In this document: positions 1 to 64,000 of the stretch, piece after piece | How positions within the stretch are numbered: the first letter of the stretch is position 1 | Layout: each line of letters begins with the position of its first letter | Assembly: GCF_002161055.1 (NCBI RefSeq) | Contig: NZ_NFLT01000003.1 | Coordinates: 186,001-250,000, forward strand | DNA length: 64,000 nt | Direction of reading: 5' to 3' | DNA from: Tyzzerella sp. An114 | GTDB taxonomy: Bacteria > Bacillota > Clostridia > Lachnospirales > Anaerotignaceae | Translations under genes and position numbers: made by a program | Notes under the pieces: model-generated | Databases searched by the model: none | The model's input: the letters and a program-made list of their open reading frames with translations, nothing else | What the model was told of the DNA's origin: nothing

Positions 1-1
1 T

Positions 2-742
2 AAGTCTGCTTATAATATGGGGCTTAAAGATTATGGAGTTTCAGGTCATGCCTATATTACAGCTGGTGGCGAATTTGGAATGAACGATGATATACTCTTA
101 AAATATAAAAATGAATTGTATGATTTGAGAGAAAAGTATAAGGGGAAAATGAATATATACATAGGTATAGAACTTGATGCTTTAGGTCCTATACAGGAAG
201 CTGAATATTCAATAGGTTCATGTCATTGTTTAGAAAAAAACGGTAAATATGTAGTTATTGATAATACAGAAGAAATATTGTGTAATGCTGTAAAAAAACT
301 CTGGAATGGAGATTGGTACAGTTTAACAGATGATTATTATAATCTTGTTTCAAAAGTTTATGATATAACGAAGTGTGATTTTGTGGGACATTTTGACCTT
401 ATAACAAAATTTAATCAGGATTATAAACATTTTGATGAAAGTGATGACAGATATTTAGATAGTGCTTATAAAGCTATGAAAAAATTAAATTCCTTTGATT
501 TGCCTTTTGAAATAAATACAGGTGCAATATCAAGAGGATACAGAGAAGAGCCTTATCCAAATGAAATACTTTTAAGAGAGCTTAAAAATATGGGTGGAAG
601 AATTATTATAAATTCTGATAGTCATAGTGTTGATAATATATGTTATAAATTTGATGAAGCTGTTGAAATTGCAAAAAGATGCGGATTTAAAACATCATGG
701 ATATTAAAACCTGAAGGTGGTTTTAGAGAGATACCTTTATAA
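2..742 (+). CDS. Histidinol-phosphatase, PHP family (5' partial)
   Basis: Probable histidinol-phosphate phosphatase of the PHP (HisJ/HisK) family, which removes phosphate from histidinol phosphate in histidine synthesis. The frame is open to the left edge of the window, so the N-terminus with the first metal-binding His motif is missing; the ATG at 17 is internal. PHP motifs are visible: GIELDALGP, DFVGHFDLI, the FEINTG strand and the late NSDSH motif. The final segment (KLGF-like helix, then WILKPEGGF) also fits the family. No other histidine gene is visible here, which is common for this standalone phosphatase. A related PHP-family phosphatase of different specificity cannot be excluded. 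Confidence 0.85.
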   Translation, partial: KSAYNMGLKDYGVSGHAYITAGGEFGMNDDILLKYKNELYDLREKYKGKMNIYIGIELDALGPIQEAEYSIGSCHCLEKNGKYVVIDNTEEILCNAVKKLWNGDWYSLTDDYYNLVSKVYDITKCDFVGHFDLITKFNQDYKHFDESDDRYLDSAYKAMKKLNSFDLPFEINTGAISRGYREEPYPNEILLRELKNMGGRIIINSDSHSVDNICYKFDEAVEIAKRCGFKTSWILKPEGGFREIPL

Positions 743-747
743 AAAAC

Positions 748-777
748 AAAAGTACCGGAAAAAATTCCGGTGCTTTT
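748..777. terminator. Bidirectional intrinsic terminator
   Basis: A 13-bp stem (AAAAGTACCGGAA pairing with TTCCGGTGCTTTT, one G-U pair) has a T-run on the right and an A-run on the left. It lies between two convergent genes, the PHP phosphatase and the LysR gene, and can serve both. Confidence 0.85.
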
Positions 778-1650
778 TTATTTTTTAAAAAATACTTCTT
801 TTGTACATTTTATAAACTCTTTAAGATTTTTATTTCCCTTAGGGTCTTTATAATACATTCCAAACGATACACTTTGAGGATTTTCAATAGGTATATAATA
901 TAGAGAAGGGTCTCTTGAAAGAGGAATATCAGGAATTAATGTAAAAGCATTTAACCCACGTATCATAGATAATGTAGACTCTATATTTTCACATATATAA
1001 ACATCATTTGGTGAGCGATTTCCCATTATATGCTGATTAAAATGTGAAATTATTGGGTAATTTCTTCTAGGGTCACAGAGAACTATTTTTCCATATTTAA
1101 AGTCATCGTTTGTTATTACTTTTTTGTTTGCAAAAATATGATTTTTTGGACAAACGCATAATATTTCAGACTGTATAAGTTCTTTATATATTCCAAAATC
1201 TCCCGATTTAAAACCAAACATAACATCAAGAGACTCATTCTCAAACATATTTCTAAGAGTTTGAGGTATTGCTGTTTTTATTATAGGGTGTATTCCTTGA
1301 ATATTTTGGGTAAATTTTTCTATTATAGGGGGAAGAAATTGAAGCTCCAAAAAACTTTGACAGCCTATTATAAAGGGTATCATCTCATTTTTTGAGTTTG
1401 TTGTAAGACGTAATTTTGCCATTTTTGTAAGTCCTATTATATTTTTTGCATCTTCAATAAAATTCCAACCAGCATGAGTTAATTCCACAGTTCTTGTTGT
1501 TCTTTTAAAAAGTTTTACTTCCAATTCTTTCTCAAGAGAGTTAATTTGATGAGTAACAGCCGGCTGTGTAATATGAAGTATCTCTGAGGCTCGTGCAAAA
1601 TTAAGGTTCTCTGCAACAGCTATAAAGCATTCAAGTTGTACAGTATTCAT
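778..1650 (-). CDS. LysR-family transcriptional regulator
   Basis: LysR-type regulator of 290 residues, normal length for the family. Residues 1-60 form the winged helix-turn-helix (FARASEILHITQPAVTHQI, then SLEKELEVKLFKR). The remainder is the two-lobed periplasmic-binding-like effector domain. It converges on the histidinol-phosphatase gene and diverges from the MarR/ABC exporter unit across 159 bp. LysR proteins usually act on a divergent neighbour, so the MarR-exporter unit is a possible target (inference). The effector is unknown. The start is supported by an AAGGGTGAT ribosome site on the minus strand. Confidence 0.9.
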   Translation of the reverse strand: MNTVQLECFIAVAENLNFARASEILHITQPAVTHQINSLEKELEVKLFKRTTRTVELTHAGWNFIEDAKNIIGLTKMAKLRLTTNSKNEMIPFIIGCQSFLELQFLPPIIEKFTQNIQGIHPIIKTAIPQTLRNMFENESLDVMFGFKSGDFGIYKELIQSEILCVCPKNHIFANKKVITNDDFKYGKIVLCDPRRNYPIISHFNQHIMGNRSPNDVYICENIESTLSMIRGLNAFTLIPDIPLSRDPSLYYIPIENPQSVSFGMYYKDPKGNKNLKEFIKCTKEVFFKK

Positions 1651-1757
1651 AAAATCACCCTTTCATTTTAGTATGGTTCTAACATATAAATTAATATTAA
1701 TAACAATATTTTATTAATAATAACATTTTTGAATTTCACTTTCAAGTAAAAATGTTG

Positions 1758-1783
1758 TAAATTGTTAGTGTAAAAACAATTTA
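1758..1783. promoter_or_regulatory. Inverted repeat, candidate MarR or LysR operator
   Basis: A perfect 9-bp inverted repeat (TAAATTGTT, 8-nt spacer, AACAATTTA) sits about 30 bp before the MarR start and overlaps a TATAAA-like -10 at 1782-1787. MarR proteins usually bind such palindromes at their own promoters. No clean -35 partner could be placed. Confidence 0.5.
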
Positions 1784-1809
1784 TAAACTAATTAAAAAGG
1801 GGTGAGATT

Positions 1810-2247
1810 ATGACAGATGAGTATACTATACTGAAATCTATTAAAAAACTTAATATGGACATTGATAATGCTTTAAATGAAAGCATAAATATGTATAATC
1901 TTACTGCTTCTCAATGTGACATATTAAGATATCTTATTATACATAAAGATGAAAAAGTATGCTCAACAGATATTCATTTAAAATTAGGTATTTCAAGAGC
2001 TTCTGTATCGGTAACATTAAAAAAACTTAGAAATGGGGATTTTATAGTTTTCAAAAGTGTACCTTATGATGAAAGAGTAAAGTATATTTTACTAACAGAA
2101 AAAGCTGTAAAAATTCAAGAAAATATAGAAAGATGTTTTGATAATCTTATAGGTGCTATATATAAAGACTTTTCAGAGGAGGAAAAAGATAAACTTTATA
2201 TTCTTATTAAAAAAATGATTGAAAATGTAAATTACAGCAAACATTAA
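1810..2247 (+). CDS. MarR-family transcriptional regulator
   Basis: MarR-type winged-helix regulator of 145 residues. The wHTH lies around residues 50-100 (STDIHLKLGISRASVSVTL recognition region, then the wing with DERVKYILLTEKA). It is preceded by a GGGGTGAG ribosome site. Only 61 bp separate it from the ABC exporter pair downstream, in the same direction, the common arrangement in which a MarR repressor controls its own export pump. A 9-bp palindrome upstream is the probable operator. The inducing ligand cannot be read from the sequence. Confidence 0.9.
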   Translation: MTDEYTILKSIKKLNMDIDNALNESINMYNLTASQCDILRYLIIHKDEKVCSTDIHLKLGISRASVSVTLKKLRNGDFIVFKSVPYDERVKYILLTEKAVKIQENIERCFDNLIGAIYKDFSEEEKDKLYILIKKMIENVNYSKH

Positions 2248-2308
2248 TCAAATAAATTCGTTTATTTTCGTTGACAATATAATTATTGACAAAAGGGAGG
2301 TTAAAAAA

Positions 2309-4072
2309 ATGATAAAAACTTTATTCGGTCAGGTTAAGCAGTATAAAAAAGTATCTATATTGACACCTACTTTCACAGCTCTTGAAGTTTTAATGGAGGT
2401 TCTTATACCTTTTATTATATCTGCTATAATAGACCAAGGAATTTCAAAGGGAGATATGAGCAAAATTTACCTTTATGGTGGAATTATGATTGTAATGGCA
2501 ATGCTTAGCCTTTTGTTCGGAATACTTGCCGGAAAATATGCAGCAGATGCCTCATCAGGTTTCGCCTGTAATTTGAGAGATGGAATGTATACTAATATTC
2601 AGAATTTCTCATTCTCAAATATTGATAAATTCAGTACAGCAGGTCTTGTAACAAGAATGACAACAGATGTAACAAATATTCAGAATGCATACCAAATGAC
2701 ATTAAGAATTGCTGTAAGGGCACCTCTTATGTTAGTTTGTAGTCTTATAATGTGTTTCCTTATAAATGCAGAGCTTAGCCTTGTGTTTGTTGTTGCAATA
2801 TGTATACTTGGTTTATGTCTTGGACTTATTATGAAAAGTGCTATAAAAATATTTGATGTTGTATTTAAAAAATATGATGCACTTAATGCTAGTGTTCAGG
2901 AAAACGTAACAGCAATTCGTGTTGTAAAAGCTTTTGTAAGGGAAGATTATGAAAACGATAAATTTAAAAGTGCTGCAAATGAACTTTACAGACTTTTTGT
3001 AAAGGCTGAAAGTATACTTGCTTTCAATAGCCCAGTAATGATGCTTGTAATATATGGTTGTGTAATAGGTCTTTCATGGTTTGGTGCAAATCTTATTGTT
3101 GTTGGAGACCTTACAACAGGAGAACTTACATCAATGTTTAGTTATATTATGAGTATAATGATGTCACTTATGATACTTTCTGTGATTTTTGTTATGATTA
3201 CAATGAGTGCTGCCAGCGGAAGACGTATTGCAGAGGTTTTAAATGAAAAACCTGACATTGTAAATCCTGAAAATCCTGTAATGGAAATAAAAGACGGAAG
3301 AATAGATTTTAATCATGTTAATTTCCATTATAAACACGCTAATGATAAAGAAACTCTCACTGATATTGATATACATATAAAATCTGGCGAGACAATAGGT
3401 ATTATAGGTGGTACAGGTAGCGGAAAATCTAGTCTTGTTAATCTTATAAGCCGTCTTTATGATGTTGCTTCAGGTTCTGTATGTGTAGGTGGTATTGATG
3501 TAAGAGAGTATGACATGGAGGAACTTAGAAATAAAGTTGCTGTTGTACTTCAGAAAAATGTACTTTTCTCCGGTTCAATACTTGACAACTTGAGATGGGG
3601 TAAAGAGGATGCCACAGAAGAAGAATGTATTGAAGTATGCCGTCAGGCTTGTGCTGATGAGTTTATAGAACAATTCCCAAATAAATATAATACTCATATA
3701 GAACAGGGTGGTACAAACGTTTCTGGTGGTCAGAAACAGAGAATATGTATTGCAAGAGCACTTCTTAAAAATCCAAAAGTTCTTATACTTGATGACTCAA
3801 CAAGTGCTGTCGATACTGCAACAGATGCAAAAATTCGTCAGTCTTTCGCAAAGAAAATACCTGGTGTAACAAAAATTATAATTGCTCAGCGTGTTTCAAG
3901 TATTGAGAGTGCTGATAGAATAATTGTTATTGATGATGGAAAAATAAATGGATTTGATACCCATGAAAATCTTCTTAAAACAAATGATATTTATCGTGAA
4001 ATATATGAAACTCAGGTAAAAGGTGGAGGAGACTTTGACCAACCTGGTAAAGACGGAAAGGCAGGTGCATAA
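2309..4072 (+). CDS. ABC exporter half-transporter, degenerate ATPase subunit
   Basis: Half-size ABC exporter: an N-terminal six-helix membrane domain (about residues 1-320) followed by a nucleotide-binding domain. Walker A is GGTGSGKS near residue 367 and the signature NVSGGQ is canonical. Walker B reads LILDDSTSAVD, with Asp in place of the catalytic Glu, and the H-loop reads IAQRVSS, with Gln in place of His. These changes mark the degenerate site of heterodimeric exporters such as BmrCD, LmrCD and TM287/288. The partner starts 2 bp after this stop and carries the intact residues. Substrates of the family are lipophilic drugs or peptides; the natural substrate here is unknown. The upstream MarR gene suggests drug-type induction. 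Confidence 0.9.
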   Translation: MIKTLFGQVKQYKKVSILTPTFTALEVLMEVLIPFIISAIIDQGISKGDMSKIYLYGGIMIVMAMLSLLFGILAGKYAADASSGFACNLRDGMYTNIQNFSFSNIDKFSTAGLVTRMTTDVTNIQNAYQMTLRIAVRAPLMLVCSLIMCFLINAELSLVFVVAICILGLCLGLIMKSAIKIFDVVFKKYDALNASVQENVTAIRVVKAFVREDYENDKFKSAANELYRLFVKAESILAFNSPVMMLVIYGCVIGLSWFGANLIVVGDLTTGELTSMFSYIMSIMMSLMILSVIFVMITMSAASGRRIAEVLNEKPDIVNPENPVMEIKDGRIDFNHVNFHYKHANDKETLTDIDIHIKSGETIGIIGGTGSGKSSLVNLISRLYDVASGSVCVGGIDVREYDMEELRNKVAVVLQKNVLFSGSILDNLRWGKEDATEEECIEVCRQACADEFIEQFPNKYNTHIEQGGTNVSGGQKQRICIARALLKNPKVLILDDSTSAVDTATDAKIRQSFAKKIPGVTKIIIAQRVSSIESADRIIVIDDGKINGFDTHENLLKTNDIYREIYETQVKGGGDFDQPGKDGKAGA

Positions 4073-4074
4073 AA

Positions 4075-5997
4075 ATGGCTGGAAATGCAAGACAGATGCA
4101 TGGACCAATGAGAGGTAGAGGCCCAAAACAAAAAGTTGAAAATCCGGGAAAAATAATGAAAAGACTTTTCGGATATATGCTTAAAAATTATAAATTACAA
4201 TTTTTTATTGTTGTTGTTTGTATTATAACAACTGCTGTTGCAACTCTTAGAGGAACACTCTTTATGAAATCTCTTATAGATGATTATATTGTTCCTATGA
4301 CACAGACACAAAATCCAGACTTTGCACCTCTTGCAAGTGCATTAAAACAGCTTATAACAATGTATGTAATAGGTATCATATGTGCCTATGCTTATAATAG
4401 AATTATGGTAAATGTAAGCCAAGGAACTATGAGAAAACTCCGTACAGACCTTTTCACACATATGGAGTCACTTCCTATAAAATATTTTGATACTCATGCT
4501 CATGGTGACATAATGTCTGTATATACAAATGACGTTGATACATTAAGACAGCTTATGAGCCAGAGTATACCTCAGACAATAAACTCATTAGTAACTATTG
4601 TTATAACTTTTGGAAGTATGATTGTACTTGATGTACCTCTTACACTTATAAGTCTTTTTATGGTAGGAGTTATGATGTTTACAACATCAAAAATAAGTAA
4701 AAAGACAGGTTTATACTTTGCAAATCAGCAAAGAGATTTGGGAAAAGTAAATGGTTTTATTGAAGAAATGATGGAAGGACAGAAAGTTGTAAAAGTATTC
4801 TGTCATGAAGAAAAAAGTATTGAGGATTTCAGAGAGTTAAATAATAAACTCAGAGAGAGTGCTTATAATGCTAATAAATTTGCCAACGTTATGATGCCTA
4901 TAAATGCGAACCTTGGTAATATAAGTTATGTAATATGTGCAGTTATAGGTGCTATGCTTGCTCTTACAGGTATTACAGGTCTTACATTGGGAAGTCTTGT
5001 ATCATTCTTAACACTTAATAAGAGCTTTACACAGCCTATAACACAGATAAGCCAGCAGATGAACAGTATTGTAATGGGTATGGCAGGAGCTAGCCGTGTA
5101 TTTACTATGCTTGATGAAGTTCCTGAAGTTGATGAAGGATATGTTGAGCTTGTAAATGCTAAAGAGGGCATTGACGGAACTATAACAGAGACAAAAGAGC
5201 GTACAGGTGTATGGGCTTGGAGACATCCTCATAAAGCTGAGGGAACTGTAACATATACAAAACTTGAAGGTGATGTTACATTTAATGATGTTGATTTTGG
5301 ATACAATGATGAAAAAATTGTACTTCATAATATTAAACTTTTTGCAACACCAGGACAGAAAATTGCCTTTGTAGGTAGTACAGGTGCAGGAAAAACTACA
5401 ATAACAAATCTTATAAACCGTTTCTATGATATACAGGACGGAAAAATAAGATATGACAATATAAATATAAATAAAATTAAAAAAGCTGACCTTAGACGTT
5501 CTTTAGGTATGGTTTTACAGGATACACATCTTTTTACAGGAACTGTAATGGATAATATAAGATATGGAAGACTTGATGCAACTGATGATGAGTGTATTGC
5601 AGCAGCAAAACTTGCCAATGCAGATGGTTTTATAAGACGTTTACCAGATGGATATGATACAATGCTTACTGGAGACGGTGGAAACTTAAGTCAGGGACAG
5701 AGACAGCTTTTAGCAATAGCAAGAGCAGCTGTTGCAGACCCTCCAGTATTAATTCTCGATGAAGCTACATCATCAATTGATACAAGAACAGAAACTCTTG
5801 TTCAGCAGGGTATGGATAGACTTATGCAGGGAAGAACAACATTTGTTATTGCCCATAGACTTTCAACTGTAAGAAACTCTGATTGTATAATGGTTCTTGA
5901 GCAGGGAAGAATTATAGAAAGAGGAACTCATGACCAGCTTATAGAAGAAAAAGGAAAATACTATCAGCTTTACACAGGAAACTTCGCAGAAGAATAA
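4075..5997 (+). CDS. ABC exporter half-transporter, catalytic ATPase subunit
   Basis: Partner half-transporter of 640 residues. A basic Gly/Pro-rich N-terminal tail is followed by six membrane helices and an NBD. Walker A is GSTGAGKT near residue 435. The signature is the variant NLSQGQ. Walker B is LILDEATSSID with the catalytic Glu, and the H-loop is IAHRLST with His. The protein therefore supplies the competent Walker residues, while its non-standard LSQGQ signature faces the degenerate site of the partner. Between the membrane domain and the NBD lies an insertion of about 40 residues (near 360-400, Trp-rich WAWRHPH), longer than in the partner. It is co-transcribed with the preceding gene. 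Confidence 0.9.
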   Translation: MAGNARQMHGPMRGRGPKQKVENPGKIMKRLFGYMLKNYKLQFFIVVVCIITTAVATLRGTLFMKSLIDDYIVPMTQTQNPDFAPLASALKQLITMYVIGIICAYAYNRIMVNVSQGTMRKLRTDLFTHMESLPIKYFDTHAHGDIMSVYTNDVDTLRQLMSQSIPQTINSLVTIVITFGSMIVLDVPLTLISLFMVGVMMFTTSKISKKTGLYFANQQRDLGKVNGFIEEMMEGQKVVKVFCHEEKSIEDFRELNNKLRESAYNANKFANVMMPINANLGNISYVICAVIGAMLALTGITGLTLGSLVSFLTLNKSFTQPITQISQQMNSIVMGMAGASRVFTMLDEVPEVDEGYVELVNAKEGIDGTITETKERTGVWAWRHPHKAEGTVTYTKLEGDVTFNDVDFGYNDEKIVLHNIKLFATPGQKIAFVGSTGAGKTTITNLINRFYDIQDGKIRYDNININKIKKADLRRSLGMVLQDTHLFTGTVMDNIRYGRLDATDDECIAAAKLANADGFIRRLPDGYDTMLTGDGGNLSQGQRQLLAIARAAVADPPVLILDEATSSIDTRTETLVQQGMDRLMQGRTTFVIAHRLSTVRNSDCIMVLEQGRIIERGTHDQLIEEKGKYYQLYTGNFAEE

Positions 5998-6008
5998 TTT
6001 TTAAAATG

Positions 6009-6039
6009 GAGACACAAATTTTTGTGTCTCTATTTTTTT
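6009..6039 (+). terminator. Intrinsic terminator after the ABC exporter operon
   Basis: Stem GAGACACAAA/TTTGTGTCTC with a short T loop, followed by TATTTTTTT, placed 12 bp after the exporter stop codon. Confidence 0.9.
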
Positions 6040-6212
6040 GCCTATTATTCACAATTAAAAAATATTATTCTACAAAAAATGACACTTTGAATTGTGCATA
6101 TTATATAATTTTATTCTATTTTAACATGAAAAGAAGGAGAATTATTACAAGTGTAGAATATATATATTATAAAATTAATTTTGACTTAACTATATAAGGG
6201 AGGTACATATAT

Positions 6213-8294
6213 ATGAGAAGTTATACTGCGAATGAAGTTAGAAATGTTGTTTTACTGGGGCACAGCGGCTGTGGAAAAACAACCATAGCCGAGGCAGCAC
6301 TTTTCCATTCAGGTGCTACTAAAAGACAGGGCCGTGTTGAAGACGGAAATACTGTAAGCGACTATGATGCAGAAGAAATCCGCCGTAAAGTATCCGTTAG
6401 CACTTCTGTGCTCCCTATTGAGTGGAAAGATACAAAAATAAATTTACTTGATACTCCTGGTTATTTTGATTTTGTAAGTGAAGTTAAACTTGCTATGAGC
6501 GTAGCAGATACCGCCCTTATTATAGTATCCGCAAAATCAGGTCTTGAAGTTGGTACAGAAAAGGCTTGGGAATATGCTGAAGAAATGAAAATCCCTAAAA
6601 TGTTCTTTATCAACCAGATGGATGATGACAGTGCGGACTTCCGTAAAACCCTTGAAGAACTTCGTGACAAATTTGGAAAAGTTGTTGCTCCTTTACAGGT
6701 TCCTTTCAGAGATGAAAATGGTATTTTAGGCTTTATAAATGTAATAAAGAGAGATGCTAGAATGCTTGACACAGCCACTGGAAAACTTATTAAATGTGAT
6801 ATTCCTGCTGATAAAGTTGATGAAGTTGAAGAACTTCGTGCTATGGTTGTTGAAGTTGCAGCTGAAAGTGATGATGAACTTTTGGAGAAATATTTCAATG
6901 ATGAAGAGCTTACTCTTGAAGAAATATATCTTGGACTTAAAAAAGGTATTAGACAGTTCTCAATAGCTCCTGTAATATTTGGTTCAGCTACAAAGGGTTA
7001 TGGAATTAAACTTCTCATGAGCACATTAGTTAAGTTTATACCACCATCAGAAGAATGTCGTCCATCATTTGAATGTATAGACCTTCGTCGTGGTGAAAAT
7101 GAAGGTATGATACGTTATAACTCAGAAAAAGAACATCTTGCTTGTTTCGTATTTAAGACAATTTCTGACCCATACGTTGGAAGACTTAATATTTTCAGAG
7201 TTGTTTCAGGTACAATTAATAATACAAAAACTGTTTATAATCCAGAGACTGACACTTATGAAAAGGTTGCTCATCTCTATGTTATGAGAGGAAAAGAACA
7301 GATTGAAGTTGATGAGCTTAATGCTGGTGATATTGGAGCATTAGCTAAACTTACAAATACATCAACACAGCATACACTTTGTTCAAAATATTTCCCTGTT
7401 CTTCTTCCAAAAATCGACCTTCCAAAACCTGTTCTCTCAATGGCTATTGCTCCTAAGGGAAAAGGTGATGAGGATAAGATTTCAAATGCTCTTGCAAAGA
7501 TAAAAGAAGAAGACCCTACATTAAAAGTAGAAGTAAACAAAGAAACAAAACAGACTATAATTACAGGCATAGGCGAAAATCAGCTTGATGTTGTTGTAAA
7601 TAAACTTAAAACAAAATATAAAATTGAAGTTGAGCTTTCAGACCCTATTATTCCTTACCGTGAAACTATTAAATCAAAAGTTAAAGTTCAGGGTAAATAT
7701 AAGAAACAGTCTGGCGGACATGGTCAGTTTGGTGATGTTTGGATTGAATTTGAACCTTCATTCGATATGACACAGTCCTATGTATTTGAAGAAAAAATAT
7801 TTGGTGGTGCTGTTCCTAAACAGTATTTCCCAGCTGTTGAAAAAGGTTTACAGGAATGTGTTCAGAGTGGTGTTCTTGCAGGATATCCAGTTGTAGGACT
7901 TAAAGCTACTCTTGTTGATGGTAGCTATCACCCAGTTGACTCATCTGAAATGGCATTCAAGATGGCAACATCTGTTGCTTTCAAAGAAGGTCTTCCACAG
8001 GCAAAACCTGTAATTCTTGAGCCTATTGTTCATGTTGAGGTTACAATACCTGATAAATACATGGGCGATATTATGGGAGACATTAATAAGAGACGTGGTC
8101 GTATACTCAGTATGAACCCTGAAAATGAGAAAAAACTTATTGTTGCAGAAGTTCCTCTTGCTGAAATGCAGAAATATGCTACTGACCTTCGTTCTATGAC
8201 ACAGGGTAGAGGTTCTTATGAATATTACTTCGAGCGTTATGAAGAAGCTCCTATGGATGTTCAGAAAAAAATAATTGAAAGCAGAAAGAAATAA
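6213..8294 (+). CDS. EF-G-like translation GTPase (paralogue)
   Basis: Translational GTPase of 693 residues with the full EF-G layout. The G domain has P-loop GHSGCGKT (residues 12-19) and DTPGYFDF for G3. Domain II, domain III, domain IV with the GGHGQFGD segment, and a C-terminal domain V (PDKYMGDIMGDINKRRGRI) follow. The G4 motif is NQMD rather than the usual NKxD. The gene stands alone with its own terminators rather than in a str operon (rpsL-rpsG-fusA-tuf), so it is probably the EF-G paralogue (EF-G2-like) and not the housekeeping factor. Whether it acts in translocation, recycling or stress is not known. A GGGAGG ribosome site precedes the ATG. Confidence 0.88.
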   Translation: MRSYTANEVRNVVLLGHSGCGKTTIAEAALFHSGATKRQGRVEDGNTVSDYDAEEIRRKVSVSTSVLPIEWKDTKINLLDTPGYFDFVSEVKLAMSVADTALIIVSAKSGLEVGTEKAWEYAEEMKIPKMFFINQMDDDSADFRKTLEELRDKFGKVVAPLQVPFRDENGILGFINVIKRDARMLDTATGKLIKCDIPADKVDEVEELRAMVVEVAAESDDELLEKYFNDEELTLEEIYLGLKKGIRQFSIAPVIFGSATKGYGIKLLMSTLVKFIPPSEECRPSFECIDLRRGENEGMIRYNSEKEHLACFVFKTISDPYVGRLNIFRVVSGTINNTKTVYNPETDTYEKVAHLYVMRGKEQIEVDELNAGDIGALAKLTNTSTQHTLCSKYFPVLLPKIDLPKPVLSMAIAPKGKGDEDKISNALAKIKEEDPTLKVEVNKETKQTIITGIGENQLDVVVNKLKTKYKIEVELSDPIIPYRETIKSKVKVQGKYKKQSGGHGQFGDVWIEFEPSFDMTQSYVFEEKIFGGAVPKQYFPAVEKGLQECVQSGVLAGYPVVGLKATLVDGSYHPVDSSEMAFKMATSVAFKEGLPQAKPVILEPIVHVEVTIPDKYMGDIMGDINKRRGRILSMNPENEKKLIVAEVPLAEMQKYATDLRSMTQGRGSYEYYFERYEEAPMDVQKKIIESRKK

Positions 8295-8304
8295 TATAAA
8301 TAAT

Positions 8305-8330
8305 AAAAGCGTACCTTATGGTACGCTTTT
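8305..8330 (+). terminator. Intrinsic terminator after the EF-G-like gene
   Basis: Stem GCGTACC/GGTACGC with a TTAT loop flanked by AAAA and TTTT, just after the stop codon. Confidence 0.85.
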
Positions 8331-8375
8331 ATGCTATTATATATTTATTGATAAATAAAAAAGGAGATGATTTTT

Positions 8376-9230
8376 TTGATAGATGTAGCAGTAATAGGAG
8401 CAGGACCAGGGGGACTTTCAGCAGCAGTTTCAGCTTTACAGAGAAACAAAAGTGTTACTATATTTGGAAGAAGTATAGACTCAGGACTTTTATTTAGTGC
8501 TAAAGAGGTTGACAACTATTTAGGTATGCCTAATATGACTGGTGAAGATATGTTAAATGCCTTTTTTAGCCATGCTATAAATAAAGGAGCAGAGTTTAAA
8601 GAGTGTAGAGTTTCTCAAATACTTTCAATGGGTGATTATTTTATGATTAATGCTGAAAATGAGTTTTTTGAAGCAAAAACAATAATACTTGCCCTCGGTG
8701 TTAATAAAAGTAGAACAATAAAGGGAGAAGAAGAACTTATAGGAAAAGGCGTAAGTTATTGTGCTACTTGTGACGGTATGCTTTACAGAAATAAAGATGT
8801 ATTTGTTGTTGGAGAGACAACAGAAGGTGAGGCAGAGGCAAACTATTTAGCTTCAATAGGTTGTAATGTTTCATATATTCCTTTGTATAAAGACTTAATC
8901 CATATTGATGATAAAGTAAATATTATTAGAGGTAAAGCTAAAAGTGTTTTGGGAAATGAATATGTTGAAGGAATAGTTGTAAATGGTGAAGAAAAGCAGT
9001 GTAATGCTGTGTTTTTTGCAAAAAAGACAATGCCTGTTGCAAGTCTTATGTTTGGTCTTGAAACAGAAAATAACTCAATAAAAGTTGACAGAAATATGTG
9101 TACTAATATAACAGGAGTTTATGCTTGTGGAGATTGTACAGGTGCACCTTTCCAAGTTTCAAAGGCTGTGGGAGAAGGTCTTGTTGCTGCTTTAAGTGCT
9201 GCAAAATATATTGAAGATAATCAAAAATAA
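8376..9230 (+). CDS. Thioredoxin-reductase-like flavoprotein lacking the NADPH motif
   Basis: Flavoprotein of about 284 residues resembling thioredoxin reductase. It has the FAD dinucleotide motif GAGPGGLSAA at the N-terminus, the redox pair CATC, and the C-terminal FAD motif ACGDCTGAPFQVSKAVGEG. The second dinucleotide site, normally GGGxSAxEEA followed by HRRxxxR, reads VVGETTEGEAEA followed by PLYKDLIH. Both the Gly cluster and the arginines that hold the NADPH phosphate are absent. This loss is known in ferredoxin-dependent flavin thioredoxin reductases (FFTR), described from Clostridium and Gloeobacter, so ferredoxin is a plausible donor (inference). The TTG at 8376 lies 9 bp after GGAG and is preferred; the in-frame ATG at 8367 abuts the ribosome site. 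Confidence 0.8.
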   Translation: MIDVAVIGAGPGGLSAAVSALQRNKSVTIFGRSIDSGLLFSAKEVDNYLGMPNMTGEDMLNAFFSHAINKGAEFKECRVSQILSMGDYFMINAENEFFEAKTIILALGVNKSRTIKGEEELIGKGVSYCATCDGMLYRNKDVFVVGETTEGEAEANYLASIGCNVSYIPLYKDLIHIDDKVNIIRGKAKSVLGNEYVEGIVVNGEEKQCNAVFFAKKTMPVASLMFGLETENNSIKVDRNMCTNITGVYACGDCTGAPFQVSKAVGEGLVAALSAAKYIEDNQK

Positions 9231-9252
9231 AGATTAACAAAAATTTTACAAT

Positions 9253-9294
9253 GGACAAAATCCTTATAAATTCGGGGTTTTGTCCTATTTTTTT
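9253..9294 (+). terminator. Intrinsic terminator
   Basis: Stem GGACAAAATCC against GGGGTTTTGTCC (one offset base in the lower part), followed by TATTTTTTT. It separates the flavoprotein gene from the two-component pair. Confidence 0.8.
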
Positions 9295-9306
9295 AAGTAT
9301 GTTAGA

Positions 9307-9334
9307 TTGACAAAAAAGTGTGAATTGTTATGAT
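9307..9334 (+). promoter_or_regulatory. Promoter of the two-component operon
   Basis: TTGACA at 9307-9312 and TATGAT at 9329-9334 with a 16-bp spacer, directly upstream of the response regulator gene. Confidence 0.65.
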
Positions 9335-9366
9335 ATTGTTAAATAATATTAAAAAGGAGAATAAAA

Positions 9367-10077
9367 ATGTCAAAAAAAAATATATTAACAGTTGATGACG
9401 AGATACATATTCTTGAATTATTAAGATATAATCTTGAAACTGCAGGATACAATGTTATTCAGGCTGAAAGTGGAGAGGAAGGACTTGAAATATTAGACAA
9501 AAATGATATTGATGCTGTTCTTTTAGACCTTATGCTTCCGGGGATTGATGGTCTTGAGGTTTTAAGAAGAATAAGAACAAATCCTGAAAAAAGAAAAACT
9601 CCTGTAATAATGCTTACAGCAAAGGGAGAAGAATTTGACAAAGTTTTAGGTCTTGAAATGGGTGCAGATGATTATATTGCAAAGCCTTTCAGTGTTAGAG
9701 AACTTCAAGCTAGACTTAAAGCTATATTAAGACGAGTTGATGACCAAAAAAATGAAAATGATAAAAAAAAGGTTAAAAAAATAAGTATTCATGGACTTGA
9801 AATTGGTTTAGAGACAAGAACTGTAACAATGAATGGTCAAGAAATAGAAATGTCTCATAAAGAATTTGAGCTTTTAAAACTTCTTGCAGAAAATCCGGGT
9901 AGAGTTTATTCAAGAGATATTCTCCTTGAAAAAATTTGGGGTTATGAGTATATAGGTGAGACAAGAACTGTTGATGTTCATATTCGACATATAAGAAAGA
10001 AAATTGAAGAAGATGACAGCAATCCTTTATTTATAAAAACCGTAAGAGGATACGGATATAAATTTAGAGAGGATTGA
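9367..10077 (+). CDS. PhoB/OmpR-family response regulator
   Basis: Response regulator of 236 residues. The N-terminal receiver domain has the acidic DDE cluster near residue 9, the phospho-acceptor Asp54 in LLDLMLPG, and the switch Lys in the IAKPF motif. A linker of charged residues (DDQKNENDKKK) leads to an OmpR/PhoB winged-helix DNA-binding domain in the C-terminal 100 residues, with the ETRTVDVHIRHIRKKIE recognition helix and a wing ending VRGYGYKF. It partners the histidine kinase gene that starts just after its stop. The pair resembles PhoB/PhoR or WalRK in architecture; no neighbouring phosphate genes confirm the signal. Confidence 0.9.
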   Translation: MSKKNILTVDDEIHILELLRYNLETAGYNVIQAESGEEGLEILDKNDIDAVLLDLMLPGIDGLEVLRRIRTNPEKRKTPVIMLTAKGEEFDKVLGLEMGADDYIAKPFSVRELQARLKAILRRVDDQKNENDKKKVKKISIHGLEIGLETRTVTMNGQEIEMSHKEFELLKLLAENPGRVYSRDILLEKIWGYEYIGETRTVDVHIRHIRKKIEEDDSNPLFIKTVRGYGYKFRED

Positions 10078-10082
10078 TAATT

Positions 10083-11846
10083 TTGAAGAAAAAACTTTTT
10101 CTTACTTATGTTCTTATAATACTTTTCATATCTAGTATAGCGGGATTTTTTTCAATACATCTTTATAGTGGTTTTTATAGAGAAGAATTTAAAAATCACC
10201 TTTTAAAAGAAAGTGACATACTTTCCGATATAATAAGGGAAGATGCAAATGATGTTACAGAAGAATATTTTGATAATTTTGTTGATATTTATAGTAAAAA
10301 ATTAGGCTGGAGAGTTACTGTTATAGACTCAAAGGGAAATGTTTTGGGAGACTCTGATGCTGAAAAATCACAGATGGAAAATCATCTTGATAGAAAAGAA
10401 GTTCAATCTGCTCTTAAAGGAAAACAGAGTGTTGAAATCCGTTACAGTAGCAGTATTGGTGCAGAATATATGTATTCTGCCTCTCCTGTTGAGATTAATG
10501 GAGAAATTATTATAATAAGACTTTCAGTTCCTCTTATATCCCTTCATGATATGCAAAGAAAAATTATGGGTTATATAATAGCTGGAATAATAATTGCTGC
10601 TGGAATGTCTTTTATATATGCTTATTTTCTATCAGATAAAATTTCAAAGCCTATTGATGAACTTACAAAGGCAGCTAGGGAAATTTCAGAAGGAAGATAT
10701 TCAAAAAGAATTGTAATAAAAAACAGTAATGACCAAATAGGAGAGCTTACAAATTCATTTAATTATATGAGTGAGCGTTTGACAGAGACAATAAACGCCC
10801 TTGAAAATGAAAATATAAAGTTGGAGTCTATATTAAATAGTCTTATGAATGGTGTTATTGCTGTTGATAATAATAATAATATACTTATGATAAATTCTGT
10901 ATTCAGAGAATTTTTTAAACTTCCTGAAGATGTTATAGGAAAAAATTTTTATGATGTAGTCAGAAATGAAAGTCTTTACTCCATAATGGAAGAAGTGCAA
11001 GAAAAAAATCATTATGTAGCCGATGAAGTTTGGTTTAAAGCTGTTATGGAAGAAACAAAAATATTAAGAATATATGCAGCACCTATTTCAGGAAAAAATT
11101 GTGGAACAGAAAATATAGGAAATCTTATAGTTTTCCAAGATGTAACACAGATAAGAAAACTTGAACAGATGAGAAGTGATTTTGTTTCAAATGTTACCCA
11201 TGAACTTAAAACTCCTTTAACTTCAATAATGGGATTTGCTGATACATTAAAAGAAGGTGCTATTGATGATAAAGACACAGCCCTTAAATTTATTGATATT
11301 ATAGAAATAGAGTCAAAGAGACTTTTTAGACTTATACAAGATATACTCTCACTTTCTGAAATAGAGACCAGAAAAGAAGATATAAATCAGGAATATTTTG
11401 ATATAAGTGAAATTATTGAAAGTGTTTGTCAGGTTCTTAAACCACAGGCAGATAATAAAAATATTGAACTTATAATAAGTGTTGATAAAAATCTTCCTAA
11501 ATTCAAATGTAATCGTGACAGGATTTCTCAAATGATGATTAATCTTATTGAGAATGGTATAAAGTATACTGAAAAGGGTAGTGTAAGAATTTCTTGTAAA
11601 AAAACAGGAAAATATATTGAAATAAATGTTAAAGATACAGGAATAGGAATACCAGAGGAGTCAAAAGAGAGAATATTTGAGAGATTTTATAGAGTCGATA
11701 AAGGTCGTTCAAGAAAAGCAGGAGGAACAGGACTAGGACTTTCAATAGTTAAACATATAGTGTTTTTGTATAACGGAAAACTTTGGGTTGAAAGTAAAAT
11801 GGGTAAAGGCTCAAAATTTGTTATACTTCTTCCTTTTGAACAGTAA
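10083..11846 (+). CDS. PhoR-like sensor histidine kinase
   Basis: Membrane sensor kinase of about 587 residues. A first helix (about 5-27) and a second near 160-185 bracket an extracellular domain. Then come a HAMP linker, a PAS domain (roughly 250-350), the dimerisation/phosphoacceptor helix with His373 in SNVTHELKTPLTS, and an HATPase domain with the N box (INLIENGIKY), G1 (DTGIGIP) and G2 (GGTGLGLSI). The TTG at 10083 is chosen because AGAGAGGA lies about 9 bp upstream; the alternative TTG at 10074 overlaps the regulator stop. It is translationally close to the response regulator, its cognate partner. The signal is unknown; the plan matches PhoR/PnpS-type kinases. Confidence 0.9.
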   Translation: MKKKLFLTYVLIILFISSIAGFFSIHLYSGFYREEFKNHLLKESDILSDIIREDANDVTEEYFDNFVDIYSKKLGWRVTVIDSKGNVLGDSDAEKSQMENHLDRKEVQSALKGKQSVEIRYSSSIGAEYMYSASPVEINGEIIIIRLSVPLISLHDMQRKIMGYIIAGIIIAAGMSFIYAYFLSDKISKPIDELTKAAREISEGRYSKRIVIKNSNDQIGELTNSFNYMSERLTETINALENENIKLESILNSLMNGVIAVDNNNNILMINSVFREFFKLPEDVIGKNFYDVVRNESLYSIMEEVQEKNHYVADEVWFKAVMEETKILRIYAAPISGKNCGTENIGNLIVFQDVTQIRKLEQMRSDFVSNVTHELKTPLTSIMGFADTLKEGAIDDKDTALKFIDIIEIESKRLFRLIQDILSLSEIETRKEDINQEYFDISEIIESVCQVLKPQADNKNIELIISVDKNLPKFKCNRDRISQMMINLIENGIKYTEKGSVRISCKKTGKYIEINVKDTGIGIPEESKERIFERFYRVDKGRSRKAGGTGLGLSIVKHIVFLYNGKLWVESKMGKGSKFVILLPFEQ

Positions 11847-11855
11847 CAATAAATA

Positions 11856-11887
11856 ATGTTAACCATCATAATAAAAATGGTTGACAT
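11856..11887. promoter_or_regulatory. BirA-like biotin operator in front of bioY
   Basis: Inverted repeat ATGTTAACC, 14-nt spacer, GGTTGACAT. This fits the Gram-positive BirA operator as I recall it (TTGTTAACC...GGTTAACAA type). The single deviation in the right arm (GGTTGACA) creates the -35 TTGACA of the bioY promoter, so biotin-loaded BirA would block RNA polymerase directly. The repeat could also fold as an RNA hairpin ending the kinase transcript. Confidence 0.75.
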
Positions 11888-11908
11888 TATTTATTTTGAT
11901 GTTATAAT
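11881..11908 (+). promoter_or_regulatory. bioY promoter
   Basis: TTGACA at 11881-11886 and TATAAT at 11903-11908 with a 16-bp spacer, a near-consensus sigma-A promoter. Its -35 lies inside the right arm of the BirA-like operator. Confidence 0.85.
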
Positions 11909-11934
11909 GTTTTCATAAGGAGATGATTTATATT

Positions 11935-12501
11935 ATGAAAACAAAAAATATGGTTATGTGTGGTCTTTTTGCGGCAATATTATGTTGTTGTGCAGCAATA
12001 ACAATAGTTTTACCTTTTACAGCTATTCCAATAACTTTTCAAGTTTTAGCAGTAAGCGTTGCCGGGGCTGTTATGGGCAAAAAGTACGGTGCTTTGTCTG
12101 TAATTATATATACACTTATAGGATTTTGTGGACTTCCTGTTTTTTCAGGAATGAAAGGCGGAGTTACTGCTTTAGCAGGTCCCACAGGTGGTTTTATAAT
12201 AGGGTTTATACCAGAAGCCTTTGTTACAGGTCTTATTGTTGAATTGATTGTTAAAAAAGAAGATAAAATACTTGTTAAGAATATTAAAATATTTTTTGCA
12301 ATGATTGTTGGACTTGTTGTTTTATATGCTTTTGGAACTGTACAGTTTATGTTTATGGCTAAAATCTCAGTTTTAAAAGCTCTTACATTGGCTGTTATAC
12401 CTTTTGTACCTCTTGATGTGGCTAAAATTGTTGTTGCTGTGGTTGTTTCGATTTTTGTTAAAAATAATATATATGGTACAAGTATAAATGAAGCGTCATA
12501 A
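11935..12501 (+). CDS. bioY: BioY, substrate-binding subunit of the biotin ECF transporter
   Basis: Integral membrane S component of about 188 residues that binds biotin for the energy-coupling-factor transporter. Six hydrophobic segments are visible, with the family core GVTALAGPTGGFIIGF near the middle. The EcfA/EcfT energising module is not encoded nearby and is presumably shared. The start is placed at ATG 11935; the upstream ATG at 11923 touches AAGGAG. It has its own promoter with a BirA-like operator and its own terminator. Biotin is needed by the acetyl-CoA carboxylase and pyruvate carboxylase encoded further along the window. Confidence 0.9.
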   Translation: MKTKNMVMCGLFAAILCCCAAITIVLPFTAIPITFQVLAVSVAGAVMGKKYGALSVIIYTLIGFCGLPVFSGMKGGVTALAGPTGGFIIGFIPEAFVTGLIVELIVKKEDKILVKNIKIFFAMIVGLVVLYAFGTVQFMFMAKISVLKALTLAVIPFVPLDVAKIVVAVVVSIFVKNNIYGTSINEAS

Positions 12502-12517
12502 TGACGCTTTTTTTTTG
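12491..12517 (+). terminator. bioY terminator
   Basis: Stem AAGCGTCA/TGACGCTT with a TAA loop that contains the bioY stop codon, followed by nine T. The hairpin overlaps the last codons of the gene. Confidence 0.9.
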
Positions 12518-12564
12518 TTAAATTTTATAGTAAAATATTAAAAAAGTTTTGGGAGATATGTAAT

Positions 12565-13641
12565 ATGGAAATTTCAGATATATTAAAGGGCATAAAACCT
12601 TTATATGATGATGCTTTAATAAAGGCTAAAAAATACAATGATAATCTTATAAAACCAATAGGAAGTCTTGGAAGACTTGAAGAACTTGCCATACAATTTT
12701 CTGGTATAACAGGTGAAATTTTTAACAGTATGGATAAAAAAGCTATAATAATTATGTGTGCTGACAATGGTGTATATTATGAAGGTGTCAGCACATCACC
12801 GAGAGAAGTAACAAAAATACAGGCTTTAAATTTTAATAAAGGTATAACAGGGGTTGCAGTTTTAGCAAAACAAGGCAATATTGATTTAAAGGTTGTTGAT
12901 TTGGGCATAGATGCTGATATTGATTATAATGAAGGAATAATAAATAAAAAAATAGCCTATGGAACTAAAAACTGTGCTAAAGGTGAGGCTATGACAGAAA
13001 GCCAGTTTAAAGAAGCTTTTATGGCAGGTTTTGAAATGGTAGGTCAGTTGAAAAAAGAAGGTTATAATATTATAGGTACCGGTGAAATGGGTATAAGCAA
13101 TACTACAACTTCAGAGGCTGTTATAACTGTTTTATGTGGTTGTAATGTGGAAGATACTGTGGGAAAAGGTGCTGGACTTACTGATGAAGGTTATAAACAT
13201 AAAATATCTGTTGTCAAAAAAATAATAGATGTAAATAAACCTAATAAATTAAATCCCTGTGAAGTTATACAAAAAGTAGGGGGATTTGATATTGCTGGAC
13301 TTATGGGAGTTTTTATAGGAGGAGCATATTTTAGAGTGCCTATTGTTATTGACGGTGTAATATCAATAGCGGCAGCTTTGGCAGCTTATAAACTCTGTCC
13401 TATATCTAAAGACTTTATGATACCTTCCCATATATCCTTTGAAAAGGGATATGGTATAGCCTCTAAAGAAATGGGATTAAGACCAATATTTGACCTTGAT
13501 ATGAGACTTGGAGAAGGCTCTGGCTGTCCTTTTACAATGTATATAGCAGAGTCGGCTGTAAGAATTGTAAGGGAAATGGTTTTATTTGATGATACAGAAA
13601 TTGACAAAAGTAAATATATAGACATAAGAGAGGAAAAATAA
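12565..13641 (+). CDS. cobT: CobT, nicotinate-nucleotide:dimethylbenzimidazole phosphoribosyltransferase
   Basis: Transfers phosphoribose from nicotinate mononucleotide to the lower-ligand base, giving alpha-ribazole phosphate for cobalamin. The protein is 358 residues, standard length. Family segments are present: KPIGSLGRLEELA near the N-terminus, the GTGEMGISNTTT loop, and the C-terminal LGEGSGCPF segment with the catalytic Glu region. It is the first of four consecutive cobalamin genes (cobT, cobU, cobS, cobC) with gaps of 5 bp or overlaps. The 63 bp before it cannot hold a cobalamin riboswitch. No corrin-ring genes are visible here, so the cluster may serve de novo synthesis elsewhere or salvage. 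Confidence 0.93.
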   Translation: MEISDILKGIKPLYDDALIKAKKYNDNLIKPIGSLGRLEELAIQFSGITGEIFNSMDKKAIIIMCADNGVYYEGVSTSPREVTKIQALNFNKGITGVAVLAKQGNIDLKVVDLGIDADIDYNEGIINKKIAYGTKNCAKGEAMTESQFKEAFMAGFEMVGQLKKEGYNIIGTGEMGISNTTTSEAVITVLCGCNVEDTVGKGAGLTDEGYKHKISVVKKIIDVNKPNKLNPCEVIQKVGGFDIAGLMGVFIGGAYFRVPIVIDGVISIAAALAAYKLCPISKDFMIPSHISFEKGYGIASKEMGLRPIFDLDMRLGEGSGCPFTMYIAESAVRIVREMVLFDDTEIDKSKYIDIREEK

Positions 13642-13646
13642 ATATT

Positions 13647-14195
13647 ATGATACTTGTAACAGGTGGAGCAAGAAGTGGAAAAAGTCTTTTTGCTGAAAAC
13701 AAAGCAAAAGATAAGGGTGAAAAAGTTTTATATATAGCAACTTCAATTCCCTTTGATGATGAAATGAAACTTCGTGTTGAATTACATAAAAAAAGACGTC
13801 CAAAAAGTTGGGATACTTTTGAGGGATTTAAAAATATAGAAAATGTTATATATGAAAATAAAGGCAAGTATGATTGTATGCTTTTTGACTGTATAACGAT
13901 TTATATTACAAATCTTATTTTTGAATATGCTAAAAATCCAGAAAATATGAGCAGAGAAGATTTTATTGATACAGAAAATAAAATAATTAATGATTTCAAA
14001 AATATAGTTAAATCTGTGAAAGATACGGACACAGAAATAATATTTGTCACAAATGAAGTTGGAATGGGTATTGTACCGGAAAATAAATTAAGTCGAAATT
14101 TTAGAGATATTGCAGGAAAAATCAATCAAATAGCAGTCCTTGAGAGTGATGAAGTTTATATGACTGTCTGCGGCATACCTATGAAAATAAAGTGA
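13647..14195 (+). CDS. cobU: CobU, adenosylcobinamide kinase/guanylyltransferase
   Basis: Bifunctional enzyme that phosphorylates adenosylcobinamide and adds GMP to give AdoCbi-GDP. P-loop GGARSGKS lies at residues 6-13. Family motifs follow: the SIPFDDEM stretch, the FDCITIYITNL strand, and TNEVGMGIVP before the C-terminal LSRNFRDIAGKINQ helix. At 182 residues it matches CobU/CobP. It lies 5 bp after cobT and runs into cobS. Confidence 0.93.
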   Translation: MILVTGGARSGKSLFAENKAKDKGEKVLYIATSIPFDDEMKLRVELHKKRRPKSWDTFEGFKNIENVIYENKGKYDCMLFDCITIYITNLIFEYAKNPENMSREDFIDTENKIINDFKNIVKSVKDTDTEIIFVTNEVGMGIVPENKLSRNFRDIAGKINQIAVLESDEVYMTVCGIPMKIK

Positions 14196-14206
14196 GGTTT
14201 AATTTA

Positions 14207-14956
14207 ATGAAGCTTTTTATATTGACAATGAGATTTTTGACAAGAATACCTATACCCTTTAATGATGATACAATACTTTCAAATGAAGAATTTTCAAAGG
14301 GTATAATTTACTATCCTTTTATAGGTCTTATAGTTGGAATTATAAATTGTATAGTTTTTAAAATTTTTGAATTTTCAGGAAGTTTATTTTTATCTTCTAT
14401 TTTAGCTGTTTTATCAGGAGTTATAGTTACAGGAGGTTTCCATATTGATGGTTTAGCTGATACTTGTGACGGTTTGTATTCTTCAAGAAAAAAAGAGAGA
14501 ATACTTGAAATTATGAGAGATAGCAGAGTTGGGACAAATGGTGCTTTGGCAATCATTTTTGATATACTTATAAAAATAAGTGTTATATACTCCCTTGGAT
14601 TTGACAAAGGAATTTTTGCTATTATACTTGCTCCTGTTGCTGGAAAAATGATTACACCTATATTATTTAACAGTAGATATGCTAGAACTGGAGAAGGACT
14701 TGGAAATATATATTTAAGGGAAAAATACGATTTTAGAAGTATTTTTACAATAATACTAGGAATGTTGATTATTGTATTATTTTTAAGAGAGTATGCTTTA
14801 ATACCTATAATAATATGTCTTTTAATGGGATTGATTTTTAGAAAACATTGTGAAAAAATAATCGGTGGAATGACAGGAGACACTCTTGGAGCAGGCTCTG
14901 AGATAGGTGAAATTATATTTATGATTGTGTATATTATGGAGGTTAATTTATTGTGA
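14207..14956 (+). CDS. cobS: CobS, adenosylcobinamide-GDP ribazoletransferase
   Basis: Membrane enzyme joining AdoCbi-GDP with alpha-ribazole (phosphate), the last assembly step. About 249 residues with several hydrophobic helices. The diagnostic acidic motif GGFHIDGLADTCDGLYSS is followed by the RVGTNGAL segment. ATG 14207 is preferred because GAGG lies 9 bp upstream; the GTG at 14192 would overlap cobU. The last 4 bp overlap the GTG start of cobC, indicating translational coupling. Confidence 0.93.
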   Translation: MKLFILTMRFLTRIPIPFNDDTILSNEEFSKGIIYYPFIGLIVGIINCIVFKIFEFSGSLFLSSILAVLSGVIVTGGFHIDGLADTCDGLYSSRKKERILEIMRDSRVGTNGALAIIFDILIKISVIYSLGFDKGIFAIILAPVAGKMITPILFNSRYARTGEGLGNIYLREKYDFRSIFTIILGMLIIVLFLREYALIPIIICLLMGLIFRKHCEKIIGGMTGDTLGAGSEIGEIIFMIVYIMEVNLL

Positions 14957-15549
14957 ATATTTATATGGTACGTCATGGACAAACTGAAATGAATGTTAAA
15001 AGGGTGTATTATGGAAGTACAGATTGTGACATAAACAGTACAGGAGTTTTACAGGCTGAAAAATTATCTGAATTTTTTAAAAATATAGATTTAGACATTA
15101 TAATATCATCAGACTTAAAAAGAGCCTATCACACAGCCCAGATAATAAAAGGTGATAGAAATATTGATATAGTCAAAGATGAAAGACTTAGGGAAATAAA
15201 TTTTGGTGATTGGGAAAATAGAACATTTAGCGATATAAGGGAAAATGACCCTGAAAATTATAAAATATGGACTAAAAATTGGCTTGATATAAAATTTCCT
15301 AATGGTGAAAGTTATATGGAGTTTGCAAGTAGAATAGAAAAAGCATTCTTTGATATAATAGAAAAATATAAAAATTGTAATAACATACTTATAACATCTC
15401 ACAATGGAACTTTGTCATCACTTCTCTGTACAGCCATAGACGCAGGACAGAAAAATTTTTGGCGATTTAAAATTGAGCATGGAACATATACAATGATTAG
15501 TGTAAATGATGGATATGCTATTTTAGAAAAATATAATTGCAATATATAA
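14953..15549 (+). CDS. cobC: CobC-type alpha-ribazole phosphatase (histidine phosphatase family)
   Basis: Histidine phosphatase of 198 residues. It has the catalytic RHGQTEMN motif near the N-terminus, the DLKRAYHTAQ phosphate pocket, and a second His in the ITSHNGTL motif. Position at the end of cobT-U-S and 4-bp overlap with cobS support dephosphorylation of alpha-ribazole phosphate. The fold is shared with phosphoglycerate mutases, so specificity rests on context. GTG start preceded by GGAGG. Confidence 0.87.
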   Translation: MNIYMVRHGQTEMNVKRVYYGSTDCDINSTGVLQAEKLSEFFKNIDLDIIISSDLKRAYHTAQIIKGDRNIDIVKDERLREINFGDWENRTFSDIRENDPENYKIWTKNWLDIKFPNGESYMEFASRIEKAFFDIIEKYKNCNNILITSHNGTLSSLLCTAIDAGQKNFWRFKIEHGTYTMISVNDGYAILEKYNCNI

Positions 15550-15625
15550 AATTATATGATGAAAAAATGTAAAAATTGTGATAAAATTATATTTAGTATT
15601 AAAAGTATATTTTTTGCCTTTTATA

Positions 15626-15654
15626 TTGACAAAATAAATACAAAATGCTAAAAT
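15626..15654 (+). promoter_or_regulatory. pyr operon promoter
   Basis: TTGACA at 15626-15631 and TAAAAT at 15649-15654 with a 17-bp spacer. Transcription should start near 15661, giving a leader of about 170 nt before pyrB. Confidence 0.8.
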
Positions 15655-15695
15655 TTTCAACAATGTATATTTAAAACAAATGAGGAGGAAAGACA

Positions 15696-15779
15696 ATGAC
15701 TTTTACAATTTTAAGACCAAAATTTGATAAAAAGTTTTTTGTATTTTCTCCTTTTTTATGGTTAATATTTGGGCGATAA
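15696..15779 (+). CDS. Putative pyr leader peptide (27 residues)
   Basis: Short ORF starting MTFTILRPKFDKK and ending LIFGR, preceded by an AGGAGG ribosome site at 15684-15689 (spacing about 6). Three T-runs (15735-15740, 15744-15747, 15752-15757) encode a Phe-rich stretch. Its stop codon lies inside the 5' arm of the terminator hairpin at 15771-15801. By position and composition it corresponds to PyrL of the enterobacterial pyrBI operon, where UTP-dependent RNA polymerase pausing lets the ribosome catch up and break the terminator. It is not homologous in sequence to E. coli PyrL. Function is inferred from layout. Confidence 0.65.
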   Translation: MTFTILRPKFDKKFFVFSPFLWLIFGR

Positions 15780-15809
15780 AAAGTATTTCTTTTTGTTGCC
15801 TTTATTTTT
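15771..15809 (+). terminator. Leader terminator (attenuator) upstream of pyrB
   Basis: A 12-bp hairpin (GGCGATAAAAAG with CTTTTTGTTGCC, two G-U pairs, 5-nt loop) is followed by TTTATTTTT. It ends 23 bp before the pyrB ATG and its 5' arm overlaps the end of the leader ORF, so a ribosome reaching the leader stop would prevent hairpin formation. Confidence 0.8.
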
Positions 15810-15832
15810 GCAGATATGTTAGGAGGGTTAAA

Positions 15833-16753
15833 ATGTTACAAAGAAAAGATATTCTGGGACTTAAGGACATGAGTAAGGAGGAAATACTTACAATTCTTGA
15901 GACAGCCAGAGAAATGAAACTCAGAATAGATGACGGTTCTTTAAGAAAAGGAGAACTTAAAGGAAAAAGTATGGTAACTCTTTTCTATGAAAACAGTACC
16001 AGAACAAAAACTTCCTTTGCCCTTGCTGGAAAATATTTAGGTGCGACAGTTCAAGACCTTGGAGTTGCAACAAGTAGCGTTAAAAAAGGTGAAAGCCTTA
16101 TTGATACAGGAAAAACTCTTGACCAAATGGGTATAGATATTATGGTTATGAGAAATAGCCTTACAGGTGCACCTCATGTACTTGCTAAAAATGTTGATGC
16201 TCATGTAATAAATGCTGGTGATGGTTCAAACGAACACCCTACACAGGCACTTTTGGACCTTTATACAATACTTGACTACAAAAAACACTTTGAAGGCTTA
16301 AAAGTTGCCATAATCGGTGATATATCTCATAGCCGTGTTGCTAGAAGTAATGTTTTTGGTCTCACAAAATTAGGTGCTGACGTAACTCTTGCAGGTCCTT
16401 CAACACTTTTAGGTGGAAGTGGACTTTTAGGAGTTAAAACAACAGCTGATGTTAAAGAAGCTATAACAGATGCTGATGTTGTTATGGGACTTCGTATACA
16501 GTTTGAAAGACAGAAAACAACTGCTTTCCCTGGACTTAATGAGTACAGAGAACTTTTTGGAATAAACAAAGAGCTTTTAAAATATGCAAAAGACGATGTT
16601 CTTGTAATGCATCCAGGCCCTGTAAATAGAGGTATAGAGCTTAGCACAGATGTTATTGATGGAAAACATTCTGTAATTAATATACAGGTTAAGAATGGTG
16701 TTGCTGTTCGTATGGCTATTCTTAAACTTCTTATTGAAGGAGGTAAAAAATAA
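15833..16753 (+). CDS. pyrB: PyrB, aspartate carbamoyltransferase catalytic chain
   Basis: Forms carbamoyl aspartate from carbamoyl phosphate and aspartate, the first committed pyrimidine step. 306 residues. The carbamoyl-phosphate motif STRTKTS is at residues 55-61, the HPTQALLDL motif follows mid-protein, and HPGPVNRGIE is near the C-terminus. The ATG at 15833 follows AGGAGGG by 5 bp; the frame is open further upstream but that part carries the leader terminator. The gene overlaps pyrC by 1 bp and no pyrI regulatory-chain gene is present, so allosteric control by a PyrI subunit is not expected from this locus. Confidence 0.95.
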   Translation: MLQRKDILGLKDMSKEEILTILETAREMKLRIDDGSLRKGELKGKSMVTLFYENSTRTKTSFALAGKYLGATVQDLGVATSSVKKGESLIDTGKTLDQMGIDIMVMRNSLTGAPHVLAKNVDAHVINAGDGSNEHPTQALLDLYTILDYKKHFEGLKVAIIGDISHSRVARSNVFGLTKLGADVTLAGPSTLLGGSGLLGVKTTADVKEAITDADVVMGLRIQFERQKTTAFPGLNEYRELFGINKELLKYAKDDVLVMHPGPVNRGIELSTDVIDGKHSVINIQVKNGVAVRMAILKLLIEGGKK

Positions 16754-18039
16754 TGAAACTTCTTATTAAAAATGGTAGAGTTATAAATCCGGCAACAAAT
16801 ATTGACGAAGTTATGGACGTTTTAGTAGTTGACGGAATTGTTGAAAAACTTGAAAAAAATATAAATGATGATGCTGACAAAATCATTGACGCTGATAAAT
16901 GTTGGGTAACACCTGGTTTTATTGATGTCCATGTTCATTTGAGAGACCCAGGCTATGAGTATAAAGAGACTATTGCAACAGGAACAAGAGCTGCTGCAAA
17001 AGGTGGGTTTACAACAATATGTTGTATGCCTAATACAAATCCTGTTACAGACAGTGAGATAATGGTTGAATATATAAAAATGAAAGCAAAACGTGACGGT
17101 GTTGTAAATGTTCTTCCTATTGGTGCTATAACAAAAGGACAGAAAGGGGAAGAACTTGCGAATATCGGTCAGATGGCTAATGCTGGAGCTTGTGCTATAA
17201 GTGAGGACGGAAAAAGCGTTCTCTCATCAGGTCTTTTAAAAACAGCTATGAAATACGCTAAAATGTTTAATATCCCTGTACTTTCTCACTGTGAAGATAT
17301 AAGCCTTGTTGGTGGAGGCTCAATGAATGCTGGTGCTGCAAGCCAGCTTTTAGGACTTAAAGGAATTTCAAATGACTCAGAGGAAGTTATCGTTGCCAGA
17401 GATATTATACTTGCAAGAAGTACACAGTCAAAACTTCACATTTGTCATGTAAGTACAAAGGGTAGTATACAGCTTTTAAGAGAAGCTCACGCTAGAGGAG
17501 AGGAAGTAACTGCTGAAATTTGTCCACATCACTTTACACTCACTGATGAAGCTGTAATGGATTATGACGGAAATACAAAAATGAACCCTCCACTTCGTTC
17601 TGCTGAGGATGTTTTAGCCCTTAAAGAAGCTTTAAAAGATGGTACAGTAAGTATTATTGCAACAGACCATGCTCCACATAGTATTGAAGAAAAGAATTGT
17701 GAGTATGAAAAAGCTGCTTTTGGTATTGTAGGACTTGAAACAGCTTTACCACTTGGAATAAAAGTTCTTGTTGAGGAAGGTTGGCTTACACCTTCACAGC
17801 TTATTGAAAAAATGACAATAAACCCTGCAAAAATGCTTGGCATTGATAAAGGTTCTATTGAAGTTGGAAAAGTTGCCGATATTACAGTAATTGACCCTGA
17901 AGCTGTTTATAAAGTTGACACTTCAAAATTTGCTTCAAAGAGCAAAAACAGTCCTTTTGACGGATATGAAGTTAAAGGAAAAATTGAGTATACAATAGTA
18001 GGCGGAAATGTTGTTGTTGAAAAAGGCGAACTTGCTTAA
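16753..18039 (+). CDS. pyrC: PyrC, dihydroorotase
   Basis: Zinc amidohydrolase closing carbamoyl aspartate to dihydroorotate. 428 residues, the long class I form. Metal and substrate motifs are visible: DVHVHLRDPGYEYKE with the HxH pair near residue 60, the HCED and HICHVST histidines, and ATDHAPH with the catalytic Asp. The start ATG overlaps the pyrB stop by 1 bp. It is followed by a short gap and a GGAGG site for pyrF. Confidence 0.95.
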   Translation: MKLLIKNGRVINPATNIDEVMDVLVVDGIVEKLEKNINDDADKIIDADKCWVTPGFIDVHVHLRDPGYEYKETIATGTRAAAKGGFTTICCMPNTNPVTDSEIMVEYIKMKAKRDGVVNVLPIGAITKGQKGEELANIGQMANAGACAISEDGKSVLSSGLLKTAMKYAKMFNIPVLSHCEDISLVGGGSMNAGAASQLLGLKGISNDSEEVIVARDIILARSTQSKLHICHVSTKGSIQLLREAHARGEEVTAEICPHHFTLTDEAVMDYDGNTKMNPPLRSAEDVLALKEALKDGTVSIIATDHAPHSIEEKNCEYEKAAFGIVGLETALPLGIKVLVEEGWLTPSQLIEKMTINPAKMLGIDKGSIEVGKVADITVIDPEAVYKVDTSKFASKSKNSPFDGYEVKGKIEYTIVGGNVVVEKGELA

Positions 18040-18057
18040 TTTTTTGGAGGATTTAAA

Positions 18058-18990
18058 ATGATTATAGATAGACTTATTGAGAAAATTAAAGAGACTAATA
18101 ACCCTACTGTTGTAGGTCTTGACCCTCGTCTTTCATACGTTCCAGAGCATATTGTAAATGAATGTTATGAAAAATATGGAAAAACTCCTAAGGCTGTTGC
18201 TGAAGCATTCTTTATGTTTAATAAAGAGATAATTGACGCAACATATGACCTTATACCAGCTGTTAAACCACAGGTTGCTATGTATGAAATGTTTGGACCT
18301 GAAGGTATGGAGTGTTATATAAGAACAATTAAGTATGCTAAAAGCAAAGGTCTTGTTATTATCGGAGATATTAAGAGAAGTGATATAGCTTCAACAGCAG
18401 AGGCTTATTCTGATGGACATATTGGACGTGTTGATATTGGCGGAGAAAAACTTGAAATATACTATGAGGATTTTATAACATTAAATCCATATCTTGGTAT
18501 TGACTCAATAGAGCCATACTTTGGAAACTGTAAAGATTATGAAAGAGGTATGTTTGTACTTGTTAAAACATCAAATCCAAACAGTGGAGAACTTCAGGAC
18601 CTTGATGTAAACGGTATGAAACTTTATGAAAAAGTTGGAGAGCTTACAGAGAAATGGGGAGAAGCTTTCAGAGGTGAATATGGTTACAGCAGTGTTGGAG
18701 CTGTTGTAGGTGCTACACACCCAAGTCAGGCTGAAAACTTAAGAAAATTAATGCCTCATACATTCTTCCTTGTACCTGGATATGGTGCACAGGGTGGAAA
18801 AGCAGAAGACCTTGCAGTTTGCTTTGATGAAAACGGTCTCGGTGCTATTGTAAACTCATCAAGAGGAATTATTGCAGCATACAAAAATGCAAAATATAAA
18901 GATATGTTCTCTGAAAAAGATTTTGCTAAGGCTTCAAGACAGGCTGTAATCGACATGAGAGACGACCTTAACAAATATAGATTAAAATAA
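18058..18990 (+). CDS. pyrF: PyrF, orotidine 5'-phosphate decarboxylase (long form)
   Basis: Decarboxylates OMP to UMP. 310 residues, the longer second type of the enzyme. Motifs: VGLDPRL at the N-terminus, the catalytic IGDIKRSDIASTAEAYS segment with Asp-x-Lys, the VGATHPSQAENLR stretch and the phosphate-binding GYGAQGG and SSRGI loops. A perfect 14-bp hairpin lies between it and pyrK, so expression may step down after this gene. Confidence 0.94.
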   Translation: MIIDRLIEKIKETNNPTVVGLDPRLSYVPEHIVNECYEKYGKTPKAVAEAFFMFNKEIIDATYDLIPAVKPQVAMYEMFGPEGMECYIRTIKYAKSKGLVIIGDIKRSDIASTAEAYSDGHIGRVDIGGEKLEIYYEDFITLNPYLGIDSIEPYFGNCKDYERGMFVLVKTSNPNSGELQDLDVNGMKLYEKVGELTEKWGEAFRGEYGYSSVGAVVGATHPSQAENLRKLMPHTFFLVPGYGAQGGKAEDLAVCFDENGLGAIVNSSRGIIAAYKNAKYKDMFSEKDFAKASRQAVIDMRDDLNKYRLK

Positions 18991-19000
18991 TAAAATTTAA

Positions 19001-19034
19001 AAAACAGGGAATAAATATTATTATTCCCTGTTTT
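19001..19034 (+). terminator. Hairpin between pyrF and pyrK
   Basis: A perfect 14-bp stem (AAAACAGGGAATAA with TTATTCCCTGTTTT, 6-nt loop). The four T are within the stem and no longer T-run follows, so it may be a partial terminator or an mRNA-stabilising or processing structure within the operon. Confidence 0.55.
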
Positions 19035-19059
19035 ACAATAAAAATTTTGGAGGAAATGT

Positions 19060-19833
19060 ATGAAATCAATACATATTGCAGAAATAATCAAAAATCAAGA
19101 TATATCTGAAAATATATATGATATGACCATACTTGTCCCTGAAATAGCAAAAGAGGCAAAGGCGGGACAGTTTATAAATGTTTACACAGGAAAGGGAGAG
19201 TATATACTTCCACGTCCTATAAGTATATGTGGTATTGATGAGGAAAAAGGTACTATAAGAATGGTATTTCAGGTTGTTGGAAAAGGAACAGAGCTTTTTT
19301 CAGCTTTAAAAGCAGGAGATACTGTTAAAGTTTTAGGACCTCTCGGAAATGGTTACGATATATCAGAAAAACATGAAAATAATGTACTTATAGGTGGTGG
19401 AATTGGTGTTCCTCCACTTCTTGAGCTTGCAAAGAGACTTGAAGGCAAAAAATATGTATTTATAGGTGCAAGAACAAACCCTATACTTGTTGATGAGTTC
19501 AAAGCTCTTGGTGCAGAGGTTTATGTGGCAACTGATGACGGTTCAGAAGGATTTAAGGGAAATTCAGTTCAGCTTGTAAGAGAAATCAATCCTGTTGTTG
19601 ATGCAATATATTCTTGTGGTCCTAAAATAATGCTTAAAGCTGTGGCTGATTGGGCGGAAGAAAAAGGAATTAAAGCACAGGTTTCTATGGAGGAAAGAAT
19701 GGCTTGTGGAATAGGTGCTTGTGTTGGTTGTGCTGTAAAAATTAAAAAAGAAGGGGAAAGCGATTGGTCAAATCTTAAGGTTTGTAAGGACGGCCCTGTA
19801 TTCTTAAGTAATGAGGTGGTTTGGAATGAGTAA
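19060..19833 (+). CDS. pyrK: PyrK, dihydroorotate dehydrogenase electron-transfer subunit
   Basis: FAD and 2Fe-2S subunit that passes electrons from PyrD to NAD. 257 residues. The FAD domain carries LPRPISI, the NAD domain carries the GGGIGVPPL loop, and the C-terminal cluster shows CGIGACVGC with a later Cys in KVCKDGPV, the four iron-sulfur ligands. It overlaps the pyrD start by 8 bp, matching the usual PyrK-PyrD pairing of class 1B enzymes. Confidence 0.94.
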   Translation: MKSIHIAEIIKNQDISENIYDMTILVPEIAKEAKAGQFINVYTGKGEYILPRPISICGIDEEKGTIRMVFQVVGKGTELFSALKAGDTVKVLGPLGNGYDISEKHENNVLIGGGIGVPPLLELAKRLEGKKYVFIGARTNPILVDEFKALGAEVYVATDDGSEGFKGNSVQLVREINPVVDAIYSCGPKIMLKAVADWAEEKGIKAQVSMEERMACGIGACVGCAVKIKKEGESDWSNLKVCKDGPVFLSNEVVWNE

Positions 19834-20737
19834 TATTAATACAACTGTAAATATATGTGGTGTTGAGATGAAAAATCCTGTCACAACAGCCTCAGGTACA
19901 TTCGGTTCAGGTAGAGAGTACGGTGAATTTGTAGACCTTAATAGACTTGGTGCTGTAACTGTAAAAGGTGTAGCGGCACACCCTTGGAAGGGAAATAATG
20001 CTCCTCGTATTGCTGAAACTTATGGCGGTATGCTTAACTCAGTAGGTTTACAGAACCCTGGTGCTGATTATTTTATGGAAAATGATATTCCATTTTTAAG
20101 ACAGTTTGATACAAAAATTATTGTTAATATATGCGGTCATTCCATAGAAGAATATTGTGAGGTTGCCGAAAAACTTTCTGATGCTGATATAGATTTATTT
20201 GAACTTAATATATCATGTCCTAATGTTTCTGAGGGTGGTATCGCTTTCGGAACACAGCCTCTTATGGTTGAAAAAGTTGTATCAGAGGTTAAAAAATATA
20301 CTACAAAACCTCTTATAGTAAAATTAAGCCCTAATGTAACAGATATTACAGAGATTGCAAGAGCTGCTGTAAGTGGTGGAGCTGACGCCCTTTCTCTTAT
20401 AAACACTCTTATGGGTATGAGAATAGATATTCACAGAAGAAAACCTGTTTTGGCTAATAAAATAGGTGGTTTCTCTGGTCCTGCTGTTAAACCTGTTGCT
20501 GTTAGAATGGTTTATCAAGTTTGTAAAGCTGTTGATGTGCCTGTAATTGGTATGGGTGGAATTTCAAACGGTGATGACGCAATAGAATTTATTATGGCTG
20601 GTGCAACTGGTGTTGCTGTTGGTACAGCGAACTTTGCAAATCCTTATGCAACAATAGAGGTTGTTGAAGGAATTGAAAACTATATGAGAAAATATGGTAT
20701 AAAAGATTTATCAGAAATACGTGGTATTATTGATTAA
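19826..20737 (+). CDS. pyrD: PyrD, dihydroorotate dehydrogenase 1B catalytic subunit
   Basis: FMN enzyme oxidising dihydroorotate to orotate with NAD through PyrK. About 303 residues. The catalytic Cys lies in ELNISCPNV, typical of class 1B. FMN motifs include the early TASGTFGSG and the C-terminal GMGGISNGDDAIEF and AGATGVAVGTANF. ATG 19826 is chosen because GAGGTGG lies 6 bp upstream. Confidence 0.94.
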   Translation: MSNINTTVNICGVEMKNPVTTASGTFGSGREYGEFVDLNRLGAVTVKGVAAHPWKGNNAPRIAETYGGMLNSVGLQNPGADYFMENDIPFLRQFDTKIIVNICGHSIEEYCEVAEKLSDADIDLFELNISCPNVSEGGIAFGTQPLMVEKVVSEVKKYTTKPLIVKLSPNVTDITEIARAAVSGGADALSLINTLMGMRIDIHRRKPVLANKIGGFSGPAVKPVAVRMVYQVCKAVDVPVIGMGGISNGDDAIEFIMAGATGVAVGTANFANPYATIEVVEGIENYMRKYGIKDLSEIRGIID

Positions 20738-20752
20738 TGGAGGATATTAAAT

Positions 20753-21415
20753 ATGTTAACTGCAAAGAAAAAAGAATTTATTGAATTTATGATGAGTGCT
20801 GACGTTCTTCGTTTTGGCGAGTTTAAAACAAAAAGTGGTCGTTTAACACCATACTTTGTAAATACAGGAAACTACAAAACAGGAAAGCAGATTGCAACTT
20901 TAGGAAAATTCTATGCTGAACTTATAAAAGAAACTTGCGGAGAAGAATTTGACGCAATGTTTGGGCCTGCTTATAAGGGAATACCTCTTGCAGCAGCAAC
21001 AGCAGCAACTCTTGCAACAGAATATGACATAGATAAACCATATTTCTTTAACAGAAAAGAAGTTAAAGACCACGGTGAAGGCGGAAGCCTTGTAGGTTAC
21101 AAACCTGTTGACGGTGACAGAGTAATAATTATTGAAGATGTTATAACAGCAGGAACAGCTATAAGAGAGACAATGCCTATACTTTTAGGAAGTGCTGATG
21201 TAAAAGTTAACGATATGTTTATATCTGTAAATCGTTGTGAAGTTGGACAGAACAGCGAAAAGACAGCTATTATGGAAGTTAAAGAAGAATTTGGAATTAA
21301 TGTTCATTCAATAATATCTGTTGCTGATATTTATGAATATTTAAAAGAACAGGGAACTTATGGAGATGTTCTTGAAAATATGAAAAACTATATGGATAAA
21401 TATTGTATATTATGA
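20753..21415 (+). CDS. pyrE: PyrE, orotate phosphoribosyltransferase
   Basis: Joins orotate and PRPP to OMP. 220 residues. The PRPP loop is VIIIEDVITAGTAIRE; the upstream FGPAYKGIPLA and RKEVKDHGEGG segments provide the other substrate contacts. It is the last pyrimidine gene in the operon. CarAB, PyrR and a uracil permease are not seen. Confidence 0.95.
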   Translation: MLTAKKKEFIEFMMSADVLRFGEFKTKSGRLTPYFVNTGNYKTGKQIATLGKFYAELIKETCGEEFDAMFGPAYKGIPLAAATAATLATEYDIDKPYFFNRKEVKDHGEGGSLVGYKPVDGDRVIIIEDVITAGTAIRETMPILLGSADVKVNDMFISVNRCEVGQNSEKTAIMEVKEEFGINVHSIISVADIYEYLKEQGTYGDVLENMKNYMDKYCIL

Positions 21416-21855
21416 AAATAATAGAAGTTAAAGAAAATAAAAAAAAGTATATTGAACTTCTTATTTTAGCTGATGAACAAGAAGATATGATTGATAAATA
21501 CATTGATAAAGGAACTATGTTCATATTATATGATAATGGTGTAAAATCTGAATGTATTATAACTGATGAGGGCAATGGAGTTGTTGAAATAAAAAATATT
21601 GCTACATTACCTGAATATCAAAATAAAGGATATGGTAAATATCTTATTAAATTTATTGAAGAAAAATATAAACATAAATTTAATATTCTTCGTGTAGGTA
21701 CAGGAGATAGTATTTTAACAATACCTTTTTATAAAAAATGTGGTTTTAAAGAAAGTTATCGTATTAAAAACTTTTTTGTAGATAATTATAATAATCCTAT
21801 TTTTGAATGTGGTGTACAATTAATTGATATGGTTTATTTAGAAAAAACAATTTAA
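21412..21855 (+). CDS. GNAT-family N-acetyltransferase
   Basis: Acetyltransferase of about 147 residues. The acetyl-CoA binding motif is NKGYGKYLIKFI near residue 70, after the IATLPEYQ strand; FYKKCGFKE is the usual C-terminal signature. The ATG at 21412 overlaps the pyrE stop (ATGA), so translation is coupled even though no strong ribosome site is visible. Codon use is more A/T-rich than in the pyr genes, suggesting a later addition to the operon. The substrate is unknown and a pyrimidine role need not follow from the position. Confidence 0.82.
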   Translation: MKIIEVKENKKKYIELLILADEQEDMIDKYIDKGTMFILYDNGVKSECIITDEGNGVVEIKNIATLPEYQNKGYGKYLIKFIEEKYKHKFNILRVGTGDSILTIPFYKKCGFKESYRIKNFFVDNYNNPIFECGVQLIDMVYLEKTI

Positions 21856-21861
21856 AAAATA

Positions 21862-21898
21862 AAAAAATGTAGAAATAATTATTATTTCTACATTTTTT
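21862..21898. terminator. Bidirectional terminator between the pyr operon and the FabK-like gene
   Basis: Stem AAAATGTAGAAATA/TATTTCTACATTTT flanked by A-runs and T-runs between convergent genes. Confidence 0.85.
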
Positions 21899-21902
21899 AT
21901 TT

Positions 21903-22961
21903 TTAGTTATTAAGTTCGTCTAAAAGTTCTTTTACAGTAACGATTTTATCTATTCTGTAAGCATTTTCACCACAGAATATAAGTGAATTATCGACATCAC
22001 CTTTTACAGCACGAACAAGAGCACTTGTTATACAATAAGGTGTTTCTTTTGGATTACAATGGTCAAGACAACGATAACATTTTGTTACGTTTTCACGTTC
22101 TTTTTCTCTAAGTTTTATAAAATCATTTCTTATTGCACGTCCCGGCATACCAACAGGACTTTTTACAATAACTATATCTTCTTTTTTAGCATTTACATAT
22201 GCCATTTTATATTTTATGTCAGCATCACATTCCTCTGTTGCAACAAAACGTGTAGCCATTTGAACACCAGCACAACCAAGGCTCATATAATGGTCAATAT
22301 CACTTCTGTCATAAACACCACCTGCAAATATTACAGGTATACTTTTATTATACTTTTCTTCAAATTCTTTTACATATTCAATTATTTTTACAACTTCTTC
22401 ATCATAGTTTGAAAAATCATTTTTTTCAAGTTCTTCTGGTGAAAAACCAAGATGACCTCCAGCTTTTGGACCTTCTATAACAACAAAGTCAGAAATTGTT
22501 TTATATCTTCTATCCCACATTTTGAAAAGTACTTTTATTGCTTTTAATGATGAAACAATAGGAGCAAATTTTACATTTGTATCTTTTAATAGAGCAGGAA
22601 GTTCTATTGGAAGACCTGCACCAGAAATTATTATGTCAGCACCACCATCAATACAACATTTTATATATTCATCATAACGTCTTGAGGCACGCATTACATT
22701 GACACCTATAATGCCACCATTAGATATTCTTTTTGCTTCTTTTATGTGATATTTTAATGCTTCGAAATTTGTTTCTGCAGAATGTTCACCAAAAGATTTT
22801 TCATCTTTATATCCCGGTTGAGCTGCCGATATAATACCTATTGCTCCTTCTTTTGCAACTGCACCTGCAAGAGAAGAAAGACTTATACCAACGCCCATAC
22901 CCCCCTGAATGATTGGAACTTCGGCTTTAAGGTCGCCTATAATTAAAGGTTTAAGTTTCAT
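21903..22961 (-). CDS. FabK-like nitronate monooxygenase-family flavoprotein
   Basis: TIM-barrel FMN protein of 352 residues in the nitronate monooxygenase/FabK superfamily. It shows IIQGGMGVGIS at the N-terminus, ISGAGLP, the GPKAGGHLG phosphate region and the late GGVYDRSD and GVQMATRF segments. Near residues 290-310 it carries a Cys cluster (CYRCLDHCNPKETPYC) absent from the FabK in the adjacent operon. It diverges from fabT and has a FabT-like box between its promoter and start, which suggests a role tied to fatty acid metabolism. Whether it is a second enoyl-ACP reductase, a nitronate oxidase or something else cannot be decided from sequence. Confidence 0.8.
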   Translation of the reverse strand: MKLKPLIIGDLKAEVPIIQGGMGVGISLSSLAGAVAKEGAIGIISAAQPGYKDEKSFGEHSAETNFEALKYHIKEAKRISNGGIIGVNVMRASRRYDEYIKCCIDGGADIIISGAGLPIELPALLKDTNVKFAPIVSSLKAIKVLFKMWDRRYKTISDFVVIEGPKAGGHLGFSPEELEKNDFSNYDEEVVKIIEYVKEFEEKYNKSIPVIFAGGVYDRSDIDHYMSLGCAGVQMATRFVATEECDADIKYKMAYVNAKKEDIVIVKSPVGMPGRAIRNDFIKLREKERENVTKCYRCLDHCNPKETPYCITSALVRAVKGDVDNSLIFCGENAYRIDKIVTVKELLDELNN

Positions 22962-22981
22962 ATAAATTCATCTCCATGAAA

Positions 22982-23000
22982 AGTTTTGAATATCAAAATT
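22982..23000. promoter_or_regulatory. FabT-like operator of the FabK-like gene
   Basis: TTTGA-ATA-TCAAA at 22985-22997 within AGTTTTGAATATCAAAATT. This fits the FabT palindrome known from streptococci (TTTGA-TTA-TCAAA). It sits about 6 bp downstream of the predicted start of the minus-strand transcript. Confidence 0.7.
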
Positions 23001-23012
23001 TTATCTAATAAT

Positions 23013-23041
23013 AATATAATATATATGACATGTAGTGTCAA
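23013..23041 (-). promoter_or_regulatory. Promoter of the FabK-like gene
   Basis: Read on the minus strand: TTGACA (23041-23036), 17-bp spacer, TATATT (23018-23013). Confidence 0.7.
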
Positions 23042-23113
23042 TAACTATGTTTTAAAATATATGTGTAAACCTGTTGAAATGTTGATGTTTTAGGGTTTTA
23101 AGGAAAAAAACTA

Positions 23114-23142
23114 TTGACTAGAATTGAAATATAATATATACT
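23114..23142 (+). promoter_or_regulatory. Promoter of the fabT-fab-acc operon
   Basis: TTGACT at 23114-23119, 17-bp spacer, TATACT at 23137-23142. The FabT box overlaps the -10 and the expected start point. Confidence 0.7.
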
Positions 23143-23170
23143 TTGATTGTCAAAATATTTGATAAACAAA
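23140..23170. promoter_or_regulatory. FabT-like operator(s) of the fatty acid operon
   Basis: ACTTTGATTGTCAAAAT at 23140-23156 contains TTTGA-TTG-TCAAA, one base from the known FabT palindrome. A second, weaker copy (TTTGA-TAA-ACAAA, 23158-23170) follows directly, so two dimers could bind in tandem. Confidence 0.75.
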
Positions 23171-23187
23171 TTGTTATGGAGGAATAT

Positions 23188-23643
23188 ATGGAAGAAACAT
23201 TAGCTGTTATTAATGAACTTTTAGTTGAAGTTTTCAATGACATACTCGTTATAGAAGAAAATGCTCTAAAGTCAGGACAGTTTAATGATGTTTCCGTAAC
23301 AGAGGTTCATACTATTGAGGAGATAGGAATGTACGAGCCTAAAAGTATGAGTGAGATTGCAAAAAAACTTAACATAACAGTAGGCACCCTTACTGTTGCA
23401 GTCAATAACCTTGTTAAAAAAGGATATTGCGAAAGATACAGAAGTGATAATGACAGAAGAGTAGTAAAAGTCGGTCTTACTAAAAAAGGACGCCTTCTTT
23501 ACAGAGTTCATGAAAAATTTCATGCTGATATGGTAAAAACTGCTATTGCAGATTTATCACCTGAGGAGGATTTGGCTCTTAGAAAATCACTCTCAAAACT
23601 TAGCGTATTTTTGAAAGAGAAATATAATTTAAACTGTAAGTAA
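23188..23643 (+). CDS. fabT: FabT, MarR-family repressor of fatty acid synthesis
   Basis: MarR-type regulator of about 151 residues leading the fatty acid operon, the position of FabT in streptococci and many Clostridia. The wHTH region is MSEIAKKLNITVGTLTVAVNNLVKKGY with the wing SDNDRRVVKVGLT. In characterised FabT, long-chain acyl-ACP is the corepressor, giving feedback on elongation. FabT-like palindromes are found at its own promoter and at the divergent FabK-like gene. ATG 23188 follows GGAGGA by 4 bp; the ATG at 23176 or TTG at 23143 would extend it into the operator region. Confidence 0.87.
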   Translation: MEETLAVINELLVEVFNDILVIEENALKSGQFNDVSVTEVHTIEEIGMYEPKSMSEIAKKLNITVGTLTVAVNNLVKKGYCERYRSDNDRRVVKVGLTKKGRLLYRVHEKFHADMVKTAIADLSPEEDLALRKSLSKLSVFLKEKYNLNCK

Positions 23644-23669
23644 GGATATTTGGTGAAAAGGAGATAAAT

Positions 23670-24641
23670 ATGTATTCTTCTAGAATCGTGTATACCGGAA
23701 GTTATGTTCCGGAAAGAATTGTTACAAATGATGAACTTTCTAAAATAGTTGATACAAATGACGAATGGATTTCTTCAAGAACAGGCATTAAAAAACGTCA
23801 TGTTTCTGAGGGGGAAAATGCGTCAGACCTTGCAACAAAAACTGCAAATGCTATAATAGAAAGAGGGAATATAAATCCTCTTGATATAGAGCTTATTATA
23901 GTTGCAACTGTATCATCTGATTATTCTACTCCTTCAACAGCTTGTGTTGTTCAGGCTAACATAGGAGCTAAAAACGCAGTTGCTTTTGACATTACAGCAG
24001 CTTGCTCTGGATTTGTCTATGCTTTAAGTGTAGCAGACAAATTTATTAAAACTGGAGTATATAAAAATGTAATGGTAATTGGTACAGAGGTACTTTCAAA
24101 ACTTACCGATTGGACAGACAGAACAACTTGTGTTCTTTTTGGTGACGGCTCTGCTGGTGCTTTTGTTGAGAGAAGTGAAAGTGGCGGAATTATTGCTGAA
24201 GACATTGGAAGTGACGGTAAAAAAGGCATGTCACTTACTGTAAACCACATACTTGCTTCTAATGTGTTTAATGGAATGGAAAAAGAAGCTCCTTCATGTA
24301 TAAATATGGACGGAAAAGCTGTTTTCCAGTTTGCAACAAGACAAGTGCCTAAGAGTATCAACAAAATAATTGAAGAAACAAAAATAAGCATAGATGACAT
24401 AAAATATGTTGTTCCTCATCAGGCAAATTACAGAATTATCGAAGTAATTTCAAGAAAAACAGGAATACCTATGGATAAATTTTACATAAATATAGAGAAC
24501 TATGCTAATACATCATCAGCAACTATTCCTATTGCTCTTGATGAAATGGTTCAGGCTGGTATGCTTGAAAGAGGAGATAAGATACTTATTACAGGTTTCG
24601 GCGGTGGTCTTACTTGGGGAAGTATGCTTATAGAATGGTAA
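23670..24641 (+). CDS. fabH: FabH, beta-ketoacyl-ACP synthase III
   Basis: Starts fatty acid synthesis by condensing acetyl- or branched acyl-CoA with malonyl-ACP. 323 residues. The Cys-His-Asn triad is visible: Cys in ITAACSGFVYAL near residue 112, His in VPHQANYRI, and Asn in NYANTSSATIP. It is the first biosynthetic gene behind fabT, preceded by AAAGGAGAT. Confidence 0.95.
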   Translation: MYSSRIVYTGSYVPERIVTNDELSKIVDTNDEWISSRTGIKKRHVSEGENASDLATKTANAIIERGNINPLDIELIIVATVSSDYSTPSTACVVQANIGAKNAVAFDITAACSGFVYALSVADKFIKTGVYKNVMVIGTEVLSKLTDWTDRTTCVLFGDGSAGAFVERSESGGIIAEDIGSDGKKGMSLTVNHILASNVFNGMEKEAPSCINMDGKAVFQFATRQVPKSINKIIEETKISIDDIKYVVPHQANYRIIEVISRKTGIPMDKFYINIENYANTSSATIPIALDEMVQAGMLERGDKILITGFGGGLTWGSMLIEW

Positions 24642-24706
24642 AAGGCAGCACTTATAATTAATCATAAAAATAAAAATAATTATTCAAATTTTAGGAGGAA
24701 TTTAAA

Positions 24707-24934
24707 ATGGTATTTGAGAAAATTAGAGAAATTATTGCAGAACAGACAGGTAAAGATGTAGAAGAAATAACAATGGAAACAAGCGTTAAAGAAGACCTTG
24801 AGGCTGATTCATTAGACCTTTTCCAGATTATCAATGATATTGAAGATGAATTTGATGTTAAAATTGAAGATGCTGAAGCTATCAAAACAGTTGCTGACGC
24901 TGTAAAATTTGTTGAAGAAAACATGGATAAATAA
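24707..24934 (+). CDS. acpP: AcpP, acyl carrier protein
   Basis: Small acidic carrier of 75 residues. The 4'-phosphopantetheine attachment Ser is in EADSLDLFQ near residue 36. A strong TAGGAGG ribosome site precedes it, as expected for an abundant protein. It carries the growing acyl chain for all fab enzymes encoded here and its acylated form is the likely FabT corepressor. Confidence 0.95.
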
Positions 24935-24964
24935 TTTTTTACTTGAAGGACAAAGGTGGAAAAA

Positions 24965-25906
24965 ATGTACGCAGATATTTGTGAAATGCTTGGAATAAAA
25001 TATCCTATATTCCAGGGTGCTATGGCTTGGATTTCAGATGCAGAGCTTGTTTCTGCTGTATCAAATGCAGGCGGTCTTGGAGTTTTGGCAACAGGTCATC
25101 TTGACGGTGAAGGCTGTCGTGCCGAAATAAGAAGGATAAAAGAAATGACAGACAAACCTTTTGCTGTAAACGTTATGCTTTTATCAGCTTTCGTTGAAGA
25201 TATTGTAAAGGTTATCTGTGAGGAGAAAGTTCCTGTTGTAACAACAGGTGCAGGTTCACCTCTTAAATATATGCCACAGTTCAAGGAAGCAGGCGTTAAA
25301 GTTATACCTGTTGTTCCTTCTGTTGCCATGGCAAAGAAATTTGTAAAAGACGGTGCTGATGCTGTTATAGCTGAAGGTACTGAATCTGGCGGTCATGTTG
25401 GTAAAACAACAACTATGGCTCTTGTGCCACAGGTTGTTGATGCTGTAAATGTTCCTGTTATTGCTGCTGGCGGTATTGCTGACGGTAGAGGAATGGCTGC
25501 TGCTACAATGCTTGGTGCTTCAGGCTTCCAGCTTGGAACACGTTTCCTTGTTGCTAAAGAATGTACAGTACATGAAAAATACAAGGAAAAAATATTAAAA
25601 GCAAAAGATATTGATACAACTACAACAGGTCAGTCCACAGGACACCCTGTAAGAGTTTTAAGAAATAAACTTGCAAGAGCTTTTGAGGCTCTTGAGAAAA
25701 ACAATGCTTCTCAGGAAGAGCTTGACGCTCTTGGAAGAGGTGCTTTAAGAAGAGCTGTTAAAGAGGGAGATGTTGATAACGGTTCTGTTATGTCAGGACA
25801 GATTGCAGGTCTCGTTTCTAAAGAACAGACAGCTAAAGAAATGATTGAAGAAATGTACAATGAGTACAAAGAAATCATGGCTAAAGCACCAGGATTAATA
25901 AGATAA
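24965..25906 (+). CDS. fabK: FabK, enoyl-ACP reductase II
   Basis: FMN-dependent trans-2-enoyl-ACP reductase, the last step of each elongation cycle and the triclosan-insensitive alternative to FabI. About 313 residues. Motifs: FQGAMAWISDAELVSAVSNAGGLG at the start, TTGAGSP, EGTESGGHVG, and AAGGIADGRGMAA with the phosphate loop LGTRF. ATG 24965 with GGTGG 5 bp upstream is preferred, but GTG 24956 after GAAGGA is also possible. No fabI is present. Confidence 0.92.
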   Translation: MYADICEMLGIKYPIFQGAMAWISDAELVSAVSNAGGLGVLATGHLDGEGCRAEIRRIKEMTDKPFAVNVMLLSAFVEDIVKVICEEKVPVVTTGAGSPLKYMPQFKEAGVKVIPVVPSVAMAKKFVKDGADAVIAEGTESGGHVGKTTTMALVPQVVDAVNVPVIAAGGIADGRGMAAATMLGASGFQLGTRFLVAKECTVHEKYKEKILKAKDIDTTTTGQSTGHPVRVLRNKLARAFEALEKNNASQEELDALGRGALRRAVKEGDVDNGSVMSGQIAGLVSKEQTAKEMIEEMYNEYKEIMAKAPGLIR

Positions 25907-25987
25907 TTTTTTTTGAAAAGACAAAACGGACGCAGACTTTATGTTTGCGTTCCGCTTTGTTGTATATGGATAAATAGGTGGTAGAAT

Positions 25988-26917
25988 ATGAAAACAGTTT
26001 TTATGTTCAGTGGACAGGGTGCCCAGTATATGGGTATGGGTAAAGAATTATACGAAAATTTTGAATGTGCAAAAGAGATATTTGACAGAGCTGATAAAGC
26101 ACTTGGTTTTTCTATAAAAGACATGTGCTTTGAGAATGAAGAAGAACTTAATAAAACAGAAAATACACAGCCAGCTATACTTACAGTTAGTATTGCAGCA
26201 TTAAAAGTTCTTGAGGAGAAGGGTATAAAAGCAGATTATGTGGCAGGTTTAAGCCTTGGAGAGTATTCTGCTCATGTTGCTAGTGGCTCAATGGACTTTG
26301 ATGAGGCTGTTGCTCTCGTTAAAAAGAGAGGTAAATACATGACAGAGGCTGTTCCTTTTGGTGTTGGTGGTATGTATGCCATTATGGGACTTGACAGAGA
26401 CACAGTTTTAGAATGTTGTAAAGAGGCTTCTGATATAGGATATGTTGCCCCTGCAAACTATAATGCTCCAGGACAGATTGTTATTGCCGGAATTGCTGAG
26501 GCTGTTGAAAAAGCTGCTTCAATAGCAAAAGAAAAAGGTGCAAAACTTACAGTTAAACTTAATGTAAGTGGACCTTTCCACACAGAACTTTTAAAACCAG
26601 CTTCTGATAAGCTTGCAGAGGAACTTAAAAATATAAACTTTAAAAATATGGAAATACCTGTAATTACAAATGTTACAGGAGATATAATTGAAAATAACGA
26701 GGATATTGCTCCTCTTTTAATAAAACAGGTTATGAGCCCTGTAAAATGGGAGGACACTATACAGAAATTATCTGAACTTGGTGTTGACACATTTATAGAA
26801 ATAGGGCCAGGAAAAGCTCTTAGTGGTTTTGTAAAGAGAACTCTTAAGGGTGTTACTATTCTCAATGTGGAAGATATGAAATCCCTTGAGAAAACATTGG
26901 CAAAACTCAATGGTTAA
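25988..26917 (+). CDS. fabD: FabD, malonyl-CoA:ACP transacylase
   Basis: Loads malonyl groups onto ACP. 309 residues. The nucleophilic Ser is in AGLSLGEYSAHV near residue 90; the N-terminal FSGQGAQYMGMGKEL is characteristic and the His of the catalytic pair is in the SGPFHTELL segment. It follows fabK by 81 bp and precedes fabG by 20 bp. Confidence 0.95.
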   Translation: MKTVFMFSGQGAQYMGMGKELYENFECAKEIFDRADKALGFSIKDMCFENEEELNKTENTQPAILTVSIAALKVLEEKGIKADYVAGLSLGEYSAHVASGSMDFDEAVALVKKRGKYMTEAVPFGVGGMYAIMGLDRDTVLECCKEASDIGYVAPANYNAPGQIVIAGIAEAVEKAASIAKEKGAKLTVKLNVSGPFHTELLKPASDKLAEELKNINFKNMEIPVITNVTGDIIENNEDIAPLLIKQVMSPVKWEDTIQKLSELGVDTFIEIGPGKALSGFVKRTLKGVTILNVEDMKSLEKTLAKLNG

Positions 26918-26937
26918 TTTTTTAAAGGAGAAATTTT

Positions 26938-27669
26938 ATGCTTAAAAATAAAACAGTTATCGTAACAGGTGCTGCAAAGGGTATAGGTAGAGCTATCGCT
27001 TTACGTTTTGCAAAAGAAGGCTGTAATATTGTTTTAAATTACAGAAGTACTGTTTCTGATGAGCTTATTGATGAAATAAAGAGCTATGGTGTTGAATGTA
27101 TGCCATATAAAGCTGATGTAAGTGTTTACAGTGAGGCTGAAGCTCTTATTAAAGATGCTAAAAAACAGTTTGGTTCTGTTGATGTTCTTGTAAACAATGC
27201 AGGTATCACAAGAGATATGCTTCTTATGAGAATGTCAGAGGAAGAATTTGACTCTGTTATAAATACAAACCTTAAAGGTGCATTTAATACTATAAGACAC
27301 GTTTCATCTGTTATGCTTAAACAGAGAAGCGGTGCTATTATAAACCTTTCATCTGTTGTTGGTCTTATGGGAAATATAGGTCAGGCTAACTATGCTGCAT
27401 CAAAAGCTGGTGTAATCGGTCTTACAAAATCAGCAGCAAGAGAGCTTGCAGCAAGAGGAATAACTTGCAATGCTATTGCTCCTGGATTTATTGAAACAGA
27501 TATGACAGCTGTTCTTAAAGAGGAGACTAAAGAGGCAATGCTTAATACAATACCTCTTAAAAAATTCGGTTCTGCTGAAGATGTTGCAGAGGCCGTTGTA
27601 TTCCTTGCAAAAAACAGATATATCACAGGCCAAGTTCTCAATGTAGACGGCGGAATGGTAATGAACTGA
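26938..27669 (+). CDS. fabG: FabG, 3-oxoacyl-ACP reductase
   Basis: NADPH-dependent short-chain dehydrogenase of 243 residues. The cofactor loop is [12 protein letters not shown], followed by the NNAG motif, the catalytic Ser in NLSSVVG and the Tyr-x3-Lys pair in YAASKAGV. The C-terminal [12 protein letters not shown] is typical. Its place between fabD and fabF supports the fatty acid role rather than another SDR activity. Confidence 0.94.
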
Positions 27670-27691
27670 GAGAGGACGGTAGTTTGATTTT

Positions 27692-28933
27692 ATGGATAGA
27701 AGAGTAGTTATTACCGGTATGGGTGCTATAACACCTGTTGGAAATAATGTTGATGATTTCTGGAACAGCATTAAAAATGGTGTTAGCGGTATAGATTTTA
27801 TAAAAAGCTTTGATACAACAGATTTTAAAGTAAAGATTGCTGCTGAAGTTAAGGATTTTGACCCTACTTTATACGTTCAGAAAAAAGAGCTTAAAAGAAA
27901 TGACCTTGTTTCTATTTATGGTATTGCAGCTGCAACACAGGCTGTTGAGGACTCTAAACTTAATCTTGATGAGATAGATAAAGACCGTTTTGGTGTTATT
28001 GTTGGTTCTGGTATCGGCGGTATGATTACAATACAGGAGCAGGTTGGAAAACTTTTTGCAAAAGGTCCTTCAAAAGTTTCTCCTCTTTTCATACCTATGG
28101 CGATTGGTAACATGGTAGCCGGAAATATTGCAATAAAATTTGGTGCTAAAGGTGTTTGTGAGAATATAGTTACAGCTTGTGCAACAGGTACAAACTGTAT
28201 AGGTGACGCTTTCAGAAGTATCAAACATGGATATTCTGATATTATAATCGCCGGAGGAGCTGAGGCTGCTATATCTGAAATTGGTGTTGCAGGATTTACA
28301 AATCTTACAGCTCTTTCAACAAATCCAGACCCTAAAAAGGCTTGTAGACCTTTTGACAAAAACAGAGATGGTTTTGTTATGGGTGACGGTTCAGGTGTTG
28401 TTATACTTGAGGAACTTGAACACGCTCTTAAAAGAGATGCTAAAATATATGGTGAGGTTGTTGGATATGGTGCAACAGGTGATGCATATCATATGACAGC
28501 TCCTTCTCCAGACGGAAGTGGTGCTGGTAAAGCTATGAAACTTGCTATGGAAGAAGCAGGAATTAAACCTTCTGATGTTTCATATATAAATGCTCATGGA
28601 ACAAGTACACCAGCAAATGAAACTTCTGAAATTAAAGCTATAAACTATGCTTTAGGTGATGAAGCTCCTAATGTTCCTGTAAGCTCAACAAAATCAATGA
28701 CAGGACACCTTCTTGGTGCTGCCGGTGCAATAGAGGCTATTGCTTGTATTAAAGCCCTTGAAGATGGATTTATACCACCTACATTAAATGTTGATGAAAA
28801 AGATGAAAGCTGTAACTTTGACTGTGTTCCTTACGTAGGTAGAAGTGCAGACCTTAAATATGCATTATCAAATTCTCTTGGTTTCGGAGGACATAATGCT
28901 GTTCTCTGTTTCAAGAAATGGGAGGGTAAATAA
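27692..28933 (+). CDS. fabF: FabF, beta-ketoacyl-ACP synthase II
   Basis: Elongating condensing enzyme of 413 residues. The Cys-His-His triad is visible: Cys in VTACATGTNCIG near residue 165, His in NAHGTSTPANE, and His in KSMTGHLLGAAG. No fabB or fabA/fabM-type gene is seen next to it. The stop overlaps the accB start by 1 bp. Confidence 0.95.
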   Translation: MDRRVVITGMGAITPVGNNVDDFWNSIKNGVSGIDFIKSFDTTDFKVKIAAEVKDFDPTLYVQKKELKRNDLVSIYGIAAATQAVEDSKLNLDEIDKDRFGVIVGSGIGGMITIQEQVGKLFAKGPSKVSPLFIPMAIGNMVAGNIAIKFGAKGVCENIVTACATGTNCIGDAFRSIKHGYSDIIIAGGAEAAISEIGVAGFTNLTALSTNPDPKKACRPFDKNRDGFVMGDGSGVVILEELEHALKRDAKIYGEVVGYGATGDAYHMTAPSPDGSGAGKAMKLAMEEAGIKPSDVSYINAHGTSTPANETSEIKAINYALGDEAPNVPVSSTKSMTGHLLGAAGAIEAIACIKALEDGFIPPTLNVDEKDESCNFDCVPYVGRSADLKYALSNSLGFGGHNAVLCFKKWEGK

Positions 28934-29433
28934 TGAATTATAATGATATAAAAGAACTTATCGGTATAATAGATAATTCTAAACTTACAAATTTTGAATT
29001 GTCTATGGATAATGTTAATGTTAAAATGAGTAAGACAGGAAAAGAGTTTGCTCCTTCAGATTTAGTTCCACCAGTTGCTCCTGCTCCACAGATGCCAGTA
29101 GCTCCACAGCCAACTGCTCCTGTTGTAAATTCTACACCTTCAACAGTAGCTCCACAGGGTGAAACTGTAAAAGAGGAGGAGAAAGCTCCTGAAATTTCAG
29201 GAAACATTGTAAAATCTCCTATCGTTGGAACATTCTATTCAAGCACAAGCCCAGGAAAACCTCCTATTGTTTCAAAGGGAGATAAAGTTTCAAAAGGTGA
29301 TGTTCTTTGTATTGTTGAGGCAATGAAGGTTATGAACGAAATAACAAGCGATTTTGACGGTGAAGTTTTAGAAATATTCGTTGAGAATGGTCAGCTTGTA
29401 GAGTTTGGTGAACCTCTTTTTGCTATTGGTTAA
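28933..29433 (+). CDS. accB: AccB, biotin carboxyl carrier protein
   Basis: Carrier subunit of acetyl-CoA carboxylase, 166 residues. A Pro/Ala-rich linker (about residues 45-80) precedes the C-terminal biotinyl domain. The biotinylated Lys is in [10 protein letters not shown]. Biotin would be attached by BirA (not in the window) and supplied through BioY. Confidence 0.95.
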
Positions 29434-29446
29434 GGAGAATTTAATT

Positions 29447-29869
29447 ATGATGGATATAAATGAAATTATGAAAATAATACCTCACAGATACCCATTCCTT
29501 CTCGTTGATAGAATTGATGAGGTTGTTGAGGGTGAAAGAGTAGTTGCAACAAAAAATGTTACAATGAATGAACCTTTCTTTCAGGGACATTTTCCACAGA
29601 TGCCTGTAATGCCAGGAGTTCTTATAATTGAGGCTATGGCTCAGGCTGGTGCTGTTGCAGTATTGGCAAAAGATGAGTTTAAAGGAAAAATTGCTTTCCT
29701 TGCAGCTGTTGACAAAGCTAAATTTAGAAGAAATGTAGTTCCAGGAGATACACTTCGTCTTGAAGTTGAGCTTTTAAAACTCAAGAAAAATGCCGGTGTT
29801 GCAAAAGGTGTTGCTTATGTTGGAGACAAAAAAGCAGCAGAAGCTGAAATCACATTTATGATTGGATAA
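29447..29869 (+). CDS. fabZ: FabZ, 3-hydroxyacyl-ACP dehydratase
   Basis: Hot-dog fold dehydratase of about 140 residues. The catalytic His lies in [14 protein letters not shown] and the Glu in [13 protein letters not shown]-terminal [12 protein letters not shown] is diagnostic. ATG 29447 is supported by AAGGAG 9 bp upstream; the ATG at 29450 is an alternative. It sits between accB and accC, an order common in Clostridia and streptococci. Confidence 0.95.
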
Positions 29870-29896
29870 TTTCCAAAAAATTTTGGAGGTGTTTTT

Positions 29897-31246
29897 GTGA
29901 TTGAAAGAATTTTGATAGCTAACAGAGGCGAAATAGCAGTAAGAATAATAAGAGCCTGTCGTGAAATGGGAATACATACAATAGCTGTGTTCTCAGAACC
30001 GGACAGAGATGCTTTACATACTCAGCTTGCTGATGAAGCTGTATGTATAGGTCCTGCAAGAGGTACAGACAGTTACCTTAATATGCAGAATATTATAAGT
30101 GCCGCTGTTTTGAAAAAAGCTCAGGCAATCCACCCGGGCTTTGGATTTCTTGCAGAAAATTCCACATTTGCAACAATGTGCGAGGAATGTAATATAAAAT
30201 TTATAGGCCCAGACCCAAAAACAATAGATGAAATGGGAAACAAATCAAATGCAAGACAGCTTATGATAAAAGCTAATGTTCCTGTTATACCGGGAAGTGA
30301 CGGTGTTGTAAATAGCATTGATGAGGCTTATGAAGTAGCTGAGAGACTTGGTTATCCTGTTATTGTAAAGGCTTCTGCCGGCGGTGGCGGAAAGGGTATA
30401 CGTATAGTAAGAGAAAAAGGTGAACTTGCAAAAGCTTTTGAAGCAGCTCAGAGTGAAACTATTGCAGCATTCGGTGATGATGCCATGTATATGGAAAAAC
30501 TTATTGAGAATGCTCGTCATATAGAAGTACAGGTTCTCGGAGATAACTTCGGAAATGTTGTTCATCTTGGTGAGAGAGACTGCTCAATGCAGAGAAGAAA
30601 TCAAAAAGTTCTTGAGGAAGCTCCTTCTCCTGCTTTATCTGAAGATATACGTACAAAAATGGGTGAGGCTGCTATTCGCGCAGCAAAAATTGTTGGATAT
30701 AAGAGTGCTGGAACAATAGAATTTTTATATGAGGAAAGCTCACAGAAATTCTATTTTATGGAGATGAACACTCGTATTCAGGTTGAACACCCTGTAACAG
30801 AAATGATTACAGGAATTGACATTGTAAAAGAACAGATAAAAATTGCGTCAAACGAACCTCTTTCATTCACTCAGGAAGATGTTGTGTTTAAAGGTCATGC
30901 AATAGAATGTCGTATAAATGCGGAAAATCCTTCAAGAAATTTCGCTCCTTCTCCAGGAAAAATAGATTATCTTCTTATGCCGGGAGGCGGAATGGGACTT
31001 CGTGTAGATAGTGCTGTTTATGCAGGCTATACTATACCACCATATTATGATTCAATGATTGCTAAGGTTATAACATATGGTTCTGACAGAAACGAGGCAA
31101 TCGCAAAAATGAAAAGAGCCCTTGAGGAATTTGTTATACATGGAATAGATACAAATATAGAATTCCAAGAGGCAATACTTAATAATAAACTCTATTTGGA
31201 AGGTAAATTTGATACTTCTTTTATAGGCAGAGAAATTATAAAATAA
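29897..31246 (+). CDS. accC: AccC, biotin carboxylase
   Basis: ATP-grasp subunit of acetyl-CoA carboxylase, 449 residues. It shows RILIANRGEIAVRI at the N-terminus, the glycine-rich KASAGGGGKGIR loop near residue 160, the EMNTRIQVEHPVTE metal and bicarbonate site, and the C-terminal AECRINAE-type segment. GTG start after GGAGG with a 7-bp spacer. It is closely related to the N-terminal third of the pyruvate carboxylase encoded at 35210. Confidence 0.95.
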   Translation: MIERILIANRGEIAVRIIRACREMGIHTIAVFSEPDRDALHTQLADEAVCIGPARGTDSYLNMQNIISAAVLKKAQAIHPGFGFLAENSTFATMCEECNIKFIGPDPKTIDEMGNKSNARQLMIKANVPVIPGSDGVVNSIDEAYEVAERLGYPVIVKASAGGGGKGIRIVREKGELAKAFEAAQSETIAAFGDDAMYMEKLIENARHIEVQVLGDNFGNVVHLGERDCSMQRRNQKVLEEAPSPALSEDIRTKMGEAAIRAAKIVGYKSAGTIEFLYEESSQKFYFMEMNTRIQVEHPVTEMITGIDIVKEQIKIASNEPLSFTQEDVVFKGHAIECRINAENPSRNFAPSPGKIDYLLMPGGGMGLRVDSAVYAGYTIPPYYDSMIAKVITYGSDRNEAIAKMKRALEEFVIHGIDTNIEFQEAILNNKLYLEGKFDTSFIGREIIK

Positions 31247-31278
31247 AAAGCCGAAAAAAAGTAAGGGGGGCATAGCCT

Positions 31279-32151
31279 TTGAATTTATTCAAAAAGAAGA
31301 ATTATATTAAAATACAGACTGTTCAGGCAACACATAACAATGAAGACATAGAGTCTCCAAGTATTCCTGATGGTCTTTGGTTAAAATGTAAATATTGTAA
31401 AAAAACCATTTATAATAAGGATATCGGTGAATATAAAATATGCCCTCATTGCGGCGGACATTTCAGAATAGGAGCTATGGAGAGAATAGCCCTTTTAACT
31501 GATGAAAATTCATTTGAGGAAATTAATGGCAATATGTGTGCTAAAAATCCTATGGGATATCCTGATTATGATGTTACAATCAAAAAGGCTCAAGAGAAAT
31601 CCGGTCTTAAAGATGGTGTTGTGACAGGTCTTTGTACAATAAATGGCTTTAAAACTGTTATTGCTGTTATGGATAGTAACTTTATGATGGGTTCAATGGG
31701 TTCTGTTGTAGGTGAAAAAGTTACAAGAGCTGTTGAAAAAGCAACAGAATTAAAACTTCCTATCATTATATTTACAACATCAGGTGGTGCAAGAATGCAG
31801 GAGGGTATTATATCTCTTATGCAGATGGCAAAAGTAAGTGCTGCACTTTCAAAACATAATGATGCAGGACTTTTATATATAACTGTTCTTACAGACCCTA
31901 CAACTGGTGGTGTAAGTGCAAGTTTTGGTATGCTTGGTGATATTATACTTGCTGAACCTAAAACTCTTATAGGTTTTGCTGGTCAAAGAGTTATTGAGGG
32001 AACTATAAATGAAAAACTTCCTGAAGGTTTCCAGACAGCAGAATTCCAGCTTGAACATGGTTTTGTTGATAAAATAGTAAGACGTGACGAGCTTAAAGAT
32101 ACTTTAGGAAAAATACTTAAAATTCATTGTTGTGAAGGAGGCGGTTTTTAA
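31279..32151 (+). CDS. accD: AccD, acetyl-CoA carboxylase carboxyltransferase beta subunit
   Basis: Beta half of the carboxyltransferase, 290 residues. A four-Cys zinc ribbon (CKYCKK ... CPHCGGH, about residues 33-55) precedes the crotonase-like domain, with [10 protein letters not shown] near the middle and [13 protein letters not shown] start behind GGGGGG. The stop overlaps the accA start by 1 bp, consistent with equimolar AccA2D2 assembly. Confidence 0.95.
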
Positions 32152-32948
32152 TGAATAGAGCTATGAAATCCGTTAATGCTTCAAGAATGATTTCAAGACC
32201 TACAACTCTTGAATTTATAGCTGAAATTTTTGATGATTTTATAGAGTTCCACGGAGACCGTCTTTTCAAAGATGACAAATCAATAGTTGGTGGTATTGCC
32301 ACTCTTGATGGGAAACCTGTTACTGTTGTAGGTGTTCAGAAAGGTCACACTATTGAGGATAATTTGGCTAGAAACTTTGGTTCTCCACACCCTGAAGGAT
32401 ATCGTAAAGCTTTAAGACTTATGAAACAGGCTGAAAAATTTAACAGACCTGTAATTACATTTGTAAATACATCAGGTGCCTACTGTGGTATTGGTGCAGA
32501 GGAAAGAGGTCAGGGAGAAGCTATTGCAAGAAATCTTATTGAAATGGCTGACCTTAAAGTGCCTATTATATGTATATTTATAGGTGAAGGTGGAAGCGGT
32601 GGAGCTTTAGCTCTTGCTGTTGCCGATGAAGTTTGGATGCTTGAAAATGGTATGTATGCCGTTCTTTCTCCTGAAGGATTTGCTAGTATACTTTGGAGAG
32701 ACCCTACTCGTGTTGAGGAAGCGGCTGAACTTATGAAAATAACTGCTGAAGACCTTATTAAGAATAATGTTATTGATAAAATCATTCCTGAACCGGAAGA
32801 AGGACTTCACAACAACCTTAAATATACAACAGATATACTTAAAAAAGAACTTATTGATAAAATTAAAGTTTTGTCAGAAAAAAATGTTGATACACTTCTT
32901 GCTGAAAGATACAACCGTTTTAGACAGTTTGGAGAGTATAGTGAATAA
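32151..32948 (+). CDS. accA: AccA, acetyl-CoA carboxylase carboxyltransferase alpha subunit
   Basis: Alpha half of the carboxyltransferase, 265 residues. Family segments: [42 protein letters not shown], and the oxyanion [11 protein letters not shown]. It is a compact form, shorter at the N-terminus than the E. coli protein, as usual in Firmicutes. It ends the fabT-fab-acc operon and is followed by a strong terminator. Confidence 0.95.
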
Positions 32949-32954
32949 AATTAT

Positions 32955-32975
32955 GCAGCCTTTTGGCTGCTTTTT
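32955..32975 (+). terminator. Terminator of the fab-acc operon
   Basis: GCAGCC-TTTT-GGCTGC hairpin followed by TTTTT, 7 bp after the accA stop. Confidence 0.92.
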
Positions 32976-33006
32976 AATTGTTTTTGTGTACCATTTCAAA
33001 AATTTA

Positions 33007-33015
33007 TGGTATAAT
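33007..33015 (+). promoter_or_regulatory. Extended -10 promoter of the 136-residue gene
   Basis: TGGTATAAT, an extended -10 (TGn plus TATAAT at 33010-33015). No good -35 is seen at normal spacing, which is tolerated with an extended -10. Confidence 0.5.
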
Positions 33016-33074
33016 TATATATGAAAAATAATTTGTTTTTTTATAGCAAAATTTGACCTGGGAGGGTAAACAAA

Positions 33075-33485
33075 ATGTCAGTAATTGAAGAATTAATAAG
33101 ACTCGAGGATAACGGTACCATAAGTTTTGGTAATTATTTAATGGATACAAAGAAAAAGGTTCTTGACTTTGAAGTTGAAAACGACCTTTACAAAGTAAAA
33201 ACATTTAGAGAGATTACAAAACTTGAAAAAAACGGAAAGCTCCTTCTTGAGGCTGTTCCTGGTGCAACATTACATAATTTCTCTGTTGATGAAAAAGGTG
33301 TAAAATTTATTGCTGAGGCTGAGGAAGATATTCAAATTCTTATGGAGCTTGAACCTGAAAAAGAATATAAATTCATCGTTGATGATGTAAATATGGGAAA
33401 AGTTAACTCAAATAAATCAGGAAAAGTTAATTTCAGCATAGAAATTAAAGGACAGCCTGTAAATGTAAAACTTGAAAAAATCTGA
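33075..33485 (+). CDS. Conserved clostridial protein, 136 residues, function unknown
   Basis: Monocistronic gene with its own extended -10 promoter, a GGGAGG ribosome site and a terminator. The product is acidic and predicted mainly beta-stranded, without signal peptide or membrane segment. It begins MSVIEELIRLEDNGTISFGNY and includes the KVKTFREITKLEKNGK segment. I recognise it as similar to short clostridial proteins sometimes labelled 'endosialidase'; no sialidase motif is visible, so that label is not supported. Tight flanking signals suggest an abundantly made cytoplasmic protein. Confidence 0.75.
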   Translation: MSVIEELIRLEDNGTISFGNYLMDTKKKVLDFEVENDLYKVKTFREITKLEKNGKLLLEAVPGATLHNFSVDEKGVKFIAEAEEDIQILMELEPEKEYKFIVDDVNMGKVNSNKSGKVNFSIEIKGQPVNVKLEKI

Positions 33486-33490
33486 TTTTG

Positions 33491-33526
33491 TTAAGCGTGT
33501 CAATTTTGGCACGCTTAAATTTTTTT
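33491..33526 (+). terminator. Intrinsic terminator
   Basis: Stem TTAAGCGTG/CACGCTTAA with a 10-nt loop followed by a run of seven T. Confidence 0.9.
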
Positions 33527-33558
33527 AATATTAAAATAATATTTATAGAGGTGATTAT

Positions 33559-34932
33559 TTGAAAATAAAAACATCTTATGTTTGTAATGAATGTGGATAT
33601 AAATCTGCAAAATGGCTTGGAAAATGCCCTGAGTGTGGAAATTGGAATACTTTCGAGGAGTATGAAACAGAAATTAAAAAAACTTCATCAAAAAAGACTG
33701 TATCAAAGAGAAAAACCGCCACAAGACTTTCTGATGTAAAGGTTAATAACAGTGATAGAATAATAACTAAAATAAATGAATTTAACAGAATTACAGGTGG
33801 TGGAATAGTTCGTGATTCTGTAATGATAATAACATCTCCTCCGGGAGGTGGAAAATCAACTTTAACTTTGACAATAGCAAATGATATTGCAACTCAGGGA
33901 ATGAAAGTTGTATATGCCACAGGTGAGGAGAGTGAAAGCCAGATAAGGTCAAGGGCTGACAGAATACTTGATAGTATAAACGAAAATGTTTGGATTATAT
34001 CAGATACAAATATGAATAGTGTCATTGATGCTGTAAATACAATAGAGCCAGACTTTTTGGTTATAGATAGTATACAGACCTTTGCCCTTGAAGAACTTCT
34101 TCCAGCTAGAGTGGGAAATCCAGCCCAGACAATGGAGTGTGCTGCTGAAGTTGTAAGAATTGCAAAGTCTGGAAAAAAGCCTTGTGCATCAATAATAATT
34201 GGTCAGATGAATAAAAATGATGAGATAGCAGGACTTCGCTCTCTTGAACATCTTGTTGATGCTGTTTTTGTTATGGAGGGAGATAGCGAAAATGAGCTTA
34301 GAAGTATAACTGCCACAAAAAACCGTTTTGGAAGTACGGGAGAAATGGGATTTTTCTCTATGACTGAAAAGGGACTTGTTTCAATAGATAACCCTTCTGA
34401 ATTTTTTGTCACCCAAAGAGACCCTAAAGATGCTGTTTCTGGAAGTGCTATAACTGTTATACGTGAAGGCTCAAGACCTATTATTGCAGAAATAGAAAGT
34501 CTTGTGTCAAATTCATTTACTCCATATCCTTCAAGAATTGGAGAAGCTATAAAACGTGAACAGCTCAATACTGTTATATCAATATTAGAACAGAGAGGAG
34601 GAATAGACCTTTTTAATAAAAATGTTGTTATAAAAGCCACTGGTGGTATAAAGTTTAAAGAGCCTTTTGTAAATCTTGCAATAATAGTAAGTATAGCTTC
34701 ATCAGTTTATAAGAAGCCTGTGCCTTCAAATTTTGCTTTTATTGCAGATGTTGGTTTAACAGGGGAGCTTAAAAAAGTTCCTAATCTTGAAACACGAATT
34801 AAAGAACTTTACAGAATGGGTTTTGATAAAATATTTATAGCAAAGGGAAATATCAAAAAGAACGATTTTAAAAATATAGAGATAGTTGAACTTAAAAATC
34901 TTAAAGATGTTTTGACTTTGTTATTTAAGTAG
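33559..34932 (+). CDS. radA: RadA/Sms DNA repair protein
   Basis: RecA-like ATPase involved in branch migration during recombination and repair, 457 residues. The N-terminal zinc finger CNECGYKSAKWLGKCPECG (residues 6-24) is followed by a Walker A loop PPGGGKST near residue 95, the RadA-specific KNRFG motif and a C-terminal Lon-like domain. The P-loop lacks the usual GEPG opening but keeps GGGKST. TTG start behind AGAGGTG. In many Firmicutes radA follows clpC; here it stands alone. Confidence 0.94.
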   Translation: MKIKTSYVCNECGYKSAKWLGKCPECGNWNTFEEYETEIKKTSSKKTVSKRKTATRLSDVKVNNSDRIITKINEFNRITGGGIVRDSVMIITSPPGGGKSTLTLTIANDIATQGMKVVYATGEESESQIRSRADRILDSINENVWIISDTNMNSVIDAVNTIEPDFLVIDSIQTFALEELLPARVGNPAQTMECAAEVVRIAKSGKKPCASIIIGQMNKNDEIAGLRSLEHLVDAVFVMEGDSENELRSITATKNRFGSTGEMGFFSMTEKGLVSIDNPSEFFVTQRDPKDAVSGSAITVIREGSRPIIAEIESLVSNSFTPYPSRIGEAIKREQLNTVISILEQRGGIDLFNKNVVIKATGGIKFKEPFVNLAIIVSIASSVYKKPVPSNFAFIADVGLTGELKKVPNLETRIKELYRMGFDKIFIAKGNIKKNDFKNIEIVELKNLKDVLTLLFK

Positions 34933-35011
34933 TATTATATAAAATTGTTTTATATGTAGTATTAGAAACTTTCTATTTATTTTTTTGTTGATATATATTA
35001 ATATAAAAAAA

Positions 35012-35028
35012 TGTTAAATAATTTAACA
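35012..35028. repeat. 17-bp palindrome upstream of pyc
   Basis: TGTTAAATAATTTAACA, perfect around its central base. It could be an operator for pyc. It resembles a Rex site in its arms but has a 5-nt rather than 4-nt centre. Confidence 0.4.
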
Positions 35029-35075
35029 CACATTTTATATTGATAATTATATTTTTCAAGCTAAAAAAATCTATT

Positions 35076-35089
35076 TTAATGTACATTAA
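35076..35089. repeat. 14-bp palindrome upstream of pyc
   Basis: TTAATGTACATTAA, a perfect palindrome about 120 bp before the pyc start and about 70 bp before the putative TTGACA at 35158. Candidate regulator-binding site; regulator unknown. Confidence 0.4.
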
Positions 35090-35157
35090 CGAAAGTTTTT
35101 TTAAGATATTGATTTTTGATAAAAAGCTGATAAAATAATCAAAAAATAGACTTTGTA

Positions 35158-35186
35158 TTGACAGTGGTAAACAAGTGTATTTATAG
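35158..35186 (+). promoter_or_regulatory. Possible pyc promoter
   Basis: TTGACA at 35158-35163 with weak -10 TTATAG at 35181-35186 (17-bp spacer). The weak -10 suggests activation by a regulator. The gap 34933-35209 otherwise holds only AT-rich DNA and the two palindromes. Confidence 0.45.
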
Positions 35187-35209
35187 AGTGAACAAAAGGG
35201 GGAAATTTA

Positions 35210-38200
35210 ATGAGCGATGTGAGAATTAAAAAGTTCAAAAAAGTTCTTGTTGCTAACCGTGGAGAAATTGCAATAAGAGTTTTTAGAGCTTTAAACGAAC
35301 TTGGAATACAAACAGTAGGTATATTCTCTAAAGAGGATAAATATTCTCTTTTCAGAACAAAATCTGATGAATCATATATGCTTAATCCTGAAAAAGGACC
35401 TATTGATGCATATCTTGATATAGATGAAATTATAAAAATAGCTAAGTCAAAAGGTGTTGACGCAATTCATCCAGGTTACGGATTTTTATCAGAAAATCCA
35501 GAGTTTGTACAGGCTTGTGAAGAAAATGGAATTGCATTTATAGGACCTTCAAAAGAAATTATGTATGCAATGGGTGATAAAATATCATCAAAACAGAATG
35601 CTATTAAATGTGGAGTTCCTATTATACCAGGTGTTGACCATTCAGTAAAATCCGAAGAAGAAGTTATGAGAATTGCTGATGAAATCGGATACCCTGTAAT
35701 GCTTAAAGCATCAAACGGCGGTGGCGGTAGAGGTATGCGTATTGTAAATTCAAAGGAAGATATGCCTAAAGAATTTGAAGAAGCAAGAAACGAAGCCAAA
35801 AAAGCCTTTGGTGATGACAAGATATTCATTGAAAAATATTTAAGAGACCCTAAACATATAGAAGTTCAGATTATGGGAGACAAATATGGTAATGTTGTTC
35901 ATCTCTATGACAGAGATTGTTCTGTTCAGAGAAGACATCAGAAAGTTGTTGAATTTGCTCCTGCTTTCACAATAAGCGATGCTACTCGTGAAAAAATATT
36001 CAACGATGCTATAAAACTTTCAAAATATGTTGGATATAAAAACGCAGGTACTCTTGAGTTCCTTGTTGATGCTGATGAAAATTATTACTTTATAGAAATG
36101 AACCCACGTATACAGGTTGAACATACTGTATCTGAAATGGTAACAGGAATTGACATTGTTCAGACACAGATACTTGTTGAAGAAGGTTATCCTTTAAATT
36201 CACCTGAAATAAATATACCTTCACAGGAAGCCGTTCATTGTTCCGGTTATTCAATACAGATGCGTGTTACAACAGAAGACCCTGCAAATAATTTCCTTCC
36301 TGACACAGGAAAAATTGTTGTTTACCGTTCAGCAGCCGGAAATGGTATAAGACTTGACGGTGGTACTGCTTATACAGGTGCTGAAATTACACCATATTAT
36401 GATAGCTTACTTGTTAAGATAATAGCAACAGATAGAAACTTTGAAACTACTGTAAGAAAAGCTGTAAGAGCTATGAAAGAAACAAGAATAAGAGGTGTAA
36501 AAACAAATATTCCTTTCCTTATAAACGTTCTTCAGAGTGAAGCATTTATGAAAGGTAAATGTGCTACAACATTTATAGAAAAAACACCTGAATTATTTAA
36601 TATAGCTGTTGGACAGGACAGAGCTACAAAGATTGCTGAATTTATTGGAAATAAGATTGTAAATGAGTCTAAGGGTGAAAAACCTTACTTTGAGCCTATA
36701 AAAGAGCCTGTATTTGATACAGAAAAGAAAATTTACGGTGCAAAAGATGAGTTCTTAAAACTTGGTGCAAGAGAGTTTACACAGAAACTTATGCATGACA
36801 AAAAACTCTATGTTACAGATACAACAATGAGAGATGCTCATCAGTCACTTATGGCTACAAGAATGAGAACAACAGACCTTTTAAAAGCTGCACCTGCAAC
36901 TAATGCTGCTATGGCTAATGGTTTCTCTGTTGAGGCTTGGGGCGGAGCTACATTTGATGTTGCTTATAGATTCTTAAAAGAGTCTCCATGGGTAAGACTT
37001 GAACAGCTTAAAAAGAAAATGCCTAACACACTTATACAGATGCTTCTTCGTGCATCAAATGCTGTTGGATATACAAACTATCCAGACAATGTTGTTAGAG
37101 AGTTTATAAAAGTTTCAGCAGAAAGAGGCGTTGATGTATTCAGAATTTTCGACAGTTTAAACTGGATTGAAAATATGAAAATGCCTATTGAAGAAGCTCT
37201 TAAAACAGGAAAGATTGTTGAGGGTGCTATCTGTTACACAGGAGATATTTTAAATCCTAACGAAAAGAAATACACAGTTGATTACTATATAAATAAAGCT
37301 AAAGAGCTTGAAGCTCTTGGTTGTCATATATTTGCTATTAAAGATATGGCAGGACTTTTAAAACCATATGCTGCAAAAGAACTTTTCTCAGCTCTTAAAT
37401 CAGAACTTAATATTCCGCTTCACCTTCATACACACGATTCAACAGGTAACGGTGTAAGTACAGTTCTTATGGCTGCTGAGGCAGGAGTTAACATTGTTGA
37501 CCTTGCTATTGAGTCAATGAGTACACTTACAAGTCAGCCTTCTATGAACTCTGTTGTTGAAGCTCTTGCAGGAACAGAGAGAGATACAGGAATTAACAGT
37601 GATGAAATAAGAGAACTCAGCAGATATTATGGTGAAGTAAGAAAGATTTATAGCGGTTTTGAGAGTGAAATGAAAACTCCAAATACTGAAATTTATAAAT
37701 ATGAAATACCTGGCGGTCAGTATTCAAACCTTCTTGCACAGGTAAAAGATATGGGTTCTGCTGATAACTTTGATGAAATCAAACAGCTCTATAAAGAAGC
37801 TAATGACCTTTTAGGAAACATTGTAAAGGTTACTCCTTCATCAAAAGTTGTAGGTGACCTTGCTATATTCATGTCAAAGAACGAGCTTAACAAAGATAAT
37901 ATACTCACAAAGGGTAAAGATTTATCTTATCCAGACTCTGTTGTTGATTATTTCTCAGGAAATATTGGACAGCCAGACGGTGGTTTCCCAGAAGAACTTC
38001 AGAAAATTGTTCTTAAAGGTAAAAAACCTATTGATAAACGTCCAGGAGAACTTTTACCACCTGTTGATTTTGAAGAAATTAAAAAACATATTTTAGAAAA
38101 AAATAAAATTAAATCAGTAAACTCAAGAAATGTTATAAGTTATGCTTTATATCCAAAGGTATATGATGATTATTGTACACATCTTGAGTATTACAATGAC

Positions 38201-38656
38201 GTAACAAGACTTGAAAGTCATGTTTATTTCTATGGTCTCAGAAAAGGTGAGGAGACAGTTCTTAAGATTGGCGAAGGTAAAGAAATAACAATAAGATTTA
38301 TTGATATGTCTGAGCCTGATGAAGAAGGAAAAAGAGCTCTTTCATTTGAAATAAATGGTTCTATCCGTGAAATCAAAGTCCTTGATAAGAACCTTGAAAT
38401 TAAGAGTGACAGAAGACCTAAAGCTGATGCAAACAATCCTTCACATCTTGGTTCTTCAATCCCTGGTACAGTAGGAAAGATATTTGTAAGAGAAGGGGAC
38501 AAAGTTGTAAAGAACACTGTTCTTATGACAGTAGAAGCCATGAAGATGGAAACAAGTGTTGTTTCAAAAGTAGATGGTATGATAGACAAGATTTATGTAA
38601 AAGAGGGAGAAAAAGTAAGTCAGGGAGATTTACTTGTATCTTTCATAGAAGAATAA
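35210..38656 (+). CDS. pyc: Pyruvate carboxylase
   Basis: Single-chain biotin enzyme making oxaloacetate from pyruvate and bicarbonate, 1148 residues, the normal full length. Domain order: biotin carboxylase (1 to about 450; KVLVANRGEIAIRVFRA, KASNGGGGRGMR, EMNPRIQVEHTVSE), carboxyltransferase (about 530-1000; TTMRDAHQSL, AIKDMAG and LHTHDSTG with metal ligands), and a C-terminal biotinyl domain with the acceptor Lys in VEAMKMETSV. GGGGGA ribosome site. It provides anaplerotic oxaloacetate and, with acetyl-CoA carboxylase, makes biotin a key cofactor in this window. It is monocistronic between its own leader region and a bidirectional terminator. Confidence 0.96.
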   Translation: MSDVRIKKFKKVLVANRGEIAIRVFRALNELGIQTVGIFSKEDKYSLFRTKSDESYMLNPEKGPIDAYLDIDEIIKIAKSKGVDAIHPGYGFLSENPEFVQACEENGIAFIGPSKEIMYAMGDKISSKQNAIKCGVPIIPGVDHSVKSEEEVMRIADEIGYPVMLKASNGGGGRGMRIVNSKEDMPKEFEEARNEAKKAFGDDKIFIEKYLRDPKHIEVQIMGDKYGNVVHLYDRDCSVQRRHQKVVEFAPAFTISDATREKIFNDAIKLSKYVGYKNAGTLEFLVDADENYYFIEMNPRIQVEHTVSEMVTGIDIVQTQILVEEGYPLNSPEINIPSQEAVHCSGYSIQMRVTTEDPANNFLPDTGKIVVYRSAAGNGIRLDGGTAYTGAEITPYYDSLLVKIIATDRNFETTVRKAVRAMKETRIRGVKTNIPFLINVLQSEAFMKGKCATTFIEKTPELFNIAVGQDRATKIAEFIGNKIVNESKGEKPYFEPIKEPVFDTEKKIYGAKDEFLKLGAREFTQKLMHDKKLYVTDTTMRDAHQSLMATRMRTTDLLKAAPATNAAMANGFSVEAWGGATFDVAYRFLKESPWVRLEQLKKKMPNTLIQMLLRASNAVGYTNYPDNVVREFIKVSAERGVDVFRIFDSLNWIENMKMPIEEALKTGKIVEGAICYTGDILNPNEKKYTVDYYINKAKELEALGCHIFAIKDMAGLLKPYAAKELFSALKSELNIPLHLHTHDSTGNGVSTVLMAAEAGVNIVDLAIESMSTLTSQPSMNSVVEALAGTERDTGINSDEIRELSRYYGEVRKIYSGFESEMKTPNTEIYKYEIPGGQYSNLLAQVKDMGSADNFDEIKQLYKEANDLLGNIVKVTPSSKVVGDLAIFMSKNELNKDNILTKGKDLSYPDSVVDYFSGNIGQPDGGFPEELQKIVLKGKKPIDKRPGELLPPVDFEEIKKHILEKNKIKSVNSRNVISYALYPKVYDDYCTHLEYYNDVTRLESHVYFYGLRKGEETVLKIGEGKEITIRFIDMSEPDEEGKRALSFEINGSIREIKVLDKNLEIKSDRRPKADANNPSHLGSSIPGTVGKIFVREGDKVVKNTVLMTVEAMKMETSVVSKVDGMIDKIYVKEGEKVSQGDLLVSFIEE

Positions 38657-38664
38657 TAAACATT

Positions 38665-38693
38665 AAAAAAGCCGATATTATATCGGCTTTTTT
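38665..38693. terminator. Bidirectional terminator, pyc / radical SAM gene
   Basis: AAAAAAGCCGATA-TTA-TATCGGCTTTTTT between convergent genes; T-runs on both strands. Confidence 0.92.
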
Positions 38694-39609
38694 ATATTCC
38701 TGATAAATCAAAAATAGGAGTATATTCAGATGTGGCAGACATTTTTTCTTGTGAAAATCCATTTTTCATGCCTTTTTCAATAAAATAATCTGTAACTTTT
38801 TCATATTCAAATGTTGTAAGTTTTCTATTTAATTGTTTTATATCTTTGGCTTTATACATAGGTGTATACTGTCTCATAATTGACATATAAGTTTCTGTTC
38901 CCAAGTTATTTTTTACCCAGTCTATTATTTTGAAAGAGTCATTTTTACAGCCAGGAAGAACAAGATGACGAATTATTAAACCTTTCTCCATAATTCCTTC
39001 AGAATTAAAAACATCTTTAGGCTGTTGACGTCTCATTTCAAGTATTGCTTCTGTTGTTTTTTCAAAATAATCAGAAGTAGAGGAAAATTCCAGAGAATAT
39101 TTTTTATCAAAATATTTTAAATCTGGCAAATATACATCTATTAAACCCTCTAAAGTTTTTAACATTTCAACGTTTTCATAACCATTTGTATTATATACAA
39201 CTGGAATTTTAAGTCCTTTATTTTTAGCTATTATAAGGGCTTCTCTTATTTGGGGTATAAAATGAGTAGGTGATACAAGATTTATGTTGTGTACATTTTT
39301 TTGTTGTTGTTCAATAAATATCTCTGCTAGTCTTTCAATAGTTATCTCTTTTCCTTTGTTTTCGCTACTTATATCATAGTTTTGACAAAAAACACATCTA
39401 AGATTACAGCCGGAAAAAAATACTGTTCCTGAGCCTCTTGTGCCGCTTATAACAGGTTCTTCCCAGTTATGTATAGATGCAAGAGCCGCTTTTATATTAT
39501 AACCACTGTTACAATAGCCCCTTTCACCTTTAGTTCTGTTAATATTACATTTTCTAGGGCATACATTACAGTTTTCTAAATATTCATACCATTTTTTAAT
39601 GTTTTCCAT
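38692..39609 (-). CDS. PflX-like radical SAM protein
   Basis: Radical SAM enzyme of 305 residues in the PflX group (COG1313), distant from pyruvate formate-lyase activase. The SAM cluster motif CNLRCVFC lies near residue 70 in FSGCNLRCVFCQNYD. A further Cys group at the N-terminus (CNVCPRKCNINRTKGERGYC) may hold an extra iron-sulfur cluster. No glycyl-radical enzyme gene is adjacent, so no activase partner can be named. The substrate of this family is unknown. It diverges from a small zinc-ribbon gene. Confidence 0.82.
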   Translation of the reverse strand: MENIKKWYEYLENCNVCPRKCNINRTKGERGYCNSGYNIKAALASIHNWEEPVISGTRGSGTVFFSGCNLRCVFCQNYDISSENKGKEITIERLAEIFIEQQQKNVHNINLVSPTHFIPQIREALIIAKNKGLKIPVVYNTNGYENVEMLKTLEGLIDVYLPDLKYFDKKYSLEFSSTSDYFEKTTEAILEMRRQQPKDVFNSEGIMEKGLIIRHLVLPGCKNDSFKIIDWVKNNLGTETYMSIMRQYTPMYKAKDIKQLNRKLTTFEYEKVTDYFIEKGMKNGFSQEKMSATSEYTPIFDLSGI

Positions 39610-39631
39610 AAAATTTTCCTTTCAACCTTTA

Positions 39632-39653
39632 GTAAATACATTTTAGCACTAAA
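39632..39653. repeat. Inverted repeat between divergent genes
   Basis: CCTTTAGT and ACTAAAGG arms separated by AT-rich sequence near 39627-39656, with outer TTTTCC/GGAAAA extending the match. It could be an operator shared by the radical SAM gene and the zinc-ribbon gene. Exact limits are approximate. Confidence 0.4.
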
Positions 39654-39723
39654 GGAAAATATTTTATATATAATTATTCAAAAATATATGATAGAATTAT
39701 GTCACATAAAGGGGGATTGGTCT

Positions 39724-39960
39724 ATGGAAGTTTTAAAAAATTCTATTGATATAAAGATTGAAATTGAAAAAGTGTTTTGTAATGTTTGTGGTGAGGAAAT
39801 AAAAAAAGATATTTACGGATATTATAATGATTATATACATATAGAAAAGGAGTGGGGGTATAATTCGGATTTTGACGGAGAAAAACATTCTTTTGATATA
39901 TGTAGTCAGTGTTATAAAAAAATGGTAAGTGATTTTAAAATACCTGTTAATGGTGAATGA
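39724..39960 (+). CDS. Small zinc-ribbon protein, function unknown
   Basis: Protein of about 78 residues with two Cys pairs, CNVCGEEI and CSQCYKKM, about 40 residues apart, a likely single zinc site. The sequence between them is acidic and aromatic (YGYYNDYIHIEKEWGYNSD). ATG 39724 follows GGGGG by about 8 bp; an upstream in-frame ATG at 39688 lacks a ribosome site. It resembles short clostridial proteins seen near stress or metabolic genes, but no function is assigned. Confidence 0.7.
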   Translation: MEVLKNSIDIKIEIEKVFCNVCGEEIKKDIYGYYNDYIHIEKEWGYNSDFDGEKHSFDICSQCYKKMVSDFKIPVNGE

Positions 39961-39979
39961 AATTAAATAGAAATGATTT

Positions 39980-40009
39980 AAGCCATCTATATTTTAGATG
40001 GCTTTTTTT
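39980..40009. terminator. Bidirectional terminator
   Basis: AAGCCATCTA-TATTT-TAGATGGCTTTTTTT between convergent genes. Confidence 0.9.
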
Positions 40010-40012
40010 AAT

Positions 40013-40591
40013 TTAGAAATATTTGTCCAAAATTTTCTCTGCAATACGTTTTTCTGTGTTTGCTTGAATGGCAACTAAAAGAACGGTTAAAATAAGAACA
40101 ACTTCTTCTTTGTTTTTAAGAGAAGCTATATCTTCTCGCTCAAAAAATTTTTTCTGAACTTCAACATTTATAAGTATATTATCTTTGTTGAATTTTTGCA
40201 GAGCGGTAAAATAACGGTATACAGTTTCTAAAGGCTCACATCTCTCACTGCCCTTTATTGTATTTGTCACAGGAGCAAGAAGCCTTTTTATATCATTTAT
40301 GGAAAGTATTGATTTAAGATGATATATGATAACCAAAAGCATTAAATGATTGCGGGTATATTTCTTTTTTATAGGCGAAGGAAAAAGTTTCGCTTTCGCA
40401 TAATTATTAATCATTGTTTTTGTCAAAACCTTGTCGTCAGTATAACGTTTGTAAGACTTAAGGCTTTCCTCCATAAATGTGGTCACCTGGTCCATATATA
40501 AATCTATATTTGGAATATCGGTTATTTCTATGGTATCCGTTGATGTAACCTCTCCGATTACCCCTTGCAGTTTTTCTATAAAACTGTCCAT
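40013..40591 (-). CDS. DUF1836-domain protein
   Basis: Cytoplasmic protein of about 192 residues, mostly helical, recognised as DUF1836. The central KVLTKTMINNYAKAKLFPSPIKKKYTRNHL segment resembles a MerR-like winged helix, and a hydrophobic helix (LMLLVIIYHLKSIL) follows. A regulatory DNA-binding role is plausible but untested. The start ATG at 40591 follows AAGGTG by about 5 bp; an upstream ATG at 40609 is possible. It diverges from the hemolysin III homologue across 180 bp. Confidence 0.75.
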   Translation of the reverse strand: MDSFIEKLQGVIGEVTSTDTIEITDIPNIDLYMDQVTTFMEESLKSYKRYTDDKVLTKTMINNYAKAKLFPSPIKKKYTRNHLMLLVIIYHLKSILSINDIKRLLAPVTNTIKGSERCEPLETVYRYFTALQKFNKDNILINVEVQKKFFEREDIASLKNKEEVVLILTVLLVAIQANTEKRIAEKILDKYF

Positions 40592-40692
40592 TTCATCACC
40601 TTGCTTCATAATATAGTATTAACAAAAATATTATATAGCAATTTTATGTTGTTATCAACATATTTCAAAAAAAATATATTTATATATACGTA

Positions 40693-40721
40693 TTGCTTTT
40701 ATTTAATATAGATGATACAAT
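40693..40721 (+). promoter_or_regulatory. Promoter of the hemolysin III gene
   Basis: TTGCTT at 40693-40698 and an extended -10 TGATACAAT (TACAAT 40716-40721) with a 17-bp spacer. Confidence 0.6.
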
Positions 40722-40730
40722 ATCTATATT
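40705..40730. promoter_or_regulatory. Inverted repeat straddling the -10 of the hemolysin III gene
   Basis: AATATAGAT, 8-nt spacer, ATCTATATT: a perfect 9-bp inverted repeat centred on the -10, a typical repressor position. The divergent DUF1836 protein is one candidate regulator (inference). Confidence 0.5.
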
Positions 40731-40770
40731 ATAATAAGTAGTTTTTAAAACTATATAAGGAGGAATTAAT

Positions 40771-41427
40771 ATGAGTGAAATTATAGAGAAAAAAGTAAAA
40801 GACCCTATAAGTGCGTTTACACATTTTTTAGGATTTTTAATGTCTATACCGGTTACAATTACTCTTGTATATAAATCATTGGAGGATGGAAATTTTGTAG
40901 CTTCTTTTGCATTCTTAATTTTTGGTGTTTCTTTAATGTTACTTTATGGTGCAAGTACAATTTATCACACTGTAAAGACTGATGAGAGACACACAGCAAT
41001 TTTAAGAAGAATAGACCACATAATGATATTTGTTCTTATTGCAGGAACATATACACCTGTGTGTCTTGTACCTTTAAGAGGAAAATGGGGTTATACACTT
41101 TTGGCTATTGTTTGGGGTATTGCTTTTTTAGGCATATTTTTAAAGATATTTTGGCTTAATGCTCCAAGATTTCTCTCAACAGCAATTTATGTAGCTATGG
41201 GTTGGCTTGTAATGATAGCATTTATGCCTCTTGAAAAAGCTTTACCATTGGGAGGAATAATACTTCTTGCTTTAGGCGGTGTAACTTATACAGTTGGTGC
41301 TATAATATATGCCTTTAAAAGTAAGAGATTACAGTTTAAATATGTCAATTTCCACGATATATTCCATTTGTTTGTAATGGGAGGAAGTTTCTTTCATATA
41401 GTTTTTATGTATGTATATATTTTGTGA
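40771..41427 (+). CDS. Hemolysin III / PAQR-family membrane protein
   Basis: Integral membrane protein of 218 residues with about seven helices, in the bacterial hemolysin III (YqfA, PAQR-related) family. Conserved metal-site residues are visible: Ser/His in GASTIYHTVK, Asp-His in RRIDHIMIF and the C-terminal HDIFHLFVMGGSFFH. Despite the name, haemolytic activity is rarely shown; related proteins influence membrane lipid composition or act as hydrolases. GGAGGA ribosome site. Confidence 0.88.
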   Translation: MSEIIEKKVKDPISAFTHFLGFLMSIPVTITLVYKSLEDGNFVASFAFLIFGVSLMLLYGASTIYHTVKTDERHTAILRRIDHIMIFVLIAGTYTPVCLVPLRGKWGYTLLAIVWGIAFLGIFLKIFWLNAPRFLSTAIYVAMGWLVMIAFMPLEKALPLGGIILLALGGVTYTVGAIIYAFKSKRLQFKYVNFHDIFHLFVMGGSFFHIVFMYVYIL

Positions 41428-41453
41428 AATTGTGTAAAAATTTTATATGTCTA

Positions 41454-41482
41454 TTGATTTTTGTCAAAAATTATGGTATAAA
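41454..41482 (+). promoter_or_regulatory. leuS promoter
   Basis: TTGATT at 41454-41459, 17-bp spacer, TATAAA at 41477-41482 with an extended TGG. It starts the T-box leader. Confidence 0.7.
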
Positions 41483-41499
41483 TATAATCTGAAAAGACA

Positions 41500-41757
41500 A
41501 AAAAGGCTATGAAAAGGAGTAGTAAATATTATATCATTTTTAGAGAGCTGTCGGAAGGTGTAAGACAGTAATGATATTTTTTTGAACTCGCCTTGGAGCT
41601 TCGTTCTGAAAATCTTTAGTTTTTATATAAAGAATAAGTAGGAAACGACGTATAACCTGCGTTAAAGGATTTGAGTGTGGTTTTTATAATAAAACTAAAC
41701 TAGAGTGGTAACGCGGATATATCCTTCGTCTCTAAACTGAGGCGGAGGATTTTTTAT
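41500..41757 (+). ncRNA. Leucine T-box leader of leuS
   Basis: T-box riboswitch sensing uncharged tRNA-Leu. The stem I region begins around GGAGTAGTAAA. The specifier codon CTC is at 41587-41589 within GAACTCGCC. The T-box bulge sequence AGAGTGGTAACGCGG lies at 41703-41717 and pairs with the tRNA acceptor end. The terminator arms ATCCTTCGTCTC and GAGGCGGAGGAT (G-U tolerant) are followed by a T-run to about 41757. Uncharged tRNA-Leu would stabilise the antiterminator and switch leuS on. Confidence 0.93.
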
Positions 41758-41774
41758 TTAAGGAGGAAATTTTT

Positions 41775-44186
41775 ATGAATACTCGCTATGAATTCAGCCA
41801 AATTGAAAAAAAATGGCGTGCAGAATGGGAGAAAAATCCTATTAACAAAGAAGATGAAAAAAAACCTAAATATTATTGCCTTGATATGTTCCCATATCCT
41901 TCAGGCTCAGGTCTTCATGTAGGACACTGGAGAGGTTATGTTTTAAGTGACGTTATAAGCCGTTACAAAGTTTTACAGGGATATCAGGTTCTTCACCCAA
42001 TGGGTTGGGACGCTTTCGGTCTTCCTGCTGAAAACTTTGCTATAAAAAATAATATACACCCTTCTATTGCAACAGCTCAGAATATTGCTAATGCAAAAAG
42101 ACAGCTTCATGATATAAGTGCAATATATGACTGGGATAAAGAAGTAAACACAACAGACCCTTCATATTACAAATGGACACAGTGGATTTTTGTTCAGATG
42201 TTCAAACAGGGACTTGCTTATGAAAAAGAAATGCCTCTTAACTGGTGTCCAAGCTGTAAATGTGTTCTCGCTAATGAGGAAGCTACAAACGGTGTTTGTG
42301 AGCGTTGTGGTGCTACTGTAACAAAGAAAAATCTTCGTCAGTGGATGCTTAAAATAACAGCTTATGCTGAAAGACTTTTAAATGACTTAAATAAACTTGA
42401 CTGGCCAGAAAAAGTTAAAAAAATGCAGTCTGACTGGATTGGAAAAAGCTATGGTGCAGAGGTTGACTTTAAAGTTAAAGATACAGATGAAAAAATTACT
42501 GTATACACAACAAGACCAGACACACTTTACGGAGCAACATTCATGGTTCTTTCACCAGAACATGAACTTGTAAAGAAAATTACAACAGATGAACAGAGAG
42601 AAGAAATGGAAAAATACTGTTTCCTCGCTTCAACAAAATCAGCTGTTGACCGTGTAACAGATAAAGAAAAAACAGGTGTATTCACAGGTAGATATGGCAT
42701 AAATCCTTTAAATGGTGCTCTTGCTCCTATTTGGGTTTCAGACTATGTTCTTGCTGATTACGGTACAGGCGCAATCATGTGTGTTCCTGCCCATGACCAG
42801 AGAGACTTTGAATTTGCTAAGAAATTTGACCTTCCTATAATTCAGGTTATAAAAGAAGAAGGAAAAGAAGATGGCGAACTTACAGAGGCTTATGTAGGCG
42901 ATGGAATTATGATTAATTCCGGAGAATGGAACGGAATGAAAGCTTCTGAAGCAAAAGCAAAAGCTCCTTTATATCTTGAAGAAAAAGGACTTGGAAAGAA
43001 AACTGTAAATTATAAACTTCGTGACTGGGTATTCTCAAGACAGAGATATTGGGGCGAGCCTATTCCTATTGTACATTGTCCACATTGTGGAGCTGTTCCT
43101 GTTCCAGAAGACCAGCTTCCTGTTGTTCTTCCAAATGTTGAGTCATATAAACCAACAGACACAGGTGAATCTCCACTTGCAGATATTGAAGAATGGGTAA
43201 ATACAAAGTGTCCTGTTTGTGGTGCTGATGCTAAGAGAGAAACAAACACAATGCCACAATGGGCTGGTTCTTCATGGTATTTCCTTCGTTATACAGACCC
43301 TCATAATACAGAAGCTTTTGCAAGTAAAGAAGCTCTTGAAAAATGGGCTCCTGTTGATATGTACGTTGGAGGTATAGAGCACGCTGTATTACATCTTTTA
43401 TATGCTCGTTTCTATACAAAAGTTCTTTATGATATTGGAGCTGTAAGCTTTGATGAACCATTTATGAAACTTTTCAATCAGGGTATGATTACAAAAGATG
43501 GATTTAAGATGAGTAAATCAAAAGGAAATGTTGTATCTCCTGACGTTTTAGTTGAAAAATATGGTTGTGACTCATTAAGAATGTATGAACTTTTCGTAGG
43601 ACCACCAGAATTAGACTCTGAATGGGATGATAGTGGAATTGACGGTGTATTCCGTTATCTCAATAAAGTTTGGAAATTTGTTGCAGGATATAAAGATAAA
43701 ATTGTTCCTGCTACAAAAGAAATGGATTTTGCAAGAAATAAAATGATTTATGAGATAACATCACGTCTTGAAGCTCTCACAATGAATACTGTTGTATCAG
43801 GATTTATGGAATATACAAACAAGATGATTGATGTTGCTAAAAATGCAGATGGAATTGACAAAGAGTCTCTTGAGACACTTATAACACTTCTTGCACCTTT
43901 CACACCTCATATTGCAGAGGAAATGTGGAGAGAGATTGGACACGATACATCTGTATTTGAAGCAGGTTGGCCTGTATGTGACGAGTCAAAACTTACTGTT
44001 ACAACTGTTGAAATACCTGTACAGATTAATGGTAAAGTTAAAGACAGTCTCTCAGTAGGTAAAGAGGAAGCTAAAGATGAAGTTCTTGCAAAAGCTAAAG
44101 CGCTTCTTGGAGGAAAAATAGAAGGAAAAACAATAGTTAAAGAAATCTATGTTCCAGGAAGAATTGTAAACTTCGTTGTTAAATAA
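41775..44186 (+). CDS. leuS: Leucyl-tRNA synthetase
   Basis: Class I synthetase of 803 residues. HIGH-type motif PYPSGSGLHVGHWRGY near residue 40, a zinc-binding CPSCKC...CERCG pair, the CP1 editing domain with TTRPDTLYGATF and GTGAIMCVPAHDQRD, the catalytic KMSKSKGN loop near residue 580, and the C-terminal anticodon region. Ribosome site GGAGGA directly after the T-box terminator. Control by the leucine T-box is described in its own entry. Confidence 0.97.
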   Translation: MNTRYEFSQIEKKWRAEWEKNPINKEDEKKPKYYCLDMFPYPSGSGLHVGHWRGYVLSDVISRYKVLQGYQVLHPMGWDAFGLPAENFAIKNNIHPSIATAQNIANAKRQLHDISAIYDWDKEVNTTDPSYYKWTQWIFVQMFKQGLAYEKEMPLNWCPSCKCVLANEEATNGVCERCGATVTKKNLRQWMLKITAYAERLLNDLNKLDWPEKVKKMQSDWIGKSYGAEVDFKVKDTDEKITVYTTRPDTLYGATFMVLSPEHELVKKITTDEQREEMEKYCFLASTKSAVDRVTDKEKTGVFTGRYGINPLNGALAPIWVSDYVLADYGTGAIMCVPAHDQRDFEFAKKFDLPIIQVIKEEGKEDGELTEAYVGDGIMINSGEWNGMKASEAKAKAPLYLEEKGLGKKTVNYKLRDWVFSRQRYWGEPIPIVHCPHCGAVPVPEDQLPVVLPNVESYKPTDTGESPLADIEEWVNTKCPVCGADAKRETNTMPQWAGSSWYFLRYTDPHNTEAFASKEALEKWAPVDMYVGGIEHAVLHLLYARFYTKVLYDIGAVSFDEPFMKLFNQGMITKDGFKMSKSKGNVVSPDVLVEKYGCDSLRMYELFVGPPELDSEWDDSGIDGVFRYLNKVWKFVAGYKDKIVPATKEMDFARNKMIYEITSRLEALTMNTVVSGFMEYTNKMIDVAKNADGIDKESLETLITLLAPFTPHIAEEMWREIGHDTSVFEAGWPVCDESKLTVTTVEIPVQINGKVKDSLSVGKEEAKDEVLAKAKALLGGKIEGKTIVKEIYVPGRIVNFVVK

Positions 44187-44200
44187 TATTTTTTAAATTT

Positions 44201-44248
44201 AAAGGATATGTAGTCTCTTTTTAAAAGAGGTTACATGTCCTTTTTTTA
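44201..44248 (+). terminator. leuS terminator
   Basis: Long imperfect stem AAAGGATATGTAG...TTACATGTCCTTT with an inner CTCTT/AAGAG pairing, followed by a T-run. Confidence 0.85.
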
Positions 44249-44338
44249 TATTTTTTGTATTAAATTGTATGGTCTTGTATTAAAATATAATGTATAATTA
44301 TAACAAACTACATATTTTTAGAAGGGGGTTTTCATTAT

Positions 44339-45868
44339 ATGAATGATGAAATTGGGTTTGAAAATAATTCCGTTAGTTATATATTTCCACGTATAGTGGA
44401 TATTATGACACTGTTTTTTTTATATCCTTTGATTACAAATGATGCGGATTTTTTTATAAAACAATTAAATATTAAAATTTCTCCTGTTATGTTTGTAATT
44501 ACTATGATTGTTTTAATGCTTATTATTGATATTATTGTCATAATAGAAGCCAAAGCATTCTTAACACCAGGTACTATAATTGTGTATAGTTTGGCAAAAA
44601 TGGAGATTATACTTGTAATTCTTCTTGCTCAGTATAATTTTATAGTTTCTTTAATTGCATTTTTAATTTTAATAGCTTTAAATATTTTCTTTGCCTTTAG
44701 ATGTTATAAACAATGTATGGCAGAAGAGATGAAACTTGAAAGAAAAAGAAAAAAATTAGATAAAATTTTATATAATACAGATGAAGACTATAAAAAAATT
44801 GTTAAACCTGAAAATATAGAGGAAAATACAAAAAAAGATATAAAAGAATATTCATCTGAGAATACAGATGTAAAAAAAGAAGAGTTAGAAGAAAATGAAA
44901 AAGCACCATTGAATGATATTGAAGAACTTATGAAAATGTTTAAAGAAAAGTCTAATCATAGTATTTCTTCAGAAATAGACAATAATGAAGATAATGGGAA
45001 TATAGAACAAAATGATAAATCAGAAAATGAAAATGTAAAAACAGATGATAATTCTGTGAAAGATAATGTTGTTTCAGATGTTCGCGTTAATAGGAGATAT
45101 AATCCTGAAAAAACTGCAAATTTAAAAACTGATAAGAATACTAAAAATAATATTAAAGTTAAACCATCAAAAAAACTCATAAATAAATATAAAAGAAGAT
45201 TTTTTAGATTTTTAATATTTACATCTTTTGTAATTCTTTTAATACCAGCAGCATATCAGCTTCATAAAAACGGTATTTCTGGATATAGTATAAAGCCTGA
45301 AGTTAAAGCTCAATCTAATAATATTACTGCTGAAGAAGAACAAAAAATGTTAGAAGATAGTGGTGAATATGTAAAACAGATATTTGCTGAAAATTGGAAA
45401 GATATTGAAACAGATAAAAAACTTGATGTTTTTCAGTCAATAGTAAATTTAGAAACATCAAAAATGTCTGTTCCAAATGTTAAAGTTTCATCATATTCAA
45501 CAGAAAGTGAAATTTTAGCATATTATAATCCAGCTGAAAAACAAATATATGTAAATACAGATATATTAAATACTATTGAAGGTGGTCAGGCATTAAATTT
45601 AATACTCCATGAATGCCGCCATGCATATCAGCATAATGTTGTAAGTATTATTGATTGGTCAGATAAGAATGCACAGAATAATTATTATTATAGCGATGCT
45701 AGAAGTTGGAAAGAAAATTTTGACAACTATATAATGGTAGATGATTTGACCGATGAAGAAGAATTTAGAAAGTATGAACAACAGTCAATAGAGGTTGATG
45801 CAAGAGATTATGCAGTGACAAGAGGACAGTATTATCAAAATTTTGTTTTGGAAAATCAATCAGTTTGA
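44339..45868 (+). CDS. Membrane protein with gluzincin-like metallopeptidase domain
   Basis: Protein of 509 residues that I do not recognise as a named family. Four hydrophobic segments occupy about residues 15-130, followed by a highly charged, low-complexity region rich in Lys, Glu, Asp and Asn (about 135-285). Another hydrophobic segment lies near 295-315 (FFRFLIFTSFVILLIPAAYQL), then a C-terminal domain probably outside the cell. That domain contains HECRH at residues 424-428, an HExxH zinc motif, and EVDARDYA with Glu485 as a likely third ligand, the gluzincin pattern. It may be a membrane-anchored peptidase. It is monocistronic. A purely structural role is possible if the site is inactive. 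Confidence 0.7.
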   Translation: MNDEIGFENNSVSYIFPRIVDIMTLFFLYPLITNDADFFIKQLNIKISPVMFVITMIVLMLIIDIIVIIEAKAFLTPGTIIVYSLAKMEIILVILLAQYNFIVSLIAFLILIALNIFFAFRCYKQCMAEEMKLERKRKKLDKILYNTDEDYKKIVKPENIEENTKKDIKEYSSENTDVKKEELEENEKAPLNDIEELMKMFKEKSNHSISSEIDNNEDNGNIEQNDKSENENVKTDDNSVKDNVVSDVRVNRRYNPEKTANLKTDKNTKNNIKVKPSKKLINKYKRRFFRFLIFTSFVILLIPAAYQLHKNGISGYSIKPEVKAQSNNITAEEEQKMLEDSGEYVKQIFAENWKDIETDKKLDVFQSIVNLETSKMSVPNVKVSSYSTESEILAYYNPAEKQIYVNTDILNTIEGGQALNLILHECRHAYQHNVVSIIDWSDKNAQNNYYYSDARSWKENFDNYIMVDDLTDEEEFRKYEQQSIEVDARDYAVTRGQYYQNFVLENQSV

Positions 45869-45883
45869 ATAAATATTCGCTTT

Positions 45884-45909
45884 AAAAGCCTTCCTTTTGG
45901 AAGGCTTTT
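45884..45909 (+). terminator. Intrinsic terminator
   Basis: AAAAGCCTTCC-TTTT-GGAAGGCTTTT after the putative peptidase gene. Confidence 0.9.
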
Positions 45910-46091
45910 ATTATTTTATTTTGTATTTTTTTAAAAAATATTTAAAAAAATATTGTTAAAAGGTCGTAAAAGTGGTAAATTTATAAGCGTGTTGTTATTT
46001 TTGGGGAAATAAAAATATACTTAAATTTTAAAATAACTGAATAAAACACATATATAATGATTTTTTATGCAAAAAAGGAGATGACATTAAA

Positions 46092-47315
46092 ATGACAACA
46101 GAAAAAAAATTAAGTATGCCCATAAAGACGCTTATAGGTCTTATTTGTGGTGTTATAGCAGGCTCTATTCTTGGAGGGAATAATGCTTATATCGCAAAGA
46201 CTTTTATAAGCCCTTTTGGAACATTATTTTTAAATGCCATTAAAATGGTAGTTGTTCCTATGGTTTTTTCATCAATAATAGTTGGTGTATGTGGCATAGG
46301 AGACGCAAAGAGTGTAGGAAGAATTGGCGGAAAAACAGTAGTTTATTTCCTCTGTACAACAGTTTTTGCTGCCACATTCGGTATAATTGCAGCTAATGTT
46401 TTTCATATCGGTGAAGGATTTGTTATTGAGGGAACTGTGGCAGAAGTTACAATACCTGAAAATCCCGGAATTATAAATACTCTTATAAATATAATACCTT
46501 CAAACCCAATACAGTCAATAGCAAACGGTGATATGCTTCAGATTATAGCCTTTGCAATAATAGTTGGTGGTGGAATTGTAATTGTAGGTGAAAAGGCTCA
46601 GCCTGTGTTTAAATTCTTTAACGGTATGGCTGAAATAATGTTTGCTGTAACAGGAGTTATAATGAAATTTACACCTATTGCAGTTTTTGCTCTTATAACA
46701 CCTGTTGTTGCTGAAAATGGTATAAGTGTTCTTTTACCTCTTGCAAGTGTTGTTCTTGTTGTTTATGGTACTTGTATAGTTCATGCAGTTGTTGTTTATT
46801 CACTTTCTGTAAAAATTTTCTCAGGTATAAGTCCTTTAAAATTCTTCAAAAATTCTGCTGAGGCAATAGTATTTGCCTTTACATCAGCAAGTAGTTCTGC
46901 AACACTTCCATATTCAATGCAGTCAGCAGAAAAAATGAAAGTTTCAGAGTCTGTAAGTTCTTTTGTACTTCCTCTTGGTTCAACAATCAATATGGACGGA
47001 ACAGCTATATATCAGGGTATATGTGCTCTTTTTATAGCTAATGTTTATGGTATAGAGCTTACTTTGGTACAGCAGATTACAATTGTTTTAACTTGTACAT
47101 TTGCATCAGTTGGTGCGGCTGGTATTCCTGGTTCTGCTATGATTATGCTTTCAATGGTTTTACAGTCTGTTGGACTTCCTGTTGAGGGTATAGGACTTGT
47201 TGCAGGTATTGACCGTATAACAGACATGGCTCCTACTGCTACAAATATAACAGGTGATATTGCTTGTTCTGTTGTTGTTGCTGCAACAGAAGGTGAGCTT
47301 GGAAAAGACGAATAA
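46092..47315 (+). CDS. Dicarboxylate/amino acid:cation symporter (DAACS family)
   Basis: Sodium- or proton-coupled carrier of 407 residues in the glutamate/aspartate/serine symporter family (GltT, SstT). Hallmarks: the Ser-rich hairpin SASSSATLP, PLGSTINMDGTAIYQG, the second hairpin region GIPGSAMIM and the C-terminal DRITDMAPTATNITGD with the substrate-binding Asp and Asn. About eight membrane helices and two re-entrant loops are expected. Substrate cannot be fixed; acidic amino acids, serine or dicarboxylates are possible. The 223 bp upstream show no recognised riboswitch. AAGGAG ribosome site 10 bp before ATG. Confidence 0.9.
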   Translation: MTTEKKLSMPIKTLIGLICGVIAGSILGGNNAYIAKTFISPFGTLFLNAIKMVVVPMVFSSIIVGVCGIGDAKSVGRIGGKTVVYFLCTTVFAATFGIIAANVFHIGEGFVIEGTVAEVTIPENPGIINTLINIIPSNPIQSIANGDMLQIIAFAIIVGGGIVIVGEKAQPVFKFFNGMAEIMFAVTGVIMKFTPIAVFALITPVVAENGISVLLPLASVVLVVYGTCIVHAVVVYSLSVKIFSGISPLKFFKNSAEAIVFAFTSASSSATLPYSMQSAEKMKVSESVSSFVLPLGSTINMDGTAIYQGICALFIANVYGIELTLVQQITIVLTCTFASVGAAGIPGSAMIMLSMVLQSVGLPVEGIGLVAGIDRITDMAPTATNITGDIACSVVVAATEGELGKDE

Positions 47316-47322
47316 TAATATT

Positions 47323-47358
47323 AAAAAACAGACTATATTTTTATAGTCTGTTTTTTTA
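47323..47358 (+). terminator. Intrinsic terminator after the symporter
   Basis: AAAAAACAGACTATA-TTTT-TATAGTCTGTTTTTTT. Confidence 0.92.
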
Positions 47359-47404
47359 TGCTATAATATATAAAAATTTTTATTGTTACAGAGGTGAATT
47401 TAAT

Positions 47405-48145
47405 ATGGTTGAAATATGTTGCGGCAGTTTTTACGATGCTTTAATGGCATATAAAGGAGGAGCTAAGAGGATAGAACTTAACAGTGGTTTAAATCTTGGT
47501 GGACTTACACCTTCAATAGGAACTCTTGAAATTGTAAAAGAAAATTGTAATGGTCTTAAAATTGTTGCTATGGTTAGACCTAGAGGAGCAGGATTTTGTT
47601 ATTGTGATGAAGATTTTTATGTTATGGAAAGAGACTGCATAGAGCTTGTAAAAAGAGGAGCTGACGGAATAGCTTTTGGTTGTCTTAATAATGATTGCAC
47701 TATAAATCAGTATCAGAATGAGAAAATTATATATATAATACATGAATATGGAAAAGAAGCCGTTTTCCATAGAGCCTTTGACTGTGTCGAAAATCCCTAT
47801 GAAACAATAGAAAAATTAATTGATATGGGAGTTGATAGACTTTTGACAAGTGGGCTTAAAGAAAAAGCCTATGATGGAAGATTTCTTATAAAAGAATTAC
47901 AACAAAAATATGGTGATAAAATAGAAATTCTTGCAGGAAGTGGAATAAATTATAAAAATGCAAAAGAAATTATGGATTATACAGGAATAAGTCAGGTACA
48001 CAGCTCATGTAAAGAGTGGATTTTTGATAACACAACAAAGGGACAAAATGTGTCCTATGCTTTTGGAATAGGTGAAAATGAAAAGTGTTATGATGCTGTA
48101 TCTGAAAAACTTGTAAGAGAACTTTTAAAATCAGTGGGAGAATGA
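47405..48145 (+). CDS. cutC: CutC-family protein
   Basis: TIM-barrel protein of 246 residues in the CutC family. N-terminal VEICCGSFYDALMAYKGGAKRIELN, VAMVRPRGAGFCY, the FHRAFDCVENPYETIE segment and LAGSGINYKNA are characteristic. The historic copper-homeostasis role is disputed; Cys residues (CCGS, FCYCDED) could bind metal. It lies 5 bp before an AlaX-type editing protein and probably shares its transcript. Confidence 0.9.
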   Translation: MVEICCGSFYDALMAYKGGAKRIELNSGLNLGGLTPSIGTLEIVKENCNGLKIVAMVRPRGAGFCYCDEDFYVMERDCIELVKRGADGIAFGCLNNDCTINQYQNEKIIYIIHEYGKEAVFHRAFDCVENPYETIEKLIDMGVDRLLTSGLKEKAYDGRFLIKELQQKYGDKIEILAGSGINYKNAKEIMDYTGISQVHSSCKEWIFDNTTKGQNVSYAFGIGENEKCYDAVSEKLVRELLKSVGE

Positions 48146-48150
48146 GCATA

Positions 48151-49299
48151 ATGACAGAAAAAATATATTATTCTGATGGGTATGTCAAAGAGTTTTCGGC
48201 AGTTGTTGTTGATTGTATAGAGGGTAAAGACTGTTTTTATATTGAACTTGATAAAACAGCTTTTTATCCTGAAGGTGGTGGACAACCGGGAGATATTGGA
48301 TTTATAAATAATATTGAAATATTTGATACCCATGAGAAAAATGACAGAGTTTTACACTATTCAAAACAAAAAATTGAAAAAGGAACAAAAGTAAAATGTA
48401 GTATAAACTGGGAAAGACGCTTTGATTTTATGCAACAACACACAGGTGAGCATATAGTTTCAGGAGTTATACACAGTATTTTTGGATTTAACAATGTTGG
48501 TTTTCATATGAACAATGACAGTGTAGTTATAGATATTGATGGACCTCTTTCTGATAGTGACTTAGAAAAAGTTGAAGATGTATCAAACAATGCTGTTTTT
48601 GATAATATAATTGTAAAATGTGAGTTTTTTGATAAAAATACTCTTGAAAATATTGAATACAGAAGTAAAAAGAAAATCGAGGGAGATATAAGAATTGTTA
48701 GTATAGAAAATTATGATATTTGTGCTTGTTGCGGTGTTCACACTAAAACAACAGGGGAGATAGGCATAATAAAAATTATATCATCTCAAAATTATAAAGG
48801 TGGTACAAGAATAACAATGCTTTGTGGAAAAAGAGCTTTGTTAGATTACAGAAAAAAGAACAGAGATATTTATAAAATGTCCGAGATGTTCTCTGCAAAG
48901 GTTGAAAATGTATCATTATATGCTGAAAATACATTAAAAAATCTTGAAAATGAAAAATCAATTAATTTTGGTTTGTATATTGATATTTTGAAAAACAGGG
49001 CTTCAAATTTTGATAATAACAAATTTATAATTGATTTTTGTGATATTGAAAATAGTGATTTGATAAGAAGATATTGTACAATGCTTTCTGAAAAATGTTC
49101 TATGTGTTGTGTATTTTCGGGTGATGACAAAAAGGGATATAAATATGTTGTATATGGAAAAGATATTGACATGAAAATTTTTGCAAAGGAAATGAACACT
49201 GCTCTCTGTGGAAAGGGTGGAGGTAAAAACCCTATGATACAAGGAAGTGTATCTGAAAAACGTGAAAACATAGAAAATTTTTTTGAAAAATATAAATAA
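48151..49299 (+). CDS. AlaX-type alanyl-tRNA editing protein
   Basis: Standalone relative of the AlaRS editing domain that hydrolyses mischarged tRNA-Ala (Ser or Gly). About 382 residues, the long AlaX form with a C-terminal extension. The beta-barrel N-terminal part has AFYPEGGGQPGD. The zinc site shows HTGEH near residue 90 and CGVH in CACCGVHTKTTGEIG. The end (CGKGGGKNPMIQGS) resembles the DHHA1 domain of AlaRS. ATG 48151 is preferred because GGGAG lies 10 bp upstream; the ATG at 48142 overlaps the cutC stop and lies 1 bp after it. Confidence 0.88.
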   Translation: MTEKIYYSDGYVKEFSAVVVDCIEGKDCFYIELDKTAFYPEGGGQPGDIGFINNIEIFDTHEKNDRVLHYSKQKIEKGTKVKCSINWERRFDFMQQHTGEHIVSGVIHSIFGFNNVGFHMNNDSVVIDIDGPLSDSDLEKVEDVSNNAVFDNIIVKCEFFDKNTLENIEYRSKKKIEGDIRIVSIENYDICACCGVHTKTTGEIGIIKIISSQNYKGGTRITMLCGKRALLDYRKKNRDIYKMSEMFSAKVENVSLYAENTLKNLENEKSINFGLYIDILKNRASNFDNNKFIIDFCDIENSDLIRRYCTMLSEKCSMCCVFSGDDKKGYKYVVYGKDIDMKIFAKEMNTALCGKGGGKNPMIQGSVSEKRENIENFFEKYK

Positions 49300-49313
49300 A
49301 ATATAAAAATAAA

Positions 49314-49353
49314 AAATCCCCCAAGGAGAGTTGTTTTTTGGGGGATTTATTTT
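49314..49353. terminator. Bidirectional terminator
   Basis: AAATCCCCCAA/TTGGGGGATTT with a 13-nt loop between convergent genes, A- and T-rich on both sides. Confidence 0.9.
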
Positions 49354-49356
49354 TAT

Positions 49357-49914
49357 TTATATTCTCTTAAAGTGAAAATTATTTACTATTTTTTCAACAG
49401 GTTTTGCAACTATATAGAATACAAATGTTTCAATAGGCAACATTATAATCTGTTTAAGTATTCTTCCAGAAAGAAGAATTAAAAACCCTTTTCCCAACAT
49501 AAGGCTTAACCAATATGTATTGAGAAGAGTATTTATAAATATTGTGACAATAAGTTTTGAAATTATTATTCTTTTAAGACTTATAGGCTGTTTGTAAAGT
49601 ATAAATCCATAAATCATTCCGCCTAAAACAGCACTTACAGTAAATCCAGGGAAATATGCCCCTGTTGGTTTAACTATAAGTTTTAAAATGTCTGAAACAC
49701 CAGCCATAATTCCGCCAGTTACAGGACCGAAAAACATGGCTGTAAGTTCATTGGCAACAAAAGAAAAACCTATTTTTAAAGAGTCGCCAATTTGAATAGT
49801 TGCAAAAAAACCTAAAAGAACAGCAACAGCTGTAAGCATACCTACGGCAGTAAGTTTTTTTGTGTCCTTAAGTTCTTCTGCTGATAATCTCATTTTTTCA
49901 ATTAAAACATTCAT
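49357..49914 (-). CDS. folT: Folate-family ECF transporter S component (FolT-like)
   Basis: Integral membrane substrate-binding subunit of 185 residues with about six helices. It resembles the clostridial folate family: TAVGMLTAVAVLLGFF, FSFVANELTAMFFGPVTGG, the PTGAYFPGFTVSAVLGGMIYGF core and an LKRIIISKLIV stretch. The ECF energising module is not encoded nearby. A tetrahydrofolate riboswitch precedes it, which strongly supports folate as substrate. AAAGGAGGT ribosome site just before the ATG. Confidence 0.88.
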   Translation of the reverse strand: MNVLIEKMRLSAEELKDTKKLTAVGMLTAVAVLLGFFATIQIGDSLKIGFSFVANELTAMFFGPVTGGIMAGVSDILKLIVKPTGAYFPGFTVSAVLGGMIYGFILYKQPISLKRIIISKLIVTIFINTLLNTYWLSLMLGKGFLILLSGRILKQIIMLPIETFVFYIVAKPVEKIVNNFHFKRI

Positions 49915-49916
49915 TT

Positions 49917-49975
49917 TATTACCTCCTTTATATTATAATCCTTTTTGCTATACACAGAAGGTAGTAAAACCGCAT
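49917..49975 (-). promoter_or_regulatory. Expression platform between the THF aptamer and folT
   Basis: Read on the minus strand, ATGCGG (49975-49970) can pair with CCGCAT inside the aptamer (49999-49994) and is followed by TTTT, a possible terminator. Further on, TACTACCTT can pair with the AAGGAGGTA ribosome site (8 of 9). The sequence alone does not settle which structure THF favours. Confidence 0.5.
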
Positions 49976-49985
49976 TCTATGCGTA

Positions 49986-50079
49986 GCAGCGGGATGCGGA
50001 TACTATAAGCAGTAAAAAACTTTGCCCTCTTCGACAACTCCCCGTTCGAAGGGTTTTAACAAATAATATCCTACTCTGC
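49986..50079 (-). ncRNA. Tetrahydrofolate (THF) riboswitch aptamer
   Basis: On the minus strand the RNA runs from GCAGAGTAGG to CCGCATCCCGCTGC. Conserved THF-I features are present: GAGTAGG, GTTAAAA, GGGGAGTTGTC and CCGCATCCCGCT. GCAG/CTGC forms P1 and GGATA/TATCC the next helix. It lies directly upstream of the folT-like gene, its usual partner. Confidence 0.9.
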
Positions 50080-50095
50080 GAATGTTTACTTTGTA

Positions 50096-50124
50096 ATTAT
50101 AACAGAATAAAAAATCCTTTTCAA
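50096..50124 (-). promoter_or_regulatory. Promoter of the THF riboswitch-folT unit
   Basis: Minus strand: TTGAAA (50124-50119), 17-bp spacer, TATAAT (50101-50096). Confidence 0.75.
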
Positions 50125-50244
50125 CATCTTTTTAAAATATTAACGTATTGTATATTATGTTGAAGATATAACTATATTTTTACTACATATTTACATATAA
50201 ATACATAAAATTACAATAAATATGCATAAAAATAAATTTATCTG

Positions 50245-50273
50245 TTGACAAAAGACATTTTGAATACTATCAT
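50245..50273 (+). promoter_or_regulatory. Promoter of the lysine riboswitch unit
   Basis: TTGACA at 50245-50250, 17-bp spacer, TATCAT at 50268-50273; transcription would start just before the aptamer. The 120 bp between this and the divergent folT promoter are AT-rich with no other recognisable element. Confidence 0.75.
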
Positions 50274-50285
50274 ATTTACGTATGA

Positions 50286-50433
50286 TGTTCGAATTTAGAG
50301 GCCGCGAAAATCAAGAGTAGTGTAAACGAAAGGGAAATTCGCCGAAAGCATAATGCTTGGGACTGTGTTGAATAAATGCAGTACTGTTTCTATGGTTTTT
50401 GTCCAAACTATAAGAAGGGAGCTGGTTCGAATA
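50286..50433 (+). ncRNA. Lysine (L-box) riboswitch aptamer
   Basis: Consensus pieces appear in the right order: TTAGAGGCCGCGAA, ATCAAGAGTAG, GAAAGG, TTCGCCGAA, the short P3 arm AAGCAT/ATGCTT, TTGGGACTGTG, TTGAATAAATGCAG, TACTGT and AGAAGGGAGCTG. P1 closes between TGTTCGAATT (50286-50295) and GGTTCGAATA (50424-50433). A terminator follows, so lysine should switch the downstream genes off at the level of transcription. Confidence 0.93.
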
Positions 50434-50460
50434 GGGCAGAAGAAATTGTTAAATGTTTAT

Positions 50461-50497
50461 AAGGCACCTTAAGTTCTTTTACTTAGGGTGCTTTTTT
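50461..50497 (+). terminator. Lysine-riboswitch terminator (attenuator)
   Basis: Arms AAGGCACCTTAAG and CTTAGGGTGCTT (one bulge) followed by TTTTTT. Located between the aptamer and the downstream gene, it is the switched terminator. Confidence 0.88.
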
Positions 50498-50526
50498 ATT
50501 ATGTTCAAAAAAAGGAGTTTTTAAAA

Positions 50527-51693
50527 ATGGTTTTCGGGTTATTAAAAGACATAAAAAAGGGAGAATACAGAACAATAGCTACACCAGTGGAAATCGCTTC
50601 AATAAAGGCTGATGGTCATACTGTACTTGTACAAAAAGGTGCAGGAGAGAGAGCCGGTTTTTCTGATGAAAGCTATGTTGAGGCTGGTGCTGAAATAGTA
50701 GATACAGCAAAAGAAATGTATGAAAGATGTGATTTCATAACAAAAGTTAAAGAACTTGAGCCTTATGAATTTGATATGCTTCGAGAAGGTCAAATTATAT
50801 TTACTTGTATACACCCAGCAGCTCACAGAGAGGAAGTTCAGGCACTTCTTGACAAAAAAGTTATTGCTTTTACAGCAGAGGACTCTCATAGATATGGTTC
50901 TTCAAACTGTGAAGCAGCAGGAAAACAGGGTGCTCTTTTCGGTCTTGAGTCTATGCTCACAATAAATGGTGGAAAAGGTAAATTTGTAAGTGGTCTCGGC
51001 GGAGCTCCTGGAATGAATGTACTTATACTTGGTGCTGGAGTTGTTGGACGCGCAGCTTTAGAAGTTCTTCATTCTCTCGGTGCCTGGGTAACTGTTATGG
51101 ATATAAATATTGGAACACTTAGAGAAGTTCAGAGAATGTATAATGAAAAAATAAATACAGCTTTCTGTACAAAAGAAAATATCAAAAAAATACTTCCACA
51201 GACAGACATGGTTTTAAACTGTGTAAAATGGCCTAAAGGAACAAATGAGTATCTTATAGATAGAGAAATGCTTAAACTTATGGAAAAAGGTTCTGTTATT
51301 GTTGACATAAGCAATGATGAAAACGGTGCAATAGAATCATTCCATGAGACAACTCATGAAGACCCAAGATATATTGAAGAAGGCATTGTTCATTACTGTG
51401 TAAGTAATATACCAGGAGCGATAGCAAATTCAACTTCAATAGCTTATGCAGGTTCTGTTCTTCCACACTTTAAGAAAATACTTAATAATGGCGTAGCAGA
51501 AGCTTGTGTAATGGACGGTTATCTTAGAAGAAGCCTTACAGCATATAAAGGATATCTTACTCATGAGGAGACAAGTGCTATACAGAATAGACCTTGGATA
51601 AGACCAGAGGATATTTTAAATATTGCTGATAGAAATCTTGACCCAGCTCCTCCAGCAACAGTTACAAAGTCAGATAACTTTATAAAATTATAA
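50527..51693 (+). CDS. Alanine-dehydrogenase-family oxidoreductase under lysine control
   Basis: NAD(P)-dependent enzyme of about 388 residues in the AlaDH/PNT family. Family active-site positions are kept: Arg in KKGEYRTIATP, Lys in ITKVKEL, His in TCIHPAAH and Asp in DISNDENGA. The Rossmann loop is ILGAGVVGRAALEVLHSLGA. Several segments differ from true alanine dehydrogenases: TCIHPAAHREEV instead of TYLHLA, and NDENG instead of IDQGG. The gene lies directly behind a lysine riboswitch and before an NhaC carrier. That context is unusual for alanine dehydrogenase; lysine or another diamino acid may be the substrate (inference; the family includes carboxyethyl-ornithine synthase and the fold includes saccharopine dehydrogenase). 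ATG 50527 follows AAAGGAG by 9 bp. Confidence 0.8.
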   Translation: MVFGLLKDIKKGEYRTIATPVEIASIKADGHTVLVQKGAGERAGFSDESYVEAGAEIVDTAKEMYERCDFITKVKELEPYEFDMLREGQIIFTCIHPAAHREEVQALLDKKVIAFTAEDSHRYGSSNCEAAGKQGALFGLESMLTINGGKGKFVSGLGGAPGMNVLILGAGVVGRAALEVLHSLGAWVTVMDINIGTLREVQRMYNEKINTAFCTKENIKKILPQTDMVLNCVKWPKGTNEYLIDREMLKLMEKGSVIVDISNDENGAIESFHETTHEDPRYIEEGIVHYCVSNIPGAIANSTSIAYAGSVLPHFKKILNNGVAEACVMDGYLRRSLTAYKGYLTHEETSAIQNRPWIRPEDILNIADRNLDPAPPATVTKSDNFIKL

Positions 51694-51727
51694 TAAATTA
51701 TAAAAATTTATTTAAAATTGTTTATTG

Positions 51728-51817
51728 GGCGGTTTCTTAAAATGTTTTGCAGATTATAGTATTATGATGATGAGTAAAAAATTTTTCTGTTTGCCATTTT
51801 TTAGAAACTGCCTTTTT
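51728..51817 (+). terminator. Long stem-loop between the AlaDH-family gene and nhaC-like gene
   Basis: Outer arms GGCGGTTTCT-T-AAAATG and CATTTT-TT-AGAAACTGCC enclose about 50 nt, with a further CAGA/TCTG pairing inside, and TTTTT follows. It may be an intrinsic terminator or another control point separating the two genes; the loop is unusually large for a simple terminator. Confidence 0.55.
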
Positions 51818-51852
51818 ATAAAATTTAAGTTTAATATGAAAGGTAGATGAAA

Positions 51853-53262
51853 ATGGAAGAAGTAGTAAACATGGGAATAATATCAATAGTTCCTTCTCTC
51901 CTCGCCATTGTTCTTTCTTTTGCAACAAGAAACACAATAGTTTCTCTTGTTGTTGCTTGTCTTGCAGGAACACTTTTGGCTGGTCAGGGACTTTTGGGAT
52001 TTCCTACACTTTTAAAAGAAAGTCTTGGAACAACAAGTTTTTCTTGGGTAATGCTCTTAAACACATTTATAGGAATTATAGTAGCTTATTTTCAAAAAAC
52101 AGGAGCTATTCAGGGATTTTCACAGTTTGTTCATGACAAAAACCTTAGTCGTAAAGGCGTACAGCTTGTATCATGGGTTTTAGGTATGTTTGTATATTTC
52201 AGTGACTCATTCGGCCCTCTTTTTGTAGGTTCAACAATGAGAAGTATATCTGATAAAGCTAAAATATCAAGAGAAAAACTTGCATATATAGCTGACTCAA
52301 CATCAGCCCCTGTAAGTGTCCTTGTATCGATTACAGGTTGGGCTGCATATCTTATGAGCCTTGCTGTTGGTGTAGGCTGTATAGCTACAACAGAGGACGC
52401 ATCAGCTCTTTTCTTGAAAGCAATACCATTTAATTTTTATCCAATATTTGCAGTTGTTCTTGTAGGTCTCATTGGTTCGGGTATAGTTAAAGATTTTGGA
52501 CCTATGAAAAAAGCTGAAGATAGAGCTATGAAAGAGGGAAAAGTTCTTCGTGATGGAGCTGTTCCTCTTATAGGAAAAGAACTTACAGAGATGAAAGCTT
52601 ATGAAGGTATAAAAACAAGAGTATTCTTAAACTTTATACTTCCTGTTCTTATGATTATAACAATAGCTATTGGAACATACATAAAATTTAACTCAGCAAA
52701 GACTATGGAAGCATTCCTTTTTGTAATAATATTTATGAATATAAGTATGCTTATACAAGGAATACCTTTTAAAGAAATTATGGAAACTACAACAAACGGT
52801 GTTAAAGGTGCTATACCTGCCGTAATGCTTCTTGCTCTTGCATATTCTGTAAATGATTTAAGTAAGGATATGGGAACAGCAAATTATATTGTTTCTCTCA
52901 GTGAGTCTTTCCTTTCTCCTTCACTTCTTCCAGCTATAATATTCATAATATCTGCAATAATGGCTTTTGCAACAGGTTCATCATGGGGTACATTTGCAAT
53001 ATGTATGCCTATCGCTTTACCTCTTGCCTTTAGCTTTACAAATGATACTCTTACACCTCTTGTAATAGCGTCCTTTGCAGCTGTTGCTGGTGGTGGAGTT
53101 TTCGGAGACCATTGTTCTCCACTTTCAGATACAACAGTTCTTTCATCAACAGGTGCAGCTTCTGACCATATTGACCATGTTAAAACACAGCTTCCATATT
53201 CTCTTGTATGTGGAGCTTTAGCAGTAGTTGCATATCTTGTGATAGGATTTGTATTCTGTTAA
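51853..53262 (+). CDS. NhaC-family Na+/H+ antiporter-like carrier
   Basis: Polytopic membrane protein of about 469 residues with eleven to twelve helices, in the NhaC / ion transporter superfamily. It has YFSDSFGPLFVGSTMRSISDKAKISREKLAYIADSTSAP, a conserved family segment (about residues 110-150), and the late GDHCSPLSDTTVLSS signature. Some NhaC members under lysine riboswitches are proposed lysine carriers (LysW-type). Being downstream of the lysine riboswitch and the AlaDH-family gene, a role in lysine uptake or exchange is plausible. ATG 51853 lies 9 bp after AAGG; the ATG at 51847 is too close. Confidence 0.85.
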   Translation: MEEVVNMGIISIVPSLLAIVLSFATRNTIVSLVVACLAGTLLAGQGLLGFPTLLKESLGTTSFSWVMLLNTFIGIIVAYFQKTGAIQGFSQFVHDKNLSRKGVQLVSWVLGMFVYFSDSFGPLFVGSTMRSISDKAKISREKLAYIADSTSAPVSVLVSITGWAAYLMSLAVGVGCIATTEDASALFLKAIPFNFYPIFAVVLVGLIGSGIVKDFGPMKKAEDRAMKEGKVLRDGAVPLIGKELTEMKAYEGIKTRVFLNFILPVLMIITIAIGTYIKFNSAKTMEAFLFVIIFMNISMLIQGIPFKEIMETTTNGVKGAIPAVMLLALAYSVNDLSKDMGTANYIVSLSESFLSPSLLPAIIFIISAIMAFATGSSWGTFAICMPIALPLAFSFTNDTLTPLVIASFAAVAGGGVFGDHCSPLSDTTVLSSTGAASDHIDHVKTQLPYSLVCGALAVVAYLVIGFVFC

Positions 53263-53280
53263 TAATAATTTAATAATTAA

Positions 53281-53310
53281 AAAAAGCCTTCCTTTTTGGA
53301 AGGTTTTTTT
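53281..53310 (+). terminator. Intrinsic terminator after the NhaC-like gene
   Basis: AAAAAGCCTTCC-TTTTT-GGAAGGTTTTTTT. Confidence 0.9.
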
Positions 53311-53367
53311 ATGTCTTTTTTTAGACTATTGTTTTTGGTATTATATATTAAAGGCGGTGATTTTAAT

Positions 53368-54555
53368 ATGAAATATGATTTTGAAAGTGTAATATCAAGA
53401 AAAAATACAGGTTCTGAAAAATGGAATAGTATGTATAAAAAATACAAAAACATACCTGATGATATTGTTCCTCTTTCTGTGGCTGATATGGAATTTAAAA
53501 ATCCTCCGGAAATAGGAGAGGCTTTAGGTGAATATTTTAAAAATTCTGTTATGGGATATACAGAGCCACAGGATAGTTATTATAATGCTGTTATTAGTTG
53601 GTTTAAAAGACGTCATAATTGGAATATAGAAAAAGAATGGATACTTGACTATCCGGGAGTTGTTCCTGCACTATATCATATTGTAAATTGTTTTACTGAA
53701 AAAGATGAGGGAGTTATAATATTTACTCCTGTATATTATCCTTTTTACAGTGCTATAAAATCTGGTGGAAGAAATATTGTGGAATGTCCTCTTGTTGAAA
53801 ACAATGGAGAATATAAAATAAATTTTGAGGATTTTGAAAATAAAGCAAAAGACAGTAAAAATACACTTTGTATAATATGCAATCCTCATAATCCTGTTGG
53901 TAGAGTATGGACAGTAGAAGAACTCAAAAAGATAGGGGACATATGTATAAAAAATAATATAAAAATTGTGTCTGATGAAATACATAATGATATTATTATG
54001 CCGGGATATAATCACACTGTTTTTGCATCAATATCAGAGGAATTTCAAAAAAATAGTATAATATGCACAGCACCAAGCAAAATATTTAATACAGCAGGTC
54101 TTATGACATCAAATATTATAATTTCAGATTATGAGACAAGAAAAAAACTTTATAAATATAGAATGAATAATGGTGTTTTTGGCTGTAATATGGCAGGTTA
54201 TAAAGCTTGTGAAGTTGCTTATAATAAATGTGAAGAATGGCTTTCACAGTTTATAAATGTTATAGACAGAAATAGAATTTTTGTTGAAAATTTTATAAGA
54301 GAGAATATACCTGAAATAAAAGTTTCAAGACTTGAGGGTACATATCTTATGTGGCTTGATTGTCGTCAATTAGGTATGGATTATATTAAACTTGAAAAAT
54401 TTATGATAGAGAAAGCCTTACTTTTTAATGATGAGGGATATATATTTGGAGAAGGCGGAAAAGGTTTTGAGAGAATAAATATAGCTTGCCCTTTAAGTGT
54501 ACTTTCACAAGCTATGGAAAGACTTAAAAAAGCTTTGGATAGTATTAAAAAATAA
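53368..54555 (+). CDS. PatB/MalY-type aminotransferase or cystathionine beta-lyase
   Basis: Fold-type I PLP enzyme of about 395 residues. Early ISRKNTGSEKWN and PLSVADMEFKNPPEI segments and the YTEPQDSYYNAVISWFKRRHNW stretch are typical of the PatB/MalY group. NPHNPVGRVW and SDEIHNDI provide the PLP contacts; the Schiff-base Lys is in APSKIFNTAGL. These enzymes cleave cystathionine, or cysteine and cysteine conjugates, and some transaminate. ATG 53368 follows AAAGGCGGTGA; the frame extends upstream into the preceding terminator and was not used. It has its own transcript, so a link to the lysine unit is not shown. Confidence 0.85.
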   Translation: MKYDFESVISRKNTGSEKWNSMYKKYKNIPDDIVPLSVADMEFKNPPEIGEALGEYFKNSVMGYTEPQDSYYNAVISWFKRRHNWNIEKEWILDYPGVVPALYHIVNCFTEKDEGVIIFTPVYYPFYSAIKSGGRNIVECPLVENNGEYKINFEDFENKAKDSKNTLCIICNPHNPVGRVWTVEELKKIGDICIKNNIKIVSDEIHNDIIMPGYNHTVFASISEEFQKNSIICTAPSKIFNTAGLMTSNIIISDYETRKKLYKYRMNNGVFGCNMAGYKACEVAYNKCEEWLSQFINVIDRNRIFVENFIRENIPEIKVSRLEGTYLMWLDCRQLGMDYIKLEKFMIEKALLFNDEGYIFGEGGKGFERINIACPLSVLSQAMERLKKALDSIKK

Positions 54556-54577
54556 GTATTTTGAATTTAAAATACTT
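54554..54577 (+). terminator. Hairpin after the PLP enzyme gene
   Basis: Perfect 9-bp stem AAGTATTTT/AAAATACTT right at the stop codon, without a clear T-run; possible weak terminator. Confidence 0.45.
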
Positions 54578-54580
54578 GCG

Positions 54581-54629
54581 TAGACAAAATAATAGTTGAA
54601 AATTATAAAAATTCGTGTTATTTTGTTTA
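54581..54629. promoter_or_regulatory. Inverted repeat upstream of deoD
   Basis: TAGACAAAATAA and TTATTTTGTTTA (11 of 12 matched) separated by 25 nt, about 45 bp before the deoD start. Candidate operator or leader hairpin. Confidence 0.4.
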
Positions 54630-54672
54630 TACCAATAATGAAAAAATTTATAAAAAAAGGAGATTTGCATAT

Positions 54673-55392
54673 ATGAATGGAACACCACATAATAAAGCAA
54701 AAATTGGAGAAATAGCAAAAACAGTAATTATGCCTGGAGACCCTCTTCGTGCAAAATTTATTGCAGAGACATATTTGGAAAATCCTGTTTGTTTTAATAC
54801 TGTAAGAAATATGTTTGGATATACAGGAACATATAAAGGCAAAAGAGTTTCTGTAATGGGAAGTGGAATGGGTATGCCTTCAATGGGTATATATTCCTAT
54901 GAACTTTTTAATATGTATGATGTTGAAAATATTATAAGAATAGGCACAGCCGGTGCTATATCTGATAAAGCTGATGTTAGAGATATAGTAATTGCTATGG
55001 GTTCAAGTACAGACTCAAACTATGGAAGTCAGTATAATTTAGCTGGAACATTTGCTCCAATAGCAGATTATAAACTTTTAAAAACTGCTGTTGATTGTGC
55101 TGAAGAACTTGGAATTGAGCCTAAAGTTGGAAATGTTTTTTCATCTGATATTTTTTATAATGATAATGAAAAAGTAAATGAAGGTTGGGCAAAAATGAAT
55201 GTTCTTGCTGTTGAAATGGAGTCTGCCGCTCTCTATATGAATGCTGCAAGAGCAGGAAAAAGAGCTCTCTGTATACTCACAATATCAGACCATGTTGTTA
55301 AAGGAACATCACTTTCTGCCGATGAGAGACAGACAGGTTTCCGTCAGATGATGGAGGTTGCTCTTGAGACTGTTAATGCTATAACAGAATAA
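54673..55392 (+). CDS. deoD: DeoD, purine nucleoside phosphorylase
   Basis: Hexameric-type phosphorylase of 239 residues splitting purine (deoxy)nucleosides to base and (deoxy)ribose-1-phosphate. N-terminal NGTPHNKAKIG, phosphate loop MPGDPLRAKFIAE, the VMGSGMGMPSMGIYSYEL segment and the VEMESAALY ribose-site motif are visible; the catalytic Asp is in TISDHVV. It precedes deoB, whose product uses its (deoxy)ribose-1-phosphate. Confidence 0.95.
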   Translation: MNGTPHNKAKIGEIAKTVIMPGDPLRAKFIAETYLENPVCFNTVRNMFGYTGTYKGKRVSVMGSGMGMPSMGIYSYELFNMYDVENIIRIGTAGAISDKADVRDIVIAMGSSTDSNYGSQYNLAGTFAPIADYKLLKTAVDCAEELGIEPKVGNVFSSDIFYNDNEKVNEGWAKMNVLAVEMESAALYMNAARAGKRALCILTISDHVVKGTSLSADERQTGFRQMMEVALETVNAITE

Positions 55393-55427
55393 TTTTATAT
55401 ATTAGGGATATATTTTATCATTAAAAT

Positions 55428-55456
55428 GCAGTTTTATATTTTTAAAACTGCTATTT
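55428..55456 (+). terminator. Hairpin between deoD and deoB
   Basis: GCAGTTTTA/TAAAACTGC followed by TATTTTCC; a possible partial terminator in the 95-bp gap. Confidence 0.5.
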
Positions 55457-55487
55457 TCCATGTGATTTTTTAGAAAGGAGAATTATA

Positions 55488-56672
55488 ATGAAAAAATATA
55501 AAAGAATATTTACAATAGTTGTTGACTCTATGGGTGTAGGTGAAATGGAAGATTCACCACAATATGGAGATAAAGATGTAAATACATTAGGACATATAGC
55601 TGAAAAAATGGAAAGTTTTAATATACCAAACCTCCAAAAACTTGGTATAGGAAATCTTATTCCCTTAAAAAATGTTCCACCACAAGAAAAACCTATGGCT
55701 TATATTATGAAAATGAATGAGATAAGCAAAGGAAAAGACACAATGACAGGACATTGGGAGATTATGGGTATAAAGGTAGATGTTCCTTTCCAAACATTCA
55801 CTGAAACAGGTTTCCCAAAAGAGCTTATAAAAGAACTTGAAAAACGTACAGGACATAAAGTTATAGGAAACAAAAGTGCTAGTGGTACAGAAATACTTGA
55901 CGAATTGGCAGAAGAAGAAATTGCAACAGGAAATATGATTGTTTATACTTCTGCTGACTCTGTTCTTCAGATATGCGGTAATGAGGAGACATTTGGACTC
56001 GATGAGCTTTATCGTTGTTGTGAAATAGCAAGGGAACTTACTTTAAAAGATGAGTGGAAAGTAGGTAGAGTTATAGCTCGTCCTTATGTTGGAAAGAAAA
56101 AGGGTGAATTTAAAAGAACAAGTAATCGTCATGATTATGCCCTTAAACCTTATGGAAAAACTGTCCTTGATTTCTTAAAAGATGGTGGCTTTGATGTTAT
56201 ATCTGTTGGAAAAATAAAAGATATATTTGACGGAGAAGGTATAACAGAAGGCAATAAATCAAAGAGCTCTGTTCATGGTATGGAACAAACAATAGAGATT
56301 ATGGATAGAGATTTTACAGGACTTTGTTTTGTAAATCTTGTTGACTTTGATGCTCTTTGGGGACATCGTAGAGACCCTATTGGATATGGAAAAGAAATTG
56401 AGAAATTTGATAAAAATCTTGGAGTTGTAATAGATAAACTTAAATATGATGACCTTCTCATAATAACAGCAGACCATGGAAATGACCCAACATATACAGG
56501 AACAGACCATACAAGGGAGGAAGTTCCTTTTATAGCTTATTCACCTTCAATGAAAGGCAGTGGAATTTTGGAAGAAAGCAAAACATTTGCCGATATTGGA
56601 GCTACTATTGCTGATAACTTTGAAGTTGAAATGCCTAAATTAGGAAAATCAAGACTTTCAGAATTTATTTAA
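55488..56672 (+). CDS. deoB: DeoB, phosphopentomutase
   Basis: Alkaline-phosphatase-superfamily mutase of 394 residues converting (deoxy)ribose-1-phosphate to the 5-phosphate. Metal ligands are visible in [12 protein letters not shown] near the start, the phosphoacceptor Thr lies in [12 protein letters not shown] near residue 85, and C-terminal [24 protein letters not shown] and [10 protein letters not shown] complete the two-metal site. It works with DeoD in nucleoside salvage and is followed by a terminator. Confidence 0.95.
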
Positions 56673-56686
56673 TATATTTTAATATT

Positions 56687-56718
56687 AAAGCCAATGAATA
56701 TGTATTCATTGGCTTTTT
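56687..56718. terminator. Bidirectional terminator
   Basis: AAAGCCAATGAATATGTATTCATTGGCTTT, an almost perfect palindrome followed by T-run, between deoB and the convergent yaaA. Confidence 0.9.
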
Positions 56719-56724
56719 ATTATG

Positions 56725-57462
56725 TCATTTACAAAAAACAAAATTATTTTTATCAGAAAAATTTTCAGAGAAATTATAATCGTTTTCACAAAAGTTTTTA
56801 ATATCTTCTAAATTATTAATTTTATTTTTTACTATGAAATTAACCATTTTCCCACGGGATATTTTTGCATCTGTGGCAAATGTTTTATATTTTCCTTTTG
56901 AATATTTCATGAATTTTACTGTTATAAAATTGTCATTGTCATTTAAAAATGGTTTTATAGCTTTTGAGTATTCATCAGAAGCAAGATTTAAAACAGTTGT
57001 TTCATTTTTGAATAGTTCACAATATATAGAAGTACCCCACAATTTATATAAATTTTCACCATCAAAATTAATTTTTCCACCCATTTCAAGACGATAGGGC
57101 TGTATAGGAGTATCTGCCTTTAAAAGACCGTAAAAAGCACTTATAATTGATATATGATTTGAAGCAAAACTTATATCATCATCATTAAAACTAAAAGGTT
57201 CTATATTTTTATACTGTATTCCATTGTAAGAAAAAATTGCAGGAGTTCCAAAACCTTCAAAATCTATATCCTGATAATAAATAAAAGATTTTAAAGCTAT
57301 ATCATTATTCACATTCATATATGCAGAAAAATCACCAACATTAAAATTTTTAAGTTTATTGTATATTTCTATGGTTTGGGGTTTTATATTCTCTTTTATA
57401 ATAGGTTTTTTAATATTATCTATTGTAACCATATTTTTTGCTGGAGATATAATTGTTTTCAA
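56725..57462 (-). CDS. yaaA: YaaA-family peroxide stress protein
   Basis: YaaA (DUF328/UPF0246) protein of about 245 residues. It begins with KTIISPAKNM, the conserved opening, and contains PAIFSYNGIQYKNIEPFSF, SAFYGLLKADTPIQPYRLEMGGKI and the LASDEYSK segment. In E. coli YaaA lowers free iron during peroxide stress and binds DNA. A TTG start at 57462, after GAGGTGA, gives the family N-terminus; the longer frame to 57525 adds a hydrophobic stretch lacking a ribosome site. Several diagnostic residues are intact, so it is probably functional. Confidence 0.88.
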   Translation of the reverse strand: MKTIISPAKNMVTIDNIKKPIIKENIKPQTIEIYNKLKNFNVGDFSAYMNVNNDIALKSFIYYQDIDFEGFGTPAIFSYNGIQYKNIEPFSFNDDDISFASNHISIISAFYGLLKADTPIQPYRLEMGGKINFDGENLYKLWGTSIYCELFKNETTVLNLASDEYSKAIKPFLNDNDNFITVKFMKYSKGKYKTFATDAKISRGKMVNFIVKNKINNLEDIKNFCENDYNFSENFSDKNNFVFCK

Positions 57463-57566
57463 AAAAATCACCTCAAAATTGATGATATCATAGAGAAGAA
57501 GTATTGACAATAATTTATAATACACTTAATATGAAATAAAATAATAGAGAAAAAGGGGATTTTTTG

Positions 57567-58217
57567 ATGATAAAAGCGGTTATATTTGACATGGACGGAG
57601 TTTTAATAAACAGCCAAGAGGCTCATTATAAAGCTGATTTAATGGCACTTTCAGAGCTTGGTTTTGATATGGATATTGAATTTGTTATGAAAGGTGCAGG
57701 AACAAATACATTTGAGAGATTTGGAAAATGGAGAGATGAACTTGGCTTTGAAAAAAGCACAAAAGAAGCTGGAGAAAGACGAGAGGAGATTATAAAAGAG
57801 CTTTTTATAAATGAAGGTGTTGACGGTGTAAAAGGTGCAAGAGAGCTCCTTGTGGATATAAAGAATAACGGCATAAAAACTGCTGTTGCAAGTTCTTCTT
57901 CCTATGAGCTTATATATACTGTTCTTGATGCGTTAGATGAGAGAAATTTGTTTGACGCTGTTATAAGTGGCGATGATATGGAAAAAAGTAAACCGGCTCC
58001 AGATATATTTTTAAAAGCTGCTGAAGTTTTAGGAGTAGAGCCTTCTGAATGTATTGTTGTAGAGGACTCTACAAATGGAGTTAAGGCGGGAATTAATGCT
58101 AGAATGAAAGTTCTTGGATATAAAAATCCTACAAGTGGAAATCAGGATATTTCACCAGCAAATTGTGTTACAGATGACTTTACACAGTATAATTTTAATA
58201 AACTTTCGTTAATATAA
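57567..58217 (+). CDS. HAD-family hydrolase, beta-phosphoglucomutase-like
   Basis: Haloacid-dehalogenase phosphatase of about 216 residues. Motif I is FDMDGVLINS with the nucleophile Asp, motif II is AVASSS, motif III the KPAPD Lys, and motif IV VVEDSTNGVKAG. The helical cap lies at residues 17-85. Subfamily resembles beta-PGM / phosphoglycolate or pyrophosphate phosphatases; substrate unknown. ATG 57567 follows GGGG by 8 bp. A second HAD gene is on the opposite strand at 59025. Confidence 0.87.
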   Translation: MIKAVIFDMDGVLINSQEAHYKADLMALSELGFDMDIEFVMKGAGTNTFERFGKWRDELGFEKSTKEAGERREEIIKELFINEGVDGVKGARELLVDIKNNGIKTAVASSSSYELIYTVLDALDERNLFDAVISGDDMEKSKPAPDIFLKAAEVLGVEPSECIVVEDSTNGVKAGINARMKVLGYKNPTSGNQDISPANCVTDDFTQYNFNKLSLI

Positions 58218-58256
58218 TAAAATGATATATAATAAAAAATAAGGGAGGTGTTTCCC

Positions 58257-58442
58257 ATGGAAATAATAGATTTAATTGTTGCTGCTTCAGCTGTTCTTAT
58301 TGTTATTGCTGTTATACATTATAATATAACTAAAAAGAAAAAAGGAAAATCCACAGGATGTGGAGGTGGTTGCAGTGGTTGTAGTATGAGCGGTCAATGT
58401 ATGTCATCACAGCATAAATTTGAGAAAGGGGAGAAAAAATGA
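58257..58442 (+). CDS. FeoB-associated Cys-rich membrane protein-like
   Basis: Small protein of about 61 residues: one N-terminal membrane helix (residues 3-23), a Lys-rich stretch (KKKKGK), then a Cys/Gly cluster CGGGCSGCSMSGQC. This matches the small Cys-rich proteins usually found next to FeoB ferrous iron carriers. No feoA or feoB is present here; instead it overlaps an isochorismatase-family gene by 4 bp. A metal or redox role is plausible. ATG 58257 is used because GGGAGGTG lies about 7 bp upstream. Confidence 0.75.
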   Translation: MEIIDLIVAASAVLIVIAVIHYNITKKKKGKSTGCGGGCSGCSMSGQCMSSQHKFEKGEKK

Positions 58443-58981
58443 GAATATTTTCAAATGATACAGTTGCTATTGCAATAGATTTACAGACAAAACTTCTTCC
58501 TGCCATAGATAATTGGAAAAAGATTGTTGAAAACAGTGAAAAACTTATAAAGGGTTTAAATATTTTAGGTGTTCCTGTTATAGTTACAGAGCAGTATAAA
58601 AAAGGCTTGGGAGATACTCACGAAACAATAAAAAATGCTCTTAATGAATATAATCCTTTTGACAAAATAACATTCAGTGCCTATGCTGATATGGATATAA
58701 AAGATAAAATTGATAGTCTTAATGTTAAAAATATAATTATATTCGGAACAGAAGCCCATGTTTGTGTACTTCAAACAATAATAGACCTTAGAGAGTCAGG
58801 GTATAATGTTTTTATAGTTGAGGATTGTTCAGGTTCAAGAAATAAAAATGATAAAAAATATGCAATAAAAAGAGCGGAATATGAAGGGGCCTGTCCTGTG
58901 ACTATGGAAGCTGTACTTTTTGAACTTACAGGAGCTTCTCAAACAGAAAGATTTAAAAATATACTTAAAATAGTTAAATGA
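58439..58981 (+). CDS. Isochorismatase-family cysteine hydrolase
   Basis: Cysteine hydrolase of 180 residues. The triad is visible: Asp in AIAIDLQTKLL near residue 14, Lys in FDKITFSAY, and Cys in GTEAHVCVLQT near residue 105, preceded by the usual cis-peptide region. The gene overlaps the small Cys-rich membrane protein by 4 bp (ATGA), so the two are translated together. Members cleave isochorismate, nicotinamide, or carbamoyl compounds; YcaC-like proteins of unknown substrate are the closest plan. Specificity unknown. Confidence 0.87.
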   Translation: MRIFSNDTVAIAIDLQTKLLPAIDNWKKIVENSEKLIKGLNILGVPVIVTEQYKKGLGDTHETIKNALNEYNPFDKITFSAYADMDIKDKIDSLNVKNIIIFGTEAHVCVLQTIIDLRESGYNVFIVEDCSGSRNKNDKKYAIKRAEYEGACPVTMEAVLFELTGASQTERFKNILKIVK

Positions 58982-58984
58982 TAA

Positions 58985-59020
58985 AAAAAGAGAGGTGTTT
59001 TTTAAAATACCTCTCTTTTT
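58985..59020. terminator. Bidirectional terminator
   Basis: AAAAAGAGAGGT/ACCTCTCTTTTT between convergent genes. Confidence 0.9.
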
Positions 59021-59024
59021 GATT

Positions 59025-59687
59025 TTAAATAATATCTATCACATCAATAAGACTATCTGCTTTTTTCCATACAGTTTTGAGAACTTCCTCCGGTGGAGAA
59101 ACTATATCTTTTACAAATATTGATTTTATTCCGGCATTATAAGCTGCAAGAAGTCCATTTGTGGAGTCCTCAAGTATTATTGTATTTTCTTTTGATACAC
59201 CTGCTTTTTCAACAGCCTTTAAAAATATTTCAGGGTCAGGTTTTCCATTTTTAACCTCATCACCACATATAATAAAGTCAAAAAAGTCAATAACTTCTGC
59301 TTTTTTAAGTATTTTTTCAACTTCGTCTTTTGTTGATGAACTAGCAACAGCTATTTTTAATCCGTTTTCTTTTGCAAAATTTATAAGTTCAATAAGCCCT
59401 TTTTTTCTAAGATTTTCAGGTTTTTCAGCTATTATAAGTTCCATCTTTTTTTGTGCAAATTGTGGCTGAATTTTATGTTCATAGTCAAAGTCTTTACCAT
59501 ATTTATCATCAAATTTTGAGTATATTGAAAATTTTGTTGTACCCATAAGACTTATAAGAAATTCTCTGTCAATAGGAAGGTTTAACTTTTTAAGACATAT
59601 TTCCCATGATTCTATAGCCATACGTTCTGTATCTACCATAAGACCGTCCATGTCAAATATAAGCATTTTTGTATCTGTTTTAATCAT
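59025..59687 (-). CDS. HAD-family hydrolase (second copy)
   Basis: HAD phosphatase of 220 residues: motif I IFDMDGLMVDTE, cap domain to about residue 90, motif II AVASSS, Lys in GKPDPEIFLKA and motif IV LEDSTNGLLAAYNAG. It belongs to the same beta-PGM-like group as the gene at 57567 but differs in the cap, so the two probably have different substrates. It is separated from groES by 341 bp. Minus-strand start supported by an AAGGACAAGGCT stretch, a weak ribosome site. Confidence 0.86.
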   Translation of the reverse strand: MIKTDTKMLIFDMDGLMVDTERMAIESWEICLKKLNLPIDREFLISLMGTTKFSIYSKFDDKYGKDFDYEHKIQPQFAQKKMELIIAEKPENLRKKGLIELINFAKENGLKIAVASSSTKDEVEKILKKAEVIDFFDFIICGDEVKNGKPDPEIFLKAVEKAGVSKENTIILEDSTNGLLAAYNAGIKSIFVKDIVSPPEEVLKTVWKKADSLIDVIDII

Positions 59688-59926
59688 TTATAGCCTTGTC
59701 CTTTCATAAAATAAATTTGTATTTCTTTAATAAAGAGTATAACCATAAATAATATTTGTCAACTTATAATATATTAAATTAAAGTAAAATAGCCCTTTTT
59801 ATAACCATAAATTTTAAAAAATGAAGATATTTTGAGAAAAATAAAAAAAACAAAAGAAAAACTTTAAAAATATTAATATTTGGAATAAAAAAGATGAATA
59901 TACCGTATATATATTAAAAATGGTGT

Positions 59927-59955
59927 TTGCATAAAATCATCACAATGGATAATAT
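59927..59955 (+). promoter_or_regulatory. groESL promoter
   Basis: TTGCAT at 59927-59932, 17-bp spacer, TAATAT at 59950-59955. The rest of the 59688-60028 gap is A/T-rich with no other recognised element. Confidence 0.6.
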
Positions 59956-59966
59956 AATATTAACGG

Positions 59967-59993
59967 TTAGCACTCAAAGTCAGTGAGTGCTAA
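59967..59993. promoter_or_regulatory. CIRCE operator (HrcA site)
   Basis: TTAGCACTC-N9-GAGTGCTAA, a perfect CIRCE element between the groESL promoter and groES. HrcA (not in the window) should repress the operon until heat shock. Confidence 0.98.
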
Positions 59994-60028
59994 TAACAAT
60001 GATGTTGCGATTAAGGAGGCATATAAAT

Positions 60029-61978
<1,950 letters not shown>

Positions 61979-62022
61979 TGATCTTCGATATATTTTAGAT
62001 AATAAAATATTAAGGTAATATT

Positions 62023-62084
62023 GCCTCATATATTTCATAAGTGGTATAATATTTATGATAATATGTGAGGCTTATTTATTTTTA
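62023..62084 (+). terminator. groESL terminator
   Basis: Nested hairpin GCCTCATAT...ATATGTGAGGC with an inner CATAA/TTATG pairing, followed by a T-rich tail. Further IRs (TTAAAAATA/TATTTTTAA near 62119-62152) occupy the remaining gap before guaA. Confidence 0.75.
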
Positions 62085-62229
62085 TTAAAAAATAATAAAA
62101 AAATATGTTTTTATAATTAAAAATATTATATTGCAGTATTTTTAATTTTATTGTAAAATATCCTTTTATATGATAGGATATAAATAGTCGCTTTAAAAAT
62201 AGTACAATATTTTTAACGGAGGTAAATCA

Positions 62230-63771
62230 ATGAATCACGAATTAGTTATTGTTCTTGATTTTGGTGGACAGTATAATCAGCTTATTGCAAGACGTGTCAG
62301 AGAATGTAACGTATATTGCGAAGTTAAACCTTATACAATGCCACTTGAAGAAATCAAAGCATTAAATCCTAAGGGAATTATTTTTACAGGTGGACCAAAC
62401 AGCGTTTATGATGAGGAGTCTCCTCACATAGCAAAAGAAATATTTGAAATGGGTATTCCTATTCTTGGTATATGCTATGGTTCACAGCTTATGGCTTATA
62501 CATTAGATGGAAAGGTTGAGACAGCACCTGTAAGTGAGTATGGCCATACAGAAGTTGAAGTTGATACAACAGATGTTATTTTTGATGGTGTATCAGAAAA
62601 AACTGTATGTTGGATGAGCCATACAGACTATATCTCACAGGTGCCAGACGGTTTTAAAATAACAGCTCATACTCCAGTATGTCCTGTTGCTGCCATGGCT
62701 TGCCCTGAAAAGAATTTTTATGCTACACAGTTCCATCCAGAAGTTATGCATACTGCTGAAGGTATGAAAATGCTTAGCAACTTTGTTTACAAAGTTTGTG
62801 GTTGTGCTGGTGACTGGCAGATGGCTTCTTTTGTTGAAACAACTATTGAACAGCTTAGAGAAAAAATCGGTAATGGAAAAGTTCTCTGTGCTCTTTCAGG
62901 TGGTGTTGACTCATCTGTTGCTGCTGTTCTTCTCTCAAAAGCTATTGGTAAACAGCTTACATGTGTATTTGTTGACCATGGTCTCCTTCGTAAAAATGAA
63001 GGTGATGAAGTTGAAGCTGTTTTTGGACCAGAAGGACATTATGAGCTTAATTTTATAAGAGTAAATGCTCAGAAAAGATACCTTGATAAATTAAAAGGTG
63101 TTGAAGACCCTGAAACAAAGAGAAAAATTATTGGTGAAGAATTTATACGAGTTTTTGAGGAAGAAGCTAAAAAAATTGGTGCTGTTGATTTCCTCGTTCA
63201 GGGAACAATCTATCCAGACGTTATAGAGTCTGGTCTTGGTAAATCAGCTGTTATTAAATCTCATCACAATGTTGGAGGGCTTCCAGACGTTGTAGATTTT
63301 AAAGAGATTGTTGAACCTTTAAGAATGCTTTTCAAAGACGAAGTTAGAAAAGTAGGTCTTGAACTTGGAATTCCTGAATATCTTGTATTCCGTCAGCCAT
63401 TCCCAGGTCCTGGACTTGGTATCAGAATTATTGGTGAGGTTACAGAAGAAAAAATTAAAATTGTTCAGGAAGCAGATTACATTTACCGTGAAGAAATTGC
63501 AAAAGCTGGTATTGATAAAGGTCTTGGACAGTATTTTGCAGCTTTAACAAATATGCGTTCAGTAGGTGTTATGGGTGACTTTAGAACATATGACTATGCT
63601 ATCGCCCTTCGTGCTGTAAATACATCAGACTTTATGACTGCTGATGCTGCTCAGCTTCCTTGGGAAGTTCTCGCTAAAGTTACAAACAGAATAGTTAATG
63701 AAGTTAAAGGTGTTAACCGTGTAATGTATGATTGTACAGGTAAACCACCAGCTACAATCGAGTTCGAATAA
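62230..63771 (+). CDS. guaA: GMP synthase (glutamine-hydrolysing)
   Basis: Converts XMP to GMP with glutamine and ATP, 513 residues. The class I amidotransferase domain has the Cys in [13 protein letters not shown] near residue 82 and the His-x-Glu in TQFHPEV. The ATP pyrophosphatase P-loop is [11 protein letters not shown] near residue 225, and the C-terminal dimerisation domain ends [14 protein letters not shown] ribosome site. No purine riboswitch is visible in the 250 bp upstream. The 3' end of guaA is a known integration site for genomic islands, and a short tandem repeat follows this one. Confidence 0.97.
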
Positions 63772-63777
63772 AAAAAT

Positions 63778-63819
63778 AAAGCTCAGAAATCCAGTAAAAA
63801 TAAGGCTTTCTGAGCTTTT
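63778..63819 (+). terminator. guaA terminator
   Basis: AAAGCTCAGAAA/TTTCTGAGCTTTT, 17-nt loop, just after the stop codon. Confidence 0.85.
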
Positions 63820-63827
63820 AGTATTTT

Positions 63828-63849
63828 GTTTGAGTACAGTTTGAGTACA
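63828..63849. repeat. Tandem direct repeat GTTTGAGTACA x2
   Basis: Two adjacent exact 11-bp copies (63828-63838 and 63839-63849) about 60 bp after guaA. Could be recombinase arm-type sites or a remnant of an attachment site, given the guaA location; no integrase is in the window. Confidence 0.5.
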
Positions 63850-63940
63850 ATATTTTATGTTGTATAACTGTTAGTTTTGAAATTTATATGTATTTTTAAA
63901 AAGGTAAATTATTTTATATATAAAATTAAATAAAAATTAT

Positions 63941-63990
63941 AAAAAGAACTTTTACTTATTATTTATAAATTTGTAAAAGTTCTTTTTTTT
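63941..63990. terminator. Terminator-like hairpin at the right edge
   Basis: AAAAAGAACTTTTAC/GTAAAAGTTCTTTTT with a 17-nt loop and T-runs on both strands. No gene in the window uses it on the plus strand, so it probably ends a minus-strand gene to the right. Confidence 0.7.
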
Positions 63991-64000
63991 ATGAAATAAA

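Follow-up and report, generated by a model that had tools for sequence, protein, structure and literature searches.

The gene at positions 8376–9230 (plus strand) of the analyzed Tyzzerella sp. An114 DNA (64,000 nucleotides in total, hereafter the window) encodes a thioredoxin reductase-like (TrxB-like) flavoprotein in which the places of both NADPH-binding motifs are taken by other sequences. This raises the question of whether the protein reduces thioredoxin at the expense of NADPH or, as the initial annotation had proposed, belongs to the ferredoxin-dependent flavin thioredoxin reductases (FFTRs).

The FFTR-type gene and its neighborhood

The FFTR-type frame is intact, encodes 284 aa from an in-frame TTG at 8376 and ends with a stop codon at 9228–9230. 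The ORF finder placed the start three codons upstream, at ATG 8367, but this codon abuts the ribosome-binding site AAGGAG (8361–8366, plus strand), which was read directly from the sequence; therefore, the TTG codon, with a spacing of nine bases from AAGGAG, appears to be the better start, and the choice made in the initial annotation was retained. A terminator-like hairpin of 13 pairs was found at 8303–8332 (plus strand), in the interval between the gene of elongation factor G (EF-G) and the FFTR-type gene (folding energy of 8290–8345 of −21.6 kcal/mol, z = −6.42), which suggests that the FFTR-type gene is transcribed separately from that of EF-G and probably on its own. The NG86 estimates for the window gene were dN 0.153 and dS 1.20 relative to record L017, and dN 0.128 and dS 0.69 relative to record L020; judging by these sequence comparisons, purifying selection looks to be acting on it.

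The upstream neighbor encodes EF-G of the NF009381 subfamily (6213–8294, plus strand), and the downstream neighbor encodes an OmpR/PhoB-family response regulator (9367–10077, plus strand), for which the best model was YycF, with a score under its cut-off. The flanks of the FFTR-type records comprised at least 1.5 kb where the contig allowed; with some flanks ending together with the contig, EF-G was located directly upstream of the FFTR gene in 13 of the 29 other distinct records, and the response regulator came after it in 4 of the 29. EF-G of the same kind was also present in nine of the ten examined family genomes without FFTR (66–84% identity, E-value up to 1e-150). A functional link between FFTR and EF-G was set aside, since EF-G is kept in FFTR-less genomes and its gene is separated from the FFTR-type gene here by the terminator-like hairpin. 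A search for trxA (tblastn) and a motif scan for ferredoxins of the [4Fe-4S] type, both covering the window at 3001–15000 and the flanks of the 29 other records, gave no convincing candidate; the sole hit was a low-complexity frame of 45 aa in L045, which looks like chance.

Several further features of the region were recorded. The EF-G at 6213–8294 is one of two in the genome and is 39% identical to the other (G000:C56); its residues Cys195 and Cys549 were conserved in all 11 aligned rows (two of which represent one genome), which in itself proves nothing. Judging by eye from the translations, two adjoining ABC-transporter-like frames separated by a 2-base gap occupy 2309–5997, and frames resembling BioY, CobT and CobU (11923–14195) come after the two-component pair. 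The latter order is retained in L017 and L020.

Motifs and phylogenetic placement of the protein

The FAD dinucleotide motif GAGPGG (8397–8414, residues 8–13) and the redox-active CATC pair (8760–8771, Cys129 and Cys132, both invariant in an alignment of seven rows) are present on the plus strand, in agreement with the initial annotation, and were complemented by the C-terminal FAD-domain segment GDCTGAPFQ (9129–9155, plus strand), identified by alignment. GDCTGxPxQ or a near variant occurred in most FFTR-type rows, and GDxRxxxxRQ in most rows of NADPH-dependent thioredoxin reductases (NTR type). The second dinucleotide loop reads VVGETTEGEAEA (8805–8840, plus strand, residues 144–155), exactly as quoted earlier; it is degenerate and aligns to the glycine-rich loop of the NADPH-type enzymes, with GETTEG falling on the GxGxxA column. 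The segment PLYKDLIH (8880–8903, plus strand, residues 169–176) aligns in place of the HRRxxxR motif that binds the NADPH phosphate, with PLYKDL on the HRRxxxR column, so that the replacement of the Arg-rich motif noted initially was also borne out.

Among the FFTR-type rows (31 with the window protein counted and one genome represented by two pieces), neither GxGxx[AG] nor HRR was found in any, whereas in the NTR-type rows the two motifs were found in 40 and 30 of 41, respectively. As HRR was missing from 11 of the 41 NTR-type rows, its loss by itself is not diagnostic; the loss of the glycine motif divides the FFTR-type and NTR-type rows almost completely. The window protein carries GKG, a form of the GR/KG element present in 26 of the 31 FFTR-type rows. 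At the position of the cyanobacterial thioredoxin-binding FF, which is mostly FF in NTRs, it has LY, as do the structures 6gna and 6gnc; it ends in NQK, without Trp and without a tail of the cyanobacterial kind. According to the available text of PMC9025218, cyanobacterial FFTRs have CxxC, the FAD site and GR/KG in common with NTRs and lack the NADPH motif, and GR/KG and FF are given there as the thioredoxin-binding motifs of the cyanobacterial enzymes.

When the window protein was compared with all PDB chains by phmmer, 6gnc, 6gna and 6gnd ranked highest (243.6, 242.6 and 238.1 bits, respectively), followed by 4gcm, TrxB of Staphylococcus aureus, as the best NADPH-type enzyme (132.2 bits). 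By their PDB titles, both 6gna and 6gnc come from Clostridium acetobutylicum and are ferredoxin-flavin thioredoxin reductases, while 6gnd is an FFTR–thioredoxin complex; 6gnc and 6gnd also appear in Table A1 in the available part of PMC8469568. This table assigns 6GNC and 6GND to one isoform, CaFFTR2, although the 6gnd sequence in the phmmer alignments resembles 6gna (Ser at one redox Cys), not 6gnc. The identity of the window protein was 41.9% to 6gnc, 42.8% to 6gna and 28.2% to the NTR of its own genome.

Phylogenetic analysis was performed using TrxB-like proteins from six named records, from five PDB chains and from 60 genomes, which comprised that of the host and those of 59 relatives. 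In the maximum-likelihood tree of 78 rows, the window protein was grouped with 6gna and 6gnc into one clade of 30 rows (support 100/99), and a branch with support 100/93 set this FFTR-type clade, along with the TRi-like clade sister to it, apart from the rows of the NTR type. Clustered with the crystallized C. acetobutylicum FFTRs and not with the NADPH-type enzymes, the window protein is, as judged from its sequence, very probably a clostridial ferredoxin-dependent flavin thioredoxin reductase, in support of the initial reading. FFTRs have already been described in Clostridia, and the protein is an ordinary further member of that family. Like the C. acetobutylicum enzymes (6gna, 6gnc and 6gnd), it combines the FAD site, CATC, GK/RG, LY downstream of the redox pair and a PxYKD segment (PRYKDE in 6gna, PMYKDK in 6gnc) with loss of the NADPH motifs, as the alignment with characterized FFTRs and NADPH enzymes confirmed, and differs from them in sequence detail (GETTEG versus GYNKEA, for example).

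The AlphaFold model, built with the seven-row alignment, had a moderate mean pLDDT of 71.0. The six best E-values in the Foldseek search belonged to 6gnc, four chains of 6gnd, and 6gna; however, superposition on the FFTR crystals was poor (TM about 0.5, rmsd about 17), and for some NADPH-type chains the TM value was slightly higher, reaching 0.57, and the rmsd lower. The fold search therefore contributes little beyond the sequence comparison.

Alternatively, the window protein could be a disulfide reductase that shares this fold, works without pyridine nucleotides and uses another donor or acceptor in vivo, for instance flavodoxin, a small-molecule thiol or a partner different from TrxA, along the lines proposed for DDOR. 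Such an assignment could draw on the absence of trxA and of a [4Fe-4S] ferredoxin gene beside the FFTR-type gene and on the occurrence of several TrxB-like types in relatives, yet it appears improbable: both sequence and tree put the window protein with the C. acetobutylicum FFTRs, of which 6gnd was crystallized with thioredoxin, and GKG is kept, whereas DDORs lack the thioredoxin-binding motifs, as stated in the available text of PMC9025218.

It is still less probable, to the point of being very unlikely, that the protein is a thioredoxin reductase dependent on NADPH or NADH whose cofactor site has diverged. On TIGR01292, the NCBI model of thioredoxin-disulfide reductase, the window protein still scored 191.3 bits, and the canonical NTR of the same genome also fell just under the cut-off (341.2 versus 343.45 bits); together with the NTR-type rows devoid of HRR, this means that neither criterion alone is decisive. 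Nevertheless, 191.3 bits is far under 343.45, the second glycine motif is lost as in all FFTR-type rows and kept in almost all NTR-type rows, and the tree splits the protein from the latter at 100/93. An NADPH-type TrxB identity was consequently rejected on motifs, tree and TIGR01292 score.

The TRi of Desulfovibrio vulgaris (5nii) represents another atypical TrxB type, relatives of which occur in the host's family; for the window protein it ranked 18th in the PDB list (97.3 bits), and a TRi-type identity was rejected, as the protein falls outside the separate TRi-like clade of the 78-row tree (six rows, 100/100). The TRi-like sequences L050, L051, L052, L054, L055, L056 and L061 keep GxGxxA, lack HRR in all seven cases and have CAVC; L050, which trxA adjoins, had 5nii as its best PDB match (229.4 bits). 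The FFTR of Gloeobacter violaceus (5j60, 6xtf) has the same fold as the window protein and, according to the available text of PMC12796991, the same expected donor, and by the same source cyanobacterial FFTRs end in a tail that carries a stacking Trp; a cyanobacterial-type identity was rejected because of the lower score (5j60, 104.4 bits, below several NADPH-type enzymes) and the missing tail. AhpF was rejected at 117.1 bits against a cut-off of 502.9.

Putative electron route and partners in the genome

The host genome (G000, 2.75 Mb, 98.75% complete) was searched for the partners of such an enzyme and for a canonical trxB. The latter was found at G000:C34:61094; its product shares the fold, FAD site, CxxC and GR/KG with the window protein but has both GGGNTA and HRRDSFK. 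The window protein would therefore provide a second route of thioredoxin reduction, not the sole one. A TrxB-like weak match in the end fragment of contig C21 resembles, by eye, the end of the glutamate-synthase small chain. The genome contained one clear TrxA with WCGPC, one weak thioredoxin-domain match inside a longer frame, pyruvate:ferredoxin oxidoreductase (1972.2 bits) and, among 31 Fer4 matches, two ferredoxin-like frames (67 and 64 aa), each of which matched Fer4 twice. The beta subunit of ferredoxin:thioredoxin reductase (FTR; PF02943) gave no match in G000, and the same search was positive in two of 14 control genomes. The sporulation gene spoIVA was present.

By analogy with characterized homologs, ferredoxin is most likely the donor and thioredoxin the acceptor, with a domain swing between them. 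Pyruvate:ferredoxin oxidoreductase would reduce ferredoxin, and two reduced ferredoxins would donate one electron apiece to FAD; the CATC domain would rotate toward the flavin, which would reduce the CATC disulfide, and would then rotate out and reduce thioredoxin via dithiol–disulfide exchange. Electrons would in this way likely pass from pyruvate through ferredoxin and FFTR to thioredoxin, alongside the NADPH route. Domain movement and electron transfer from ferredoxin are described for the Gloeobacter enzyme in the available text of PMC12796991, where an FAD potential of about −448 mV is given and considered by its authors to favor ferredoxin over NADPH.

Distribution in the host's family

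According to the available text of PMC10880999, most of the surveyed Negativicutes and Clostridia carry an NTR plus a non-NTR enzyme, probably FFTR, and the FFTR TrxB1 of C. difficile has a role in stress survival and is present in spores. Genes of the FFTR, NTR and TRi-like types were tallied in 36 genomes of the host's family, including the host itself, within the 60 genomes overall. Most of the genomes are drafts, which makes absences provisional. The FFTR type was found in 19 of the 36 (in G003 as pieces on two contigs), alone in 12 and together with the NTR type in 7, while 7 genomes had the NTR type only, 5 the TRi-like type only, 1 the TRi-like and NTR types, and 4 none of the three; FFTR and TRi-like genes did not occur together in any of the 36. 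The four genomes with no FFTR-, NTR- or TRi-type match were G004, G006, G020 and G028 (completeness 96, 92, 68 and 71%, respectively). Nine of the 12 FFTR-only genomes had a completeness of at least 90%, and one, G035, is assembled into a single 3.1-Mb contig. Across all 60 genomes, FFTR was found in 27 and as the only type in 14.

In G025 (L115, contig G025:C37), which has an NTR-type gene and no FFTR, EF-G is followed directly, about 165 bases on, by a response regulator, the same one that lies beyond FFTR in the genomes G012 and G033 of the same genus. This empty site looks like a clean loss of FFTR, with gain in G012 and G033 as the alternative. The host and Candidatus Fimicola belong to one genus, as L017 (Candidatus Fimicola merdigallinarum) and G001, a genome from the host's genus, have identical FFTRs; in the NCBI taxonomy, Candidatus Fimicola is placed in Lachnospiraceae incertae sedis, Clostridia. 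The literature search returned no paper joining ferredoxin-dependent thioredoxin reductase with Lachnospiraceae; a 2018 account of the FFTR family reportedly exists in PNAS.

There is about an even chance that FFTR and NADPH-type TrxB substitute for each other in the host's family, some members having lost the NADPH enzyme and thus keeping their thioredoxin pool on ferredoxin alone, and others having lost FFTR, once cleanly between EF-G and the response regulator. For the gene studied here, the generic annotation that it would likely receive (thioredoxin-disulfide reductase, NADPH) could be replaced by that of a ferredoxin-dependent enzyme, and by analogy this spoIVA-bearing anaerobe may be able to reduce thioredoxin straight from fermentation electrons. 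If mutual substitution holds, the family would represent a natural experiment on whether ferredoxin alone can sustain thiol homeostasis in gut anaerobes. The way in which the NTR, FFTR and TRi types are distributed over related genomes could be used to probe the need for each reductase.

What the first reader, a model, noticed from the sequence alone, without database searches (positions are those of the whole stretch)
22982..23170. FabT-like boxes at two divergent promoters link a FabK paralogue to the fatty acid operon
TTTGA-ATA-TCAAA lies at the start of the minus-strand FabK-like transcript, and TTTGA-TTG-TCAAA (with a weaker adjacent copy) overlaps the fabT promoter. Both match the FabT palindrome known from streptococci. 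Finding one site on each side of a 226-bp intergenic region suggests that a nitronate monooxygenase-family protein is part of the FabT regulon, which gives a clue to its role.
Basis: partly seen in the sequence, partly recalled or inferred. Interest (0 to 1): 0.58.

Follow-up and report, generated by a model that had tools for sequence, protein, structure and literature searches.

The report
FabT- and DUF1836-linked clostridial FabX promoter
The gene taken for a FabK copy looks like FabX, an enzyme that puts the double bond into membrane fatty acids without FabA, and its promoter carries two conserved operators, one for the known regulator FabT and one that points to an uncharacterised protein family (DUF1836) as a second membrane-lipid regulator.

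Summary
The boxes are real: TTTGAATATCAAA (22985-22997) and TTTGATTGTCAAA (23142-23154) are the only exact copies in 64 kb. The motif alone is weak evidence (10 genome sites, reversed control 13). Comparison makes the case: exact boxes lie within 120 bp of 34 of 81 separately transcribed orthologues and 0 of 41 operon-internal ones, about 0.07 expected. All 20 genomes whose stand-alone gene has a box (up to 1 mismatch) encode FabT; 16 of 30 without a box do. The 'FabK paralogue' is FabX-type: best sequence and structure matches are H. pylori FabX, with catalytic His and four cluster cysteines conserved. This genome shows no FabA, no FabM-type hydratase and one FabZ, so FabX is the best candidate for the unidentified clostridial unsaturated fatty acid enzyme. 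Its only other window copy (40738-40754) is in the promoter of trhA, divergent from a DUF1836 gene. It recurs at 25 of 81 fabX, 20 of 30 trhA and 14 of 30 DUF1836 promoters; controls 0-1. DUF1836 has a MerR-like fold and is proposed as second regulator. All regulation is inferred from sequence; nothing was assayed.

The parts
21903..22961 (-). fabX-like gene (NMO family, 352 aa; C295, C298, C302, C310 and H170 conserved)
   Evidence: best PDB sequence match H. pylori FabX 279 bits, FabK 93 bits; Foldseek FabX TM 0.86-0.92, FabK at most 0.74; residues invariant in 42 aligned sequences
22985..22997 (.). FabT box at the fabX promoter, TTTGAATATCAAA
   Evidence: conserved at orthologous promoters
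23013..23041 (-). fabX promoter, TTGACA-17-TATATT (11 of 12 consensus positions)
23032..23048 (.). second operator RTAGT-N7-ACTAY (GTAGTGTCAATAACTAT on the + strand), over the fabX -35
23114..23142 (+). fabT operon promoter, TTGACT-17-TATACT
23142..23154 (.). FabT box at the fabT promoter, TTTGATTGTCAAA
23158..23170 (.). weaker adjacent FabT-like copy, TTTGATAAACAAA (1 mismatch)
   Evidence: tandem boxes recur 16 bp apart in relatives such as L066, L069, L133, L139
23188..23643 (+). fabT, MarR-family regulator
   Evidence: NF050133 188 bits, cut-off 200; best PDB match S. pneumoniae FabT 6jbx 130 bits, next 41
23670..32948 (+). [quoted passage not shown]
   Evidence: ORFs; fabH, fabK and fabZ by model, the others named from the translations and used as queries
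40013..40609 (-). DUF1836 gene, proposed regulator that recognises RTAGT-N7-ACTAY
   Evidence: PF08876 125 bits; VIA-align 2 top rows are MerR-family regulators
40738..40754 (.). RTAGT-N7-ACTAY operator, GTAGTTTTTAAAACTAT, in the trhA promoter
40771..41427 (+). trhA (PAQR / haemolysin-III family membrane homeostasis protein)
   Evidence: NF011669 220 bits, cut-off 80; PF03006 174 bits

Best explanation
The minus-strand gene encodes a FabX-type FMN/[4Fe-4S] enzyme that makes the cis-3-decenoyl-ACP branch intermediate of unsaturated fatty acid synthesis in this FabA/FabM/FabN-less anaerobe. Its promoter is under double repression. FabT, presumably loaded with long-chain acyl-ACP, binds 22985-22997 just downstream of the start point and the matching sites at fabT, so that the saturated operon and the unsaturated branch are shut down together when acyl-ACP accumulates. 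A second regulator binds RTAGT-N7-ACTAY over the fabX -35 and in the trhA promoter; the best candidate is the DUF1836 protein encoded next to trhA, which would adjust double-bond supply and membrane homeostasis apart from total synthesis. Shown: sequences, positions, conservation, homology, predicted folds. Inferred: catalysis, binding, sign of regulation, ligands, identity of the second regulator. Component estimates: FabX-type enzyme 0.85, FabT control 0.85, second operator real 0.93, DUF1836 binds it 0.7.
For: FabX identity: with residues from PMC8626469. No rival route in this genome: FabA 0 over cut-off, ECH_1 0, one FabZ here and in each of the 53 of 58 family genomes with a match. FAS-II linkage: of 122 loci, fabX is divergent from fabT/fabH in 25, first in the fab operon in 6, inside or at the end of it in 41. 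FabT box: 34 of 81 against 0 of 41; co-occurrence with FabT 20 of 20 against 16 of 30, Fisher p 2e-4. Second operator: 25 of 81 fabX promoters against 0 of 41, 27 hits in 853,643 bases of which 25 are at fabX, DUF1836 promoters 14 of 30, trhA promoters 20 of 27 in DUF1836-encoding genomes and 0 of 3 without it. DUF1836 next to trhA in 12 of 30 genomes with both and beside trhA-fabX in L125 and fabX in L126. MerR-like fold.
Against: No binding or enzyme data. E. faecalis FabT does not bind its putative acpB site (PMC9083066), so a palindrome does not prove binding. The genome-wide FabT motif count is at chance. 13 of 25 divergent loci lack an exact box near fabX. Genomes G029, G031 and G032 have no FabT hit yet keep an exact (L011) or near box on the fabH side. 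H. pylori FabX needs oxygen as electron acceptor, which an anaerobe lacks. One ACP-contact residue (T130) is not conserved; cysteine spacing differs. L007 and L023 carry the second operator without a DUF1836 hit (drafts 94% and 90% complete), and DUF1836 is nearly as common in genomes without the motif at fabX (28 of 36) as with it (22 of 24). Foldseek gave DUF1836 no match at E<=0.001.
Confidence: 0.66

Rival explanations
1. FabT controls only its own operon; the fabX-side palindrome is a chance match in AT-rich DNA.
For: Genome-wide count equals the control; 13 of 25 divergent relatives lack an exact box near fabX.
Against: 34 of 81 promoters against about 0.07 in shuffles and 0 of 41 operon-internal genes; boxes at stand-alone genes occur only with FabT.
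Confidence: 0.08
2. The protein is a detoxifying nitronate monooxygenase or an accessory enoyl-ACP reductase rather than an unsaturated fatty acid enzyme.
For: Member of the NMO Pfam family; F. nucleatum FabX overexpression raised the MIC of a FabK inhibitor from 0.8 uninduced to 3.1 ug/mL induced, empty vector 0.4 (PMC11091888), so some reductase-like effect is possible.
Against: FabX is the closest solved relative by sequence and fold; cluster cysteines are invariant in 42 aligned sequences; a true FabK lies in the operon; gene context is FAS-II.
Confidence: 0.1
3. The enzyme works only as a trans-2/cis-3 isomerase (FabM-like), taking trans-2-decenoyl-ACP from FabZ, with no net oxidation. 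This is a variant of the best explanation, not an exclusion of it.
For: No oxygen as acceptor in an anaerobe; FabZ supplies trans-2-enoyl-ACP; no redox partner beside fabX in the window.
Against: The [4Fe-4S] ligands are kept, which suggests electron transfer still matters.
Confidence: 0.4
4. RTAGT-N7-ACTAY is read by a regulator other than DUF1836, for example an unlinked TetR- or MarR-type protein.
For: DUF1836 presence hardly separates genomes with and without the motif at fabX (22 of 24 against 28 of 36); L007 and L023 have the motif without a DUF1836 hit.
Against: Motif copies at DUF1836's own promoter, sometimes paired with one at divergent trhA (L152, L159, L165, L166, L168); 0 of 3 trhA promoters without DUF1836 have it; MerR-like fold.
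Confidence: 0.25

Closest known systems
Helicobacter pylori FabX (PDB 7e1q, 9lt5; PMC8626469)
   Same: TIM-barrel NMO flavoprotein fold (TM 0.91-0.92 to the best three entries, 42% identity), catalytic His, FMN residues N99, E175, Q240, T243, four C-terminal cysteines, ACP-contact R164
   Different: Cysteine spacing CX2CX3CX7C instead of CX3CX3CX11C; T130 not kept; encoded beside FabT and FabK in an anaerobe where oxygen cannot be the acceptor
Streptococcus pneumoniae FabT (PDB 6jbx)
   Same: MarR regulator at the head of the fab operon, palindromic box in its own promoter
   Different: In pneumococcus FabT is reported to repress most FAS-II genes except fabM (PMC8265628), though PMC8406281 disagrees; here the unsaturated-branch gene has its own box
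Enterococcus faecalis FabT regulon (PMC9083066)
   Same: FabT sites also at an unsaturated-branch gene (fabI/fabO promoter)
   Different: That branch uses FabN/FabO, not FabX; no second operator was seen in the passages read
Neisseria gonorrhoeae UfaA
   Same: [quoted passage not shown] that it is an NMO-family protein and its spread in anaerobes lacking FabA are recalled from the 2011 paper, which is not held
   Different: Sequence not compared here; no FabT control is known to me
FabR-type regulators of unsaturated fatty acid genes in proteobacteria (recalled)
   Same: As recalled, E. coli FabR sites occur at fabA, fabB and yqfA/trhA, so a trhA-type gene shares a regulon with unsaturated fatty acid genes
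   Different: FabR is TetR-type with another operator; the candidate here is a MerR-like DUF1836 protein. The recalled source is not held

Membership tests
FabX | overall NMO/FabX fold, closer to FabX than to FabK | tested here: met
   279 against 93 bits; TM 0.86-0.92 against at most 0.74
FabX | four [4Fe-4S] cysteines in the C-terminal subdomain | tested here: met
   C295, C298, C302, C310 invariant in 42 aligned sequences; FabX ligands C300, C304, C308, C320; spacing differs
FabX | catalytic His182 and FMN-binding side chains N99, E175, Q240, T243 | tested here: met
   H170, N88, E163, Q234, T237 align with them
FabX | ACP-contact residues R164 and T130 | tested here: inconclusive
   R164 aligns with R152; T130 aligns with I119, which varies
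FabX | decanoyl-ACP dehydrogenase / trans-2 to cis-3 isomerase activity | not testable with these tools
   needs enzyme assay
FabK | score above the curated FabK cut-off | tested here: not met
   133 bits against 453.1
FabT | NF050133 curated cut-off of 200 bits | tested here: not met
   188 bits. The cut-off is strict: none of the 50 and 40 genomes searched passes it, nor does the Lactococcus lactis control, so I call the protein FabT-like and rest the assignment on the next row and on context
FabT | closest solved relative is FabT | tested here: met
   6jbx 130 bits, next 41
FabT | binds TTTGANNNTCAAA, enhanced by acyl-ACP | not testable with these tools
   sites present and conserved; binding not assayed
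MerR superfamily (DUF1836) | MerR-type winged helix-turn-helix | tested here: inconclusive
   VIA-align 2 top rows PbrR691 Z 8.6, 3gpv Z 8.3 (rmsd 1.9 over 68 aa), GlnR-DNA 4r4e Z 8.2; Foldseek none at E<=0.001; no PDB sequence relative

The most novel reading that the evidence does not exclude
DUF1836 proteins are a previously uncharacterised family of MerR-like, autoregulated transcription factors that read RTAGT-N7-ACTAY and govern a small membrane-homeostasis regulon (fabX, trhA, DUF1836) in Clostridia; together with FabT, or with FapR instead in lineages that lack both, they control an oxygen-independent FabX that is the unidentified clostridial unsaturated fatty acid enzyme.
Probability: 0.6. 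Interest if true: 0.78.

Novelty: new variant of a known kind. Interest (0 to 1): 0.62.

Why it matters
A 2009 study concluded that clostridia make the cis double bond with a 'novel and unknown enzyme' (PMC2700279). The gene context, operators and absence of rivals point to FabX, which makes the question directly testable with one deletion. The second operator ties fabX to trhA and to a domain of unknown function, giving a concrete function hypothesis for DUF1836, found in 50 of the 60 clostridial genomes searched.

Tried and rejected
Genome-wide FabT motif search as proof: rejected, the count equals its control. Further FabT regulon members in this genome: the other 8 exact sites are in reading frames or beside unrelated genes. 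A dedicated second FabZ (FabN) as the unsaturated fatty acid enzyme: rejected for this family, one FabZ match per genome. A short palindrome TGACA-N5-TGTCA noticed by eye at the fabX promoter was dropped in favour of RTAGT-N7-ACTAY, which overlaps it and is conserved. Other strict hits of the second motif in this genome lie inside reading frames or away from a gene start. Whole-model Foldseek for DUF1836 gave no match at E<=0.001.

Limits: start codons of neighbours were assigned by script; L154 and L163 were mis-assigned and left out of alignment A3, L143, L149 and L155 were left out as well, but all 30 DUF1836 loci were kept in the promoter counts. Class D (alone) means no recognised fab gene within the fetched flanks (1.5 to 5 kb). 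9 of 131 fabX loci were dropped as near-duplicates or too short.

Full report
WHAT IS THERE. The two FabT-like palindromes and the weaker third copy are at the stated places. They are the only two exact copies in the window, but the motif is not enriched in this genome: 10 sites against 13 for the reversed control. Two in a 226-bp intergenic region is unlikely at that rate (about 3e-7), and both lie immediately downstream of a good promoter. Of the other eight exact sites in the genome none marks a lipid gene.

WHICH GENE. The minus-strand protein is not a FabK. It scores 133 bits against the FabK model (cut-off 453), while the gene at 24956 in the operon scores 492. Its closest solved relatives are H. 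pylori FabX structures (279 bits; FabK 93 bits). A confident model (pLDDT 94.6, pTM 0.93) matches the FabX entries at TM 0.86-0.92 and FabK at 0.74 or less. The paper on H. pylori FabX (PMC8626469; introduction and passages read) gives C300, C304, C308, C320 as [4Fe-4S] ligands and H182 as the key active-site histidine; the counterparts C295, C298, C302, C310 and H170 are invariant in 42 aligned sequences, with a different cysteine spacing. FabX makes cis-3-decenoyl-ACP, the entry to unsaturated fatty acids. This genome has no FabA over cut-off, no enoyl-CoA hydratase family protein and hence no FabM, and a single FabZ; across the family 53 of 58 genomes have exactly one FabZ match and 5 have none. 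Zhu et al. 2009 (PMC2700279, abstract and passages) concluded that clostridia need a novel, unknown enzyme for the cis double bond. FabX fills the gap. The idea that such NMO proteins serve anaerobes is not mine: UfaA of Neisseria (cited in PMC4549310) and a FabX in Fusobacterium (PMC11091888) are known, and the FabX paper counts homologues in 1650 species, mostly anaerobes.

IS THE FABT LINK REAL. Homologues were found in 37 of 58 family genomes and 195 of 392 order genomes; 131 loci were read, 9 dropped as near-duplicates or too short. In the remaining 122, fabX is divergent from fabT/fabH (25), leads the fab operon (6), lies in or at the end of the fab/acc operon (41), or has no recognised fab neighbour (50). 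Exact boxes within 120 bp of its start: 12 of 25, 5 of 6, 0 of 41, 17 of 50; shuffles average 0.02, 0.01, 0.01 and 0.04, and other palindromes give 0 or 1. The box often abuts the -10 as in TATACTTTGATTATCAAAGTA. In the 50 stand-alone genomes, all 20 with a box (up to one mismatch) encode FabT at 100 bits or more, against 16 of 30 without (p 2e-4). Four box-less genomes without a strong FabT hit (L058, L068, L072, L097) encode FapR instead, three over the cut-off, and the Romboutsia promoter (L072) has a FapR-like site (FapR consensus recalled). Against this: 13 of 25 divergent loci have no exact box near fabX, and three genomes of one genus without a FabT hit keep an exact or near box on the fabH side. 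A precedent for FabT at an unsaturated-branch gene is fabI/fabO of E. faecalis; the same paper shows that a putative site (acpB) is not bound (PMC9083066, passages).

THE SECOND OPERATOR. Promoters without a FabT box shared another inverted repeat. As RTAGT-N7-ACTAY it occurs within 250 bp of fabX in 14 of 25 divergent, 0 of 6 operon-leading, 0 of 41 operon-internal and 11 of 50 stand-alone loci; five control patterns give 0-1; of 27 hits in 853,643 bases 25 are these fabX promoters. In the window there are two exact copies, 0.29 expected: 23032-23048 over the fabX -35, and 40738-40754 in the promoter of trhA, whose divergent neighbour is a DUF1836 protein. Elsewhere trhA or DUF1836 lie beside fabX (L041, L063, L125, L126). 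DUF1836 is present in 50 of 60 genomes and sits next to trhA in 12 of 30 genomes that have both (counted from the tables). The motif is upstream of 14 of 30 DUF1836 genes and of 20 of 30 trhA genes: 9 of 12 loci from genomes with DUF1836-adjacent trhA (by contig coordinates the three without it are second copies on other contigs), 11 of 15 with DUF1836 elsewhere, 0 of 3 without DUF1836; controls 0-1. The pattern was found on the fabX promoters, so its counts there are partly by construction; the trhA and DUF1836 promoters are an independent test. The DUF1836 model (pLDDT 90) matches MerR-family regulators best in VIA-align 2 (PbrR691, 3gpv, GlnR-DNA, Z 8.2-8.6), at the edge of what that tool calls meaningful; Foldseek alone found nothing significant. 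I therefore propose DUF1836 as the regulator; the weak point is that its presence hardly discriminates genomes with and without the motif at fabX (22 of 24 against 28 of 36).

HOW IT PROBABLY WORKS. FabT with acyl-ACP represses both divergent transcripts at end-product excess, so saturated and unsaturated arms fall together. The second repressor, bound over the fabX -35 and next to the trhA -10, would set the unsaturated share. The signs and ligands are inference. Open chemistry: H. pylori FabX hands electrons to oxygen; in an anaerobe either another acceptor is used or only the isomerase step matters.

NOVELTY. FabX, FabT and TrhA are known kinds; the two-operator wiring and the DUF1836 assignment are, as far as my ten searches show, not in the papers I saw, but no search was made on DUF1836 itself. 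That the organism is an anaerobe of the Clostridia is inferred from its relatives: a named genome of its family is Tyzzerella sp. UBA1042 (L051 has the contig length and place of L028).

Noticed in passing
window 40013-41427: DUF1836 gene divergent from trhA with a 17-bp palindrome in between; became the second half of the finding.
   Followed up: yes
L072, fabX promoter (about -35): FapR-like site TTAGTACCAGGTAATAA upstream of fabX in Romboutsia sedimentorum, a genome with FapR and without a strong FabT hit or FabT box; fabX seems wired to whichever FAS-II regulator the lineage uses.
   Followed up: partly
L006, L011, L012 (genomes G032, G031, G029): FabT gone by model search, fabH directly divergent from fabX, yet exact or near FabT boxes remain on the fabH side.
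   Followed up: partly
L048-L137, class C loci (41): In many Lachnospiraceae fabX is the last gene after accA, sometimes followed by a fabT-like gene, with no operator of its own.
   Followed up: partly
L019-L030 (own family, genus g6): Stand-alone fabX promoters of this genus share a conserved GATGTAGTTT...TTGACAGATNATATGGTATATATTAT block with neither full operator, while trhA of G022 and G027 keeps the full RTAGT-N7-ACTAY.
   Followed up: no

Follow-up and report, generated by a model that had tools for sequence, protein, structure and literature searches.

What does a lysine riboswitch control when the gene directly behind it encodes a protein that resembles alanine dehydrogenase (AlaDH)? 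The question arises from a window of 64,000 nucleotides, the whole stretch of DNA analyzed here, which is part of the 2.75-Mb draft genome of the clostridial bacterium Tyzzerella sp. An114. On its plus strand, a promoter-like site (TTGACA-17-TATCAT, 11/12; positions 50245 to 50273) is followed by a lysine riboswitch with its terminator, a gene for an AlaDH/PNT-superfamily dehydrogenase, and a gene for an NhaC-family carrier. A first-pass annotation had proposed the order of riboswitch, enzyme, and carrier, and the RF00168 match, RNA folding, and the coordinates of the coding sequences confirm it. The arrangement is real and well beyond chance: in a sister species (L036), the gene order is identical, the enzyme is 95% identical, the promoter has diverged yet is intact, and both aptamer and terminator are kept with compensatory changes.

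A short-form lysine riboswitch with a terminator

In an Rfam search, the aptamer (50288 to 50432, plus strand) matches the whole RF00168 model at 72.5 bits (E = 5e-17), against a gathering cutoff of 30 bits. The genome has one further lysine riboswitch, upstream of asd. The minimum free energy fold is a five-helix junction (P1 to P5), and folding also places an intrinsic terminator with a 14-bp stem and a U run in the expression platform (50461 to 50494, plus strand). The aptamer had earlier been called complete, a description that stands with respect to the five-helix core and the whole-model match and fails with respect to the peripheral arms: P2 and P3 are no more than tiny hairpins, which makes the L2-L3 kissing loop seen in canonical aptamers impossible. 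Alignment revealed that the core segments GAAAGGG, GCCGAA, UGGG, and ACUG are retained and that, with the conserved core positions of the Thermotoga maritima aptamer as a reference (PMC3764141), all are kept except A162, which is a G. The J5-1 segment reads GGAG rather than the usual AGNG. Thus, the RNA shares with the RF00168 family its five-helix core, conserved junction sequences, and terminator and differs in lacking the kissing-loop arms, in its J5-1, and in having an AlaDH-like target gene.

Such departures are found elsewhere. Short aptamers without the kissing arms also occur upstream of dapA in a Tissierellia genome (L123), and for this reason we take the short form to be real; the short aptamers have UUU/AAG in P5 instead of UCA/UGG, along with an unusual J5-1. 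The GGAG variant of J5-1 is present in 1 of 40 other aptamers, that of a Bacillus locus (L156), where it precedes an APC-type permease. We considered assigning the window RNA to a riboswitch class with an altered ligand, an assignment not upheld given the core kept save for A162, the short forms before dapA, and the GGAG form before a permease. On the same grounds, we regard it as a lysine aptamer that is predicted to bind lysine. An altered ligand may apply to the hyu-linked group with AGCA. As the terminator directly follows the aptamer and the lysine riboswitches of Bacillus subtilis and Escherichia coli are described as OFF switches in PMC11477304, the switch is most likely of the OFF type. 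When the RNA was folded with P1 blocked, no pairing emerged that would convincingly compete with P1 and serve as an antiterminator.

The gap between the enzyme and carrier genes holds a long terminator-like hairpin (51727 to 51813, plus strand; fold z score of −2.3). It is a single copy in the genome, which rules out an origin as a repeat element, and the sister species has a hairpin at the same place that is a different one. The two genes are likely cotranscribed, and given this hairpin, their cotranscription may be attenuated.

The enzyme belongs to a family distinct from alanine dehydrogenases

The enzyme (50527 to 51693, plus strand; ATG start; 388 aa) contains the Pfam AlaDh_PNT_N and AlaDh_PNT_C domains, and a Foldseek search with its AlphaFold model (pLDDT of 90) recovered the Mycobacterium tuberculosis AlaDH as the nearest fold (TM score of 0.82). 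Automatic annotation would lean to the name "alanine dehydrogenase," which, on the present evidence, is wrong. The protein scores 261.5 bits against the curated AlaDH equivalog model TIGR00518, whose cutoff is 391.85. Within the order, a search of 392 genomes found orthologues in just two others, at 95% and 73% identity; the next matches drop to 40% or less. A scan of named genomes yielded 48 relatives at 56 to 95% identity, followed by a gap and then by AlaDHs at no more than 39%. The window enzyme and these relatives constitute a 49-member family whose hosts include Lachnospiraceae, Oscillospiraceae, Tissierellia, Anoxynatronum, Filifactor, Sporomusaceae, Bacillus, Pyramidobacter, and Victivallales. 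All 36 members scanned score between 256 and 300 bits, below the TIGR00518 cutoff, and since 7 of the 36 genomes have, in addition, a true AlaDH that passes it, the family is not simply the alanine dehydrogenase of its hosts.

Residues are numbered here after the M. tuberculosis AlaDH (D264 of the window enzyme corresponds to D270, and its N127 corresponds to position 133). As first proposed for this locus, the active-site Arg, Lys, His, and Asp are kept, and R15, K75, H96, and D270 are invariant across the family alignment. The accompanying claim that the residues beside the active site depart from those of AlaDH is also borne out: all 49 members replace Y/F94 with C, L97 with P, Y/F117 with A, T119 with D, M133 with N, and M301 with I, and all lack residues 125 to 130, including L130. 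The alanine pocket formed by Y/F94, L130, and M133, which is retained in 63/63 AlaDHs, is thereby replaced or deleted. D198, which marks NAD use, is present in 45 of the 49 members. In trees rooted with PntA as the outgroup and built from reduced sequence sets, the family forms a clade of its own (support of 100/100) outside all AlaDHs. Its likeness to the characterized enzymes (M. tuberculosis, 2vhx; Thermus thermophilus, 2eez; Phormidium, 1pjb) extends to the fold, the catalytic residues, and 30 to 36% identity, and it differs from them in the score below the curated cutoff, the separate clade, and the altered pocket. Judged by these sequence features, the enzyme falls outside the true alanine dehydrogenases. 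Our literature search yielded no description of this family and no usable paper on carboxyethyl-lysine enzymes; the family appears to be undescribed under any name searched.

Relationship to N5-(carboxyethyl)ornithine synthase

The first-pass annotation had raised two other affinities, of which the one to N5-(carboxyethyl)ornithine synthase (CEOS) proved the closer. The Lactococcus CEOS acts on pyruvate together with ornithine or lysine. Searches with tblastn from two divergent relatives (L168 and L169) retrieved plasmid genes annotated as N(5)-(carboxyethyl)ornithine synthase, including those of Lactococcus lactis and L. cremoris, while a blastn search with a CEOS-type locus gave no match; our CEOS references are accordingly these annotated Lactococcus genes and not the assayed protein. 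In two trees, the family and CEOS form a clade supported at 93.4/98 and, with more taxa, at 98.8/100, in which the family is sister to the seven CEOS-type sequences and not nested inside them (98.8/100). Long-branch attraction, were it at work, should draw CEOS to PntA and not to this family.

The two sister groups also share pocket residues. The M133N change is found in 49/49 family members and 7/7 CEOS sequences and in none of the AlaDHs (0/63 and 0/28), and the G237N change is found in 16/16, 6/7, and 0/28, respectively. With CEOS, the family has in common the AlaDh_PNT fold, the R15/K75/H96/D270 set, N133, and mostly N237. It differs in that CEOS has W94 and in most cases lacks the acidic residue at 198 (an NADP-type pocket), whereas the family is marked by C94 and D198, by a shortened loop at 122 to 127, and by a C-terminal tail; its loop at 118 to 127 (EDxHRYGSPN) matches neither AlaDH nor CEOS.

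Identity between the family and CEOS is just 22 to 30%, and the branches are long. With saccharopine dehydrogenase (yeast Lys1; 2qrj), the second affinity suggested, the enzyme has only a distant N-terminal similarity at residues 8 to 79 (E = 3e-4, versus 1e-92 for AlaDH). There is no full-length match, and we reject a close relationship as negligible.

The carrier and its gene neighborhoods

The carrier (51847 to 53262, plus strand; 471 aa) matches PF03553 at 167 bits versus 23 and, at 59 bits, does not reach the cutoff of 370 for TIGR00931, the NhaC Na+/H+ antiporter equivalog. In 26 of the 45 assessable relatives of the enzyme, the gene that immediately follows in the same orientation encodes a carrier of the same subfamily (65 to 94% identical), so that the pairing extends beyond this genome to 26 other loci across phyla. 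Other members of the family have a GltS-type carrier (seven loci), an SNF-type carrier upstream (five loci, together with NhaC in five), an ornithine-cyclodeaminase-family gene (three loci), or PrdR-like sigma-54 regulators beside the gene.

A reverse search from the carrier recovered five proteins of at least 50% identity in about 1,170 sampled genomes of the order, class, and phylum, and all five adjoin a gene of the AlaDH/CEOS superfamily. Three of these are next to members of the present family (in the window genome, G000, in the sister species, G034, and in G490). One (G098, locus L183) adjoins a CEOS-type gene whose surroundings form an exopolysaccharide cluster that also encodes a TupA-like ATP-grasp protein. 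The remaining one (G573) adjoins an AlaDH-like gene with an N237-C-x-x-W motif; on its other side, within a GrdB-type reductase cluster, are an octopine/nopaline dehydrogenase homologue (PF02317) and a SECIS-containing Grd component B pair. The strongest clue to function is this company, in which the carrier seems to accompany enzymes that form or cleave N-carboxyalkyl amino acids.

These neighborhoods bear on a possible, if somewhat less likely, alternative, namely, that the enzyme is a dehydrogenase for another simple amino acid, which it would oxidatively deaminate to a 2-oxo acid and ammonia after import by NhaC, GltS, or SNF carriers, with lysine control being an accident of promoter capture. 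The closest solved structures and the highest identities are those of AlaDHs, the type of carrier differs by species, the nearby sigma-54 regulators suggest induction by the substrate, and the riboswitch, as described below, is not conserved. Yet the trees join the family with CEOS and not with AlaDH, N133 and N237 are common to the family and CEOS, and the carrier subfamily is also found paired with a CEOS-type gene and beside an opine dehydrogenase homologue, all of which count against this alternative.

Lysine control is a local addition

Beyond this genus, the only comparable case is a metagenome-assembled genome from rabbit gut (L043), where the same gene pair is preceded by a terminator and by a lysine aptamer that is degenerate (43 bits) and has lost P2. 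No recognized riboswitch was found before other enzyme-NhaC pairs in the 16 loci scanned or in searches of the genomes. Hence, the expectation that the riboswitch, enzyme, and carrier would recur as a trio holds in part: the enzyme-NhaC pair is conserved far beyond this genome, but the trio is limited to the genus and one degenerate case. The trio is rare and the pair widespread, and with no riboswitch recognized at the other pairs scanned, lysine control has been added locally and is no general trait of the enzyme.

Excerpts of PMC5584792 and PMC11477304 already describe NhaC-family genes behind lysine riboswitches; the same excerpts contain no mention of an AlaDH/CEOS-type enzyme as a target. 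This precedent opens the possibility, which we consider improbable, that the relevant target of the switch is NhaC, as a LysW-like lysine importer, and that the dehydrogenase merely lies in between with no role in lysine metabolism. The window carrier belongs, like the LysW-type carriers, to PF03553 and is 31 to 33% identical to the NhaC-type carriers behind canonical lysine riboswitches; it differs from them in forming a separate subfamily tied to AlaDH/CEOS-type genes. Against NhaC as the sole target, the enzyme gene is directly behind the switch, a terminator-like hairpin precedes nhaC in both species, the enzyme-carrier pair is far more widespread than the riboswitch, and the carrier subfamily occurs only beside such enzymes in the sampled genomes.

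Proposed function

The riboswitch with its terminator, the placement of the family, the kept catalytic residues, the changed pocket, and the conserved pairing with the carrier are observed, and they lead us to propose tentatively, at somewhat below an even chance, that an NAD-dependent opine-type dehydrogenase and a dedicated carrier serve to free lysine from one of its conjugates at times of lysine shortage. The dehydrogenase, whose family is distinct and has CEOS as its sister group, would act on an opine-type secondary amine. Its most likely reaction is the oxidation of an N-(carboxyalkyl) amino acid, with N6-(1-carboxyethyl)lysine as one example, which would release the amino acid together with pyruvate or another 2-oxo acid. 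Carboxyethyl-lysine is a glycation product found in food. The NhaC-family carrier, of the sodium type, would import the conjugate or the amino acid itself. When lysine is plentiful, the aptamer would close, the terminator would form, and the operon would be off; under scarcity, both proteins would be produced, allowing lysine to be recovered. Shutdown by lysine is what would be expected of a route that yields lysine. In this genus, the gene pair would have come under a transcription-terminating lysine riboswitch, and in other species, the adjacent sigma-54 regulators would respond to the substrate. We infer the substrate, the cargo of the carrier, and the oxidative direction, as well as the OFF direction, the last from the terminator and from precedent. 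The same applies to the suggestion of the first-pass annotation that the enzyme uses lysine or one of its conjugates and is coupled to lysine transport. Nearly all other pairs lack the riboswitch, and many of them lie near PrdR-like sigma-54 regulators or GltS-type carriers, which counts against lysine recovery and suggests substrate-induced catabolism unrelated to lysine.

Operation in the opposite direction, in which a carboxyethyl amino acid would be made, as by CEOS, for export or use at the cell surface and the lysine switch would limit the use of lysine-family precursors, is in our estimate very improbable. Such a role could be conceived from the CEOS-type genes in polysaccharide clusters (L183 with its TupA-like ATP-grasp protein and an E. 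coli plasmid, L174), but polysaccharide genes are found neither near the window gene nor as a recurring neighbor family of its relatives, the NAD-type Asp at 198 fits oxidation better, and a lysine-consuming synthase should not be turned off by plentiful lysine. Returning to the oxidative recovery of lysine, a broader version of it would be that this new family of NAD-dependent opine-type dehydrogenases, with its dedicated NhaC carriers, allows gut anaerobes to harvest amino acids from N-carboxyalkyl conjugates and that this genus provides the first case of lysine-conjugate salvage under a lysine riboswitch; in that full form, we hold it to be rather unlikely.

Implications

Dozens of anaerobe genomes carry a gene of this family, which the nearest curated model would name alanine dehydrogenase. 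The link of the NhaC subfamily to AlaDH, CEOS, and opine dehydrogenase genes offers a handle on the cargo of NhaC-family amino acid carriers, including those controlled by riboswitches. If the enzyme splits an N-carboxyalkyl lysine, the locus would supply a testable enzyme and carrier through which advanced glycation products or bacterial opines could be degraded in the gut, and a salvage pathway would join the known targets of lysine riboswitches.

Sequences flanking the enzyme and carrier genes

The gene for the AlaDH/PNT-superfamily enzyme is separated from that for the NhaC-family carrier by a terminator-like hairpin on the plus strand (window 51727-51813), which is present as a single copy; the sister species has a different hairpin at the matching position. 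Downstream of the carrier lies a gene coding for a PatB-family C-S lyase (window 53368-54555, plus strand). Searches with tblastn recovered no match to it in the loci of the 48 relatives of the enzyme, so it is probably an unrelated neighbor. Further RNA elements in the window are a T-box leader (41500-41736, plus strand; 137.9 bits) and a THF riboswitch (49985-50080, minus strand; 53.3 bits), the latter upstream of a gene for a small membrane protein (49357-49914) that resembles the S component of a folate ECF transporter.

Related gene clusters in other genomes

In five genomes of the Lachnospiraceae type, all of which encode the AlaDH/PNT enzyme as well (loci L159, L160, L161, L162, and L163), a short lysine riboswitch variant (144 to 159 nt, with AGCA in junction strand J5-1 and GGGG in J1-2) lies ahead of a hydantoinase A/B pair, which is followed by an NhaC/ArcD-type carrier gene (e.g., L162, about 6138-11630). 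The closest match of the hydantoinase A subunit is caprolactamase alpha, at 523 bits against a cut-off of 1000. This gene set is possibly a lysine-lactam hydrolase operon, or its aptamer may have an altered ligand.

A minus-strand cluster in another genome (L187, 7331-15139) combines a PrdR-like regulator, Grd component B alpha, a GrdB-type selenoprotein with an accompanying SECIS, an octopine/nopaline dehydrogenase, NhaC, and an AlaDH-like gene, and appears to be a Stickland-type pathway that uses an unusual N-substituted amino acid. Genes of the N5-(carboxyethyl)ornithine synthase type are found in polysaccharide clusters (L183, 6104-8483; Escherichia coli plasmid L174, 2968-4083) with a TupA-like ATP-grasp protein, glycosyltransferases, and a flippase, a context suggesting that the encoded enzymes synthesize a decoration consisting of a carboxyalkyl amino acid.
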